Shown here: positions 1-42,596 of the stretch, one piece after another
Layout of the letters: every line of letters begins with the position of its first letter
How positions within the stretch are numbered: position 1 is the first letter of the stretch
From: a virus
DNA length: 42,596 nucleotides
Direction: 5' to 3' (one strand)
Virus record (IMG/VR): IMGVR_UViG_3300048927_000255
Location: 1 to 42,596 of that record
Notes under the pieces: model-generated
The model's database searches: none
What the model saw: only the letters and a program-made list of their open reading frames with translations
Told to the model about the DNA's origin: nothing
Made by a program: the position numbers and the translations under genes

Positions 1-1
1 G

Positions 2-1039
2 GTCATGGTCAAGCAAGGCACCCCGGTCGAAGCCGTCATGGCCGCGATCTTCGGCGTCGTCATCGCCGGCTCTTTCGTTGAGATGGGCATCAGCCGCATC
101 CTGCCCTTCGTCAAACGCCTGATCACCCCGCTCGTCACCGGCATCGTCGTGCTGCTGATCGGCCTGACGCTCATCAAGGTCGGCCTGATCAGCATGGGCG
201 GCGGCTTCGGCGCCATGGCCAACGGCACCTTCGCCAGCGCAGAAAACCTGACGCTGTCGGGCCTGGTGCTGGGCACCATCATCCTGCTGAACCGCGTGCC
301 GGTCGTCTGGATCCGCAGCACCGCGCTCGTCCTGGCGTTGGCCGTCGGCTACATTGCCGCCGCCTCCATGGGCCGCCTGGACTTCACCGGCGCCCGCGAA
401 GCCGCGCTCTTCCAGATCCCCGTGCCGCTGCACTTCGGCCTGGGCTTCTCGTGGGCGCTGTTCGTGCCGATGCTGATCATCTACCTGGTCACGTCCCTGG
501 AAGCCATCGGCGACGTCACCGCCACCAGCAAGGTGTCCAAGCAGCCCGTCGAAGGCCCGCTGTGGATGCAGCGCATCAAGGGCGGCGTCCTGGTGAACGG
601 CGCGAATTCGCTCCTGGCCGGCGTGTTCAACACCTTCCCCAGCTCGGTCTTCGCGCAGAACAACGGCGTGATCCAGCTGACCGGCATCGCCAGCCGCCAC
701 GTCGGCGTGTGGATCGCCGGCATGCTGATCCTGCTGGGCCTGTTCCCGGGCGTGGCGGGCGTGCTGCAAGCCGTGCCGGAACCCGTCCTGGGCGGCGCCG
801 CCATGGTCATGTTCGGCGCCGTGGCCGCCTCCGGCATCAACATCCTGGCCGGCATCCACCTGGACCGCCGCGCCCTCCTGATCATCGCCGTATCCCTGGC
901 CCTGGGCCTGGGCGTGTCGCAAGTGCCGGAAATCCTGTCGCACCTGCCGCATGCGGTCAAAAGCGTGCTGGAGTCGGGCGTGGCCACCGGTGGCATTTGT
1001 GCCCTGGTGATGAACTGGTTCTTGCCCGAAAAGAAGTAA
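2..1039 (+). CDS. NCS2 xanthine/uracil-family nucleobase permease, 5' end missing
   Basis: Inner-membrane nucleobase:cation symporter of the NCS2 (NAT) family; it would import xanthine, uric acid or a related base with protons. The reading frame is open at the window edge, so the N-terminal membrane segments are missing; the first Met at base 5 is probably internal. The visible 345 residues are mostly hydrophobic helices. The TM8-type motif SLEAIGD is encoded at 494-514 and the NAT signature QNNGVIQLTG at 656-685, which matches Q-N-x-G-x4-T-[RKG]. The C-terminus is complete (TAA at 1037-1039). Family assignment is firm. The exact substrate is not: the QNNG form fits xanthine/urate better than uracil transporters. 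This is host DNA outside the prophage. Confidence 0.9.
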   Translation, partial: VMVKQGTPVEAVMAAIFGVVIAGSFVEMGISRILPFVKRLITPLVTGIVVLLIGLTLIKVGLISMGGGFGAMANGTFASAENLTLSGLVLGTIILLNRVPVVWIRSTALVLALAVGYIAAASMGRLDFTGAREAALFQIPVPLHFGLGFSWALFVPMLIIYLVTSLEAIGDVTATSKVSKQPVEGPLWMQRIKGGVLVNGANSLLAGVFNTFPSSVFAQNNGVIQLTGIASRHVGVWIAGMLILLGLFPGVAGVLQAVPEPVLGGAAMVMFGAVAASGINILAGIHLDRRALLIIAVSLALGLGVSQVPEILSHLPHAVKSVLESGVATGGICALVMNWFLPEKK

Positions 1040-1050
1040 GTATTGGAAGG

Positions 1051-1094
1051 GGCCGATCCGGGTTGCCGCCTGCGGGCAGCGCCCGGAATCGGCC
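1051..1094 (+). terminator. GC-rich hairpin after the permease gene
   Basis: GGCCGAT (1051-1057) pairs with ATCGGCC (1088-1094), extended inward by CCGGG/CCCGG and TGCC/GGCA. It starts 12 bases after the permease stop. No U-tract follows, so it may be a mRNA 3'-end stabiliser or a weak terminator. Confidence 0.4.
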
Positions 1095-1122
1095 CGGTCA
1101 GACGGCCCCAATACGGGGCCGC

Positions 1123-1151
1123 CTGACAATTTACGAAAGTCCGCATATAAT
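1123..1151 (+). promoter_or_regulatory. sigma70-type promoter of tRNA-Leu
   Basis: CTGACA (-35, 1123-1128) and a perfect TATAAT (-10, 1146-1151) are 17 bp apart. The tRNA begins about 50 bases downstream, as expected for a stable-RNA promoter. Confidence 0.75.
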
Positions 1152-1203
1152 CGCTGTCTTCGTTCTCCCGCAGCCGTCATCTGGACGTGTTCGCGACCCC
1201 CTT

Positions 1204-1288
1204 GCCCGGGTGGTGAAATTGGTAGACGCAGGGGACTCAAAATCCCCCGCCGCAAGGCGTGCCGGTTCGATTCCGGCCCCGGGCACCA
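1204..1288 (+). tRNA. tRNA-Leu (anticodon CAA)
   Basis: Class II tRNA of 85 nt including an encoded CCA. Acceptor GCCCGGG (1204-1210) pairs with CCCGGGC (1278-1284), followed by discriminator A and CCA. The anticodon loop CTCAAAA gives anticodon CAA (reads UUG). A long variable arm is present, and the T-arm is CCGG-TTCGATT-CCGG. The gene is intact. Confidence 0.95.
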
Positions 1289-1296
1289 CTGAAATA

Positions 1297-1392
1297 TCAA
1301 GCAGTTAGCGAATGGGCCGCAAGCAGGCCGGCCAAAGTGTTCCGCATCTGTTCCGCGCCATGTTCCGCATCGTTCAGCGCAGCGGCGCGAAA
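1297..1392 (-). pseudogene. possible relic of an integrase C-terminal tail
   Basis: A 31-codon open stretch, closed upstream by TGA (1393-1395) and ending in TGA at 1297-1299, only 9 bases from the 3' end of tRNA-Leu and pointing at it. It encodes an Ala-rich tail containing AEQMRNTLAGLL, which resembles the charged C-terminal tails of some tyrosine integrases that sit beside tRNA sites. No catalytic part remains and there is no start codon. The identification rests on a short stretch and on position, so it is weak. The Gln-Met-Arg-Asn codons come from a DNA motif, TGTTCCGC, repeated three times on the plus strand (1338-1370). Confidence 0.3.
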
Positions 1393-1408
1393 TCATGATC
1401 CGCAGACC

Positions 1409-1436
1409 CCCTGTTTGAATCAGGGACGCGCCACCA
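1409..1436 (+). pseudogene. 3' fragment of a tRNA gene (T-arm, acceptor strand, CCA)
   Basis: CCCTG-TTTGAAT-CAGGG forms a 5-7-5 T-arm (1409-1425), followed by a 7-nt acceptor strand ACGCGCC, discriminator A and CCA, which is the exact geometry of a tRNA 3' end. The 5' two thirds are absent: no matching GGCGCGT acceptor strand lies upstream. It differs from the tRNA-Leu 3' end. Such fragments are left by elements that integrate into the 3' end of tRNA genes, so this is an attachment-site candidate or a deletion scar. The parent tRNA was not identified. Confidence 0.6.
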
Positions 1437-1442
1437 GAATTC

Positions 1443-1473
1443 AAAAAGGCCCTCACTTCAGTGAGGGCCTTTT
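1443..1473 (+). terminator. rho-independent terminator
   Basis: AAGGCCCTCAC (1446-1456), loop TTCA, GTGAGGGCCTT (1461-1471), with U-tracts in both directions. It would end the tRNA transcript on the plus strand and can act both ways. It marks the last sequence that reads as host DNA. Confidence 0.85.
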
Positions 1474-1570
1474 GCATTGCAGGCATTGGTCCGCTACGCA
1501 TCGGCGGGACTCGGTCCGATATTCCCGGCTACCGCGCGACAGCATGTTCAAGTGCGGCTAGAGTGCCGCC

Positions 1571-1717
1571 ATGCACACTTGGCCCTTCCCAAACATCCCC
1601 CCCAAACTCTTCGAGGCGCTTTCGGACGACGACAAGCACCTGCTCGAAGCCATCACCCAGCTCGTCTTGGCAGAATATGTAGCCCGCCGACAGCGCGCGC
1701 CCATCCCCAACGACTGA
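1571..1717 (+). CDS. small ORF of 48 codons upstream of the SRAP gene
   Basis: Starts ATG at 1571 and stops TGA at 1715-1717. The product begins MHTWPFPNIPPKLFEALSDD, continues as an amphipathic helix (EAITQLVLAEYVARR) and ends in a basic tail. No family is recognised. It lies 31 bases before the SRAP start in the same direction and could share its transcript. The ribosome site is weak (TAGAG), so coding status is uncertain. Confidence 0.4.
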   Translation: MHTWPFPNIPPKLFEALSDDDKHLLEAITQLVLAEYVARRQRAPIPND

Positions 1718-1748
1718 CCCTATACTGGGATCCTCCTTGGAGGGTTCC

Positions 1749-2432
1749 ATGTGTAGCCATTACCAGACCCTGAAAGACGCTGAGCTGCTGCTCAAGAAGT
1801 TCGGCGTATCGAAGAAGCCGGCATCGCTGGGCACCTACGATATGTGGCCCAGGCGCGAGGGGCTGTTTGTGCGCCGGCCGGTCGAACATGACGCCAGCGA
1901 CGAAGCAGTACCAGAACGAGAAGCCGTCGTAGGGCGGTGGGGCTTGATCAGCATGATGACAAAGGCCGACGGTCTGGAGAATGCTGAAAAGCTGTCCACG
2001 TTCAACGCGCGGGACGACCGGGTCACATCCGCGTTCACGTTTCGCGGCGCGTGGTCCCGTGCCCAGCATTGCGTCATTCCCGCCGAGGCGATTTTTGAGC
2101 CAGATTGGAGGGAGGCCGACGCAGGGCTGAGAAAGACGTCGATCGCTACCCGCTTTACACGTGCGGACGGCCAACCCATGGGCATCGCCGGCCTATGGGA
2201 TCGGTGGCGTGACGCCGCCGGGCAGCTTCAGGAAAGCTACACCATGTTGACCATCAATGCCGATGATCACCCTCTGTTCAAGCATTACCACCAATCGGGC
2301 AAGGAAAAACGGATGGTCGTCATCCTGCCGGAGGGAGCCTACGACGACTGGCTGACCGCGACAGCGGCCGGCAGCCGCGATTTCTTGGCGCCCTTCCCTG
2401 CGGACAAGCTGGTCGCAACGCCGATGAATTGA
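1749..2432 (+). CDS. SRAP-family (YedK/HMCES) abasic-site-binding protein
   Basis: SOS-response-associated peptidase family, 227 residues. These proteins bind abasic sites in single-stranded DNA through a thiazolidine link to the amino-terminal Cys exposed once Met is removed. The start at 1749 is chosen because it puts Cys at position 2 (MCSHY) and has GGAGG 6 bases upstream; an in-frame ATG at 1737 would bury that Cys. Conserved blocks visible: TFNARDD (family NAR motif), CVIPAEAIFEP (cf. PADGFYEW with the active Glu), and HHQSGKEKRMVVILP in place of the usual H-x-RMP. Family is confident; a changed active-site neighbourhood is typical of phage copies. It lies at the far left of the prophage, transcribed against the late operon, like cargo or a DNA-repair helper. 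Confidence 0.88.
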   Translation: MCSHYQTLKDAELLLKKFGVSKKPASLGTYDMWPRREGLFVRRPVEHDASDEAVPEREAVVGRWGLISMMTKADGLENAEKLSTFNARDDRVTSAFTFRGAWSRAQHCVIPAEAIFEPDWREADAGLRKTSIATRFTRADGQPMGIAGLWDRWRDAAGQLQESYTMLTINADDHPLFKHYHQSGKEKRMVVILPEGAYDDWLTATAAGSRDFLAPFPADKLVATPMN

Positions 2433-2451
2433 CCCCGATAAAGGCGGATTA

Positions 2452-2471
2452 TACTGGATGCATAACCAGTG
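2452..2471. promoter_or_regulatory. LexA-box-like palindrome over a -10 element
   Basis: CTGG-N8-CCAG (2454-2469) has the spacing of the SOS box CTGT-N8-ACAG, flanked by TA and GT. It overlaps a TATACT -10 element (2450-2455). Two of the eight core bases differ from the consensus, so LexA binding is only a suggestion, supported by the SOS-linked gene next door. Confidence 0.35.
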
Positions 2472-2480
2472 TTTTCCGCC

Positions 2481-2774
2481 ATGCCGTTCAAACTACCCCT
2501 CACGCATAACGACCTGCGGACCATCCGCGAGCGTCAGCCATGGAATCCAGATGTGATTGCCCTGCTATGGGAGGTCAAGCGGCTGCGCTCGGTCCTGCTA
2601 CGCGCCTACCAGCTATCGGACGACTTCAAGCGGCCGGCAGGCATCACGGGCGGCCTCTACGACGACTTCATGAAGGGGCTACGGGAAGAACCCTGCGTGA
2701 TCGAGCGCGACAAGGACGTACAGGAAATGATGGAAACGCCGGATAAGCTGCGAAAGGGTATGGCTCCCCGGTAG
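2481..2774 (+). CDS. uncharacterised 97-residue phage protein
   Basis: No family recognised. The sequence starts MPFKLPLTHNDLRTIRERQP, has a helical charged middle (LLWEVKRLRSVLLRAYQL) and an acidic/basic C-terminal helix. It is soluble, with no Cys pairs or membrane segments apart from one Cys near residue 72. It follows the SRAP gene after 48 bases, with its own -10 and the palindrome at 2452-2471 upstream, so it may be an SOS-type or lysogen-expressed gene. No good Shine-Dalgarno precedes ATG 2481 (or the GTG at 2469), so a very short leader is likely. Its stop faces the lipoprotein gene's stop 40 bases away. Confidence 0.6.
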   Translation: MPFKLPLTHNDLRTIRERQPWNPDVIALLWEVKRLRSVLLRAYQLSDDFKRPAGITGGLYDDFMKGLREEPCVIERDKDVQEMMETPDKLRKGMAPR

Positions 2775-2814
2775 CACTCGCCTGATGGTACTAAGCGGGC
2801 TCTGCCATGATTTA

Positions 2815-3231
2815 TCAGTTCAATCGATCGAGACGCCAGTCAGCAGTCCAGCCGTTACCTCTTGAGCTAACGCGATAGTCGTAAACGGATCCAGGTCGAA
2901 CGACAATCTCTTGATACGCAACGGGGTCTGTGACATCGTTGACCTGAAGCCCAAGCTGTTTCGTACCTGCCGGAACCTGCAGCTCAAGGACACGATTTGC
3001 ATCGACGTTGGCGACATGACGTCCGTCAATATAGATAAGCACTGACATTCCTGCGCCAAACACACCGCGGTCCCGAATGATACGAATGCTCCCTTTATCA
3101 GAGCCAGGAATGAGCAACGCAGGGTCAAGAATCGCCGACGCCTTTGCCCTCGGGGCGGTATCTACGTCCGCCGGAGTCGAAGCACAGCCGGATACGGCTG
3201 ACAATAGCAAGACTGCGATTCCCTTACGCAT
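2815..3231 (-). CDS. phage-encoded lipoprotein, DUF2846/PEGA-like
   Basis: 138 residues. The start at 3231 has a perfect AAGGAGGG site and begins a lipoprotein signal, MRKGIAVLLLSAVSGC, with lipobox VSGC and acylated Cys16. The mature part contains IYIDGRHVANVDANRVLELQ and VPAGTKQLGL, a beta-sandwich pattern like DUF2846 or PEGA repeats (Y.DG..vg.l..g....v.pG...l). It is the last leftward gene, 46 bases after Rz1, with a possible -10 (TATAGT on the minus strand near 3265). A lipoprotein beyond the spanins suggests a lysogenic-conversion or superinfection-exclusion role; that is inference. Confidence 0.75.
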   Translation of the reverse strand: MRKGIAVLLLSAVSGCASTPADVDTAPRAKASAILDPALLIPGSDKGSIRIIRDRGVFGAGMSVLIYIDGRHVANVDANRVLELQVPAGTKQLGLQVNDVTDPVAYQEIVVRPGSVYDYRVSSRGNGWTADWRLDRLN

Positions 3232-3277
3232 AAACCTACCCTCCTTGATTCTGGCGCGGCTACTATACCTTACGTGA

Positions 3278-3469
3278 TCAGGGGCCGCAGAGCGCGCGCC
3301 ATATGGCATTACCATCCCGGATCTGCCGACGGATATCGACAGGCGTGGCGTCGACCTGCCCAGCATTGACGAAATAGACCGGCCTTGCATGGTCGCAGTA
3401 TTCAACGCCGACCCGGGCCGGCGCCACGCACCCAGTCACGCTTAAGCTCATCAGCAATAGCGGCGTCAT
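3278..3469 (-). CDS. Rz1: Rz1-like outer-membrane spanin lipoprotein
   Basis: 63 residues starting MTPLLLMSLSVTGC, with a short signal ending in lipobox SVTGC. It begins inside the 3' end of the Rz gene in another frame (overlap 3402-3469), the classic Rz/Rz1 layout. With Rz it would span the periplasm and fuse the two membranes at the last lysis step. The mature part has two further Cys and few prolines, unlike proline-rich lambda Rz1, so the assignment rests on position, overlap and lipobox. Confidence 0.65.
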   Translation of the reverse strand: MTPLLLMSLSVTGCVAPARVGVEYCDHARPVYFVNAGQVDATPVDIRRQIRDGNAIWRALCGP

Positions 3470-3668
3470 CCATGCTCGCCGTCTCGTTCTGCACATCGCG
3501 CACCTCCTGGCGGGCCTGTGCCGCCTGTTCGTTGATCTGTTCTGCCCGCTCTTGCCGCTCGGCCTGCCGACCCGTCGCCCGCCCCCGATAGAAGATGCTG
3601 ACGAGCGCAACGAGGGCCAGGCCGAATAGCATCAGCCCTCCTTTGACGCGTTCAAGCCATGCCCGCAT
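3402..3668 (-). CDS. Rz: Rz-like inner-membrane spanin
   Basis: 88 residues: one N-terminal membrane segment (about residues 10-27, GGLMLFGLALVALVSIFY), then a charged periplasmic coiled coil rich in Arg, Glu and Gln (GRQAERQERAEQINEQAAQA). This is the i-spanin plan. The start overlaps the end of the lysozyme gene by 17 bases, and its 3' end hosts the Rz1 start. Length is short compared with lambda Rz (153) but common in this cassette type. Confidence 0.75.
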   Translation of the reverse strand: MRAWLERVKGGLMLFGLALVALVSIFYRGRATGRQAERQERAEQINEQAAQARQEVRDVQNETASMDDAAIADELKRDWVRGAGPGRR

Positions 3669-4146
3669 GTCTACCCCCTACCTCCGCAACGGCCTGCGCG
3701 TACAGCGCGGGCCAGGTCTTCGGATGCGGCTTCCCTGGCCGCCAAGTGCGGATATACAGCTCCCACCCGCCCTGTTCGTCCCCCAAGGCAGGAAGGCGCC
3801 ACGCATCGGTCCACATGAGCAAGCGAGCAAAGGTAGCCGCCAGCACATCGTCGGTCTCAAGCGCCGGATACACAGCCGCAGCAAGCGGATCCACACCGCG
3901 GGCCTCGCAGATGCGGTAGGCATGCTCACGACTGGCCGGATGAGTCAGCACACCGCGCACGCCCCCACCTCGTTCAAACTGCCAGAAGCCCCGCGCCGGC
4001 CCGCCGATCTGTCGGCGGTGGAGAAAGCGGCTTTCCTGCAAGCCAATGGCCAGAAGCAGGACGCGTGCCGCAGCGGTGTCCATCTTGGTCGGCAGCTGCG
4101 CCAGCGCCGGATTAACCGCGCCTGCGATGATCTCTTTCAATGTCAT
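3652..4146 (-). CDS. phage endolysin, lysozyme-like/lytic transglycosylase fold
   Basis: 164 residues. The segment LLLAIGLQESRFLHRRQIGG-PARGFWQFE matches the lysozyme-like active-site region, with Glu in QESR as the likely catalytic acid and GFWQFE as the following conserved strand/turn. There is no signal peptide, so export would depend on the holin. It is translationally coupled to the holin gene upstream (ATGA overlap at 4143-4146) and followed by Rz/Rz1, which supports the endolysin role. The subfamily (muramidase or transglycosylase) cannot be decided by eye. Confidence 0.75.
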   Translation of the reverse strand: MTLKEIIAGAVNPALAQLPTKMDTAAARVLLLAIGLQESRFLHRRQIGGPARGFWQFERGGGVRGVLTHPASREHAYRICEARGVDPLAAAVYPALETDDVLAATFARLLMWTDAWRLPALGDEQGGWELYIRTWRPGKPHPKTWPALYAQAVAEVGGRHAGMA

Positions 4147-4442
4147 GAATTCACCCTAACAATGCACGCCACGTTCCCCTGGGCGCGATACACAAGAACC
4201 GCGATCAACACCGCCACTACCGCCTGCCAGACGGTGACCGGCTCATGCCGTACCAGCACATCCAGCGCCTGACCTCCCGTGCCAACGATCAGCAGGTAGG
4301 CCAGCCACGACATACCGCGCCGAAACCTGGCGCCGTTGCGGCGATACAGCAGCAGCCGGACCGCCGAGGCAAGATTCGCCCCCACAAACAAAAGGGCCAC
4401 CAGAATCTGGTGGCCCGAATCGATCATGTCTGCCGGTTGCAT
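4143..4442 (-). CDS. three-TM holin-like membrane protein
   Basis: 99 residues with three hydrophobic stretches (about 10-31, 43-64 and 72-90) joined by Arg-rich loops (RRNGARFRRG). It starts MQPADMIDSG. Size and topology fit a class of 3-TM phage holins, and the gene overlaps the endolysin start by four bases. With the neighbouring membrane protein it may form a holin/antiholin pair; which one makes the hole is not clear from sequence. Confidence 0.65.
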   Translation of the reverse strand: MQPADMIDSGHQILVALLFVGANLASAVRLLLYRRNGARFRRGMSWLAYLLIVGTGGQALDVLVRHEPVTVWQAVVAVLIAVLVYRAQGNVACIVRVNS

Positions 4443-4443
4443 A

Positions 4444-4791
4444 TCAGCCCCCTTTCTTAAACATCGTCGTGAAATCAAACGTCTTGATTCGCTCAATGGC
4501 CGCGAGCGCGACGGTCACGACAAGAGCGGCTGCACCGAATGCCGCGATGGCCGTTTCTTTGACAGGCGCCAGCGCCACCACGTCGGGCGCAGCCAGGTAG
4601 CCGATCACGAACGAGATCGCCCAATAAAAGACGCGAGACAGCAAGCCGCCGTCCTTGCGCGACACCACAAAGAGCGACGCCCCCGCAAAGGCGCCGATCA
4701 ACGCATTGCCGTCAATACCGGGCAGCAGCCCGGCGAGCGTCACACTCGCCGCCGCGGCCGCCACCACCCCCGTGCTTGCAGGTTCTGCCAT
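4444..4791 (-). CDS. second holin-like membrane protein
   Basis: 115 residues starting MAEPASTG, with GGAG 8 bases upstream. Hydrophobic segments lie at about 8-30 (Ala-rich), 51-70 and 82-101; the C-terminus is basic (FTTMFKKGG). This looks like a putative phage holin of the LydA/superfamily III type. It is the first gene of the lysis cassette after the terminator at 4805-4829 and ends 1 base before the next holin-like gene starts. Confidence 0.65.
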   Translation of the reverse strand: MAEPASTGVVAAAAASVTLAGLLPGIDGNALIGAFAGASLFVVSRKDGGLLSRVFYWAISFVIGYLAAPDVVALAPVKETAIAAFGAAALVVTVALAAIERIKTFDFTTMFKKGG

Positions 4792-4804
4792 ATATCTCCA
4801 CTCC

Positions 4805-4829
4805 AAAAAAAAGCCCGCATCAGGCGGGC
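4805..4829 (-). terminator. rho-independent terminator between tail and lysis genes
   Basis: On the minus strand GCCCGC-CTGAT-GCGGGC is followed by eight U. It overlaps the last codons of the gene ending at 4820. Lysis genes lie beyond it, so late transcription must read through by antitermination or leak. Confidence 0.85.
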
Positions 4830-5059
4830 GGGTTGTTCTCTGTCTTCGATTGCGGATTGCGTCGCTTCACCTCCAGGCAAGCATCCACCCAAGAATCCAC
4901 CTCGGCGGGAAGCTCTATCCCTTGGCTGCGCAGATGCGCGGCCAGTTTCATGATGGCGTCCAGTTGGTCGCCTATGCGCGGGTACTGCCCGGCGCGGATC
5001 AGGTTGGTATCAGCCAGTACGGGCTTAATCGATTTCAAACTCAAACCCCCCTTGCCCAT
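4820..5059 (-). CDS. small tail-tip-associated protein (YPRIGDQLDA motif)
   Basis: 79 residues if started at ATG 5059, inside the 3' end of the preceding gene; a TTG a few codons later is another choice. The core YPRIGDQLDAIMKLAAHL matches short proteins often coded next to phage tail fibre genes, which carry YP..GDQLDAL near their middle. Function unknown, perhaps fibre assembly. The rest is acidic helix and a polar tail (KTENNPPA). It overlaps the terminator at its 3' end. Confidence 0.6.
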   Translation of the reverse strand: MGKGGLSLKSIKPVLADTNLIRAGQYPRIGDQLDAIMKLAAHLRSQGIELPAEVDSWVDACLEVKRRNPQSKTENNPPA

Positions 5060-5600
5060 ACAGCAGATCGGCCGGGAAAAACACGCCCCGATACCTCCCG
5101 GTGGGAAGATCCAGGGAGAAATCCTCGCCGGCAGGCACCTGCATATCATCGTAGTAAAAACCTGTTTCGATACGCTGGAGGGAGAAAATGCCGGCGCACG
5201 GCAGCGCAGACACGACGCCATCGGCAGCCACCTGGACCGCGTGGACCTCGGGGCCAATGACCCACCCGTCCACCACCACCCGGCTGGGGGTGCCCTGGCG
5301 CTGGTCGCCGACCGCCACCGCGATTCCGTCCAGCGGCCCGCCCGCCAAGCCGGCGATCTGCTTAACCCCTTCACGCATGGACTTAACGCAGAATTCCTTA
5401 TCTTGATCCGTCAGGATCCAGGCGGGCGGAACGGCAGTTACCGACTGAAGGGCCAGGCTAACCGTCGCGGAACCCAGGATGCGGCCATCATTGAAAATCG
5501 TGAACGGAATGTTGATGCTGCTTTGAGTAAAATCCCACCCGCCGAACAGGTCCAGGCTTTCGATATCGGCCAGCCCGACCGCCTTCGTTATGAACTTCAT
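5025..5600 (-). CDS. uncharacterised tail-tip accessory protein
   Basis: 191 residues, starting 2 bases after the stop of J. It starts MKFITKAVGLADIESLDLFG and is beta-rich with many aromatic and Asp/Gly turns (FYYDDMQVPAGEDFSLDLPT). No family recognised. In similar phages such genes after J encode tail-tip or fibre-associated proteins. There are no membrane or signal segments. The 3' end overlaps the next gene by 35 bases. Confidence 0.7.
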   Translation of the reverse strand: MKFITKAVGLADIESLDLFGGWDFTQSSINIPFTIFNDGRILGSATVSLALQSVTAVPPAWILTDQDKEFCVKSMREGVKQIAGLAGGPLDGIAVAVGDQRQGTPSRVVVDGWVIGPEVHAVQVAADGVVSALPCAGIFSLQRIETGFYYDDMQVPAGEDFSLDLPTGRYRGVFFPADLLYGQGGFEFEID

Positions 5601-5602
5601 GA

Positions 5603-8600
5603 TTACCTCTGGAAAGTGAAAATCGCGATGCGCACATAGCCCTGGATCTGACCCGAACCGGGGCGCCCGATGTTAATGCCGATTGACGCCCAGCTCCCCG
5701 CACCAAGATACCCCCCGACCCAGCTAAACGTAGTGTTTAGGAAGGTCTTGTAGTTGGCGATGTTTTGCTCAACTGGGTAGGTTGGGTCAGCAATAAATGA
5801 CTTCTCGAACACAACCCCATCGCTACCGGTGTTGATAGTGACGTACTTTGTGCCAGATCCGGGGCTACCGGGATTGGAGCAATAGACGGAAATGAAATAC
5901 TGCGAATAGCCGCCTACGCCGGTGGGCGCTCCATGGGAGAAAAAGTTATTGCCGCTCCCGTTTGAGGATCCAATGGCCATTCCCTCATGCATGGAGTTAC
6001 CAGCCACCACGGCCCCGCCGGCGATGCGCAGGGTATCAATCTGCGCGACACCGATTTTTGCCGTCAGGATCTGCGCATCCCCGATCTTGGCGGTATGGAT
6101 TGAGCCATCCACGATGTTGGCCGTGCTGACTGCGGCATAGCCAATCTTGGCGTTGGTGATGGCGCCGTCCTGGATCTTGGCGTTGGTGATGGTCCCGTCC
6201 TGGATAAAGGCGGAGCGCAGGAAAGACTGCCCATTCACCACAGCAAAGACAGCCTGCTGCACGCCGCCCACTTGGCTCATCAGCGTAAATCGATCCGCCA
6301 CCATGGCGATGGTCGCTTGGACCGGAGTGCCGTTCCCGGCGGACTCGATCCCCACTCCGATACCGGCCAGGTATCGCGTGCCGTTCACGTCCTGGGCTAC
6401 CCGCACTGTCCAGTTGGTCGACACCTTTCCGTCCAGCGTCGCAATAGCGCTGCTGTGCGTTTCAACCGTGCCGCTGATTCCGCCGACGCGAACGTCCAGC
6501 CGCTCCACCGCGTCTGCCGTGGCCTGGTTGGCCGTGGTCAGCGTGCGGATGCTGTTGGCGTAGGTGGAGCGCGAAATGGAAACGCCGTAGCGACCTACCG
6601 AAACATAATCCAGATCGAACGAACCCGAGTTTGTACGCCCAAGTATCAACCAGCCCACAGAGGTGGCCGTATTGAAAACGGGGTGCGACGACAGGTCGAA
6701 ATCGATAACCTGCCAGGCTCGACTGGTCCCATCCACCGGCACATAGATTGGCGTTTGATTAAGTATCTGGTTGCCAGTCGGCGCGAAAAACAGCGGGAAC
6801 GTGGATTCGTTGTAGCCGTTAAGGAAACGCACCCGGATGCGAACGATAGGGAAAACTCGCGCGTTGTAGAACTGCGCCGGTTGCATAACAACCTGCGTGC
6901 GGCCCAGCCCAGACTGCCCGGCGACCTGGGCGGATCGGATGTACATGGGCGAATCGTTAACCCATGTCACCGTCGACACGCCCGCGCTCATCGGGGACCA
7001 GCCGTCCACGGAGGCCTGGAAATCCCACGCCAGCTCAGGGTCGAAACCTTCGGCCGTTTCAGACTCCAGGGTGTTGATCCGAACCGCCAGCGCCTGGTCA
7101 GCATTGGAGCGGGCCAGCTCCTCGTTTCGGATGGCCGTGGAGTTGTTGTCGGTCTTGGTGTTCAGGTTTCGGATCTCGGTGGCGGTGGCCTCCCGATCCG
7201 TTACCTGAACCTGGCGGATGTTGACGATTTCCGCGCTGTTCAGATCCGCGCGCGCGCTCACGCGGCTGATACTGCGGGCACCGCTTGCCGTGGCCTCCGC
7301 GAGTTGCGTAACCATTGCATCGGTGTCCGCCGTCATGGCCCGAACTTCGACCATGCGCAGCGCCATATCGGTGGTCGCCGTTTCCAGGGTGGCCACACGG
7401 GTGGACGTGGTGGCGGTCGTCTGCTCCAGCGTGCTGGTGCGCTGCGCCAGCGATGCCGTGGTCTGCTCCAGCGTGCCGATCTTGGACGCATTGCCGTCTG
7501 CCTTCGTTTCGACGGTCGTAAGCCGCTGGGCCTGTGTGGCCTGCGTTTGCTCAATGGTCTGGATCTTGCTGGCCTGCTGGCCGCTGGCAGTTTCGAGAGT
7601 GCCGGTGCGGGTTGCAAGGGAGGTGGTCGTCTGCTCCAGCGTCTGGATCTTGCTTCCCTGCTGCCCCTGCGTAGTCTCCAAGGTGGCGACTCGCTGCGCC
7701 GTCCCGGCGTTAACCGTTTCGATAGTTTCGATGGACGACTGCAGGTCGCCCTGTCGCACTTGTAGGCGGCGGATGGTGTTTACGTTGGTCGCCGTAACCT
7801 TGGCCATTTCGGACAGACCGGCGTCCGCGTCTGTCGCCGTAGCGCGCAGTTCGGTAATTCGAAGCGCGTAATCGCTGCTGGCTTGCTCCAGGTTCGTGAT
7901 CTTGCTGGTGTGATCAGCGCTGGTTTGCTCCAGCGTGCTGGTGCGCGTCACCAAGCTGGCGGTGGTTTGCTCCAGCGTGCTGATCTTTCCGCCTTGCGCC
8001 CCCGCGGTGGTTTCGAGGGTGGTGGTGCGTTGCGCCAGGCCAGCGGTCGTACTTTCGAGCGTCTGGATCTTGCTGGCGCTGTCCGCGGCCTTCGTCTCCA
8101 CCGCCGTCAGGCGCTGGCCCTGAGCCGCCGTCGTGGTCTCCAGCGTGGAAATCTTGGATCCCTGCGCAGCAGTGGTGGTTTCCAAGGTCGCAATTTTCGT
8201 CCCCTGGGCGGCCTGGACGATCTTTGCCTCCGTTAGCTGAGTGCTGATGCCGGCCACAGCTTCTGCCAGGCTGGAATAGTCACCGATCTTTTCCCAGGAT
8301 GCCGTATTACTCGGCAGCACGTTGGTGTTGGCCTTCTTGGCGCGATATAGCCCCCCATTCCACGACACGATATCGTCCGTCACATAGCCAACGGTGGACG
8401 CCCACGGCTTGATGCCCTCAATCTCCGCAAGCTGTGCTTGCAGTGTGTCGATCTGCGATTGCAATACCTGCTCGGCATCGTCCACGGCCGCGATTCGGTC
8501 CTTCACCTCCTGCTGAAGCTGGTCCGATAGGCCGGTAAGCCCATCCTCGCGCGCCTTCGCCTCGGCCTCCAGCGCATCCGCCAGCGCCTTGTCGGCTTCG

Positions 8601-11320
8601 ATCCGCGCCAGCACCTCCAGGCGGATCTGCTCGGCCTGCGCGATCAGTTGCTGCGTATGCTGGGCCAGGCTAGTGCCCTGCTCGTCCACCACACCGCCCA
8701 GGTTGGTCAGCGCCGTATCCAGATCCTCAATATCCTGGAGCAACTGCTTGCCCACGTCAGAGCTAACCACCTCGTCCTTGATCGCCTGCAGGTAATCCTT
8801 GGCGTTGGTGTTGGTGATGCCGTGGACACCGTGCGCGTTGACGGACGGGTAAAACTCGCCCTTCTCGCCCAGGGAATCAACCAGGCGGATCCAGAACCAG
8901 TATTCGGTGCCAGCCGGCAGTCCGGAAATCGAGAAGGCATCGCCCGGATAGGAAATCTCCGACAGCAACGTGGCCGCGCTATGGTTGGGGCTGGAAGCAA
9001 ACCAGAGCTCGGCCCGGCGCACGGGACTGATGCTTTCCCGGAAACCCCATCGCGCCGTAATTCCATACAGTTCATCGTCCGACACCCTTAGGAAAGAAAC
9101 CTGCGGCGGCGGCTCAAGATTCCCCGCAAGAGTCGTCATTTCGGATACGGTCCAGGAACTGCGGACTTCCAGCGCGCTGATGGCCTGCGCCCGCGCCTGG
9201 TATCGGCCGGCCCGGATCCCCGGAATCTCGGCAGATTCGAGAGTGGTTTCCGGAAGCCCGATCCAGTCGGAATCATCGCGGCGCCATTGCACGGCAAATC
9301 CGCGAGACTGCTTACTGCCCACCCATTCGATGCGCATGACGTGCTGCGCCGCGTTCTGATCGACCCCCGTATACGATGACACGCGGACATTGGATGGCGG
9401 CGCGGTTTGAAGCGACGGAATGATTGTGTTGTCTGGCGGATCCAGCTTCGTGTCGTAGTCCACGGCCTCCCGCTTGCCGGGCACCTCAATGACAGCCGTA
9501 ATCTCGGCTTCCATCGGGCCGGTGCGCGCCACGCCCTGGACGTTAAAGAGGAACGGTTGAAGGTCATCCGCGATGACGCACCAGACGGCCTCATCATTGG
9601 GCTTTTCGCTGTAGGGCTGCACCGTAATAATGGTGTCATCGTCAGCCAGCACGACGGCCGACACGCGACGCTCCTCCACGCGCCCGTCCGGCATGTTGAC
9701 CACCAGAGTATCGCCAGGCTTCACGCGCGCCCTGCGGTCCAGCACCAGCCGCGTGGCGTCGATTGCCTGCCGGACGCGGCCGGAAATCATAGCGCCAGCC
9801 AGGATATTGTCGGCCACCCGGATCACTTCGCCCGGCTTTACCAGGGCGTAATCCAAGCCCACCTTGAACTTGACTAGGCGGCCCTGCTCCTGGCTCGTAA
9901 GAACCGTCCACTTAGCCATTCGCTTTGCCTGGCCAGGGCTGATGCACATAAATGCTGTGCTTTCGGAGTCGCGCACGCCATACCGCGCAACGCCGCGCCG
10001 GTCGGTGTAGGACACGACTTTCTGGCGCCCGAAATCGTCGGGCTGGTTGTAGGACACGCGCGCCACGTTGAACCGCGTTTTGCGAGGGGTGCCCGAATAC
10101 TGGAACTCGCCCACGATGTTGGCCGGGCTGTAGGTGTAGACCGGCGCGGCTGGCATGTCGGCCCGCGCGATCACCGTACCATTGGCTGCATACAGCATCC
10201 CGCGAAACACGCTGGCAATGTCTTGCAGCACGCGGTAGGCATCTTCGCGCTTCATGATCTGGCCGACTGCGCGGAAACGCGGCTCCACGCCGCCCAGGCC
10301 GTCCGGCACGAGCTCATCGCAGTACTGCGCGATCTTGTACAGCTCCCAGCGGTCCACCATTCCAAGCTTGATACGCTCACCCAGGCCGAATATGTCGTTC
10401 GTGACCATGTCCAGCAGCACCCATGCCGGATTCGCGCACACTGACAGCTTGAATGTGCCATCCCAGACGCCGCTGTAAACCCGGTTTACCGCGTCATAGT
10501 TGGAAGGAACCCGGATCATTCGCCCCTTACCCCGCACGGCGCGCGTGGGGATACTGGAGAACAAACTTGCGGGGATCTTGTACCCCACCATGGCGATCAT
10601 CGGATATCGCAGCTTGGTGTCTACCACCTCGGTATAGGCATCCACATAGATATTGGATGCGATGGTGCTATCGCCCGTGTTATCGGCGGAGGTGCGGCGA
10701 ACACGAAGCGTCCAATTTGACGTGCCGGGAGGCAGGTTGATCCGGTGGGTTCTGGTGTAGCGCTGGGTCGTCTTGCCCCGCATGGAGGCCACCACAACGG
10801 GATCCCAGTTTCCGGTCCCCACGCGCAACTCAACCACGTAATCAATGTAGTAGCCGCCCAGATCACCGTTTTTCGGGTTTTGCTGGGTCAGCCTGTCCGT
10901 GGAAAGCGTGATGCGCAGCGCGTCGATTTCCGGGGTAGTGACGAGCTGGGTCCAGGGCTGGGCCGCTTTGACCTGCACGCCCACCGCAATGGTGTTCTCC
11001 GCGCCAGGGAAGCCAGGGATCGGATCCTGGTCCTGCGTTCCGTAACGGACGTGAACCTCCACGCCAGGGAAATTCTCCTCCCCGTTCTCGCCTACTACCG
11101 GCGTCCCGTTGAAAAAGATGTTCCGCAGCACCTGCGCCGGGGTGTCACCCAGGGATCCCATGGGACCCACGTTGATCGCATCTAGCAGGCGCGCGTACTG
11201 AATGGAATGCAGGCTGTCCGGCGATTCCTTCGCTACGCGCCCGCCACCGCCACTTTTTCCGCCATAGCCGCGAATACGGGGCCGCGAGAATTGCAGCTCC
11301 ATGCTTTTGGTTTCGCTCAT
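5603..11320 (-). CDS. J: tail-tip host-specificity protein J (TipJ)
   Basis: 1905 residues; lambda J has about 1130. It starts MSETKSMELQFSRP, overlapping the I stop as TAATG. The N-terminus (KSGGGGRVAKESPDSLHS, then NFPGVEVHVRYGTQDQDPIPGF) matches the J-family tail-hub start. Fibronectin-III-like modules lie at about 640-835. A coiled-coil region at 870-965 is followed by a CBM5/12-like module (IKPWASTVGYVTDDIVSWNGG). Then come 14-residue repeats (1038-1370), a beta-sandwich with DLDYVSVGRYG at its end (about 1450-1590), a DUF1983-like region, TNAKIQDG-type repeats and a tip domain. J forms the central tip fibre and selects the receptor. The extra 770 residues lie mainly in the repeat and sandwich parts. 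Confidence 0.93.
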   Translation of the reverse strand: MSETKSMELQFSRPRIRGYGGKSGGGGRVAKESPDSLHSIQYARLLDAINVGPMGSLGDTPAQVLRNIFFNGTPVVGENGEENFPGVEVHVRYGTQDQDPIPGFPGAENTIAVGVQVKAAQPWTQLVTTPEIDALRITLSTDRLTQQNPKNGDLGGYYIDYVVELRVGTGNWDPVVVASMRGKTTQRYTRTHRINLPPGTSNWTLRVRRTSADNTGDSTIASNIYVDAYTEVVDTKLRYPMIAMVGYKIPASLFSSIPTRAVRGKGRMIRVPSNYDAVNRVYSGVWDGTFKLSVCANPAWVLLDMVTNDIFGLGERIKLGMVDRWELYKIAQYCDELVPDGLGGVEPRFRAVGQIMKREDAYRVLQDIASVFRGMLYAANGTVIARADMPAAPVYTYSPANIVGEFQYSGTPRKTRFNVARVSYNQPDDFGRQKVVSYTDRRGVARYGVRDSESTAFMCISPGQAKRMAKWTVLTSQEQGRLVKFKVGLDYALVKPGEVIRVADNILAGAMISGRVRQAIDATRLVLDRRARVKPGDTLVVNMPDGRVEERRVSAVVLADDDTIITVQPYSEKPNDEAVWCVIADDLQPFLFNVQGVARTGPMEAEITAVIEVPGKREAVDYDTKLDPPDNTIIPSLQTAPPSNVRVSSYTGVDQNAAQHVMRIEWVGSKQSRGFAVQWRRDDSDWIGLPETTLESAEIPGIRAGRYQARAQAISALEVRSSWTVSEMTTLAGNLEPPPQVSFLRVSDDELYGITARWGFRESISPVRRAELWFASSPNHSAATLLSEISYPGDAFSISGLPAGTEYWFWIRLVDSLGEKGEFYPSVNAHGVHGITNTNAKDYLQAIKDEVVSSDVGKQLLQDIEDLDTALTNLGGVVDEQGTSLAQHTQQLIAQAEQIRLEVLARIEADKALADALEAEAKAREDGLTGLSDQLQQEVKDRIAAVDDAEQVLQSQIDTLQAQLAEIEGIKPWASTVGYVTDDIVSWNGGLYRAKKANTNVLPSNTASWEKIGDYSSLAEAVAGISTQLTEAKIVQAAQGTKIATLETTTAAQGSKISTLETTTAAQGQRLTAVETKAADSASKIQTLESTTAGLAQRTTTLETTAGAQGGKISTLEQTTASLVTRTSTLEQTSADHTSKITNLEQASSDYALRITELRATATDADAGLSEMAKVTATNVNTIRRLQVRQGDLQSSIETIETVNAGTAQRVATLETTQGQQGSKIQTLEQTTTSLATRTGTLETASGQQASKIQTIEQTQATQAQRLTTVETKADGNASKIGTLEQTTASLAQRTSTLEQTTATTSTRVATLETATTDMALRMVEVRAMTADTDAMVTQLAEATASGARSISRVSARADLNSAEIVNIRQVQVTDREATATEIRNLNTKTDNNSTAIRNEELARSNADQALAVRINTLESETAEGFDPELAWDFQASVDGWSPMSAGVSTVTWVNDSPMYIRSAQVAGQSGLGRTQVVMQPAQFYNARVFPIVRIRVRFLNGYNESTFPLFFAPTGNQILNQTPIYVPVDGTSRAWQVIDFDLSSHPVFNTATSVGWLILGRTNSGSFDLDYVSVGRYGVSISRSTYANSIRTLTTANQATADAVERLDVRVGGISGTVETHSSAIATLDGKVSTNWTVRVAQDVNGTRYLAGIGVGIESAGNGTPVQATIAMVADRFTLMSQVGGVQQAVFAVVNGQSFLRSAFIQDGTITNAKIQDGAITNAKIGYAAVSTANIVDGSIHTAKIGDAQILTAKIGVAQIDTLRIAGGAVVAGNSMHEGMAIGSSNGSGNNFFSHGAPTGVGGYSQYFISVYCSNPGSPGSGTKYVTINTGSDGVVFEKSFIADPTYPVEQNIANYKTFLNTTFSWVGGYLGAGSWASIGINIGRPGSGQIQGYVRIAIFTFQR
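7210..8210 (-). repeat. two-block array of 14-residue coiled-coil repeats in J
   Basis: Units such as STLETTTAAQGSKI, STLEQTTASLVTRT and GTLEQTTASLAQRT recur every 42 bp. Two blocks of about eight units (roughly 8210-7735 and 7690-7230) each close with a similar segment (DYALRITELRATATDADAG and DMALRMVEVRAMTADTDAM), so the whole block looks duplicated. The 14-residue period equals two heptads of a trimeric coiled coil. Confidence 0.85.
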
Positions 11321-11961
11321 TACTGCTGGTCCTCGGAATAGATTCCCTGGGAAAGCACCGCCGAACCCATCCAGACAAACCCATCGGGGTCGCTGTAGCC
11401 CACGGGGATGGGGTTGCCTTGGGCGTCCATATTCACCGGCCCATTGAACCCGTATGACGGCCGATTCTCCGGACTGTCTTGGGTGGAAAGGCCTGGCGGT
11501 TGCGGGCCTAGGGCCTGTGCTGCGCCGCCCAACACCAGAGTTGCGCCCATCCAAGCGGCCGCGCCTATCAGGCCCTTCGCCGCGAAGGCGGCCCCGAACC
11601 CGTTTGCAGCTATGGCCGCTGCGCCTATCAGCACCGCGCCCAGGACGATCTGGAACAGGCCACCGCGCTTGTTGCCGCGCACAATCATCGCGATTCGGAT
11701 AGGCTCGTCAGGGTCCAGCCAATCTCCCAGGCGCTCTTCCCCCAGCCGGCGGGTGCCGTGCAGGCAGGCAAAGCCCTGGCGCGCGGCTGCGGCCTTCACC
11801 ATGAATTCCCGAAAGCCGGGGATCAAGACGCTGAGCGCGTGGATTGCCTCTTGCGTGGAAGTAACAGCCAGCCTGAACTCCCGACCGAAGAGCGCTCGCA
11901 GCGGCCCGTACAGCAGCACGGTGCGCACTTCCGGGTCATCAAGGGTTGCGGACATTGCCAT
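11320..11961 (-). CDS. tail assembly protein I
   Basis: 213 residues, lambda gpI-like. The N-terminal ubiquitin-like half (VLLYGPLRALFGREFRLAV, then HALSVLIPGFREFM) is followed by a hydrophobic Ala/Gly-rich segment (about 108-150) and a Pro-rich C-terminus. The order K-I-J is that of lambda. It is needed for tail-tip assembly and is not found in mature lambda virions. Start ATG 11961 has GGAGAA upstream; the gene starts right after the K stop and overlaps J by one base. Confidence 0.88.
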   Translation of the reverse strand: MAMSATLDDPEVRTVLLYGPLRALFGREFRLAVTSTQEAIHALSVLIPGFREFMVKAAAARQGFACLHGTRRLGEERLGDWLDPDEPIRIAMIVRGNKRGGLFQIVLGAVLIGAAAIAANGFGAAFAAKGLIGAAAWMGATLVLGGAAQALGPQPPGLSTQDSPENRPSYGFNGPVNMDAQGNPIPVGYSDPDGFVWMGSAVLSQGIYSEDQQ

Positions 11962-12759
11962 TTACTTCTCCAGGGATTTGTGCCGCGCTATGGCATGCGT
12001 GCAGTGCGCCCACATGCCGCCATAAACATCCACGGAGGACTTGCGGCCATGCAGGTGGTGCAGGATTCGGGCGCTTCGCATAAAAGGCTCGTCGTGGCCG
12101 GGGACAGGCTCCTCGCCCACGTAGACGGCGGCGTGATTCGGCACCGAAGATCCGATCTGCATGATGATCATGTCGCCAGGCTGCAACATCTCGCCGTCGG
12201 CCAGCACGCGCCAGCCATCCGCGGCCAGGTTGGCCATATACAGGTCCAGCTCCGGAGTCTTTTTCCACCAGTCATCGTCCCGCTCATGGTGCGGCAGCGT
12301 GACGCCGCGGGCTCGGTCGAACCAGTCCACAATCAGGCCATAGCAATCCAGAGTGCCGTGGTGAAACGAGCGGCCCACCAGCGGCGCCGGCGGCGCATCC
12401 GGCGCGATGCCCACAAGAGGAGCGCAGCGCAGGGCGCCGGCGTCGTCGCGGTGGACCGGCTGGATATACCAGGGCACGCCGCTGATATTGCAGCTTGCCG
12501 TGTCGCCCTCAGTGGCACCATCAGGGCCATTCGGGTGGGAGTGGACTATGGCCAGCAGCGTGCCGCGATCTTCGGCGGCAGCCATAAATTCAGGCCCGAT
12601 TTCAAAGCTGTCCAGCGCGGCGTCACCGCGGGCCTCGTTGTCGGCTGGAATGTAAACCTCGGCCATGGTGTCCGTCAGGCGGATTACCACGCCGCAGGAC
12701 TCGCGGGGATAGCAGACCAGTGCATGGCGTTGAATGTCGGAAACCGTGGTCTTTTTCAT
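11962..12759 (-). CDS. tail-tip peptidase K (JAMM + NlpC/P60 domains)
   Basis: 265 residues, two domains. Residues 1-115 form a JAMM/MPN metalloprotease with Glu20 (PRESCG) and H73-S-H75-P...T-x-x-D86 as zinc ligands (Thr replaces the usual Ser). Residues 130-265 form an NlpC/P60 cysteine peptidase with Cys139 (TLDCYG), His209 (PNHAAVYVG) and a His cluster near 234-237. Lambda gpK has the same plan and is needed for tail-tip assembly; the NlpC part may open peptidoglycan during DNA entry. It is flanked by L and I as in lambda. Confidence 0.9.
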   Translation of the reverse strand: MKKTTVSDIQRHALVCYPRESCGVVIRLTDTMAEVYIPADNEARGDAALDSFEIGPEFMAAAEDRGTLLAIVHSHPNGPDGATEGDTASCNISGVPWYIQPVHRDDAGALRCAPLVGIAPDAPPAPLVGRSFHHGTLDCYGLIVDWFDRARGVTLPHHERDDDWWKKTPELDLYMANLAADGWRVLADGEMLQPGDMIIMQIGSSVPNHAAVYVGEEPVPGHDEPFMRSARILHHLHGRKSSVDVYGGMWAHCTHAIARHKSLEK

Positions 12760-13509
12760 TCATGCCCTCAATCGGTCAGCCGCCGGGAAAGCCATGAAAT
12801 TCATGTACCCCCCGGGGAACCCGCCAGGGTTCGCGTTCAAGCGAGCCCGACAAGAGGAAAGAAGCCCAGAGCACGAATCGCGCGCCGGGTCGTTGGTGGG
12901 GTTGTTGTCGTCGTCGAACATGGCAGCGCCAGAGTAGGCGCAGTAAGGGCCGCGATAGCCCCCTGTCCGAGTCCACCGACAGACGTCCGTCTGCACGATC
13001 AGGCCAGGCAACTGCACGCCCTCCGCATCCAGCACGGTGGCGAGCTGGAACACGACGACGTCTGGACCCTCGGATTGCTTAAGCTCAATCTCCCAAACGT
13101 CGGGTGGCAATTCTTGCGTCGGGTCTGCCTCTGGGTTGCCATCGGGAAAATTGACCGCGTCCAGGAATCGGCCGAACGTCCGTCGCATGGTGACGCGCGC
13201 GTCCAGCAAGTCCTCGAATTGCATGCAGAGCGCCGAAATGACGCCTGGTAGCGGCTCCCCCTGTGCGTCGCTGCCAATGTTCCCGACTGTCAGCACTGGC
13301 GACGGTGGCGCCCCTTCGGAGTTGGTTTCCAGCCCGTCCACTTGGATGGGCCAGGGACCGTATTCGTGCCCCTGCCAGGTGATCACATCAAGCTGCATGT
13401 AGCCGTGAAACCGCAGGTGTTCGCCACCGAACGGCGTAAGATCCAGCTCGAATAAATCCACCAGTTCGCCCATGTCCAGGCGCTGGATATGCGAGTAGAT
13501 TTTTTTCAT
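12760..13509 (-). CDS. minor tail protein L (Fe-S cluster type)
   Basis: 249 residues. The C-terminal half carries four Cys in the gpL pattern, C177-RW..., C190 (GPYC), C213 (DSC) and C220 (SSC), which in lambda gpL bind an iron-sulfur cluster. The N-terminal half is a beta-rich tail-hub domain (FELDLTPFGGEHLRFHGY). It sits before K as in lambda and belongs to the distal tail hub. The start overlaps the upstream gene by four bases. Confidence 0.85.
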   Translation of the reverse strand: MKKIYSHIQRLDMGELVDLFELDLTPFGGEHLRFHGYMQLDVITWQGHEYGPWPIQVDGLETNSEGAPPSPVLTVGNIGSDAQGEPLPGVISALCMQFEDLLDARVTMRRTFGRFLDAVNFPDGNPEADPTQELPPDVWEIELKQSEGPDVVVFQLATVLDAEGVQLPGLIVQTDVCRWTRTGGYRGPYCAYSGAAMFDDDNNPTNDPARDSCSGLLSSCRARLNANPGGFPGGYMNFMAFPAADRLRA

Positions 13510-13853
13510 GCTTCACTGTCCCATCCCGGGATGATCCACGACTGGGGCTCGCGCACGAGGCGGAAAGCCTGCCAGCGGTCATCCGCCATATCTGCGTCCA
13601 CGATGAGCGCATACTGGGTTTTCGACCACTCCAGCACCTCGTACATGCCTTCGTTTTCGATCTCCTCAAACACGCCCGTTTTTCGATAGCCTCGGCGCGC
13701 CCCAAAAACCAGCGTCCGGGCCGGCCATTCGACGCCGAATCCCGGGTTAACTTCCGTCAAAAGGCCCGTCTCCATGCCGATGCGAACAATCTCCGCATCG
13801 TCGTTGCACTCCACCAGCAAGATCTGGTTTTTAGGGTTTGGGAAAGCGTTCAT
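13506..13853 (-). CDS. uncharacterised small tail-region protein
   Basis: 115 residues, starting MNAFPNPKNQILLVECND. No family recognised; the C-terminal half has several Trp and Tyr (YEVLEWSKTQYALI, FRLVREPQSWIIPGW) and looks like a compact beta domain. Coupled at both ends by four-base overlaps, so it is made with the tail hub genes. Its place before L is where lambda has M, but the M homologue here is the gene at 15846-16205, so this one is an insertion relative to lambda. Confidence 0.7.
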   Translation of the reverse strand: MNAFPNPKNQILLVECNDDAEIVRIGMETGLLTEVNPGFGVEWPARTLVFGARRGYRKTGVFEEIENEGMYEVLEWSKTQYALIVDADMADDRWQAFRLVREPQSWIIPGWDSEA

Positions 13854-15202
13854 ACGCCTGTTGCCTCCTTTAGTTGATCGTCAGTAGACAGGCGCCGGTA
13901 CATGCGGGCCTCGTAGATCCAGCCGGTAAGGATGTACGAATCCGGGTTCATCATCGAACCCAGCAAAAACCGGTTGCTAGAAAGCCCGCTCGTGAACCCC
14001 GCGAAGGTCGGGAACGTAGTTACGGGCACCGCGTCCGCCCGCGCTGCAAGGTTGCATTCGCGGAAGTCCAGCGGATCGTTTCGCCAAGTGGCGCAATGCA
14101 CGTTTCGAGGCGATGAGGGGAAAATCCGCCCATTGGTCCGGGTGGTCCCGGAGTGGGTTGGCGTAGCGGTGTAGTACGTTCGGATAATCATGGCCGGGTT
14201 GGCCCCTTCCCCCGTCAGGGCCAAGCTGACGTAAGGCGCTGACGCCGGCACGCGGTCGGTGCCGGCCACGCCCACCGCTGCCGTTAGGAAAAGGCATTGA
14301 GCCGTGTAATCGGCCCACAGCGAATAGCCCTGCCCCGCAACGGGCGAATTGAAAAAATCTGCGGGGAAGCTTGCGCTAATGCCGCGCTCATCGCCCCGCA
14401 CTACCGCCGCTCCTTTGGTCGGTATGTAAGAGGTCGGGAACCCCAGCGCTTCGAGCTGGAATCCACCGAAAAGGAACTTCCCGGCCCGATTCCCGCCCGG
14501 CCAAAGTATCGGGGGATAGGATGCCACGGTGGTGGTGCAGGTCGCCGTTACGTAGATTCGTTTCCACCCGTTCGGGTACGTCTCCATGCCAACAATGGTC
14601 TCGGACGCATTAAGCGCGCCTCCCACCACCTGGCCCGTCGCCCCGACGAATTGAACGCTTTGATTCGATCCGAACGCCTCGGACGTGAGAACCAGGGGAA
14701 TGTCAATCGCCTGGTCCCCCAGCGACTTGATGAATACCGAACCCGTGTAACGCCTCCCCGAGACATACGCCATTGCCCTGGGGTTGCCATGCGGGTAAAT
14801 GTAGGTTGACCCGGCCGGGCTGTAGTCCATCATCGCGCATCGCTCAGAAGGCAACAGGAAGTCAGCAGCGTCGAATGTCGTAGTGGCCAGCCCATTGGCG
14901 GATCCGTTCCAGGCGCGGGGAGGCGCCACCGTGAGCAGCGGATTGGAGAAAACGACCATGTTTTCCGACGCAGCGTCACGGCGCAACCCCCAGCGCAGCC
15001 TGTCGTGATCGAACCCGATTCGGGCCTGGCCTGGCAGCGCCACATACATGCGATCTTGATCGCAATACGTGCGCGGTCCGATGATGCTGGGATCCGGGCC
15101 GGTCACGGTTGGCGGGAGATTCCCCGACGAAAAATCTAGCCGGAATTCCGCCGCAATGGCGGGCTCAAGGTCAGAAACCTGACCGAATGCACTTGTGGTC
15201 AT
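13850..15202 (-). CDS. tail spike/fibre-like protein with carbohydrate-binding fold
   Basis: 450 residues. An early segment (QARIGFDHDRLRWGLRRDAA, then SENMVVFSNPL) fits the pattern PRFDHDP...GLLVEE.RTNLL common to phage spike-fibre proteins. The following part (YTGSVFIKSLG, NGWKRIYVTATC, GKFLFGGFQLEALGFPTSYI) is a jelly-roll carbohydrate-binding-like module, and the C-terminal 150 residues resemble a LamG/concanavalin fold ending WIYEARMYRRLS. Probably a side decoration of the tail that binds surface glycans. It is located between tail genes M and L, where lambda has nothing. Confidence 0.65.
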   Translation of the reverse strand: MTTSAFGQVSDLEPAIAAEFRLDFSSGNLPPTVTGPDPSIIGPRTYCDQDRMYVALPGQARIGFDHDRLRWGLRRDAASENMVVFSNPLLTVAPPRAWNGSANGLATTTFDAADFLLPSERCAMMDYSPAGSTYIYPHGNPRAMAYVSGRRYTGSVFIKSLGDQAIDIPLVLTSEAFGSNQSVQFVGATGQVVGGALNASETIVGMETYPNGWKRIYVTATCTTTVASYPPILWPGGNRAGKFLFGGFQLEALGFPTSYIPTKGAAVVRGDERGISASFPADFFNSPVAGQGYSLWADYTAQCLFLTAAVGVAGTDRVPASAPYVSLALTGEGANPAMIIRTYYTATPTHSGTTRTNGRIFPSSPRNVHCATWRNDPLDFRECNLAARADAVPVTTFPTFAGFTSGLSSNRFLLGSMMNPDSYILTGWIYEARMYRRLSTDDQLKEATGV

Positions 15203-15849
15203 TTCTGCACCCCGTAGGTATAGAAGGAGCCGAAGGTTTCCGTTTGCCCAAAGATGGCGGTTTCACTGTCTGCCGACACATCAGGGAAAGGGGACAGCCG
15301 AACCCCGCCAAAAGGTGGAACGATGATTGGGCCCGCGAACTCTCGGAATCCGAAATCCCCGTTTGATTCCCGCACCCGCATGGATAGGCTCACCATGGAG
15401 GATGCCGCAGAGCGGTTGCAATAAATGACGGACACGCCGCGCCAGGTCCGCTCAGTGAGGCTGGGGCCGAATATGGCTGTTCGGACACCCGGCCGCGCAT
15501 CAAAACCCCGAAATGACGTTTTCAAATTGGTCACGCTCGGAACATCCAAAAGCGTGGCTATCCAGGCCACCGGAGCGCTTGAACGCGCCATGATGCGAAA
15601 AAGGTGGTACGGGTTCATGCGGAACGCCGGCAACGTAATGCGCGCAGACGTCCCGGCCGGCAGCAAGCGGGGGGAAAGGATGGGCCGCCAGCTTGCTTCA
15701 TCGGTTCCGTTTTGATACCCCATCTCAATGACGGCATCCGGACCAGTAGACCGAACCAGGATAGAACTGGGAATTTTCCCCGCCGGCACGATGGTTATGG
15801 GGGTGCTGCCGGCGGTGGTCGTCCCCTGGGTTACGGTGTCCGTAATCAC
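15199..15849 (-). CDS. uncharacterised tail protein, GTG start
   Basis: 216 residues. Start GTG 15849 is chosen because AAGGAGG lies 8 bases upstream and it overlaps the M stop as GTGA; the longer open frame runs back through M and the tape measure and is a shadow. Beta-rich: PITIVPAGKIPSSILVRSTG resembles structural proteins with a phosphate/sugar-binding beta sheet, and the C-terminal half has repeated FG.PIIVPPFGG turns. It is coupled to the spike-like gene by a four-base overlap. Likely structural; no family recognised. Confidence 0.7.
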   Translation of the reverse strand: MITDTVTQGTTTAGSTPITIVPAGKIPSSILVRSTGPDAVIEMGYQNGTDEASWRPILSPRLLPAGTSARITLPAFRMNPYHLFRIMARSSAPVAWIATLLDVPSVTNLKTSFRGFDARPGVRTAIFGPSLTERTWRGVSVIYCNRSAASSMVSLSMRVRESNGDFGFREFAGPIIVPPFGGVRLSPFPDVSADSETAIFGQTETFGSFYTYGVQK

Positions 15850-16205
15850 GGGCTTACCTCCTTGGGCGCGACTCCCGAAAAGCTGAACGTCATCGCCACG
15901 CCCCAAGCCAGGCCGCCCATCGGCTGCAGCTCCCATTCGTTCGCACGAACCAAGATGCGGCGGCCGGTCGGCTCGGTCCAGATAAATCGCTTCGCCATGT
16001 GCGCCTCCAAGAACTGCATTACGGACTTGCAATAGTCCAGCGACCCAATCACCCGCAAAGGCCAGGAGCTTCGCAACGCCTGCAAGCGCGGACCATTGAT
16101 CGCCTGCGCGTCGTAGCCATCGTTGAACTGCGATGTCAAGATTGCGGGCTTGTACGCGCCATTGGTCGCCGCCAGCACCGGCCAGCGGAAAGTTTGAAAG
16201 TCCAT
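15846..16205 (-). CDS. minor tail protein M family
   Basis: 119 residues. FRWPV...FNDGYDAQ, SWPLRVIG, QFLEAHMAKRFIWTEPTG and VRANEWE follow the Phage_min_tail (lambda gpM) pattern of F-W, GY-x-Q, W-x-L, FL-x-A and F-W-x-P-x-G blocks. It follows the tape-measure gene as in lambda. gpM is part of the initiator complex at the tail tip. The start is 2 bases after the tape-measure stop. Confidence 0.75.
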   Translation of the reverse strand: MDFQTFRWPVLAATNGAYKPAILTSQFNDGYDAQAINGPRLQALRSSWPLRVIGSLDYCKSVMQFLEAHMAKRFIWTEPTGRRILVRANEWELQPMGGLAWGVAMTFSFSGVAPKEVSP

Positions 16206-16207
16206 GT

Positions 16208-19200
16208 TTATCTCCGGCCGCTTTGAGCCCGTAGCTGGTTGTAGGAAATGCCACCAAAGCCCCAGCTTTTGGCAATTTGCTGGTCGATCGTTGCCACAAT
16301 GCTGTTTGCCAGCGCTCCCGCCGCCCCCTCGTCGTTCTCTCGGCTTTCCTCTCTAGTTCCGTCCCGATGCACAACCACGGAGACGCTGACGTTGGGAGCG
16401 GAGCCGCCGCCGAGTCGGGATGTTGCCGGCGCAAGGCCAGCCGCGCCTACAAAGCCGCCTGACGAGAACCCTCGCAATTGCTTGCGCATTTTGTCCAGGA
16501 CTGACGGCCCTCCGGCTGCCCGGACGGAGTCCTGGTCAAAGACGTACTCGCCTCGGTGAACGATCCCAGCTGGCTCATACTTCCCGCCAGGCCCGGTGAA
16601 GCCGCCCTCGTCCCATCCCGCGATGCCGGGGTTATTGACTGCAGGCCCCATCGAAACCGAGCTTGATGCAGAGATCGAACTTGCCCCGGCGCCCAGGACG
16701 CCGACCAAACTCCCAACCATCCCGACAACTGCTTGACGAGTGGCAATTCGAGCAAGGTCAGCAAGGATCGATGCCGCAAACTCTTTGAACTTGAGCTTGC
16801 CAGTCGTTGCGAAGTTGACGAGGGCGTCTTCCATGCCCTTGAAGGCATTGGTAAACACCCCTTGCGCCTGCTGCGCCACGTTGCCCGCCTGCGCCTGATA
16901 GTCGGCAAACGACTCGGTAAAGCCGTTTCTCCAGTTGCTATTGAGCGAATCAATTTGCGCGTAGTAGGAGCGCTGGTCCTCCAGGGCGCCATTCAACGAC
17001 TCCCGGATCTTCCCTTGAGCAATCTGGTATTGCTCCGAGCCCAGCTGATCCTTAGGCGTCGCCTTCGCCAGCTGATCCTCGTAGCGCCGGTACTCCTGCC
17101 GAATCGAGTTTTCGGCTTCCGCGCGCTCTCGGGCCTGTTGGCCCATACCGACCGTGGACAGTTGTCGGTCGTACTGCTCCCGACGTGATTGCCCGGCCGA
17201 CGCCATGGCCTGCTGGATCTGAGCGGAGCGCTCTTCCAGCTTGATCAGCTCCTGCTTGGCGACCAACTCCTTTGCCAAGCCTTCGTTTTTTTCTAGCTGC
17301 GCACGGATCGCGTCTTGATTTGCCAGCAAGCTGCGCTGGTCCGCCGTCAGAATCGCCTTGCCCTTCAGGTCGGCAATCTGCTGTTCGAACTCAACACGCG
17401 TTTTGCCTGCGTCAGTGAGCTTCTTCTCGGCTGCAAGCTGTGCGCTAAGCGATGCCTCGCGCTCTCGCAGGTCTGCCAACATCCTGACCCCAGCGCCGTC
17501 CGTAACGGCGGCACCCTTCGGGTCTTTGTACTTCTCGTTGATCTTAGCGATGCGCTTTTGAAGTGCTTCCTCGGTCTCCCCGAGTGCGCGGGACGCCTCA
17601 GTTACCTGGGCGATCTCTTGATCACGGATTTCCTTTCTGGATCTGGTTTCTCGGTCGATCTGGTTGAGCAACGCTTGGGCACGGGTTTTCCTGTCTTCCG
17701 CTGCCTGCCCTTCTGCACGATCAAGCTCGGCGCCAGCATTCAACTGCGCAGCTGACGCCTCATTGACGAAGCGCCCAAGCTGCGAACGATAGAAATACCA
17801 TTCGGACGATCCATTGCTTGCTTTCCCTAGGGCATCGCTGTAGTAGTCGATGTCCTTTTGAATGTCCCCGATAGATCGATCGCTGCCCAGATTCTTCATG
17901 GCGGACCAGGCGTCCTTCGCCTTGGTCTTCAGGTCATCCCACATCCTCTGCAGCGGACCCATCTGGACGATGATTCGATCTGCTGCGCTCTTGACTGCAT
18001 CCGCATATGTGGCCTGTGCCAAAGCGGCCGCCTGCTGTGATCTACCCTCTAGCTCAAGTGCCGCCACTTGCTTGTAAACGGCCGCCGTAAGGAAATGGTA
18101 TTGCTCGTTCAGCTTCAGCAGCGTGGCGCTGGGAGCCTCCGCAAGGCGCGCAAATTCGCCAACCAGGTCATCCACGCTTCGCGCGCCGGTCTTGCTCATC
18201 AGCGCGGTAGCCGCCGAAACCTTCTCCAACTCCGCGCTGGCAACTTTGCCGGAGTTAACAAGCTGTACAACGACCTCCGCGGCCTTACCTTGGCTGACCC
18301 CCACGCCCGCGATATCACGCGACATGTCCTTGAGTTGTCCGCTGGTCTTTCCGACGGCATTCCCAGTGAGCGTTAGGGCAGTCTCGAAGGCGCGAGACTC
18401 ACTAGCGCCCTGGTACATCGCGACGGAAAATGCGCCGACCGTCGCGGCCACGCCTCCTATCGCCAACGAAAACGGGGTGATCATGCCCAGCAAGGCCCGG
18501 AACATCGGACCAATCCCGCCGAAGCTGTCTTTCAACTGCCCGCCTTGCTGAATCAAGATCAAAAAGGGATTTTGTCCACCGGCAACTTGGGTAGCGATGT
18601 CGGTCATCTGCGCTGGAACCATCCGCAGGGCTGCAGCAGTCTGGCGCGCCGATACGCCAGTGCCGTCCAAGTTTTTGTTGACCTGGGCGAGCCGCGAGAT
18701 TAGCGGAGCGGCTCGGTCCCCAACGCCCAGCTGTGCCGCGCGATATTCCAACAGCTGGCGGGCAGTTAAACCGGCCGTTTCAGCCTGCTCGCGCAGGCCG
18801 GCGATGAATCTGTCTCCCTGTGCCGACGCCTGCGCGCTGGAGCGCGCCAGAGCGGCCTCTGAGGCATCCAAACGCTTAATGGCACCGGAATATTGCTCCG
18901 CAGTCAGTCGACCCTGCGCCCACAGAGAAACTAGCTTTTCCGTCTGAGCCTGAATTGCGGTTTGCGAACCGGCCCCGCGCTCAATCGCCGAAAGAGCCGA
19001 GTTCACCTCATTGATGTCGCGGGTCAACTCCTGGAATCCACGGTTCTGACTTGACGTCGTCCCCAGTGGGTTGGTGCGAACGCCACCAGCGGCTGTAGCA
19101 AGCTCACGCTCAGCCGCTGCCGTCGCACGCGCCTCAACCGCTTGCCGGTGCAAGGCTTCAGCGCGTTCAATAGCCCCGGCTGCAAGGGCCTTGACGCGGG

Positions 19201-19624
19201 CAGCGGCAGCAGCCTCAGACTCAGCCAACTGCACACCGGAAGATGCGACGGTGCGTTGCGCGACTGACATGCCACCCATGGCGGCTTCCGCTTCGCGGAT
19301 CTTCGCCACAAGCGGCTCAAAGACCTCCCGAGGAAGGCCGGCGGCGGTGGCGCGGTACTCAGCGACCTCGGCGCGTGTTCGGCCCAGCGTGGCCGCCATC
19401 CGTTCAAGCGACTGCCTTGCACGCAGTTGCGAGGACGTGAGTTTTTGCGACGCTCCCTCCGCAGCCGACCCGATGCCGGTCAAACTGCCGGCGGCCTTGA
19501 CAGAGGCTGCTGCCGCCGTCGCCGCCATGGCGTTTACTTCCTGGCCGATCTCGCGGACTTCGGATTTAACGCTGCTGCCGTCGGCCGCGAATTGCAGTGT
19601 GGCTTTACCGATAACATCAGACAT
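16208..19624 (-). CDS. tail tape-measure protein H
   Basis: 1138 residues. Helical, Ala/Glu/Arg-rich with long coiled coils. A hydrophobic segment at about 378-408 (MITPFSLAIGGVAATVGAF) and the C-terminal block KFKEFAASILADLARIATRQ (about 943-962) match the lambda gpH type. It sets tail length: at roughly 1.5 angstrom per residue the tail would be about 170 nm (estimate). It directly follows the G/T chaperone genes, as in lambda. The last 150 residues are glycine-rich, with GGFTGPGGKYEPAGIVHRGE, a common terminal motif of this class. Confidence 0.93.
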   Translation of the reverse strand: MSDVIGKATLQFAADGSSVKSEVREIGQEVNAMAATAAAASVKAAGSLTGIGSAAEGASQKLTSSQLRARQSLERMAATLGRTRAEVAEYRATAAGLPREVFEPLVAKIREAEAAMGGMSVAQRTVASSGVQLAESEAAAAARVKALAAGAIERAEALHRQAVEARATAAAERELATAAGGVRTNPLGTTSSQNRGFQELTRDINEVNSALSAIERGAGSQTAIQAQTEKLVSLWAQGRLTAEQYSGAIKRLDASEAALARSSAQASAQGDRFIAGLREQAETAGLTARQLLEYRAAQLGVGDRAAPLISRLAQVNKNLDGTGVSARQTAAALRMVPAQMTDIATQVAGGQNPFLILIQQGGQLKDSFGGIGPMFRALLGMITPFSLAIGGVAATVGAFSVAMYQGASESRAFETALTLTGNAVGKTSGQLKDMSRDIAGVGVSQGKAAEVVVQLVNSGKVASAELEKVSAATALMSKTGARSVDDLVGEFARLAEAPSATLLKLNEQYHFLTAAVYKQVAALELEGRSQQAAALAQATYADAVKSAADRIIVQMGPLQRMWDDLKTKAKDAWSAMKNLGSDRSIGDIQKDIDYYSDALGKASNGSSEWYFYRSQLGRFVNEASAAQLNAGAELDRAEGQAAEDRKTRAQALLNQIDRETRSRKEIRDQEIAQVTEASRALGETEEALQKRIAKINEKYKDPKGAAVTDGAGVRMLADLREREASLSAQLAAEKKLTDAGKTRVEFEQQIADLKGKAILTADQRSLLANQDAIRAQLEKNEGLAKELVAKQELIKLEERSAQIQQAMASAGQSRREQYDRQLSTVGMGQQARERAEAENSIRQEYRRYEDQLAKATPKDQLGSEQYQIAQGKIRESLNGALEDQRSYYAQIDSLNSNWRNGFTESFADYQAQAGNVAQQAQGVFTNAFKGMEDALVNFATTGKLKFKEFAASILADLARIATRQAVVGMVGSLVGVLGAGASSISASSSVSMGPAVNNPGIAGWDEGGFTGPGGKYEPAGIVHRGEYVFDQDSVRAAGGPSVLDKMRKQLRGFSSGGFVGAAGLAPATSRLGGGSAPNVSVSVVVHRDGTREESRENDEGAAGALANSIVATIDQQIAKSWGFGGISYNQLRAQSGRR

Positions 19625-19625
19625 A

Positions 19626-19937
19626 TCAATCCTTGTGCATTTCTTCCAGCGCCGCTAGTTCGCACACGCGCAAGGAATCCCATACCCGTGGCCACTCGTC
19701 ACGCCGAACACCCATCATGCGAAGCACGAAGGGCAAGGCTCCGTAGTCCAGGCCCACTGGGCCGGTTGCTCCCTCACGCCACTGCGTGCCCATGGAGCAA
19801 AAGACATTGAACGCGCGCTCGTTTTCCGGCAGCACTTGGACGACCGGCGGGCGGAGGTCGTCCACCGTAAGGCCCAGCCAGTCGTACTGATCGGCGGGCG
19901 GCTCCCGCCAGTACAGGCGCCGCACCGCCGCGATCAG
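19626..19937 (-). CDS. T extension of the tail assembly chaperone, made by -1 frameshift
   Basis: A 103-codon open region in the -1 frame of the G-like gene, continuing LIAAVRRLYWREPPADQYDW. It has no plausible start codon or ribosome site of its own; the first ATG lies deep inside, near 19792. It joins the G frame at the slippery heptamer 19937-19943, so it is read as the C-terminal half of a 217-residue GT fusion. In lambda, gpGT at a few percent of gpG recruits the tail tube to the tape measure. The spacing between tail tube and tape-measure genes is the same here. Confidence 0.85.
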   Translation of the reverse strand: MIAAVRRLYWREPPADQYDWLGLTVDDLRPPVVQVLPENERAFNVFCSMGTQWREGATGPVGLDYGALPFVLRMMGVRRDEWPRVWDSLRVCELAALEEMHKD

Positions 19938-20278
19938 TTTCCCCGGCGGAACTCGGTCAGCTCGTACAGGTACTTGTCCAAGATCGCGCGGGTTGCCCGC
20001 CCGTGATAGTTCCGTGCCAACAGCGCGAAGTTTTCGGGGGAAAACTCGACCTCGACGCCCGTCCAGCCAGCGACGATGTCCAGCAGCCATTCGGCGTCCG
20101 TCTTCGCCTTGGCGCCGGCGGCCAGAAAGTCATTAAGCTGCGTCTCGTCCTTATGACGGAAGATCAACGGAAGCTTGGCCGGCTCACCGTCGCCCGGCAC
20201 AGGGATATCCACCACAGCGCTGAAAGTCGCGGCCGGCTTCAGGGAGAAAAGGCCCGGGGCAATCGTGTTTTTGCTCAT
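19934..20278 (-). CDS. tail assembly chaperone G
   Basis: 114 residues, starting MSKNTIAPGLFSLKP. Soluble and acidic, with LPLIFRHKDETQLNDFLAAG and the C-terminal helix GRATRAILDKYLYELTEFRR. It sits between the tail tube and tape-measure genes and ends on the slippery site, which identifies it as gpG by synteny. It coats the tape-measure protein before tube polymerisation and is absent from the virion in lambda. Confidence 0.82.
   Translation of the reverse strand: MSKNTIAPGLFSLKPAATFSAVVDIPVPGDGEPAKLPLIFRHKDETQLNDFLAAGAKAKTDAEWLLDIVAGWTGVEVEFSPENFALLARNYHGRATRAILDKYLYELTEFRRGN
19937..19943 (-). promoter_or_regulatory. -1 ribosomal frameshift slippery site GGGAAAC
   Basis: On the minus strand the last sense codons of the G-like gene are CGG GGA AAC followed by TGA (19934-19936). 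Read as G-GGA-AAC this is a canonical X-XXY-YYZ heptamer; lambda G uses GGGAAAG. Slipping back one base gives GGG AAA CTG and opens the T frame. Confidence 0.88.
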
Positions 20279-20290
20279 GTGTCAGACTCC

Positions 20291-20941
20291 TTAGGCGCTG
20301 TAGCGGGTGGGCGCGCCGGTCAGCGACAACGTCACCTGCAGCGACATGACTTCGTTCTTGGTGGTGGTGGGCATTTCCCCGAACGACACGTAGGCGCCGA
20401 AGTAGATGGCCGCGCCCCCGGGAAGCTGGAAACGAATCGCGCGCGGCCGGCGGTCGTCGTTAGCGGCTTTCAGGACGGCGTAGTGCGGCAGCTTGTCATC
20501 GTCGGCCACTGTGAGATTGACCGACCGCGCCGAGCGGATAGTCGGAATCTGGCGTTCGTCGCCGGTGTCTTCGAGGAACGAGAAATTTGCAAATTGCTGT
20601 TCGCCGCCGGAGCTGGCCGACTCCAGGATTTGCGAGATCTGTACCCAGTCTTCGACCTTGCGCAGCGTCCCCACGCCTGCACCGGGCGGGAAGCGAGCCG
20701 CGTCCAGGGTATTGACGCCGCCAAGCGTCACGCTGTCAGCGGCGACGGCGGTGGCCCGCGCGATGCGACCATCCAGCCCGGCCCAGCCCGAGGCGACCTC
20801 AATGACGTCGTTGATGGCGAGGTTGTTGTTTGCAGCAGCCAGCACCGCCGCAATGGCATTGCTGATTTCGGTAAACGGCACAGCGTCACCGTATGCCGAC
20901 GCGATCGAGAAAGATGCGCCGTTAGGAAGTTTCACGCCCAT
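20291..20941 (-). CDS. major tail tube protein
   Basis: 216 residues starting MGVKLPNGASFSIASAYGD, with TGGAG upstream. The repeated beta pattern includes INDVIEVASGWAGLDGRIAR, FANFSFLEDTGDERQIPT and a C-terminal AIYFGAYVSFGEMPTTTKNE, typical of lambda gpV/TTP-type proteins that stack as hexamer rings. It is preceded by a strong terminator (20957-20979) that would limit its expression unless antitermination is active. Confidence 0.85.
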   Translation of the reverse strand: MGVKLPNGASFSIASAYGDAVPFTEISNAIAAVLAAANNNLAINDVIEVASGWAGLDGRIARATAVAADSVTLGGVNTLDAARFPPGAGVGTLRKVEDWVQISQILESASSGGEQQFANFSFLEDTGDERQIPTIRSARSVNLTVADDDKLPHYAVLKAANDDRRPRAIRFQLPGGAAIYFGAYVSFGEMPTTTKNEVMSLQVTLSLTGAPTRYSA

Positions 20942-20956
20942 GATGGACTCCAGAAA

Positions 20957-20979
20957 TGAAAAAGCCGCCCGAAGGCGGC
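20957..20979 (-). terminator. terminator between head-completion and tail tube genes
   Basis: On the minus strand GCCGCC-TTCG-GGCGGC is followed by five U. It lies 20 bases after the stop at 21000 and 16 bases before the tail tube ATG, within a run of co-directed genes. Confidence 0.8.
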
Positions 20980-20999
20980 GTTGTTGATGCCCGGATGGG

Positions 21000-21350
21000 C
21001 TAGTCGGTGAACCAGATAGAAAAAGTTTGCTTGCGGGCATATAGGCCCGTGTCCGGCTCGGTATCGGAGATTGCGCCGGCTTCCGTCTCACCAAGAAGGC
21101 GCGAATCGAGGCGGATCGCGTCTTCCGCCAGGCGGATGATCTTGGCTGCCTCCAGATCCTGCCTGGACCAAACGTCGACCTGTAGCCGGCCGTTGCGCTT
21201 GTCGGGCACGCCAGCCAGGAAGTTCAGCGGCTTGCCGCCGATCCAGTGATAGGTGATCCGAGGAAGCCCCGCCTCAGCCGGCGCGACGCCGGGGTATACC
21301 TCGTCCGCGACCAGCGGCCCCAGAACCGAGAAAATGTCCTCTTCAACCAT
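21000..21350 (-). CDS. tail completion/terminator protein, DUF3168-like
   Basis: 116 residues, starting MVEEDIFSVLGPLVADEVYP. RITYHWIGG, then KRNGRLQVDVWSRQDLEAAKI and a C-terminal KQTFSIWF follow the DUF3168 pattern (P.iv....G......L....v.v.vw), a family equivalent to the lambda gpU tail terminator. It overlaps the gp10-like gene by 8 bases. It would cap the tail end that meets the head. Confidence 0.72.
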   Translation of the reverse strand: MVEEDIFSVLGPLVADEVYPGVAPAEAGLPRITYHWIGGKPLNFLAGVPDKRNGRLQVDVWSRQDLEAAKIIRLAEDAIRLDSRLLGETEAGAISDTEPDTGLYARKQTFSIWFTD

Positions 21351-21771
21351 GGGATAACTCCGCGATGACTTCGGCGGCAACTTCCGCCGCCCTTTTGCGG
21401 GATGCCTCAAGCGCACGCTCATAGAAATCGAACGCGGGCCGGATAAATGGCTTCGGGCCATGCCTGCTGTTGCCGTACTCCATCCAGTATCCGTGTGGGG
21501 CCTTTGAATGGTTCCAGCTGATTTCGTACAGTTTGAGATCGTCGCCGGACTTGCTTTCCGAGAACACGCGGTAGATTGCGTCGCGCAACTGGCCCGGCTT
21601 GATGCCCTTCGACGTCGGGCCGGTGTAGAGCGGGGCCAGTTCCCGGGCACGCTCATAAAACACGACCGCCCCAGCATGGGCGGCCGGTCGCACTGCACGC
21701 TGCTCTATGGCGTCGGCCAGACCCTCCAGATCGGCAAGCAGGTCGCCCTCCAAGGTTGCTTCTATCTTCAT
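21343..21771 (-). CDS. HK97 gp10-family tail completion protein
   Basis: 142 residues. ARELAPLYTG.....GQLRDAIYRVF and HGYWMEYGNSRHGPKPFIRP are the hallmark blocks of the HK97-gp10-like family (ap..TG.Lr..i, h....E.Gt....a.PfmrPa). It acts at the head-tail junction. It overlaps both neighbours by a few bases. Confidence 0.85.
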   Translation of the reverse strand: MKIEATLEGDLLADLEGLADAIEQRAVRPAAHAGAVVFYERARELAPLYTGPTSKGIKPGQLRDAIYRVFSESKSGDDLKLYEISWNHSKAPHGYWMEYGNSRHGPKPFIRPAFDFYERALEASRKRAAEVAAEVIAELSHG

Positions 21772-22097
21772 GCCTCGCCCCCCGGCAGCGACTGCACGAC
21801 CAGATCAACGTGGACGCGGCGATTCAGGTCGGGGATCACCGCCTTTATGTCGTACACCGACCCTGCGCAGCTAACCCGCATGGCGTCCGTGATGTCATCC
21901 CGATACCGGATTCGCACACTCGCCCGAAGGAGCGCGACCTCAGCATCCGCTTTAATGGCGCCGATGCCAGAAAGGCGCTGGAAATTTGCCCAAAGGCTGG
22001 CATGCTCTACCCATTTCCCCACGACCTGCCCTCCGCCGTTTCGGACCTTTTCCAGCCGTAGGATGGTGATTCTGCAATTCAGGCTGCCTGCTCTCAT
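21768..22097 (-). CDS. phage head closure protein (head-tail joining family)
   Basis: 109 residues. MRAGSLNCRITILRLEKVRN at the start and WANFQRLSG...A.......RASVRIRYRDDI in the middle match the head-tail adaptor family (HK97 gp7/SPP1 gp16 type), small beta-barrel plugs of the connector. It overlaps the connector gene by four bases. Confidence 0.85.
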   Translation of the reverse strand: MRAGSLNCRITILRLEKVRNGGGQVVGKWVEHASLWANFQRLSGIGAIKADAEVALLRASVRIRYRDDITDAMRVSCAGSVYDIKAVIPDLNRRVHVDLVVQSLPGGEA

Positions 22098-22570
22098 GGC
22101 ATCATTTCTCGACGGTCAGGGCGCAGCAGTTCGGGAACCCCTTGGGGCAGGCGCACCGCACTTGCACCGATAACGACTTCCTCGCGGTTCGCATACAGGT
22201 TGCCGAGCGTAAGCCTTACAGCCGAGTCGATCCGAGGCGTAGCAACCATGCCGAACAGGACTCGCTGAAAGCCGATCTTTGCCTCCTTCAGCCGTTCCGT
22301 TGCGAGGTCTTCGCCCATCCTCCGCGCCGCCGAATTGGGTAGCCCCGCTGCGGCCGCCATGGCCGCGTCATAGGCGTCTTGTGCATCACCCGCTGCTTGT
22401 GGCAGCCCATCCTGCGCCGCCAGAAGCTCGTCCTGGTTGGCGAAGACAGCGCGATTGAGATACCCAGCCACGGCACTTTCTGCACCTGCGAGCATCTTGG
22501 CCAATAGCGCAGCGTCGCTCGGGTCAGCACGGCAGTGGGCAATGCACTCGTCAGGGGTCAACAGCGCCAT
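22094..22570 (-). CDS. head-tail connector protein, HK97 gp6-like
   Basis: 158 residues, helical. MALLTPDECIAHCRADPSD...LLAKMLAGAESAVAGYLNR matches the gp6-like start (lt..e.k.hlRid.d..D..l..li.aA...v..yl.r), and the end has RIDSAVRLTLGNLYANREEV, the usual Ai..lv.hwY.nRe helix. An unusual Ala-rich insertion (residues 48-88) lengthens it relative to the about 100-residue family members. Confidence 0.85.
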   Translation of the reverse strand: MALLTPDECIAHCRADPSDAALLAKMLAGAESAVAGYLNRAVFANQDELLAAQDGLPQAAGDAQDAYDAAMAAAAGLPNSAARRMGEDLATERLKEAKIGFQRVLFGMVATPRIDSAVRLTLGNLYANREEVVIGASAVRLPQGVPELLRPDRREMMP

Positions 22571-22572
22571 CG

Positions 22573-22824
22573 TCAGTCCTTCTTGCCTTCGGCCAGGGCG
22601 GCGCGCAGCTTTTCCAAGCCCCAGCGCTTGTCGTGCTTGATCCCCTCCGCTTCCAGCTTTGCGAACAGTTCCTGCTTTTCGTTCTCGTCGGTAGAGCCTT
22701 CTTCCAGCGCCCCCAGTTCCCGCGCTGCGGCTAGCAGCTCTTCCGGGCATTCCTCCCCTGCTTGGAAGTCCGACGGGTAGATATCACCAGCCTTGACACC
22801 CCGAATGGCTTTGATCAGCTTCAT
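22573..22824 (-). CDS. small head-region protein with LEM/HeH-like C-terminus
   Basis: 83 residues, starting MKLIKAIRGVKAGDIYPSDF. The first half looks like a small SH3-like beta domain (GDIYPSDFQAGEECPEELLA), and the C-terminal LFAKLEAEGIKHDKRWGLEKL is like the short helix-extended-loop-helix motif seen in phage head proteins. It follows the capsid gene, where lambdoids keep decoration or FI-type genes. Function unknown. Confidence 0.65.
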   Translation of the reverse strand: MKLIKAIRGVKAGDIYPSDFQAGEECPEELLAAARELGALEEGSTDENEKQELFAKLEAEGIKHDKRWGLEKLRAALAEGKKD

Positions 22825-22843
22825 GTCTTCACCTATGAAAGAT

Positions 22844-22859
22844 GGGGGCCGAAGCCCCC
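22844..22859 (-). other. UUCG-loop hairpin after the capsid gene
   Basis: On the minus strand GGGGGC-UUCG-GCCCCC, 9 bases after the capsid stop and 20 before the next ATG. No U-tract follows, so it is more likely a 3'-end protector or pause that raises capsid mRNA yield than a full terminator. Confidence 0.55.
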
Positions 22860-22868
22860 GCCATTTGG

Positions 22869-24041
22869 TTACGCGGCGACCTTCAAGGCGCGCAAGCATT
22901 CGGGGTTCTGCACACCACCGCCCACGCGCTTCGTCGTGTAGAACAGCACGTAGGGCTTCTTGGTGTACGGGTCACGCAGCACCCGCACGCCCATGCGGTC
23001 GATGATGAGATAGCCGCGCTTGTAGTCGCCGAACAGGATCGGGATGGAGTTCGCAGCAACATCGGGCATGTTCTCGTCTTCCGCGATGCCATAGCCGTGC
23101 AACGTCGCCGGCTGACCGGCCTGCGCCGAAGGCTGCCAGAGGTAGTTGCCCTGGCCATCCTTGAGCTTACGCAGCTTGGCGATGGTCAGATTGTTGGTCA
23201 GAAAGCGAGCATTCTGACGGTACTTTTTGGGCAGCCCGTAGATCAGATCGAGCACAGCATCCGAGCCAATGTCAGCGGCAGCACCGCTGTTGATGGCCTT
23301 GATCGCGCCGAAGGGATGCTTTGCTGCATTGGAGCCGCCTTCGACATAGGTCAAGATTCCCGCCGGCTTCTTGACGCCGTCCCCGCTGATGAACGCGGTG
23401 CCTTCCTGCTCCGCAAATTCGGCCTTCACCTCGCTGGACAACCACGCGTCAAGGTTGATTTCCGAGTCATCGAGGATCTGCTGCGTTGCGGCGGGGTTGG
23501 CGTAAATTTCGCCATGGCCGAAACCGAGCGCCTTGAGGTTCGGAGTGGCCGTTTCAGGGCGCTGATCCGTCTCGCCCACCCAGCCGGAGCCGGTGCCGCC
23601 CATGTTAAACAGCTTGGTCCAACCAGCCTTGCTGGTGGGTTGGACCTGGGCCAGTTCGCGCATGGGAGACTCTTCACGCAGCATGTCGGTAATGGTCCGG
23701 TCCCACTCGACGGGCGTAAGAAACCCGCCTTCTTCCGCCACCCCTTTATTGAGCGCCGCTTGCACATCGCCCTTGCGCATGTGGGCGTTGAAGGCGCCGG
23801 TGTATTCAGCATCCTTGACCCCGGAGCCCGGCGTGCCGTGTTGGGCGGCAGCCAACTTGGTGTGCGCGTCTTCGATCTCTTTGCTGTGCTGATCGAGGTC
23901 GCTGTTGATCTTGTCCAGCTTTGCCTGGAACTCGGCGGTCCCTTGGCCCTGCTTCAGTGCTTGCAGTTCTTGCGTGTGGGTCGCCTTGAATGCTTCAAAG
24001 GCCTTACCCAACTCTTCGATGGTCTTGTTAACGTCAGTCAT
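22869..24041 (-). CDS. HK97-fold major capsid protein with delta domain
   Basis: 390 residues. Residues 1-70 are a charged coiled coil (the delta scaffold domain), normally removed by the prohead protease. The rest holds the HK97 fold: GGFLTPVEWDRTITDMLREE (N-arm/E-loop side), GWVGETDQRPETATP, YANPAATQQILDDSEINLDA (spine helix region), GAFINGDG-like AFISGDGVKKPAGIL, and ILFGDYKRGYLIIDRMGVRV near the end. The cleavage point is not obvious, perhaps between residues 70 and 105. Confidence 0.95.
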   Translation of the reverse strand: MTDVNKTIEELGKAFEAFKATHTQELQALKQGQGTAEFQAKLDKINSDLDQHSKEIEDAHTKLAAAQHGTPGSGVKDAEYTGAFNAHMRKGDVQAALNKGVAEEGGFLTPVEWDRTITDMLREESPMRELAQVQPTSKAGWTKLFNMGGTGSGWVGETDQRPETATPNLKALGFGHGEIYANPAATQQILDDSEINLDAWLSSEVKAEFAEQEGTAFISGDGVKKPAGILTYVEGGSNAAKHPFGAIKAINSGAAADIGSDAVLDLIYGLPKKYRQNARFLTNNLTIAKLRKLKDGQGNYLWQPSAQAGQPATLHGYGIAEDENMPDVAANSIPILFGDYKRGYLIIDRMGVRVLRDPYTKKPYVLFYTTKRVGGGVQNPECLRALKVAA

Positions 24042-24045
24042 GTTT

Positions 24046-24897
24046 CTAGCCCTTCATGGCTTGTAGGAGACTCAGCAGCGAACTTGCTGCCACGGGTTGC
24101 GGTGCCGAATCGCTCAGGCCGCTAGGTTTTTTGGCCGAATCACTCAGGCCAGTCTTGAAATCAGAGATAAGTCGTTGCGCTTCGCTTCGCGGCATCCCGC
24201 TCGACCGCAACGCAGCCTCAATCCGGCGAACGGCAGCGGCCTGTGCCCCTGGGCCGCCGTCCTTGATTGCGGCGTCGTCCAGCAGCGCATCTGCCCAACC
24301 TTCGTTGACAGCGGCCGACCCTCCAATCCAGCTTTCTTTGTCCATCAGCGACTGGATGCGCTCAAGGGAAATTCCTGTGCGCGCCTGGTAAACGTCGGCC
24401 ATGGCGGTATCGAAAGGCGCCATCTGCTCAGCCAGCTGGGCAAAGTCATGCCTATTCCCGGCTGCCAGGCACCAGCAGTTATGGATCATCAGAAACGAAG
24501 GCCGGCCGATACGGATCTCGTCGCCAGCCATTGCGATGACCGACGCAGCACTTGCAGCCACGCCCAGGATGTTCACGGTCACCTTCGCCTTGTGTTCGCG
24601 CAACTGGTTGTAGATCGCCACCCCTTCGAACATGTCCCCGCCGGGGCTGTTGATGTTGACTTCCACGTCACGGTCGCCAATGGCACGAAGCGCCCCCGCG
24701 ATACGCTTAGAGGTGACGCCCTCGCCTGTCCACCAGTCTTCGCCGATCACGTCGAGGATGCTGATGGTCGTATCCGAAGACTCGCCAGCAGCGGCGCTGA
24801 CGGTGGGCGACCACTTGGCGAACGCACTGGGCAACACAAAGGACTGAATCCCGCCGCGCCCGCTGGCGCGAAGCTCAGGTAATTGTTTTAGGCTCAT
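24046..24897 (-). CDS. ClpP-like head maturation protease (S14)
   Basis: 283 residues. Core at 45-210 has NSPGGDMFEG (oxyanion region, from about residue 83), the nucleophile Ser116 in GVAASAAS, His139 in FLMIHN and an Asp near 187, the ClpP order S-H-D. The C-terminal 75 residues are helical, with repeated SDSAKKPSGLSDSAPQP that may be a scaffold tail. It cleaves the capsid delta domain during prohead maturation. The start (ATG 24897) lies inside the portal gene's 3' end (23-base overlap). Confidence 0.9.
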   Translation of the reverse strand: MSLKQLPELRASGRGGIQSFVLPSAFAKWSPTVSAAAGESSDTTISILDVIGEDWWTGEGVTSKRIAGALRAIGDRDVEVNINSPGGDMFEGVAIYNQLREHKAKVTVNILGVAASAASVIAMAGDEIRIGRPSFLMIHNCWCLAAGNRHDFAQLAEQMAPFDTAMADVYQARTGISLERIQSLMDKESWIGGSAAVNEGWADALLDDAAIKDGGPGAQAAAVRRIEAALRSSGMPRSEAQRLISDFKTGLSDSAKKPSGLSDSAPQPVAASSLLSLLQAMKG

Positions 24898-26119
24898 TGG
24901 CTGCCTTTCGGTTTGAGGATGGTTCACCCAGCGTGTTGAACTTGGGATTTGGATCTGCGGGGTACTCAGCCAAGTCCCGCACTTCGTTGGCCGTGTGCCA
25001 CGGCTGATGTCCGCCAGCGCCCAGTGCTTTGGCGAAGTAGTCCGCCTGGTCTTTGAGCGTGCCTCGCATGAGCGCACGCTCGTTGAATTTGAAATACAGC
25101 GTCTCGCGCTCTCGATCGGTCAGGAGCGACCGAGCAAGTGCCTGCTCCCAGGCAACGAAGCGAGGAGCCAACGTGTACTGCACAAAGAAAATTGCTAGCT
25201 GTTCGATCCCCGATCCCCAGCTGGTGTCGTCCATCATCAGCAGTGGACGAGGCACGCCATACAGCCGCGCCACTTCTTCAATCTGATGGTTCCGGTTCTC
25301 GATCTGCTGCGCGTCCGATGCCGTGGAACTGAAGCGGTTGGCCTTGGCCCCCTCTTCCGCGATCATCCATTTATTGGCGTTTTCGGCCCCGCTGTATTCA
25401 GCGGTCAACGACTCTTTCATGCGGCGATATGCCGTATCTGAAAGGGCGTTGGGGACTTCAATTGCCCCTCCCGCCATCACACCAGTCTTGAACACGTTCG
25501 CCGCGGCCCGCTGCGCCTGCTCGGCAAGTTCGAACACCTCAGTCGAAAGCTGACGCTTGGATAGGCCGACTATCCCGTCTAAGGACAGGTCGCGCACATG
25601 CAGGATTTCGTCTTGATCCAGCGTAAGGGTGCCGCCGTTCTCCGTCGTGCAGCGGTACTGCATCCGCCAGGCATTGGTCAGCTTCCCTTGCACTCGCCCC
25701 TTTTCGAACGGAACGAGATGTATCGGCCGCCCCCCTGCCCGAATGATTCGGGCATATGCATTGCCCTCGGTTTCAAGCAGCAACTGCATCTGGCTCTTGA
25801 ACTCCATGGGCGTCTGCCAAGGGTTGGGCTTGAAGCGCAGCAGCTTGTAGGCCGGGTGCTCCTTCGCCGCGCGCTTCTCGTCGCCGGAGTGGTACAAGTT
25901 CGTCGGCAACATGCCCAGGCCATTCCCGACCAATGACAAGCAGCGCAACGCGGCAGTATTCCGCAGCATCCTGCTGGCTTCGCCCCGCTGGCCGTGCCGG
26001 AGGAACTCCAGGAATGCCGGATCATCTAGGCCGGTGAACGTAATCCCCTGCGCGCTGGCGTGCGGGCGTGCCTGGGCCTCCGGCACCCCACGCCGGAATA
26101 GCTTGTCCAGAAATTTCAT
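24875..26119 (-). CDS. portal protein, HK97 family
   Basis: 414 residues, starting MKFLDKLFRRG. Hallmarks: LVGNGLGMLPTNLY (early helix), NPWQTPMEFKSQMQLLLETEGNAYARII, EILHVRDLSLDGIVGLS and YGVPRPLLMMDDTSWGSGIEQ, all in family order. It forms the dodecameric ring at the capsid vertex that takes the terminase motor and later the connector. It lies between terminase and protease, as in HK97. Confidence 0.93.
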   Translation of the reverse strand: MKFLDKLFRRGVPEAQARPHASAQGITFTGLDDPAFLEFLRHGQRGEASRMLRNTAALRCLSLVGNGLGMLPTNLYHSGDEKRAAKEHPAYKLLRFKPNPWQTPMEFKSQMQLLLETEGNAYARIIRAGGRPIHLVPFEKGRVQGKLTNAWRMQYRCTTENGGTLTLDQDEILHVRDLSLDGIVGLSKRQLSTEVFELAEQAQRAAANVFKTGVMAGGAIEVPNALSDTAYRRMKESLTAEYSGAENANKWMIAEEGAKANRFSSTASDAQQIENRNHQIEEVARLYGVPRPLLMMDDTSWGSGIEQLAIFFVQYTLAPRFVAWEQALARSLLTDRERETLYFKFNERALMRGTLKDQADYFAKALGAGGHQPWHTANEVRDLAEYPADPNPKFNTLGEPSSNRKAANEPKTIT

Positions 26120-26129
26120 TTGTTTTGCC

Positions 26130-27839
26130 CTATAGGAAGCGCAAACCCCGGCTCTCATACACGGACTTGCCGCTGGCCGATGGGTTCAGAGCCATCAGGT
26201 GACTGGCGTCGAAAAGCGACATCAGAGGATCAATCTTTGCCGTCCCGCTCGCTTGCTTGGTGATTAGGATCGAATTGGCGCGTTGTTCTACCCGAGCATT
26301 GCTCACGGACCAGGCCATCATCGGCCTACCTCCATGCAGGAAAGTGCCCTCAGCGAGCTTGCGCTCAACGGTCTTGATCGTGCCGCCCATGCGCCAGCCC
26401 TGCGATACGCCGACAAGCAGCTGTTCGGGAATCTCCGCTTCGGCAAACGCCTCGGCAAAGGTGATTCCACTCGGGTCCGCGCCCACGCCTTCCTTTTCCG
26501 GGAAGAGCCCAGCGTCGTAAATGCGCTTGATGATCTGGGCGAGTTCTGCGACGTCTTCGCCAATCTTGTTGACGATGACCAGATCTTGGTCCTGCTCGAA
26601 ATCACGGAGACGCGGCGCGATTTCTTTGCGGCGCTCCAGCACAGAGGGATGCGCCCAAGCCCGCCCCCAGTGCAACCATCGGCCCGTCCCTATCTCTCTG
26701 CCGATCAGGCCAAGGCCCAGCAAGTCATCCAGCCCGCCACCGTCGATACCTCCGGTGATTACCTCCACACGGAGCATGAAGTCGCCCAGCAGGCGCAGCC
26801 CCTTGTCGGCCTGAGACTGCCAATGGTCAGCCCCAGCCCATCGATCAGATCGTAGGTTCAGGCCGATTTCGACGTTCAGGTGCTTCGCCAAAAACTGCTG
26901 GAATGCGCCGTCCGTCCTGGCGCGCAGCAGCTTGAGCTGATCTTCCAGCCATTCGGCACTGACCGAGCGGCCAATGTTCGGATTGGTGAAGTAGAAATTG
27001 GCCGGATCGAGGTATGCCTTAGCCTCAAGCATCTCGTCCGGAAACTCATAGAGGATTCCCAGGGTCTTGGGGTCAACGATCGTTCCGTCCCGCACTTGCC
27101 GCCAGTAGGCGAGCTTTTCCTTAAACACACCGGCCGGCGGATCATCGCTTTGAGTGGTCAGGTAGATCACCCAGCCTTCATCACGCGATATTTGGCCGCC
27201 AAGCGCCTCCAGGAACATGGCGACGGCGTTAGCTCGCTTGCCGAAAAGCCACAGTTCATCAACCAGGATGCGACCCGACTTCTTGCCCGATACCGTGTCG
27301 GTGTCGGCGGCCACCACCTTAAGGCTGTTGCGCGTCGTCCGATGGGTAATGGTGCGGATGTGGTCCTGGACGTGGAACATGTCTGATAGTTCCTCGTCCG
27401 CTCGAACCATCGCGGCCGCCGGCTTGAAGCTGTTATCTGCGACCTCTTTGGTCGGAGCCAGAATCAAGTGTTCCTCTTCCTGACGCCAGCAGATGATCAC
27501 CGCCGTCAGCATGATGCCGGCGGCAATAGTCGATTTCGTGTTCTTCTTGCTGATCAGCAGTCCATATTCGCGGATCCGCTGTTTTCCGGTGTCGACGTCA
27601 TAGCCGCCGAAGATTGCCCGCACAAAGTCAAATACCCACTCTTCGGAGCATTCCCCGAAGGTCTGGTGTCGGTACGTCCCGATGGCCTCGTCATAGACTT
27701 GCGCCAGATCCACGACCTTGAGCTGCTTGAAGATGCCAAGCGCATATTCGGCCTGGTCGGGGTAGATCGGCGGCGGAATGATCGAGTTGCGCGTGCGCAG
27801 GCGTTCCGCCCAATCCGGGCATGCGGTCGTCCAGGCCAT
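26130..27839 (-). CDS. terminase large subunit (Terminase_1)
   Basis: 569 residues. ATPase: the Walker-A-like SKKNTKST (97-104) is of the deviant SRKNGKT type used by this family; Walker B is ILVDEL (191-196). Nuclease: Asp366 in GGIDGGGLDD and the later GADPSGITFAEAFAE. It drives DNA packaging and cuts concatemers, working with the small subunit and probably the HNH protein. It ends 10 bases before the portal start. Confidence 0.93.
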   Translation of the reverse strand: MAWTTACPDWAERLRTRNSIIPPPIYPDQAEYALGIFKQLKVVDLAQVYDEAIGTYRHQTFGECSEEWVFDFVRAIFGGYDVDTGKQRIREYGLLISKKNTKSTIAAGIMLTAVIICWRQEEEHLILAPTKEVADNSFKPAAAMVRADEELSDMFHVQDHIRTITHRTTRNSLKVVAADTDTVSGKKSGRILVDELWLFGKRANAVAMFLEALGGQISRDEGWVIYLTTQSDDPPAGVFKEKLAYWRQVRDGTIVDPKTLGILYEFPDEMLEAKAYLDPANFYFTNPNIGRSVSAEWLEDQLKLLRARTDGAFQQFLAKHLNVEIGLNLRSDRWAGADHWQSQADKGLRLLGDFMLRVEVITGGIDGGGLDDLLGLGLIGREIGTGRWLHWGRAWAHPSVLERRKEIAPRLRDFEQDQDLVIVNKIGEDVAELAQIIKRIYDAGLFPEKEGVGADPSGITFAEAFAEAEIPEQLLVGVSQGWRMGGTIKTVERKLAEGTFLHGGRPMMAWSVSNARVEQRANSILITKQASGTAKIDPLMSLFDASHLMALNPSASGKSVYESRGLRFL

Positions 27840-27842
27840 GGC

Positions 27843-28382
27843 TTACCCCTTCCCGACAACGCGCAGATGAGTTGGAGGCGGCGGCGGAGCGAACCGCCCA
27901 CCGGCAGCGACCTTATCTGCTGCCGCCTGCTTTGCCCCCTTCTTGCCTTGTTCTGCAATCTTCCCGTGCGTAAAGGGCATGAGCGCCTTCGCGGCCTCCA
28001 ACCGAAGCTTCGGTTCTTCCAACGCGTCATTCATGATGGCCACCAGCACTTCACGCGGATCCGAGGTAAGCCCCAGAGCTTTCAGGCCGATTCCGTCCAT
28101 AGGGCCAGTGTCGGCGGCGGTGTCGTGTGGTCCGCTCGCTGGCGAATTCGGCTCGGTGGTATTCGCCGCTTCGGCCTTTTTGTTAACCCGATTTTTGTTA
28201 ACTCCCTTGTTAACTTCGGCATTGCGCCCCAGGGCTGCCAGAACATGCTTGTCACGCATCAGTCGGGCGGCTGCTTGGGCCGCCCCGTTTTCGCTGTAAC
28301 CCGCATGGATAGCGGCTTTCGCACCGGATAGACCCGACAGCAGCGCATCGACGAATCGGCGCTTTTTGTCGGTTAAGGCCAT
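27843..28382 (-). CDS. terminase small subunit (Terminase_2-like)
   Basis: 179 residues. The N-terminal helix-turn-helix LTDKKRRFVDALLSGLSGAK, then HAGYSENGAAQAAARLMRD, is typical of the family (l..kq..Fv.eyl..g.aa.AyiraGYs..aA...asrll). A linker NKGVNKNRVNKKAE is encoded by DNA with three GTTAAC sites, then a C-terminal oligomerisation helix and a basic/proline tail. It recognises the packaging site, usually near or inside its own gene. Confidence 0.88.
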   Translation of the reverse strand: MALTDKKRRFVDALLSGLSGAKAAIHAGYSENGAAQAAARLMRDKHVLAALGRNAEVNKGVNKNRVNKKAEAANTTEPNSPASGPHDTAADTGPMDGIGLKALGLTSDPREVLVAIMNDALEEPKLRLEAAKALMPFTHGKIAEQGKKGAKQAAADKVAAGGRFAPPPPPTHLRVVGKG

Positions 28383-28410
28383 AGGTTTTAGTTAACAAAA
28401 GTGGGTTAAC
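28182..28410. repeat. cluster of five GTTAAC palindromes at the terminase start
   Basis: GTTAAC at 28182, 28197, 28209 (inside the small terminase gene) and at 28391 and 28405 (before its start). Spacings are 15, 12 and 14 bp within the groups. Such a dense cluster of an AT-rich hexamer in GC-rich DNA points to a protein-binding site, perhaps for packaging. Confidence 0.6.
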
Positions 28411-28522
28411 AATTTTCCGAAACGGGGAAATTTTCTGCGCGTGAGGGAACAGGTGGTTTCCAGTCCGGCAACGCGCCAGACTTTCGACCCGCCCCCCTCT
28501 GCCATGACTGTGTGCTGTGCCA

Positions 28523-28858
28523 CTACGCGCGGCCCCTGTACCCCATGTCCTGCCGTGTCTTGGCGTCATGGCACCCGGTCTTGCGTCCGTGCGCATCGCG
28601 GGATACGCACAGCACCTGCGTGTTTGCGTCGGAGTCTTCGCCGCCATCGAACAGGCTTACCTTGTGGTCAAGCTCGAAGCCGTGCGGGTACAGGGTCAAC
28701 GCTCCGCATTGCGCGCAGTGCGGATCAGTGGACCATACGCGCAACCGACGGGCTTGCAGCTTGCGGCCCGTCATGCGCTTGGCGCTGGGCGTGGGCGCTG
28801 CGGTCAGCCTCGAACCAGCCATCGCAATGCGCGGCTTGAGTGTCTTGAGCTTCGCCAT
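28523..28858 (-). CDS. HNH endonuclease of the packaging module
   Basis: 111 residues. Zinc and catalytic residues: Cys48-AQ-Cys51, Asp64-His65 (ELDHKVSLFDGG), Asn79, Cys84 and Cys96-His97. HNH proteins of this size next to terminase (HK97 gp74) are needed with the terminase for cos cutting. The N-terminus is very basic. The 140 bases between this gene and the small terminase hold no gene and are the best place for a cos site. Confidence 0.85.
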   Translation of the reverse strand: MAKLKTLKPRIAMAGSRLTAAPTPSAKRMTGRKLQARRLRVWSTDPHCAQCGALTLYPHGFELDHKVSLFDGGEDSDANTQVLCVSRDAHGRKTGCHDAKTRQDMGYRGRA

Positions 28859-28860
28859 GC

Positions 28861-29094
28861 CTACGCCGCCGTCACTATGGCCGCATGATCGTCGATGATC
28901 TCGACCTCGACGTCATACGTGTATCCCGTGCTGGTAGAGCGGCTAGTGATGTACGCCCTGTACGACACGGTGGGCGAATCCAAACTGACACCCAATTTTT
29001 CCGCTACGCGCTCAGCAATGACGCGTAACGCCACGTCCTGCTCGACCTTTGCGGTATGCACATCGCGGTGCTGCTTATTGGTGTAGATCTTCAT
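28861..29094 (-). CDS. uncharacterised 77-residue protein, first late gene
   Basis: Starts MKIYTNKQHRDVHTAKVEQD. Pattern suggests alpha/beta with a C-terminal beta pair (YTYDVEVEIIDDHAAIV). No family recognised. Two bases separate it from the HNH gene. The late promoter should lie to its right, but none is clear in 29095-29230. Confidence 0.65.
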   Translation of the reverse strand: MKIYTNKQHRDVHTAKVEQDVALRVIAERVAEKLGVSLDSPTVSYRAYITSRSTSTGYTYDVEVEIIDDHAAIVTAA

Positions 29095-29227
29095 GGCTTC
29101 CACCTGTCTTTGAACTGGTGCCGGGTGCCACCAACTGCACACCGCCCGGCGCGATGATCCCTTCCCCGCACGCCATGCCCAGCGCGCGGCCCTCGGTGAC
29201 GAAGGGACAGAAAATACAACAAATAAA

Positions 29228-29257
29228 TTGCCTCATACATCTTTTATGATGTATAAT
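29228..29257 (+). promoter_or_regulatory. hicAB promoter with internal operator palindrome
   Basis: TTGCCT (-35, 29228-29233), 18-bp spacer, perfect TATAAT (-10, 29252-29257). ATACATC-TTTTAT-GATGTAT (29235-29254) is a perfect 7-bp inverted repeat filling the spacer and touching the -10, a good site for autorepression by HicB. Confidence 0.75.
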
Positions 29258-29285
29258 TCCTTATCGATTCAACGAAGGGGAGGTA

Positions 29286-29471
29286 ATGAAATACAGCGAG
29301 TTCAGGCGGTGGCTGCTGAAACAGGGCGTGAAGTTGGAACCCCACAAATCAGGTAGCAGCCACTTCAAAGCAACCCTTGGCGATCGGATAACAAGCTTTC
29401 CAGACCACGGCACCAAAGAGATAGGTAAAGGGCTGGTAGAGAAGATCAAAAAGGATCTTGGACTGAAGTAA
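29286..29471 (+). CDS. hicA: HicA toxin, mRNA interferase
   Basis: 61 residues, full family length. Starts MKYSEFRRWLLKQG; SGSSHFKAT (22-30) carries the catalytic His26 in the GSSHF/GSHH position of the dsRBD-like fold, and TSFPDHGTKEIGKGL is the usual C-terminal block. HicA cuts mRNA when not held by HicB. Ribosome site AGGGGAGG is strong. It lies upstream of hicB, the normal order. Confidence 0.93.
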   Translation: MKYSEFRRWLLKQGVKLEPHKSGSSHFKATLGDRITSFPDHGTKEIGKGLVEKIKKDLGLK

Positions 29472-29540
29472 AGGAGGTGGCCCGCAAGGGCTGCCTCTTA
29501 CCCGTTGTATGAATGCCTCCCCAATCACAGAGGACACACC

Positions 29541-29954
29541 ATGTTGACCTACTGCTACACCCTGACGCCGGACACGAACGGCACGAACTTGATTCAGTAC
29601 CCGGATCTGCCTGAAGGCGCGTCCGTCAGCGAAGGCGAACACGACCTGCAGGCCAACGCCGCAGAGGGGCTTGAAGCTGTCCTACAGATGTACATCGACG
29701 CGCGCCGGCCGATCCCCCTGCCTACGTCTGTAGGGGATGGCAGCGTGACGCTGGGCGCGCTGGCGACCGCGAAGGTCTTTCTGTCTAACGAAATGGTCCA
29801 GCAAGGCATCCGCAAGACCGAACTGGCACGCCGCCTGGGCGTACACAATCCGCAAGTGGACCGCCTGCTAGATCTGTCGCACAGTTCCAAGCTGGAAGCA
29901 ATCGAGGCCGCGTTCCATGACCTCGGCCGCCGCCTCGACATTTCGGTTGCGTAG
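29541..29954 (+). CDS. hicB: HicB antitoxin with C-terminal HTH
   Basis: 137 residues from ATG 29541 (AGAGGA upstream). The N-terminal partial RNase-H-like fold (YPDLPEGASVSEGE...AAEGLEAVLQMYID...IPLP) is followed by an HTH domain (KTELARRLGVHNPQVDRLLD) that should bind the hic operator. It neutralises HicA. The gene follows hicA by 69 bases. Confidence 0.92.
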   Translation: MLTYCYTLTPDTNGTNLIQYPDLPEGASVSEGEHDLQANAAEGLEAVLQMYIDARRPIPLPTSVGDGSVTLGALATAKVFLSNEMVQQGIRKTELARRLGVHNPQVDRLLDLSHSSKLEAIEAAFHDLGRRLDISVA

Positions 29955-29966
29955 GCGAGTAGCTCG

Positions 29967-30104
29967 ATGAAGAAAATGGATTGCGCAGACCTGGAAATCG
30001 CATGCCGTGAGGCGGCGAAGGCCACGTTGTGGACAGGTCGAGATCTGTCCGCCGACATTGTGGCGACACGCATGCCGACAATCTTATGCGGGAGCAAAGA
30101 CTAG
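29967..30104 (+). CDS. small ORF of 45 codons after hicB
   Basis: ATG 29967 to TAG 30104, coding MKKMDCADLEIACREAAKAT and continuing with a hydrophobic/polar mix with three Cys. It lies 12 bases after the hicB stop in the same direction, without a strong ribosome site. Coding is possible but unproven; nothing recognised. Confidence 0.3.
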   Translation: MKKMDCADLEIACREAAKATLWTGRDLSADIVATRMPTILCGSKD

Positions 30105-30200
30105 TAGTAGGCCGCAAAAACTGGTGGTCATGAGATGACTGCTGAGGCACGCCTCCAGGAAGACCTGGGCGGCCCCCTCTTGTTGTCAAGAGCCCAAACA

Positions 30201-30222
30201 CAAAGACCCGCCGAGGCGGGTC
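30201..30222 (-). terminator. terminator of the 30.2-kb membrane-protein gene
   Basis: GACCCGCC-GA-GGCGGGTC (30205-30222), perfect 8-bp stem; on the minus strand a short U-rich run (TTTG) follows. It lies 21 bases after the stop at 30244. Confidence 0.7.
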
Positions 30223-30243
30223 CATTGGACACGAAAGCGAGAG

Positions 30244-30768
30244 CTATCCTCTGTGCTCCTTCATCCTAATTGCTTCCTTTTTGGTCATCCAATTTACCGC
30301 CAACCAATCAAAGGCCTTGTAATAGCGATTGTTCCCAACCTGCTTCGCCCGGATGTAGGGGCGAAATGAGGTCCACACATCGGTCACAAATGTGGCATAA
30401 GAATTAAACAATAAGCCTTCGTCATACACATCCTGCTGAATGCCAATTGCCATGCGTTCAAAGCAGTTGAGTACGTTCCTAATGCTCTCTAGGTTTGCCC
30501 GGTCGCCTTCGGTTGCCGGCGTCGTGGCATCAATCTTGGAAAGTCGCTCCACCTCTTCGGTAGAAAGCTTCTTTGAAAGGTCGGCAACACGGTACATGTC
30601 CTTGAGAACTCTTTCAGAACACACGTAGTTGTTCTGTAAGTCAATGGCATGTTTCGCACGCGTCAATCTCTGCTGTGATCGCCAGTTCGCCAGAGCGACC
30701 AGCGCTGTGAGCGCGATGATCGGAACGGTGGGGTTGATCTTCAGAAAAGCTAGGATGGAAGCAAGCAT
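30244..30768 (-). CDS. membrane-anchored protein, DUF4760-like; moron candidate
   Basis: 174 residues. One N-terminal membrane segment (about 13-29, PTVPIIALTALVALANW), then a soluble helical domain with LESIRNVLNCFERMAIGIQQ and later VYDEGLLF, the DUF4760-type pattern (lN.fE.iaigi..g.yde). The gene is AT-richer than its neighbours, has its own terminator and sits alone between the early and late operons, as lysogen-expressed cargo would. There is no Shine-Dalgarno before ATG 30768; instead a terminator-like hairpin ends just 2 bases upstream. Role unknown; possible superinfection exclusion or host defence. Confidence 0.75.
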   Translation of the reverse strand: MLASILAFLKINPTVPIIALTALVALANWRSQQRLTRAKHAIDLQNNYVCSERVLKDMYRVADLSKKLSTEEVERLSKIDATTPATEGDRANLESIRNVLNCFERMAIGIQQDVYDEGLLFNSYATFVTDVWTSFRPYIRAKQVGNNRYYKAFDWLAVNWMTKKEAIRMKEHRG

Positions 30769-30769
30769 A

Positions 30770-30793
30770 GAAAAAGGCGCCGGTTAGGCGCCT
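30770..30793 (-). terminator. terminator-like hairpin abutting a start codon
   Basis: AGGCGCC (30775-30781), loop GGTTA, GGCGCCT (30787-30793); on the minus strand five U follow directly and the ATG of the membrane gene comes 2 bases later. Confidence 0.65.
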
Positions 30794-30832
30794 CATTCTA
30801 TTGGTAGATCGCTGAAATTGCTACAAAACAAT

Positions 30833-30868
30833 TCAGCTACCGAAATCCTGTTCACGGGTCATGGTCAT
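30833..30868 (-). CDS. 11-codon leader peptide candidate
   Basis: On the minus strand AAAAGGAGC is followed after 6 bases by ATG (30868) and an ORF coding MTMTREQDFGS, stop at 30833-30835. The strong ribosome site contrasts with its absence before the next gene. It ends 40 bases before the terminator hairpin at 30770-30793, an attenuation-like layout. Could also simply be the start of an untranslated leader. Confidence 0.35.
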   Translation of the reverse strand: MTMTREQDFGS

Positions 30869-30977
30869 ATTGGGCTCCTTTTCTTGGGCCGTGAGAACGC
30901 ACGGCAGCGTGTCAAGAGGTTCAATTTACACAAAGCTAAACGAAAGAGCAAATGAACTAAAGACTGCAAGGAAGCGA

Positions 30978-31152
30978 GTTAGGGAACTACAGTCAGTCTC
31001 GCTAATAGAGTACACGTTAGCTGCTGCGTTAGCTACCTAACAAACTTCTGTGTTAGCAAGCCAACAAGTTCAGCAACTTCTAATAGATAGACAACTAGGT
31101 TAGCTACGCAGTTCCCTAACCATCGGTCATTAAATTAGGTACGCACCCTAAT
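30978..31152. repeat. non-coding AT-rich island with GTTAGC/CCTAA repeats and an 11-bp inverted repeat
   Basis: Perfect inverted repeat GTTAGGGAACT (30978-30988) / AGTTCCCTAAC (31110-31120). Between them GTTAGC occurs at 31016, 31028, 31052 and 31099; GTTAGCTACCTAAC at 31028-31041 is itself a near palindrome. AAGTT-CAGC-AACTT (31066-31079) is another hairpin, and TTAGG-N7-CCTAA (31136-31152 region) follows. No ORF of note on either strand from 30870 to 31279. It lies between the Q-like gene and the late operon, where lambda has its late promoter. Confidence 0.6.
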
Positions 31153-31177
31153 TAATCAATCCATCACGAAACAACGC

Positions 31178-31212
31178 AAAAAGCCCGCTGCTTTCGCTGG
31201 CGGGCTTTCTTT
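31178..31212 (-). terminator. bidirectional terminator at the end of the early operon
   Basis: GCCCGC (31183-31188) pairs with GCGGGC (31200-31205), extended by AAA/TTT; U-rich on both strands. On the minus strand it lies 68 bases after the Q-like gene. On the plus strand it would end any transcript from the repeat island. Confidence 0.8.
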
Positions 31213-31279
31213 GTACGCACTTATTCAAAGTGACTAAACAGGTCGAACTTTAGCAGAGAAAATTCAACCTTGCAATAGG

Positions 31280-31921
31280 TCAATCACAAAGACCTTTTGC
31301 CGACAACAGGTCTGCGGCGAATTCCATCGCCAACGCCTCAACGCCCTTCTGCCCCGCGCCACGTTCGCCGCGCTTCTGTTTCGTGGTGCGCGTGCCATAG
31401 AGCCACAGCTTGATCTTGCCGTTGTGATTGGTCGCCGTGGCAGCGCTCACGCCCGCACGGTCGGCAGCATCTGACAGCTTTACGTCCTTCCCGAAGTACC
31501 GGGCCACGATGGCGTCACGCAAGACGCGCGGCGTCGGATGCGCCGATAACGCATCACACGCCGCCGCGTCGGAGATTTCGCGCACCGCCGCAAGCCAGTC
31601 ATGTCGGTCTACCGTGCCCTGGCAGCACTTGCACTTGTCCGTGCGAGGAGCAAAGCGCGCGACAAGAATGGCCCGGTAAAGGCGCGGCATTGGCTCCAGC
31701 GCGCCCAAGATGATTCCTGCCTGCCCCGTTCCGTCCGCGCCCCCAAGCCCCTTGCCCGATGAAGGGCCTTGAGCCAGCCGGCCAATCACCGGCTTGTCAT
31801 AGACTTGATCAGAATGGTTGTACGCGAAGGTCAGCGCCGCATGAGCGGTAGCGAATAGTCGGGTGGCTTTCGCCTCTACGACTGGGGTCGAAGCCAGGCG
31901 GGAAAGCGTCAAGGTGGTCAT
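31280..31921 (-). CDS. Q-like late regulator with C-terminal HTH
   Basis: 213 residues. The middle GTGQAGIILGALEPMPRLYR and ILVARFAPRTDKCKCCQGTV with three close Cys suggests a zinc-binding site; the C-terminal VLRDAIVARYFGKDVKLSDA then ADRAGVSAATATNHNGKI is a sigma-like helix-turn-helix. Proteins of this shape close the early operon of many beta- and gamma-proteobacterial prophages and are thought to act as Q-type antiterminators or late activators. Function here is inferred from position and HTH. It overlaps the nuclease gene as TGATG. Confidence 0.6.
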   Translation of the reverse strand: MTTLTLSRLASTPVVEAKATRLFATAHAALTFAYNHSDQVYDKPVIGRLAQGPSSGKGLGGADGTGQAGIILGALEPMPRLYRAILVARFAPRTDKCKCCQGTVDRHDWLAAVREISDAAACDALSAHPTPRVLRDAIVARYFGKDVKLSDAADRAGVSAATATNHNGKIKLWLYGTRTTKQKRGERGAGQKGVEALAMEFAADLLSAKGLCD

Positions 31922-32346
31922 CAGTAAATCCCCGGAGAAAAAGTCACTTTCGCGGGCAGCATTTCCCGCATCCATTGCATTGCTGCTTCCCACCCCAGGG
32001 TCACGGTGTGCCGCCCCCGGACAGGAAAAATCTTCGGGTTCACGTCGTGGGCGTCGATCATCACCGATTCGCCCCGCGCCCCCGTTTGTCTGTAGATCAG
32101 CACCGGCACGCCCTGCTCCCCGGCCTGCTGCTGCGCCTGACGCCACCATGCGGGCAGACAGAGCGTGTTGGCGTGCTTGCATTCAATGCTGAGGCGCGCG
32201 AACGCCGGATCATCGGCAACGACATCGCTATCGTCCGCCGCATTACGCACTCGCCGCCGCCACACCTTGCCGGTTGCCTCGGTCAGCATGTTGGCAACCT
32301 TGCGCTCATACGACGCGCCCTTGTTGCGTGCCATTGCGCCGCTCAT
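31921..32346 (-). CDS. PDDEXK nuclease, Holliday-junction-resolvase-like
   Basis: 141 residues. NKGASYERKVANML (Glu14), DDSDVV (Asp41), SIECKHA (Glu55-x-Lys57) and a following Gln-rich helix (WRQAQQQAGEQG) form the E-D-ExK order of Hjc-type and related phage resolvases. It likely trims or resolves recombination intermediates before packaging, in the place where other lambdoids have RusA. It overlaps P-like and Q-like genes by a few bases. Confidence 0.7.
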   Translation of the reverse strand: MSGAMARNKGASYERKVANMLTEATGKVWRRRVRNAADDSDVVADDPAFARLSIECKHANTLCLPAWWRQAQQQAGEQGVPVLIYRQTGARGESVMIDAHDVNPKIFPVRGRHTVTLGWEAAMQWMREMLPAKVTFSPGIY

Positions 32347-33107
32347 GACTGCGCCCCCTGCCCTGCGCCCAGGCGCAACGCATTCCGCGCCATTGCCACG
32401 ATTCCAGGCGAGTAGCGCTTGCCCTTGGGGTTCTCGGTTTCGGCAATCACCCGCCTCCATCCGCGCATCGGATCACGGCCAGACTGATTCATGATTCCAG
32501 TCGCGCCGATCTTGCGCATTTGCTCTTCGGCCTGGGCGCGGGTCTGCGCGGTAGCGGGCGGCGTTGGCAATGCCTTAACGATTGCGGGAATCGGCTTCCA
32601 CTCACCACGGGCCAACACCTCATTCAAAGACCGCTCCCAGCGGGCCTTCATCGTCGTGTACGGGCAGTGCTGGAGATCGTGCGCCCCCACGTCCACTGCC
32701 GCCCAGAAAATGGCAGGGTGGGGCCAGGTGCCTTGCTCGCCGTTGTGGCGCGCCGCCATTCCCGCGACAGCCGTGTAAAACGCCACCTCGGGTTCCAGCG
32801 CGGGGCGGCACGCGCGAATGAATTCACCCACGGCAGGCGGCCAGTCCGGGAACATGCGGCGGCAGGCCCGCAACCCATCCGCAACCTCATGCGGCGTGAC
32901 GTGATCATCGTGCAACGCCTCGGCCCACGCGGTCTTCCAGTTCTCGATACTGTCCATGTCCGGGAAGTCCTTGAGCCAGCGCCCCCCATACGTGCCAGAG
33001 AGGCGATTCCAGAGGTGATCGATTGCCGAAATGCCGTCGAGCTTCGTGCGAGGCAGCAGCCACGCGTTGACAGCCTGCTCAGGCGTCGATTGTGCGACCA
33101 TCGTCAT
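32343..33107 (-). CDS. replication protein P-like helicase loader
   Basis: 254 residues. HLWNRLSGTYGGRWLKDFPD, NWKTAWAEALHDDHVTPHEV and LRACRRMFPDWPPAVGEFIR form the conserved block of phage replication protein P, which delivers host DnaB to the origin bound by O. The C-terminal part is polar with a basic RRVIAETENPKGKRYSPGI. It follows and overlaps the O-like gene by 29 bases, as P follows O. Confidence 0.78.
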   Translation of the reverse strand: MTMVAQSTPEQAVNAWLLPRTKLDGISAIDHLWNRLSGTYGGRWLKDFPDMDSIENWKTAWAEALHDDHVTPHEVADGLRACRRMFPDWPPAVGEFIRACRPALEPEVAFYTAVAGMAARHNGEQGTWPHPAIFWAAVDVGAHDLQHCPYTTMKARWERSLNEVLARGEWKPIPAIVKALPTPPATAQTRAQAEEQMRKIGATGIMNQSGRDPMRGWRRVIAETENPKGKRYSPGIVAMARNALRLGAGQGAQS

Positions 33108-33936
33108 AGTCGTTGCCTCCTTGGGGGCGAGTGCGATTGCGGTTTACGTGGGCGGTCGGATTGAACTTGCCTGGGCGCGGTGCGCCCCCAGCTGCTGCAC
33201 CGCTCGGGACAAACAGCCCTTGCCAGCTTTTCCCGATGGCGTGCGTGATGACTGCCTCCGGCGTATGGCCTTGCTTGCGAAAGCCGTCCAGGTCCATGAC
33301 CTGCTGCTTTGCTGCCTCTTCGGTCAACGGCTTACGGATCTGCACGCGGTGACGTACCCAGCGCCCCCACAGTTCTGCATCCAGCCAGTCCGGCATTTCC
33401 AAGCTCATCGGGTCGAACCCCGGCGAGCGCTTGCGCACGCCTTTAGGTTCATTGACGGTTCCTTGATGGTTCAATGACGGTTCGGGTGCAGCTGCTGCAC
33501 CCCGTGGCGTCGCCATTTGCACCCCGTGACGTCGTGAATTGCACCCCGTGGCGTCGCCATTTGCACCCCGTTCGTTACGGGGTGCAGCAGCTGCACCCCG
33601 CTCTTGATCCTCGGAATGTTCCACGCGGGGTGAAACTGGTGCACCCCGTGAAAGATCAATGTCGTAGCAAACCGGACGCTGATCGGCTCGCCGGATGTAG
33701 GCTTTGACCAGATCCTGATTGCCGCGCTGTATTACCTTTTGGCTTTCCAACTCACGCAGCTTGTTCTGCACCGTGCGAGTGGACAGCCCGGTGTCTTCCG
33801 CCAGGGTGGCCACAGAGGGGAATGCGCCCTCACCCTTTGGCCCCGCATAATTGGCAAGGCACAGCAGCACGTGACGGGCGGATGCCTCGGTCACAACCCT
33901 TTGCGCCAAGGCCCATGTCATCGCCTGAACGCTCAT
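33079..33936 (-). CDS. O-like replication initiator carrying the origin
   Basis: 285 residues. A winged-helix domain at about 15-75 (FPSVATLAEDTGLSTRTVQN, then KLRELESQKVIQRG) is the DNA-binding part. The middle (about 95-150) is a low-complexity linker (RGAAAAPRNERGANGDATGC) whose DNA is the iteron array at 33484-33650. The C-terminal part (MPDWLDAELWGRWVRHRVQI) should contact the loader. This is the lambda O plan, where the origin lies within the gene. Confidence 0.82.
   Translation of the reverse strand: MSVQAMTWALAQRVVTEASARHVLLCLANYAGPKGEGAFPSVATLAEDTGLSTRTVQNKLRELESQKVIQRGNQDLVKAYIRRADQRPVCYDIDLSRGAPVSPRVEHSEDQERGAAAAPRNERGANGDATGCNSRRHGVQMATPRGAAAAPEPSLNHQGTVNEPKGVRKRSPGFDPMSLEMPDWLDAELWGRWVRHRVQIRKPLTEEAAKQQVMDLDGFRKQGHTPEAVITHAIGKSWQGLFVPSGAAAGGAPRPGKFNPTAHVNRNRTRPQGGNDYDDGRTIDA
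33484..33650. other. candidate replication origin: four 22-bp iterons and flanking palindromes
   Basis: TGCACCCCGT starts at 33496, 33518, 33540 and 33562, an exact 22-bp period. GGGTGCA-GCTGC-TGCACCC opens the array (33484-33502) and CGGGGTGCA-GCAGC-TGCACCCCG follows it (33578-33600); a further TGCACCCCGTG lies at 33640-33650. On the other side (33445-33484) the motif GGTTC recurs in AT-richer DNA that could be the unwinding region. Confidence 0.85.
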
Positions 33937-34427
33937 GACGACTCTCCATACAAAAGTTGATACCCCCGCTCGGCCTCATCGGGCCACTTGCCCATAGCGA
34001 TGATGCGCAGGCGCGTAAGGCGCAAGCCGGGGATGAAATAGCTCAGCTTCATTTCTCGTGGGGCCGTGGACTGATCCAGGAAGAAATGGCAACCGCCGCA
34101 AGCGAAGGTGATTGCCCAGTCATGGGCCTTGATCCCCTTCCCTTTGCCATCGCGCGTCCGATTCGAATGGGCGGAAACCGTACTTTCGGTCCCACCCCAG
34201 CAATAGCTAGGCACGCGTGTATTGCATTCCTCGCCCTTGGCAAGCGCCAGCAGCGCCGGGTTGCGGTAAATAGTCTTGGGCGGCTTCTTGCCCTTCTTGC
34301 GCGCCTTGATGGCTGCGCGCGGGGGCGGCATGGGGGTGGTCCGAATCGGCGCGGCACGCATCATCGGCGTGCTGCTGCGCTTCATCGGCGTCTTGTTCGT
34401 GAGCGGAGTGCGGCGCATCAACGACAT
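33933..34427 (-). CDS. YbcO-like (DUF1364) putative nuclease
   Basis: 164 residues. The N-terminal 50 residues are basic and Pro-rich. The core YRNPALLALAKGEECNTRVP, YCWGGTESTVSAHSNRTRDG and KGIKAHDWAITFACGGCHFF has the DUF1364 Cys/His set (C, C, AHS, CxxCH) of the HNH-like zinc fold of prophage YbcO. A C-terminal extension (FIPGLRLTRLRIIAMGKWPD) is extra relative to the short form. It is in the early operon with other recombination/replication genes. Confidence 0.78.
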   Translation of the reverse strand: MSLMRRTPLTNKTPMKRSSTPMMRAAPIRTTPMPPPRAAIKARKKGKKPPKTIYRNPALLALAKGEECNTRVPSYCWGGTESTVSAHSNRTRDGKGKGIKAHDWAITFACGGCHFFLDQSTAPREMKLSYFIPGLRLTRLRIIAMGKWPDEAERGYQLLYGESS

Positions 34428-34723
34428 ACCGCCCCCGGCTCATTCCTGACGCGCGACCAGTAGGGGAACTTCCAGCCATTCGCCCGCCGAACGACCAGGC
34501 CGGCCTGGGTGGCATCGAACAGGAACGATTCAACGGCACATGCCGCAGCAACAGCACGCGTCGTACTGCGCCACGGATCCACCGGCACAAGGGCAGGCTC
34601 GACGATGCTCCGAAGGGCCGGGACATCAACACGTCGCGGCGTGTTGATGATGGCCTGCTTGACCGCTTGCACGGCCTCAGCCGGCACCCGATACCCTCGG
34701 AACATGTGCAGGCAGTCAGCCAT
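34418..34723 (-). CDS. uncharacterised 101-residue early protein
   Basis: Starts MADCLHMFRGYRVPAEAVQA. Pattern RRVDVPALRSIVEPAL and AVESFLFDATQAGLVVRRAN is compatible with a winged-helix fold, but no family is recognised. It overlaps both neighbours (10 and 8 bases), so it is translated within the early operon. Confidence 0.65.
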   Translation of the reverse strand: MADCLHMFRGYRVPAEAVQAVKQAIINTPRRVDVPALRSIVEPALVPVDPWRSTTRAVAAACAVESFLFDATQAGLVVRRANGWKFPYWSRVRNEPGAVCR

Positions 34724-35021
34724 AGATGCCGCTCCACTTCACAAACGGCTTGCGCACGGCTTCATGAAAGAGCGTGGCGGCTTCGGCGTTGTGATCCAGC
34801 TGCGCACGGCTGGTAATGCCGCAGGCATTTCGGACGAATTGCGCGGCATGCTGCTGAGCAGTCACGCCCTGGGGGGCAGCGCCGGTGCGGGCAACAACCC
34901 AAGCCTGGAACCGATCGTTCCCGCAGAGTTGCCCAGCCGCACGCGCCAGCGCGCCCCCCTTACGCTCCGTGGACGCGATACGCGCCCGCACGGGTACACC
35001 TGACGTTCCACGGGTCAGCAT
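34716..35021 (-). CDS. uncharacterised 101-residue early protein (CGI-SRAQLD motif)
   Basis: Starts MLTRGTSGVPVRARIASTER; LCGNDRFQAWVVAR, VRNACGITSRAQLDHNAEAA and a C-terminal FVKWSG are blocks I associate with short helical proteins of phage early operons, near replication genes. Function unknown. It overlaps the CII-like gene by 7 bases. Confidence 0.65.
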   Translation of the reverse strand: MLTRGTSGVPVRARIASTERKGGALARAAGQLCGNDRFQAWVVARTGAAPQGVTAQQHAAQFVRNACGITSRAQLDHNAEAATLFHEAVRKPFVKWSGIYG

Positions 35022-35530
35022 TGAACCCTCGACACATTACGAGCGCCACGGAAAGCCAATACGGCCAGGTCCATGAAGAGCGTGTACAGCGCGCTTCGTT
35101 CATCCGGGTCGATTTGGCCATCCGCCATCGCCTCCAGCGTGGAAGCGTTCAAACCCCCGACCGTGGCGCCGACCTTCAATACCTTTTCGTGAATGGCCTT
35201 CATTTCGTCGGGCCAGCCGCCCTCTGGCGGCGCGGGCACATCCAAGCAGGTAAGCCCATGCTCGACCATCGCGTAGGTCTGCGCCCAGCGGTGGGCCAAT
35301 TCAGCGCCCCCCACCTTCTGCGCAAGCCATTCCGTAAGCAGGTCCGCCATTTCGAACGTAATCGACTCGCCCTCTTGGCCGCTCAGCTTGGCGCGCAGCG
35401 ATTCGTAGTGGATCCGCTTGCCGCGGCGCTCGGTAAGAAAGCTGGCCGCGTCCTTGACGCCGCCTGGCGCATTGCGCACATCGTTATAGAGAACATCAAG
35501 CCAGTGGTGGGAATTCAGGCGGCTGGTCAT
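35015..35530 (-). CDS. CII-like phage regulator (Phage_CP76 type)
   Basis: 171 residues. The N-terminal part has AASFLTERRGKRIHYESLRA and KLSG in the pattern of the CP76/CII regulators (d.a...v..R.g....L..kl..), followed by an acidic helix and a C-terminal domain with LEAMADGQIDPDER. It lies second after cro in the leftward operon, the position of cII in lambda. It could activate lysogeny genes; no target site was found. Confidence 0.62.
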   Translation of the reverse strand: MTSRLNSHHWLDVLYNDVRNAPGGVKDAASFLTERRGKRIHYESLRAKLSGQEGESITFEMADLLTEWLAQKVGGAELAHRWAQTYAMVEHGLTCLDVPAPPEGGWPDEMKAIHEKVLKVGATVGGLNASTLEAMADGQIDPDERSALYTLFMDLAVLAFRGARNVSRVQC

Positions 35531-35612
35531 CGGGCATACCTTGGAATCGGGAAATATCAGGGTTTCGGTGCGGCTTCGCCCTTCGTAAGATGCGAAGCAA
35601 GAGGAACAACCG

Positions 35613-35876
35613 CTAAGGCGCTATTGCCGCCTCGCGGGCAAGCTCGGGCCATACGCTGTGCCAGTCGTCGGGTCGAAGCTGCTGGCGTGTTACGCGGCCA
35701 TTGAGAGCGGACTCAATACGTGCGCAATAGCCCGGATCAATTTCTTTGTCCCTGGTGAGCCAATTGCCGATCTGCTGTGGGAATGCACCGATCAATCGGG
35801 CCAGGGCGGCTTGGGAACCGGCCAGCTTGCAGGCCGCTTCCAGCGCAGGGCGATGCTTGTATTGAGTGGGTTCCAT
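35613..35876 (-). CDS. Cro/YdaS-type repressor
   Basis: 87 residues, starting MEPTQYKHRPALEAACKLAG. The helix-turn-helix SQAALARLIGAFPQQIGNWL (about 20-39) and the end RQQLRPDDWHSVWPEL are typical of Cro-like/YdaS proteins that favour lytic growth. It is divergent from cI across the three-operator region. The 5' leader lacks a clear ribosome site. Confidence 0.85.
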   Translation of the reverse strand: MEPTQYKHRPALEAACKLAGSQAALARLIGAFPQQIGNWLTRDKEIDPGYCARIESALNGRVTRQQLRPDDWHSVWPELAREAAIAP

Positions 35877-35908
35877 GGGTCCATCATTGGATCTAGTGAG
35901 GTTGGCCG

Positions 35909-35938
35909 ATGGTAAACGCTTGTTTACCAAACAGTCAA
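35909..35938 (-). promoter_or_regulatory. leftward early promoter (pR equivalent)
   Basis: Minus strand TTGACT (35933-35938), 18-bp spacer, TACCAT (35909-35914). Operators at 35911-35928 and 35934-35949 cover both elements, so CI or Cro bound there would block it. Confidence 0.6.
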
Positions 35939-35974
35939 CTTACGTTGATGGAATTTATAAACCAATGTTGATAA
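35911..35974. promoter_or_regulatory. three CI/Cro operators between cro and cI
   Basis: GGTAAAC-GCTT-GTTTACC (35911-35928, perfect), TCAAC-TTAC-GTTGA (35935-35948, perfect core), TTATAAAC-CAAT-GTTGATAA (35955-35974, one mismatch). Centres are about 22-23 bp apart, on one helix face. A TATAAA at 35956-35961 in the third site may be the -10 of the cI promoter. Confidence 0.82.
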
Positions 35975-35984
35975 GGTGCGCCCC

Positions 35985-36716
35985 ATGGCAATGGGTAAGA
36001 ACATCCGCTTTCTCCGACTCGCAAAGGGCTTGACGCACGACGCCCTTGGAGAACTCGCGGGCACCAGCGGGCAAACCATCGATCAGCTCGAAAAGCGCGA
36101 CAGTAAGAAGTCGAGCTATGCGGCGCCTATTGCGCGCGCGTTCGGCCTGTCGGTTGAAGAACTGCAAGATGCCGAGATTGACGGGCTAGATTCGGCCCAA
36201 CGCATCCTCGACGACTCCGCACGGCGGGCAAACACCGTCGCCGCCCCCTTAGACACCAGCAGGCACTTAGTGGCCGAGCCTTCGCCCGAATACGTCGGGC
36301 GGGCAACGCCTGGGCGATTGATTCCGGTAGTAGGTATGGCTCAGCTTGGCGAGAACGGTTTTTACGAAGAGTTGGCATATCCCGAGGGGCATGGCGACGG
36401 CTACATCCTCCACGCATCGACGGACCCAGAGGCGTATGTGCTACGTGTCCGGGGTGACAGCATGAAACCTGCTATCCGCAACGGCTGGTATGTCGTCGTA
36501 GAGCCCAATGCGGAAATCGAGCCAGGCGAGTATGTGGCCTTGCAGTTGGCCGATGGCCGAAAGATGGTCAAGGAACTGCTCGTGAGGCGCCGTGGTGGTG
36601 ATATTGAGGTTCTGTCGGTAAACGGCGAAATCCGAATGAGCCTTCATTCTGGCCAAGTTGAGAAGATCCACGCGATTGGTGCGATCGTGCCCCCCAGTAA
36701 AGTTCGCTCTCAGTAG
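35985..36716 (+). CDS. CI-like phage repressor with S24 domain
   Basis: 243 residues from ATG 35985 (AAGG 8 bases upstream; a GTG at 35976 is less likely). HTH at about 16-36 (LTHDALGELAGTSGQTIDQL). The C-terminal S24/LexA-like domain has Ser159 (RGDSMKP) and Lys196 (KMVKELL) as the catalytic pair. The hinge (about 105-122, RLIPVVGMAQLG) lacks a clear Ala-Gly cleavage bond. It keeps the lysogenic state by binding the operators on both sides of its gene. Confidence 0.9.
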   Translation: MAMGKNIRFLRLAKGLTHDALGELAGTSGQTIDQLEKRDSKKSSYAAPIARAFGLSVEELQDAEIDGLDSAQRILDDSARRANTVAAPLDTSRHLVAEPSPEYVGRATPGRLIPVVGMAQLGENGFYEELAYPEGHGDGYILHASTDPEAYVLRVRGDSMKPAIRNGWYVVVEPNAEIEPGEYVALQLADGRKMVKELLVRRRGGDIEVLSVNGEIRMSLHSGQVEKIHAIGAIVPPSKVRSQ

Positions 36717-36734
36717 GACCTAACCGTCATCTAG

Positions 36735-36766
36735 AAGCCGCCTCTCGCGTGGGGCGGCTTTTTTTT
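36735..36766 (+). terminator. rho-independent terminator of cI
   Basis: AGCCGCC (36736-36742) and GGCGGCT (36753-36759) with a run of eight T, 18 bases after the cI stop. Confidence 0.88.
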
Positions 36767-36775
36767 AACCCCAAA

Positions 36776-36832
36776 TCAACACTTGTTGACCAACGCAAAA
36801 CTAATGTTTACTATTCGATCAACACTTGTTTA
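36776..36832. promoter_or_regulatory. second array of three CI/Cro operators (OL equivalent)
   Basis: TCAAC-ACTT-GTTGA (36776-36789), AAAAC-TAAT-GTTTA (36797-36810) and TCAAC-ACTT-GTTTA (36819-36832). Same half-sites and 4-bp spacer as the array before cI; centres 21-22 bp apart. Confidence 0.82.
36786..36814 (+). promoter_or_regulatory. rightward early promoter (pL equivalent)
   Basis: TTGACC (36786-36791), 17-bp spacer, TACTAT (36809-36814). The first operator covers the -35 and the second the -10. Confidence 0.75.
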
Positions 36833-36833
36833 C

Positions 36834-36845
36834 CGCTCTTTAACA
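36834..36845 (+). promoter_or_regulatory. boxA antitermination element
   Basis: CGCTCTTTAACA matches the bacterial boxA consensus for NusB/S10 over all 12 bases (rrn boxA differs only in the first base). It is 20 bases past the -10 of the rightward promoter. A small hairpin GCCCC-CAAC-GGGGC (36866-36879) follows at a boxB-like place. Confidence 0.75.
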
Positions 36846-36999
36846 ACCAGTCAGACCCGACCGCCGCCCCCAACGGGGCCGCGCAAGGGCGCGCCCAGTT
36901 CCTCGTAGGTGGCGCGAAACAGCAACCGGGCGTCAGCGCAGCAGCCAATGCAAGCGGAACGCTTAGAGGGGAAACAGGCCGGATAGACGGCAGAGAAAC

Positions 37000-37057
37000 G
37001 CCTGGAACTCGACCAGGCGGTTTCGGCCAGCGCTGCGGGTCAGCGCTTACCGAAGCC
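37000..37057 (+). ncRNA. structured leader: two adjoining stem-loops before the first rightward gene
   Basis: GCCTGG-N7-CCAGGC (37000-37018) is followed without a gap by GGTTTCGG/CCGAAGCC (37019-37026 with 37050-37057, one G-U) holding AGCGCTG-CGGGT-CAGCGCT (37029-37047). ATG of the next gene is 22 bases later. The whole 36846-37078 stretch holds no convincing gene. Confidence 0.5.
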
Positions 37058-37078
37058 CACCCCGTAGGAAACCCCACC

Positions 37079-37354
37079 ATGAACAAAGACCGCCGTAAGC
37101 AACTGGACGCCCTGCGCCAGCGCATCGAAACCCTGAAGTCCGAAGCGGAAAGCCTCAAGGACGATCTGGAAAGCGGACCGCTCAGCGACGAGCAAGACGC
37201 CTTCGACAACATGCCCGAGTCGCTTCAGGACGGCGAGAAAGGCACGAAGGCCCAGGAGGCGCTGGACTCAATGCAAGAGGCCATCGACGCCCTCGACGAG
37301 GTCTGCAACGCACTGGACGAAGCAACTCAGGCTTTGGAAAAGGCCGCTGAATAA
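37079..37354 (+). CDS. small coiled-coil early protein
   Basis: 91 residues, starting MNKDRRKQLDALRQRIETLK. Nearly all helix: heptads in the first 32 residues and from 58 to 91 (ALDSMQEAIDALDEVCNALD), with an acidic loop between. First gene of the rightward operon. Proteins of this type are frequent in lambdoid phages of this group, but no function is known to me. It could be a single-stranded-DNA or recombinase helper; that is a guess. Confidence 0.75.
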   Translation: MNKDRRKQLDALRQRIETLKSEAESLKDDLESGPLSDEQDAFDNMPESLQDGEKGTKAQEALDSMQEAIDALDEVCNALDEATQALEKAAE

Positions 37355-37362
37355 CCGCCCCC

Positions 37363-37584
37363 ATGACCATCATCGAGACACACGATCACGTAGGCGGTTG
37401 CTACATGGACGAGACGCCGGGCGGGGTCTTTGGCAACCGCCGTTACTACGACCGCCGCTACTGGTGCGCCTGGGAAAGCGTCAGTGACGAAACCTGGGGT
37501 GCACCGTTGCTTACGAACGCGGTTATGGACGACTTCGGCACGCTCGTCCCCGTCCCGAAGCCCCCCCACCCGCCCCAGCACTGA
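37363..37584 (+). CDS. uncharacterised 73-residue early protein
   Basis: Starts MTIIETHDHVGGCYMDETPG; aromatic and Arg-rich middle (GNRRYYDRRYWCAWESV) and a Pro-rich end. No family recognised. Only 8 bases separate it from the previous gene, no clear ribosome site, so it may depend on coupling. The stop lies in the ribosome site of the next gene. Confidence 0.55.
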   Translation: MTIIETHDHVGGCYMDETPGGVFGNRRYYDRRYWCAWESVSDETWGAPLLTNAVMDDFGTLVPVPKPPHPPQH

Positions 37585-37594
37585 GGAAATGACC

Positions 37595-37888
37595 ATGCCG
37601 ACACCCGCACGTACCGAAATCAACTGGACCCCCAACGACGAAGACAAGGCCCTGATAGACCAAATTCTCGACCGCGCCGAAACGGCGGGCCATTTGAAGA
37701 AGCGCAACCGCCTTAACAGCGAAATGGACATCACCGCTTGCCACCTAAACGGCACGCCGTTGTGCCTAGCTGAATGGCTCCACGCCGACGACTTCAATTT
37801 CCTGCATGACCTGTACGGCATCGACTCGCACATGAATCGAAACACCGGCCGCTTGGTGGGTTGCTTCGTGCCGCGCTTCGCCGCCTGA
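37595..37888 (+). CDS. uncharacterised 97-residue phage protein (DUF6874-like)
   Basis: Start ATG 37595 has GAGGA 7 bases upstream (an ATG at 37589 is too close). Sequence blocks WTPNDEDKALIDQILDRAET, MDITACHLNGTPLCLAEWLH and DDFNFLHDLYGIDSHMNRNT recall a small conserved phage family that I believe is DUF6874. Function unknown. Confidence 0.7.
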   Translation: MPTPARTEINWTPNDEDKALIDQILDRAETAGHLKKRNRLNSEMDITACHLNGTPLCLAEWLHADDFNFLHDLYGIDSHMNRNTGRLVGCFVPRFAA

Positions 37889-37957
37889 CAGCCCCGGCTC
37901 ATGCCCCGCGGGCGGGGTATCGGCAGGCGCTGTGCCTGGACACGATGAGGAGAGCCG

Positions 37958-38029
37958 ATGTTTGGCGGTAGCGATCCCGAAAACACGATATTCAACCCGA
38001 CGCGCAAGCGGGGCCTCGGCACCAGCTAA
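37958..38029 (+). CDS. micro-ORF of 23 codons with strong ribosome site
   Basis: ATG 37958 follows GAGGAGAG by 5 bases; the product is MFGGSDPENTIFNPTRKRGL plus three residues. No membrane segment; basic C-terminal end. Too short for homology by eye; the ribosome site is the main support. Confidence 0.4.
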   Translation: MFGGSDPENTIFNPTRKRGLGTS

Positions 38030-38059
38030 GCCGCGCCCCCCAACCCACGGAGCAATCAA

Positions 38060-38137
38060 ATGATCAAGTTTCTGGAAGCCCTGCTCGATATCCTCGCGCC
38101 CATCCTCAGCGTGCTGGACCGAAACGGAAAGCTGTAA
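38060..38137 (+). CDS. micro-ORF of 25 codons, amphipathic hydrophobic peptide
   Basis: ATG 38060 with GGAG 8 bases upstream; codes MIKFLEALLDILAPILSVLD plus five residues. It forms one amphipathic/hydrophobic helix, the type of small phage peptide that touches a membrane or a larger partner. Confidence 0.45.
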   Translation: MIKFLEALLDILAPILSVLDRNGKL

Positions 38138-38171
38138 TTCCCTGCCCTGCCCCGTCTATCGGGGCGGCTTC

Positions 38172-38250
38172 GGAGAGCGGGCCGGCGCCGCAACGTCACC
38201 GGCGCTGAAAGTGACTTTCAGGAATTAACCGGGCTACCGGCCCGCTCTCC
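38172..38250 (+). ncRNA. nested-hairpin RNA element between small early genes
   Basis: A 14-bp perfect stem, GGAGAGCGGGCCGG (38172-38185) with CCGGCCCGCTCTCC (38237-38250), encloses two hairpins lying end to end: GCGCCG/CGGCGC (38185-38190 with 38200-38205) and TGAAAG-TGA-CTTTCA (38206-38220). No U-tract follows, so it is not a plain terminator. It sits between the micro-ORF and two small membrane-protein genes. Confidence 0.55.
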
Positions 38251-38284
38251 AAAGCCCACCACCGCGCACCCCGCGCAAATCCCC

Positions 38285-38413
38285 ATGCCCTCAACTATCC
38301 CCGCCTTCTGGTGGGGCCTGGCCCTGCTTGCCCTGGCGGCGGTGGCCCTGGTCCCCATCGGCGAACACTTCAACCGCCGCTATGTCGCGGCCGATCCATG
38401 GGAAGCAATATGA
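38285..38413 (+). CDS. small single-TM protein
   Basis: 42 residues, starting MPSTIPAFWWGLALLALAAV. One membrane helix (about 8-25), then a short polar tail ending PWEAI. Its stop overlaps the next start (ATGA). No good ribosome site. Likely a small membrane peptide made with its partner; function unknown. Confidence 0.5.
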   Translation: MPSTIPAFWWGLALLALAAVALVPIGEHFNRRYVAADPWEAI

Positions 38414-38646
38414 ACGCAATCACAACGACCGCACTTGCGGCACGCTTCCGCAAGTGGCCGTCCATCCCGAGAGTTACTCGCCAGATCGGCGACTTTATCG
38501 CACCTCGGGATCACGCCGGACAAGGGAACTGGAACAGTGACGCAGATATTCCGCGCGTGTGGGCTTGGGCCTCTGGCATCGGCTTCGCAGCGTTCTTTCT
38601 CTTCGGCCGCCCAATTCTTGCTTGGTTGCTGAGCTTCGCAATATGA
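38410..38646 (+). CDS. small membrane protein, 78 residues
   Basis: Starts MNAITTTALAARFRKWPSIP. Basic/polar N-terminal half, then a hydrophobic segment (about 50-76, WAWASGIGFAAFFLFGRPIL, then AWLLSFAI) that could be one bent or two short helices. Translationally coupled to the previous gene by ATGA. No family recognised. Confidence 0.55.
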   Translation: MNAITTTALAARFRKWPSIPRVTRQIGDFIAPRDHAGQGNWNSDADIPRVWAWASGIGFAAFFLFGRPILAWLLSFAI

Positions 38647-38684
38647 ACGGATCTGAGCCCCAGACACACCGCGGCCATCTCCGT

Positions 38685-39161
38685 CTAGCGGTTGCGTTGA
38701 CTTGCTCGAAGCGAGGCCAATTCGCTTTCGGCTTCCTCAAGACGCGCGGCATAGTCTTTTACGACTTCGAGCAAGCTCGAAATTGATTTTCCCTGTGCGT
38801 CGACTATGTCGATTACTCGATCGGTTAGACCAAGGGTCAGACCGATTGAACACATCATGCACATGATTACCAGCATCACCATGGTTGACGAGTTCGGCTT
38901 TTCGTCGCCCATGCTCAGGGCGCATTCCAACGCAACTGCTGCCGCTAAAGCGCTAGCTATCAACGGAAACCCGGCCCACATAGCGACCCCTGGGGAGCAC
39001 GCAAAGGCAAGCCCAGGTATTCGCTTCAACACCCCTCTGAGTCGCTGCGACTCCGGGGTGTCCTTCATCAGAGCCAAAACTCCAGGAATTGCCCCCATCA
39101 ATCCGATGAGCATGCCACCCACTCCCAAGCCATGGGTCCACCAGTTGAATCCCCCGTCCAT
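38685..39161 (-). CDS. multi-TM protein with C-terminal coiled coil; moron candidate
   Basis: 158 residues. Hydrophobic segments at about 11-32, 55-82 and 93-113, then a charged coiled coil (126-155, LLEVVKDYAARLEEAESELA). It is transcribed against its neighbours in the rightward early operon and divergent from the ParB-like gene across 56 bases, as an independent lysogen-expressed unit. Function unknown; membrane plus cytoplasmic coil suits a superinfection-exclusion or defence sensor, which is inference. Confidence 0.65.
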   Translation of the reverse strand: MDGGFNWWTHGLGVGGMLIGLMGAIPGVLALMKDTPESQRLRGVLKRIPGLAFACSPGVAMWAGFPLIASALAAAVALECALSMGDEKPNSSTMVMLVIMCMMCSIGLTLGLTDRVIDIVDAQGKSISSLLEVVKDYAARLEEAESELASLRASQRNR

Positions 39162-39217
39162 TGTTCTTCCCTCGATGTCGACGCGAAATCGTATCTCAAC
39201 CCACCAAAGGTGTCAGC

Positions 39218-40171
39218 ATGACCCATCCCCCTGCATCGTTTAAGACGATGATCAAGGACGGCACGATTAAACGCGCCGACGCAATGAAAGTCCGCTATTC
39301 CGATATCCGCGTGAAAGAGGGTTTCAACCTCCGCGACCTGGATGACGAATACGAAACCGGTATCGAAGCCCTGGCCTCCTACATTCTGGCCGGAGGCACA
39401 TTTCCCGCGCTCGAAGTCATCGCCCTGCCGGACGGTTCTGGCGTGGAGGTGGTGGACGGTCATCGCCGCTATGACGCGATTGGACGGGCGATCCAGCGCG
39501 GCGCGCCCATCGAGTGGGTGGCCGTCGTCGGGTTCCAGGGCAATGAGATAGAACGCCGTGCACGCATCTACACCAGCAACGAAGGCGTCAAGCTGCGACC
39601 ACTGGAAGCGGCGCGGGGCTTTAAGCGGTTCCGCGGAATGGGTCTGGATACGGAGGAAATAGCAACGCTCGTTCACCGCAGCCGGCCACACATCGAAAAC
39701 TATCTCGTCCTCGCGGACGCCGAACCTGATGTGCATGCGCTCGTCCGCAATGGCGCTGTCTCTGTCGAGGTCGCAATCGACGCGATACGCAAGCACGGCA
39801 CCCAAGCCGGGGAGTTTCTGACCGGCAAAGTGGACCAGGCCAGAGCAGCCGGCAAAGCGAAAGTGACCGCCAGCACCATCCACGGCCGCGCCCTGCCCCG
39901 CAAAGTCGTCTCCCCGCTCATCAGCGGCGTCGACGCCTTCATCAAGGGACTGGGCGCCAACCAGCGCGCAACCCTCGTAGACATCCAGGAAGGCCGCGTA
40001 GCGACCGAAACCATCACCATCCCGGCTGCTGCCCTGCTGGACCTGTTCCAGGCTCACGGCGCTGTCGAAACCGCCCGAACCAAGCAAGCCGAAAAGCAAC
40101 GCCGCCAAGCCGAAGCAGCAGCCGCAGCCGGCCAGGCGGAAATCCCCACTGAAGAGGAAGCGACGTCATGA
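39218..40171 (+). CDS. ParB/Srx-fold protein (ParB N-terminal domain)
   Basis: 317 residues from ATG 39218 (AAAGGTG upstream). ParB-type box VVDGHRRYDAIGRA (about 78-91; the GHRR form of the GERR loop) and TSNEGVKLRPLEAARGFKRF (119-138), then an HTH-like region (MGLDTEEIATLVHRSRPHIE). The C-terminal third is Ala/Gln/Glu-rich. True partition ParB comes with ParA; none is seen here, so this is more likely a phage ParB-like nuclease/DNA-binding protein or regulator. It is coupled to the next gene by ATGA. Confidence 0.8.
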   Translation: MTHPPASFKTMIKDGTIKRADAMKVRYSDIRVKEGFNLRDLDDEYETGIEALASYILAGGTFPALEVIALPDGSGVEVVDGHRRYDAIGRAIQRGAPIEWVAVVGFQGNEIERRARIYTSNEGVKLRPLEAARGFKRFRGMGLDTEEIATLVHRSRPHIENYLVLADAEPDVHALVRNGAVSVEVAIDAIRKHGTQAGEFLTGKVDQARAAGKAKVTASTIHGRALPRKVVSPLISGVDAFIKGLGANQRATLVDIQEGRVATETITIPAAALLDLFQAHGAVETARTKQAEKQRRQAEAAAAAGQAEIPTEEEATS

Positions 40172-40728
40172 CCGCCCCCGACAATGCGCCCCCGGTCGAA
40201 TTGGTAGACGCGGCTGTAAATGCGTGGTTCGCAGAAACCCCGCGCGCTGCGTTGACGCGCGACTCGCACGAACACTTCCGCGAACGAATGCGCACCGCCC
40301 TTGTTACGGCGGGCTGGACGGCAACAGCCGCCGCCGATGCGCGGGAGGCCGCGCGCCAGCAACGCTTGATTGATGAACTGAGCAAGATCGTTCACAACAT
40401 GGTTGTTGCGGACCAAGCAGCCTGGATCGAATGGAGGCATGGCAAAGGCGCAGAAGCGGCCATGCAGTGGATTGGCAATGGTCTCTTGGGGCCAGGTCAC
40501 ATCCCCGCAGAGGACGACCCTTACAGCACTGAGGCCCAGGCATGGTACGACGCCAACCGCGCTGACGCCTTCCCGGCCTGCCATTGCGGCCGCCCTTCCA
40601 ACATCCTGCACGTGGGGAAAGGGTACTGCTCTACGGAGCATTACGAAGCCGCTATTGCCGCCCCACAGGGCCGGCAGAGGGCGGAGGCGTCAGCGCCTAA
40701 CACCCGCGCACCTTGCGAGCCAGGCTGA
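40168..40728 (+). CDS. uncharacterised protein with C-terminal Cys/His cluster
   Basis: 186 residues, starting MTAPDNAPPVELVDAAVNAW. Helical N-terminal part (HFRERMRTALVTAGW) and a C-terminal FPACHCGRPSNILHVGKGYC plus STEHYEAA that could bind zinc (Cys-His-Cys...Cys...His). Ends in a disordered tail. It overlaps the ParB-like gene by four bases, so both are made together. No family recognised. Confidence 0.65.
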   Translation: MTAPDNAPPVELVDAAVNAWFAETPRAALTRDSHEHFRERMRTALVTAGWTATAAADAREAARQQRLIDELSKIVHNMVVADQAAWIEWRHGKGAEAAMQWIGNGLLGPGHIPAEDDPYSTEAQAWYDANRADAFPACHCGRPSNILHVGKGYCSTEHYEAAIAAPQGRQRAEASAPNTRAPCEPG

Positions 40729-40730
40729 CG

Positions 40731-41381
40731 TCAGGATGCTCGTTCAAATTTTTGGATATGCATCTCGATGAGCCTTAACGCCAACTTACAAGATGCATGC
40801 ACTGACCACTGCTCCCTGGCGAACTTTTGATGAAGCAATGTCAGCCGCTCCGTCTCTCCCGGCAAATTCACCGTACCGATTTCATTGATTAACTCGAGGC
40901 ACATTTCCAAGTGGTAGAGAGCAGGTATGAGGTGTTTGCTCGTGAACGCAAAAGGTGCCTCATGAATCGGAACAGCGGCTAGGGCACGGTATGGGGCACG
41001 CAACTTTGCTTCGTATCGCCTCGCCTGCAGGATAGGCCTCAAGTAATCGGTCGCTTGGAACTGTCCATAGATCTGATTCAAGCGTGACTGACACGACTGA
41101 ATTATGTGGCTGACCGCATACAGTTGATCCGCACTCTGATCTGCTTTTTCCCTCTTCGCATTACGTCTCTGAGCGTCGACCACCAGAAACGCTGTAACCA
41201 ATGCGCCAATTGAGCCGATCGCTTGGACCCAGCTTGGCGCGTCAAGCAGTCCGTCGCTTGCCGAAGCCGCTGATAGGTCACGCCATCCCCAAGCGAAGAC
41301 AAAGCCCGCGATACCCGCAGTAACGGCAACAGCGCCCCAGAAGATGTGGAGCCGCCAGTCTTCAAACTCAATGTCCTTCAT
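40731..41381 (-). CDS. two-TM protein of unknown function; moron candidate
   Basis: 216 residues; GAGGG lies 6 bases before ATG 41381. Two membrane helices (about 12-33 and 52-69, SWVQAIGSIGALVTAFLVVD), then a 145-residue helical cytoplasmic domain (DQLYAVSHIIQSCQSRLNQI, HLIPALYHLEMCLELINEIG). It is opposite to the flanking early genes, divergent from the methyltransferase across 64 bases, and AT-richer. Its plan recalls the 30.2-kb membrane gene, with a short membrane anchor then a helical domain. Possibly exclusion or defence. Confidence 0.65.
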   Translation of the reverse strand: MKDIEFEDWRLHIFWGAVAVTAGIAGFVFAWGWRDLSAASASDGLLDAPSWVQAIGSIGALVTAFLVVDAQRRNAKREKADQSADQLYAVSHIIQSCQSRLNQIYGQFQATDYLRPILQARRYEAKLRAPYRALAAVPIHEAPFAFTSKHLIPALYHLEMCLELINEIGTVNLPGETERLTLLHQKFAREQWSVHASCKLALRLIEMHIQKFERAS

Positions 41382-41445
41382 TGCATCCCTCGCGATTTGC
41401 CCTTCGTGGCAACCGGGATCGTATCCCATCCCCCTGGAGTTACAC

Positions 41446-42596
41446 ATGATCCGTGACCAGTTCGTTCTGGACATCAACCAAGAAATTATTGTCGACAACT
41501 TCGCCGGCGGCGGCGGCGCTTCAACCGGCATCGAAATGGCGCTCGGCCGCTGCGTAGACGTGGCAATCAACCACGACGCCGAAGCCATCCAAATGCACAG
41601 CATGAACCACCCGCAGACGCGCCACTACTGCGAGTCGGTATGGGATGTGGATCCGCTGGAGGTGACGCAGGGCCGGCCCGTTGGCCTTGGCTGGTTCAGC
41701 CCCGATTGCAAGCATTTCAGCAAGGCCAAGGGCGGCAAGCCGCGCGAAAAGCGCATCCGCGGCCTGGCGTGGATTGTGCTGCGCTGGGTCGCTCTGGTCC
41801 GCCCCCGCGTAATAATGCTTGAGAACGTCGAAGAGTTCCGCACCTGGGGTCCGTTGCTCGAAAACGGCCAGCCTTGCCCCAAGCGAAAGGGCAAGACTTT
41901 CAAGTCCTTCATTCACCAGCTGCAGGAAAAGGGCTACCGCGTCGAACACCGAGAACTCCGTGCCTGCGATTTCGGCGCCCCCACCATCCGCAAGCGGCTC
42001 TTTCTGATCGCACGCTGCGACGGACAGCCTATTGTCTGGCCCTCGCCGACGCATGGTGCCCCGACTTCCCCCGCTGTGCTGTCCGGCCTGCTCAAGCCCT
42101 GGCGCACCGCCGCCGAGTGCATCGACTGGTCTATCCCCTGCCCCTCGATCTTCGAGCGCACCCGGCCGCTGGCCGAGGCAACCATGAAGCGTATCGCGCG
42201 CGGGATTCGCCGCTATGTGGTTGATGCGGCGGATCCGTTTATCGTGAAATGCAATCACACCAGCAATCGCACGGTGTACGACTGCTTCCGGGGCAGCGGC
42301 ATTCATGAACCCCTCAAGACGGTCACGGCAAGCCACGGCATGGCTGTGGCCGTGCCGCACGTCACCAAATTCCGAGCGGGCGCTGTCGGTTCACCGCTGG
42401 ACGAACCTTTGCACACGGTCACGGCCGGCGGCGAACAGGCCCGACCAGGAACGGGTAACGCCATGGGCATCGTCGTGCCCTACCTGACGGAACATGCCAA
42501 CGGATCCACGCAGCGCAATTTCCCCGCCGATGAGCCGCTGCGGACGCAATGCGCCGAGGTAAAGGGCGGGCATTTCGCGGTGGTCGCCCCGACGCT
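41446..42596 (+). CDS. C5-cytosine DNA methyltransferase, 3' end missing
   Basis: At least 383 residues; the gene runs off the window. Motif I FAGGGGAS (19-26), motif IV SPDCKHFS with catalytic Cys88 (Pro-Asp-Cys rather than Pro-Pro-Cys), motif VI ENVEEF (126-131), motif VIII APTIRKRLFLIA (178-189). This phage subtype typically has SPDCKHFSKAKGG. It methylates cytosine in DNA; the target is unknown. No restriction partner is visible, so self-protection against host enzymes or a regulatory role is likely. Start ATG 41446 has TGGAG upstream. Confidence 0.92.
   Translation, partial: MIRDQFVLDINQEIIVDNFAGGGGASTGIEMALGRCVDVAINHDAEAIQMHSMNHPQTRHYCESVWDVDPLEVTQGRPVGLGWFSPDCKHFSKAKGGKPREKRIRGLAWIVLRWVALVRPRVIMLENVEEFRTWGPLLENGQPCPKRKGKTFKSFIHQLQEKGYRVEHRELRACDFGAPTIRKRLFLIARCDGQPIVWPSPTHGAPTSPAVLSGLLKPWRTAAECIDWSIPCPSIFERTRPLAEATMKRIARGIRRYVVDAADPFIVKCNHTSNRTVYDCFRGSGIHEPLKTVTASHGMAVAVPHVTKFRAGAVGSPLDEPLHTVTAGGEQARPGTGNAMGIVVPYLTEHANGSTQRNFPADEPLRTQCAEVKGGHFAVVAPT

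Follow-up and report, generated by a model that had tools for sequence, protein, structure and literature searches.

A −1 slip in the genes for tail assembly is a well-known phage trick. In the gpG/gpGT system of phage λ, the shift occurs at a heptamer of the form G_GGA_AAN near the end of G and joins a T domain to gpG, with the tail tube and tape measure genes as flanks, and the locus described here resembles λ in all these respects; it differs from λ in that 15 nt separate the λ heptamer, GGGAAAG, from the G stop codon that follows, and in that the λ T family is PF06223 whereas the T frame studied here belongs to DUF1799. The product ratio of lambda-like systems is about 30:1 (PMC5009743), and 6–7% frameshifting has been measured for two HK97-like tail chaperone genes (PMC3711429). 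According to PRFect (PMC10885494), heptamer and stop codon are on average 26 nt apart in its training phages and 36 nt apart in the Xu et al. set. The same protein families and gene order as at our locus are found in T1 (CPTT1_038/039), OzMSK, HK639, PS-1 and YMC11/02/R656; T1, OzMSK and HK639 carry AAAAAAC directly before the G stop, and PS-1 and R656 have GGGAAAC there, as here. T1 and other DUF1799-type siphophages share 31–45% identity with the T domain of this phage, and the identity of the stop codon and the X base of the heptamer vary among them. Eukaryotic viruses with a stop directly 3' of a slippery heptamer have also been cited (PMC4373837), in which the ribosomes are eukaryotic and the proteins unrelated.

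The DNA analysed is a stretch of 42,596 nucleotides from IMG/VR virus record IMGVR_UViG_3300048927_000255 (hereafter the window), in which the site and its tail genes lie on the minus strand (Table 1). Reading of the sequence and its open reading frames (ORFs) on that strand confirmed all the coordinates, the phase and the codon count given in a preliminary description: the G frame runs from an ATG at 20278 to CGG GGA AAC TGA, with GGGAAAC at 19943–19937, and the −1 frame proceeds as CTG (19937) ATC GCG to a TGA at 19628–19626. GGGAAAC occurs twice in the window when both strands are counted, and of the 85 window ORFs of at least 150 codons, none ends with a heptamer against its stop.

Table 1. 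Features of the window around the G/T locus and at its left end.
Feature	Position	Strand	Basis
Slippery heptamer G_GGA_AAC	19937..19943	−	Sequence; kept in relatives
G gene, tail assembly chaperone gpG, 114 codons	19934..20278	−	PF08748 Phage_TAC_4, phrog_569
TGA stop of G, abutting the heptamer	19934..19936	−	Sequence; contact in 89/103 non-redundant loci
Shine-Dalgarno AAGGAG of G, 8 nt ahead of ATG	20287..20292	−	Sequence
T frame entered by −1 shift, 103 sense codons and TGA	19626..19937	−	PF08809 DUF1799, phrog_680
GTG, sole early start-like codon in T frame, not conserved	19923..19925	−	Sequence, relatives
Predicted stem-loop, candidate stimulator, GC-rich	19892..19930	−	Folding z
Tail tube (major tail) protein gene, upstream neighbour, λ V position	20291..20941	−	PF08813 Phage_tail_3 (E 2e-59), phrog_584
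Tape measure protein gene, downstream neighbour, λ H position	16208..19624	−	PF06791 TMP_2, PF09718 Tape_meas_lam_C
Minor tail protein L	12760–13509	−	
NlpC/P60-JAB protein	11962–12759	−	
Tip attachment protein J	5603–11554	−	
tRNA-Leu (CAA)	1204–1288		
Xanthine/uracil permease gene, partial	5–1039		PF00860

The order tail tube, G, T, tape measure corresponds to V-G-T-H of λ; the start of the tail tube gene (ATG at 20941) was judged from its ORF, and the tape measure protein has 1138 residues. Beyond the tape measure gene on the minus strand come lambda-like genes for the tail tip (window 5603–13853; J, NlpC/P60-JAB and L in Table 1), and a 450-codon ORF located between minor tail proteins (13850–15202, minus strand) had no Pfam match at E 0.001. 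The window opens with a partial permease gene and a tRNA-Leu, which suggests that the window is probably a prophage integrated near tRNA-Leu and that positions 1–1288 are probably the host side of the integration site.

The product of G matched PF08748 (Phage_TAC_4) with E 5.8e-16 and 59.3 bits, against a curated cut-off of 21.1, and that of the −1 frame matched PF08809 (DUF1799) with E 5.5e-22 and 78.2 bits, against a cut-off of 26. Furthermore, PHROG 17368, a profile of 213 positions, was matched by G at 18–102 and by T at 112–210, and thus a single family holds both halves joined. The T frame had no match to the λ Phage_tail_T family PF06223, DUF1799 alone being reported at E up to 0.1; by analogy, it would resemble λ T in its working while being filed outside that family. 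Neither G nor T had a meaningful match by sequence among solved structures. Between the genes for the tail tube and the tape measure lie two overlapping ORFs offset by −1, the overlap contains a conserved in-phase heptamer, and the second frame lacks a conserved start, all as in frameshifts of the gpG/gpGT type (Xu, Hendrix and Duda 2004). The earlier reading of the site as a −1 programmed frameshift giving a G-T chaperone fusion is strongly supported by comparison, namely by the joined PHROG, the conserved heptamer and the conserved −1 frame, and we regard it as close to certain that the site is a −1 programmed ribosomal frameshift of the λ gpG/gpGT kind. The frameshift is of the already known λ/T1 type and ordinary for its family.

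Since scans of viral and genome contigs with single sequences yielded one locus each, relatives were gathered through the family or an alignment of the T domain, or through protein similarity; the heptamer was never a criterion, and loci fetched by the motif itself were excluded from the tally. A G-frame ORF with 60 codons or more, in −1 relation, was present in 137 of 139 loci, the window counted, and 120 of those 137 had an XXXAAAZ heptamer touching the stop. Thinning of the 139 loci at 85% identity left 103 non-redundant ones, the window among them, and every one of these had an in-phase XXXAAAZ heptamer: AAAAAAC in 67, GGGAAAC in 33, GGGAAAT in 2 and AAAAAAG in 1. The heptamer touches the G stop in 89 of the 103, that is, 88 identified by script and locus L085 (also included among the 67), at which the script halted because of a TAG in frame inside G (1367–1369 of that locus), with AAAAAACTGA at the usual place. 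This TAG is either a nonsense change or a sequencing error. The heptamer lies 3–105 nt ahead of the stop in the remaining 14 loci; nine of the 103 have the same kind of heptamer with the stop 3–9 nt further on, and the five most distant of the 14 (at least 18 nt) may include chance matches, a reading that is likewise possible in seven loci whose nearest heptamer is 18–105 nt from the stop or whose G ORF is unclear. By comparison, heptamer and stop are in contact in about 5 of approximately 2,320 other ORF ends in the fetched DNA, a set from which motif-fetched loci and two G genes that the filter had overlooked were removed; the contact is therefore far beyond chance. In an alignment of eight close relatives, the longest invariant block of DNA spans the heptamer and the stop. 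Within the stop-adjacent set, GGA accounts for 31 of 31 glycine codons at the site, a figure conditioned on the heptamer, versus 36 of 499 elsewhere in G. A search of plasmids found no near DNA relative.

The position of the heptamer against the stop had been called unusual, which holds with respect to λ but not within the DUF1799 family, T1 included, where contact is the rule; elsewhere it is uncommon. Among 19 resolved loci with a lambda-type T (PF06223), the distance is 0 in three and 3–60 nt in fourteen; the other two lack a heptamer. In the three with contact (L189, L194 and L208), AAAAAAC touches the G stop, and the layout therefore arose in the PF06223 family too. From the codon usage of the T frame, stop contact would be expected in 14% of loci as against the 89 of 103 observed (binomial P about 1e-60, relatedness ignored), and the rare leucine codon CTA, which creates TAA or TAG, is used at the site in 30 of 86 loci compared with 37 of 685 CTN codons elsewhere in T. 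Judging from these sequence counts, stop adjacency looks to be under selection, the reason for it aside.

What the adjacent stop does is a separate matter, and we find it equally easy to accept and to doubt that the frameshift is real while the contact has no effect on its efficiency, the stop ending gpG where the two domains meet and thereby making it the N-terminal part of gpGT. This neutral role is favored by the nine relatives with the stop 3–9 nt further on, by the 0 to 60 nt found in lambda-type T genes, which means that contact is not needed for frameshifting, and by the base after TGA, which shows no bias to the weak termination context TGAC (9/57). The strongly kept adjacency, estimated with relatedness ignored, and the excess of CTA argue against neutrality, both as signs of selection rather than of its reason, as does published work in which a stop after a slippery site alters efficiency: placed directly after the HIV-1 site, it decreased frameshifting in a bacterial system, in which extra RF2 abolished it, and reduced it by about 70% in COS-7 cells (PMC4373837). 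These HIV-1 substitutions point away from the idea, contained in the preliminary description, that pausing at the stop may boost efficiency, which is hence not supported, although the opposite is cited in a review for pea enation mosaic virus, in which frameshifting benefits from a stop located 3 nt downstream (PMC5009743). Release-factor competition that holds gpGT low would suit a ratio of about 30:1, and the stop may simply end gpG. A tentative and in our judgement rather doubtful proposal is that, throughout the TAC_4/DUF1799 branch, the adjacent stop is a working part of the frameshift signal, the release factor competing with tandem slippage when the stop occupies the A site and the G:GT ratio following the release-factor level.

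The second half of the fusion is conserved at the protein level from its first codons, as judged by alignment of the relatives. With the K of AAA numbered 1, the −1 frame has Ala at 5 in 64 of 88 loci, Ala at 6 in 75 and Tyr at 10 in 60; K-L opens it in all 88 junctions, since the site and the stop dictate those residues. The T frame had been described as lacking a start of its own, and among the relatives no conserved start was indeed found; this phage does have a possible one, a GTG at the fifth codon, inside the predicted stem-loop. That T is a separate gene, re-initiated at this GTG after G ends at TGA and made without fusion, would agree with the presence of the codon, with the independent ribosome binding site noted for the T product in the OzMSK record and with the records that annotate T alone. 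The start is, however, not conserved, for which reason we reject it as very improbable: in L004, the closest relative with 76% identity in T, CGGGGAAACTGA is unchanged and the GTG is lost, ATG is found among the first five T-frame codons in none of the 88 loci, and ATG, GTG or TTG is found there in 6 and among the first ten codons in 21. Moreover, the residues ahead of the GTG are conserved, re-initiation would not require conservation of the heptamer, and the GTG would be buried in a stable predicted stem. Joining of the frames by transcriptional slippage, in which RNA polymerase gains or loses a base in a run, is favored by the six or more consecutive A of 67 of the 103 loci, where polymerase can slip, but has a negligible probability because the family switches between GGGAAAC and AAAAAAC, because no long homopolymer is present in the GGGAAAC or GGGAAAT used by this phage and one-third of the relatives, and because the exact X_XXY_YYZ phase is conserved, as fits tandem tRNA slippage.

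Regarding stimulators of the ribosomal −1 frameshift, the predicted stem-loop begins 6 nt past the heptamer, within the 5–9 nt spacing described for stimulatory structures (PMC8211752), and it folds with a z of −3.4 relative to dinucleotide shuffles and of −3.3 when synonymous codons are permuted. Averaged over 88 relatives, the folding z reaches its minimum just past the heptamer (−1.04 at offset 0 versus about −0.2 upstream), and by codon permutation the mean is −0.83 just past the heptamer versus −0.30 in a control stretch of T (P 0.014 between them). Covariation among the relatives gave no support for one shared stem-loop. According to these folding models, a stimulator is likely present in this phage. 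A Shine-Dalgarno-like stimulator about 12 nt upstream is absent here. Among the relatives, 20 of 88 loci have GGAG, GAGG or AGGA at 5–16 nt ahead of the heptamer versus 2–5 in shifted spans, an enrichment that may be a by-product of the coded residues; an internal Shine-Dalgarno stimulator is possible in some of them.

Under the reading of a programmed ribosomal frameshift, most ribosomes would read G and terminate at TGA to give gpG (114 aa), and a minority would slip one base back on G_GGA_AAC, the Gly and Asn tRNAs re-pairing on GGG and AAA. Translation would then continue through CTG ATC GCG and produce gpGT (217 aa), with the expected junction EFRRGN-LIAAVRR. The GC-rich stem-loop probably stimulates the slip, as its modelled fold suggests, and a release factor would probably compete with slippage after translocation, the stop being the very next codon, and so help to keep gpGT scarce. 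By homology, the G part would bind the tape measure protein and the T part would recruit the tail tube protein, and both gpG and gpGT would be absent from the virion.

These results settle that the two frames should be annotated as G and GT instead of as G and T. The preliminary statement that two separate genes would be wrong applies to T, which several records give as its own gene and whose frame belongs to GT, but gpG alone is still expected to be made as a genuine, major product. Three records, AP014684 (L005), MN585195 (L007) and KT968831 (L008), list a shortened T as a gene in its own right, and the HK639 record HM208537 (L006) lacks T; the stop-adjacent heptamer is present in all four loci. 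The T1 and OzMSK records annotate the joined frameshift product. This suggests that many DUF1799 genes with a public entry of their own encode the latter half of a frameshift protein. The loci in which heptamer and stop touch, found across the family, constitute a natural set of bacterial sites for the effect of a next-codon stop on −1 frameshifting, with the relatives in which the stop lies 3–9 nt further on as natural controls. If the stop were part of the signal, tail assembly in these phages would respond to the release-factor level.

Follow-up and report, generated by a model that had tools for sequence, protein, structure and literature searches.

A repeat island behind the late terminator of an Achromobacter prophage: a possible promoter and folded leader for an accessory DUF4760 unit with a micropeptide gene

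The repeat island at positions 30978-31152 of an Achromobacter prophage is tentatively best explained as the 5' region of an accessory unit behind the late terminator, providing a promoter and a structured leader RNA for a micropeptide gene and a DUF4760 gene. The window, i.e. the whole stretch of 42,596 nucleotides analysed here, represents a prophage at tRNA-Leu, and its host flank shows 85-98% identity to Achromobacter; the first 1288 bases match chromosomes of this genus with up to 98% identity. The late genes are transcribed from the minus strand, on which the Q-like gene is followed by the late promoter, the terminator, the island, a predicted second promoter, a micro-ORF, a further terminator and the DUF4760 gene. 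Past the latter, hicAB on the plus strand and then the HNH and terminase genes are found. The HicA-HicB toxin-antitoxin pair (29286-29954) thereby lies on the plus strand within the late-transcribed region, so that late transcription runs antisense through it.

The late promoter is located at 31275-31247 on the minus strand, outside the island. As indicated by an alignment of 20 sequences, by further relatives and by the promoter scan, it comprises the elements TTGCAA-17-TAAAGT with a TG extension, and the scan ranks it as the best sigma-70-like site on the minus strand of the whole window. It is followed by a two-way, tR'-like late-leader terminator at 31208-31178 (minus strand), formed by the stem AAAGCCCGC/GCGGGCTTT and a T-run, the position of which is conserved and the stem of which shows compensatory changes among relatives. 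Both elements are conserved in approximately 30 related prophages, found via the Q-position gene and, for the further ones, through another gene. The lambdoid arrangement of a promoter and an early terminator directly after the Q-position gene is thus present at 31275-31178 and not in the island. The original prediction had assigned the island to the position of the lambda late promoter and had placed it ahead of a two-way terminator; since the conserved promoter and terminator precede it, the island is downstream of both, and on the late-transcribed strand it begins past the terminator.

The gene directly before the conserved late promoter (31280-31921, minus strand) encodes a protein of 213 amino acids, which is a putative late antiterminator by its position only and has no match in Pfam, PHROG or PDB. 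It possibly represents a new Q type, as relatives keep the late promoter and terminator after it. A separate region at 33426-33650, densely filled with repeats in direct and inverted orientation (GGTGCAACAG-like iterons), lies within the O-like replication gene and is probably the phage origin.

The position behind the late terminator is a cargo slot that contains unrelated extra genes across Achromobacter prophages. Sequence similarity with all aligned relatives (approximately 30 loci) stops at 31142-31178, beyond which each of them carries unlike DNA. The farthest-reaching alignments, with loci L120 and L138, stop at 31142, and in both loci tRNA-like DNA follows the terminator. In addition, the slot harbors tRNA-Gly(TCC) genes in loci L002, L004 and L012, small genes in L004 and L005, and other sequence in other relatives. 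In locus L009 a LexA-like palindrome, ATACTGTATAAAAATACAGTAT, as read by eye, opens the cargo directly behind the late terminator. The tRNA genes and this palindrome indicate that accessory units in the slot can bring their own control. Likewise, Achromobacter phage CF418P1 carries a tRNA after a distant homologue of the Q-position gene and before the terminase. The island and the DUF4760 unit occur in one phage, and its close relatives lack them at this position, as is characteristic of a moron.

The DUF4760 gene itself (30244-30768, minus strand) encodes a protein of 174 amino acids (PF15956, E=7.6e-25) with a probable N-terminal membrane helix, as read by eye. Upstream of it we observed an unannotated micro-ORF of 11 codons, MTMTREQDFGS*, at 30833-30868 (minus strand), preceded by a strong ribosome site (AAGGAG, 30880-30875), and a two-way terminator at 30774-30794 separates the two genes. 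The promoter scan predicts a unit promoter, TTGCTC-17-TAAATT, at 30923-30951 (minus strand), which would leave a leader of about 50 nt before the micro-ORF; comparably short leaders are present in the DUF4760 loci L092 and L096.

The micro-ORF is a recurrent companion of DUF4760. Its peptide motif was found before 17 of 30 DUF4760 genes and in none of 287 comparable short ORFs in a background of 916 kb, a contrast somewhat flattered because the regular expression was fitted to the same peptides. The micropeptides have approximately 10-18 residues, share an acidic-aromatic-glycine motif (EQDFG, EEDW, EGWDG, EGTDG) and a strong ribosome site, and lie within about 50-200 nt before the DUF4760 gene. 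Apart from the window, they are encoded in loci L085-L093, L096-L099, L101-L103, L105, L112 and L113, and the pairs occur in phages as well as in chromosomes. Examples include MTSREQDYGY, MKLDEQDFGQ, MINLLATNAAAMEQDFGY, MNRIHREEDWI, MKVMKLHREGWNG, MTAHREGWDGC, MQLNREGWDD, MKPQEGSNGLE and MFLPKGIALEGTDGY, in addition to MMKKTYQEEDWGFDIKS from Vibrio phage E8498 and MVKKIFRLEEENWDV from a Pantoea plasmid. Two arrangements can be distinguished: in class A (EQDFG) a terminator lies between the micro-ORF and the DUF4760 gene, and in class B (EGWDG) the stop codon of the micro-ORF abuts the DUF4760 start in loci L087 and L089. In the literature searched we did not find a description of a micropeptide gene before DUF4760. 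This conserved gene, which stands beside the island rather than in it, is the most interesting item of the region.

The motifs that had drawn attention to the island are all present. A perfect 11-bp inverted repeat is formed by GTTAGGGAACT (30978-30988) and AGTTCCCTAAC (31110-31120), and GTTAGC occurs at 31016, 31028, 31052 and 31099, i.e. in four of its eight plus-strand copies in the 42.6-kb window. A near-palindrome, GTTAGCTACCTAAC, is found at 31028, AAGTTCAGCAACTT occupies 31066-31079, and TTAGG-N7-CCTAA spans 31135-31151. The GC content of the island is 43%, as compared to approximately 60% window-wide. When the same 175 bp were subjected to 5000 dinucleotide shuffles, an inverted repeat of at least 11 bp appeared in 0.44% (P=0.004) and four same-strand copies of a 6-mer in 0.32% (P=0.003) of the shuffles, the latter rising to 3.9% with both strands counted; jointly, a long inverted repeat and a 6-mer with at least four copies (both strands counted) were obtained in 0.02%, figures that overstate the true surprise because the motifs were picked post hoc by eye and several cover the same bases. 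The rarity in shuffled sequences nevertheless indicates that the repeat observation is real, in line with the original prediction that the density exceeds chance.

The GTTAGC copies do not correspond to an operator of the phage. They were rejected as CI or hicAB operator sites, since the motifs are lacking both in the hicA promoter and in TGGTAAACGCTTGTTTACCA, which, as read by eye, is the likely CI operator. Moreover, the island shares no 12-mer with the remainder of the phage, and it contains neither a tRNA nor an Rfam RNA, the sole Rfam match in the window being the tRNA-Leu. A decayed protein gene was likewise rejected, as all open frames are short and no protein family was matched.

Read as RNA, the island forms one long imperfect hairpin on the minus strand (30978-31120), which is closed by the 11-bp inverted repeat and contains the GTTAGC copies (GCUAAC in the transcript); these are largely parts of the self-complementary fold. 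The segment 31123-30975 folds with -57.6 kcal/mol into a single hairpin of 51 pairs, six of which are G-U. Its shuffled counterparts reach a mean of -39.1 (sd 3.7), and one in 1000 was as stable (z = -4.95). With 100 shuffles each, z was -6.2 on the minus strand, a value that moved to -4.95 with 1000, as compared to -2.7 on the plus strand. The fold of the adjoining sequence 30977-30794 is unremarkable; 9 of 772 phage windows also reach z <= -4. The promoter scan places a further predicted promoter, TTGATT-16-TAATTT, directly before the hairpin (31159-31132, minus strand; TTGATT at 31159, TAATTT at 31137), so that transcription would be expected to begin around 31125, where the hairpin has its foot. 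Among the best four sigma-70-like starts on the minus strand window-wide, three are the late, the island and the unit promoters, although AT-rich DNA favours such matches. Judged from this one sequence, the hairpin may act as RNA, either as a leader or as a small RNA.

In the main rival reading, which is less likely, the island would be passive foreign DNA: an AT-rich stretch that arrived as a flank of the DUF4760 unit, has no function of its own and owes its repeats to old duplications or to a decayed element. This would agree with the want of coding capacity noted above, with the ready exchange of slot content and with the other DUF4760 units, which do without the island. It would also agree with the homology searches. 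Three exact patterns did not retrieve the island from IMG/VR, and searches with DNA patterns and blastn were likewise negative for 43 genomes of Achromobacter, 268 of the family and 369 of the order, as well as for 85 individual loci, phages, plasmids and E. coli. A one-sequence covariance model of the hairpin yielded no second instance, and matches in the family genomes were short and apparently unrelated, with the exception of the gltB palindrome described below. As single-sequence queries these null results are weak evidence, but close relatives that carry the flanking block plainly do so without the island. Against passive DNA speak the fold, which is far more stable than that of shuffled sequences, the arms of 11 bp, which are still perfect, and the placement of a promoter-like site and a palindrome exactly before the hairpin.

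None of the other DUF4760 units has the hairpin of the island; unrelated hairpins precede several of them, and some are not preceded by a hairpin at all. As these hairpins are at differing places and mutually unlike, we do not claim that they are homologous. Loci L097 (about 2160-2210) and L090 contain a perfect hairpin of at least 20 bp, CTAGCCTTCCTACGAGTAGC-ATG-GCTACTCGTAGGAAGGCTAG, just before the promoter of the DUF4760 unit, and Vibrio phage E8498 (L099) has a different long hairpin.

The palindrome TTAGGGTGCGTACCTAA (31135-31151, minus strand) overlaps the 16-bp spacer of the predicted island promoter, and the window contains no other such site. A host palindrome, ATTAGGGTGCGTCCCTAAT, which is identical to it at 16 of 17 positions, was found in 7 of 268 family genomes and in none of the reversed control, and in each of these 7 Alcaligenaceae genomes it is located upstream of gltB. 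With the flanks included, 27 of 29 bases agree with loci L052/L053. This resemblance suggests a host-type operator. In a distinctly less probable reading the island would be a DNA-binding array, in which 31135-31151 is bound by the regulator that acts on gltB in the host, or by a related protein, and the TTAG/CTAA motifs serve as weaker sites; the unit would thereby be tied to the nitrogen or glutamate state of the host. However, the gltB match was found after the fact, and the site of Achromobacter itself has diverged (ATAGGGTGTGTCCCTAT); with up to 3 mismatches allowed, it was found in only 4 of the 43 genomes. Moreover, the TTAG/CTAA half-sites of the island have 6 mismatches at best, and a looser pattern gave 26 matches in viral contigs, all of them chance-like. 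The proposed site for a DNA-binding protein is partly supported, for the palindrome only; GTTAGC is unlike the operators of this phage.

The palindrome AATTAGGGTGCGTCCCTAATT is present upstream of gltB in the Alcaligenaceae loci L042, L047-L054 and L056-L058 (at about 1500), often together with further GTCCCTAATT half-sites, and looks like an undescribed operator of glutamate synthase; a report of its regulator was not found in the literature searched. A RAYT-like (Y1 transposase) gene adjoins gltB in 9 of the 12 loci compared, and in the other 3 the palindrome is present without such a gene in the stretch examined.

With still less probability, the hairpin would be a stand-alone small RNA, made from the promoter at 31159-31132, processed or ending near 30960 and independent of the DUF4760 unit. 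The predicted start at the foot of the hairpin and the tRNA genes that relatives carry in the same slot would fit. However, there is no terminator at the end of the hairpin, the next one being that at 30794-30774, and neither Rfam nor our searches revealed a relative or a second copy. The earlier suggestion of a small RNA with a terminator hence retains the stable minus-strand fold and the promoter-like site just before it, and loses the terminator. An activator-binding array or another cis element of the late promoter is very improbable: the island does lie between the early and late genes, about 100 bp or less from that promoter, but it is downstream of promoter and terminator, and all of the approximately 30 relatives with the same promoter region and Q-like gene position are without it. 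None of the motifs is conserved in related prophages, one part of the outcome that the original prediction itself had named as its refutation, and the failure to find a homologue likewise argues against a conserved activator array.

Taken together, we favour, tentatively, the promoter and structured leader of the micropeptide-DUF4760 unit. An accessory 'moron' unit would have entered the variable slot that begins past the late promoter and terminator. As long as the phage is lysogenic, late transcription would end near 31178, and expression of the unit would depend on one or both of its own predicted promoters, the first of which is possibly under a host-type regulator acting via the palindrome. 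After induction, late read-through would cross the hairpin and the accessory unit. A more speculative extension, to which we give a low probability, is that hairpin RNA, micropeptide and DUF4760 membrane protein constitute an accessory system of three parts. Either the RNA or the peptide would then gate the expression or activity of the membrane protein, and the state of the host would be sensed via a captured gltB-type operator. The analysis gives a corrected position for the late promoter in a group of Achromobacter prophages and reveals the slot behind the late terminator as a cargo site. Moreover, DUF4760 is mentioned in a single paper of the literature searched, and the micropeptide offers a first starting point for testing what it does.

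The region is reminiscent of pR'-tR' and Q of lambda, where a Q-like gene is likewise followed immediately by a strong promoter and by variable cargo before the terminase genes; here, the terminator is approximately 65 nt downstream of the expected late start. In contrast to the lambdoid Q region, the protein encoded at the Q position could not be assigned to a known Q family, and the island is outside the conserved block. The cargo slot is comparable to that of Stx phages, which carry tRNA and stx genes near Q, with tRNAs reported around stx2a (PMC7946995). The palindrome shares its core and flanks with the gltB upstream site of Alcaligenaceae to the extent given above, but is present here as a single copy, in a phage and not near gltB. 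REP/RAYT palindromes occur in many genomic copies and bear a GTAG or CGTC tag (PMC3733652); the host gltB palindrome contains GCGTCCC, the phage has a single copy and host copies were found only at gltB, and this reading was not adopted. A retron was rejected, as none of the ten genes that were scanned around the island, between 27.8 and 34.4 kb, encodes a reverse transcriptase. The order of a repeat-bearing RNA, a terminator and a protein gene resembles type III toxin-antitoxin systems (ToxIN), which differ in that the protein here is DUF4760 rather than a ToxN-type nuclease, a tandem repeat antitoxin array is lacking and a micro-ORF intervenes; as no ToxN/AbiQ-family toxin was present and PADLOC gave no match, this assignment was rejected. 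Phage morons, accessory units with a promoter and a terminator of their own, are likewise AT-rich, confined to one phage and absent in near relatives; here, the promoters are predicted and a terminator was found. The unit described here differs in that a long hairpin RNA would form its start, followed by a micro-ORF, and in that it carries DUF4760 as its cargo.
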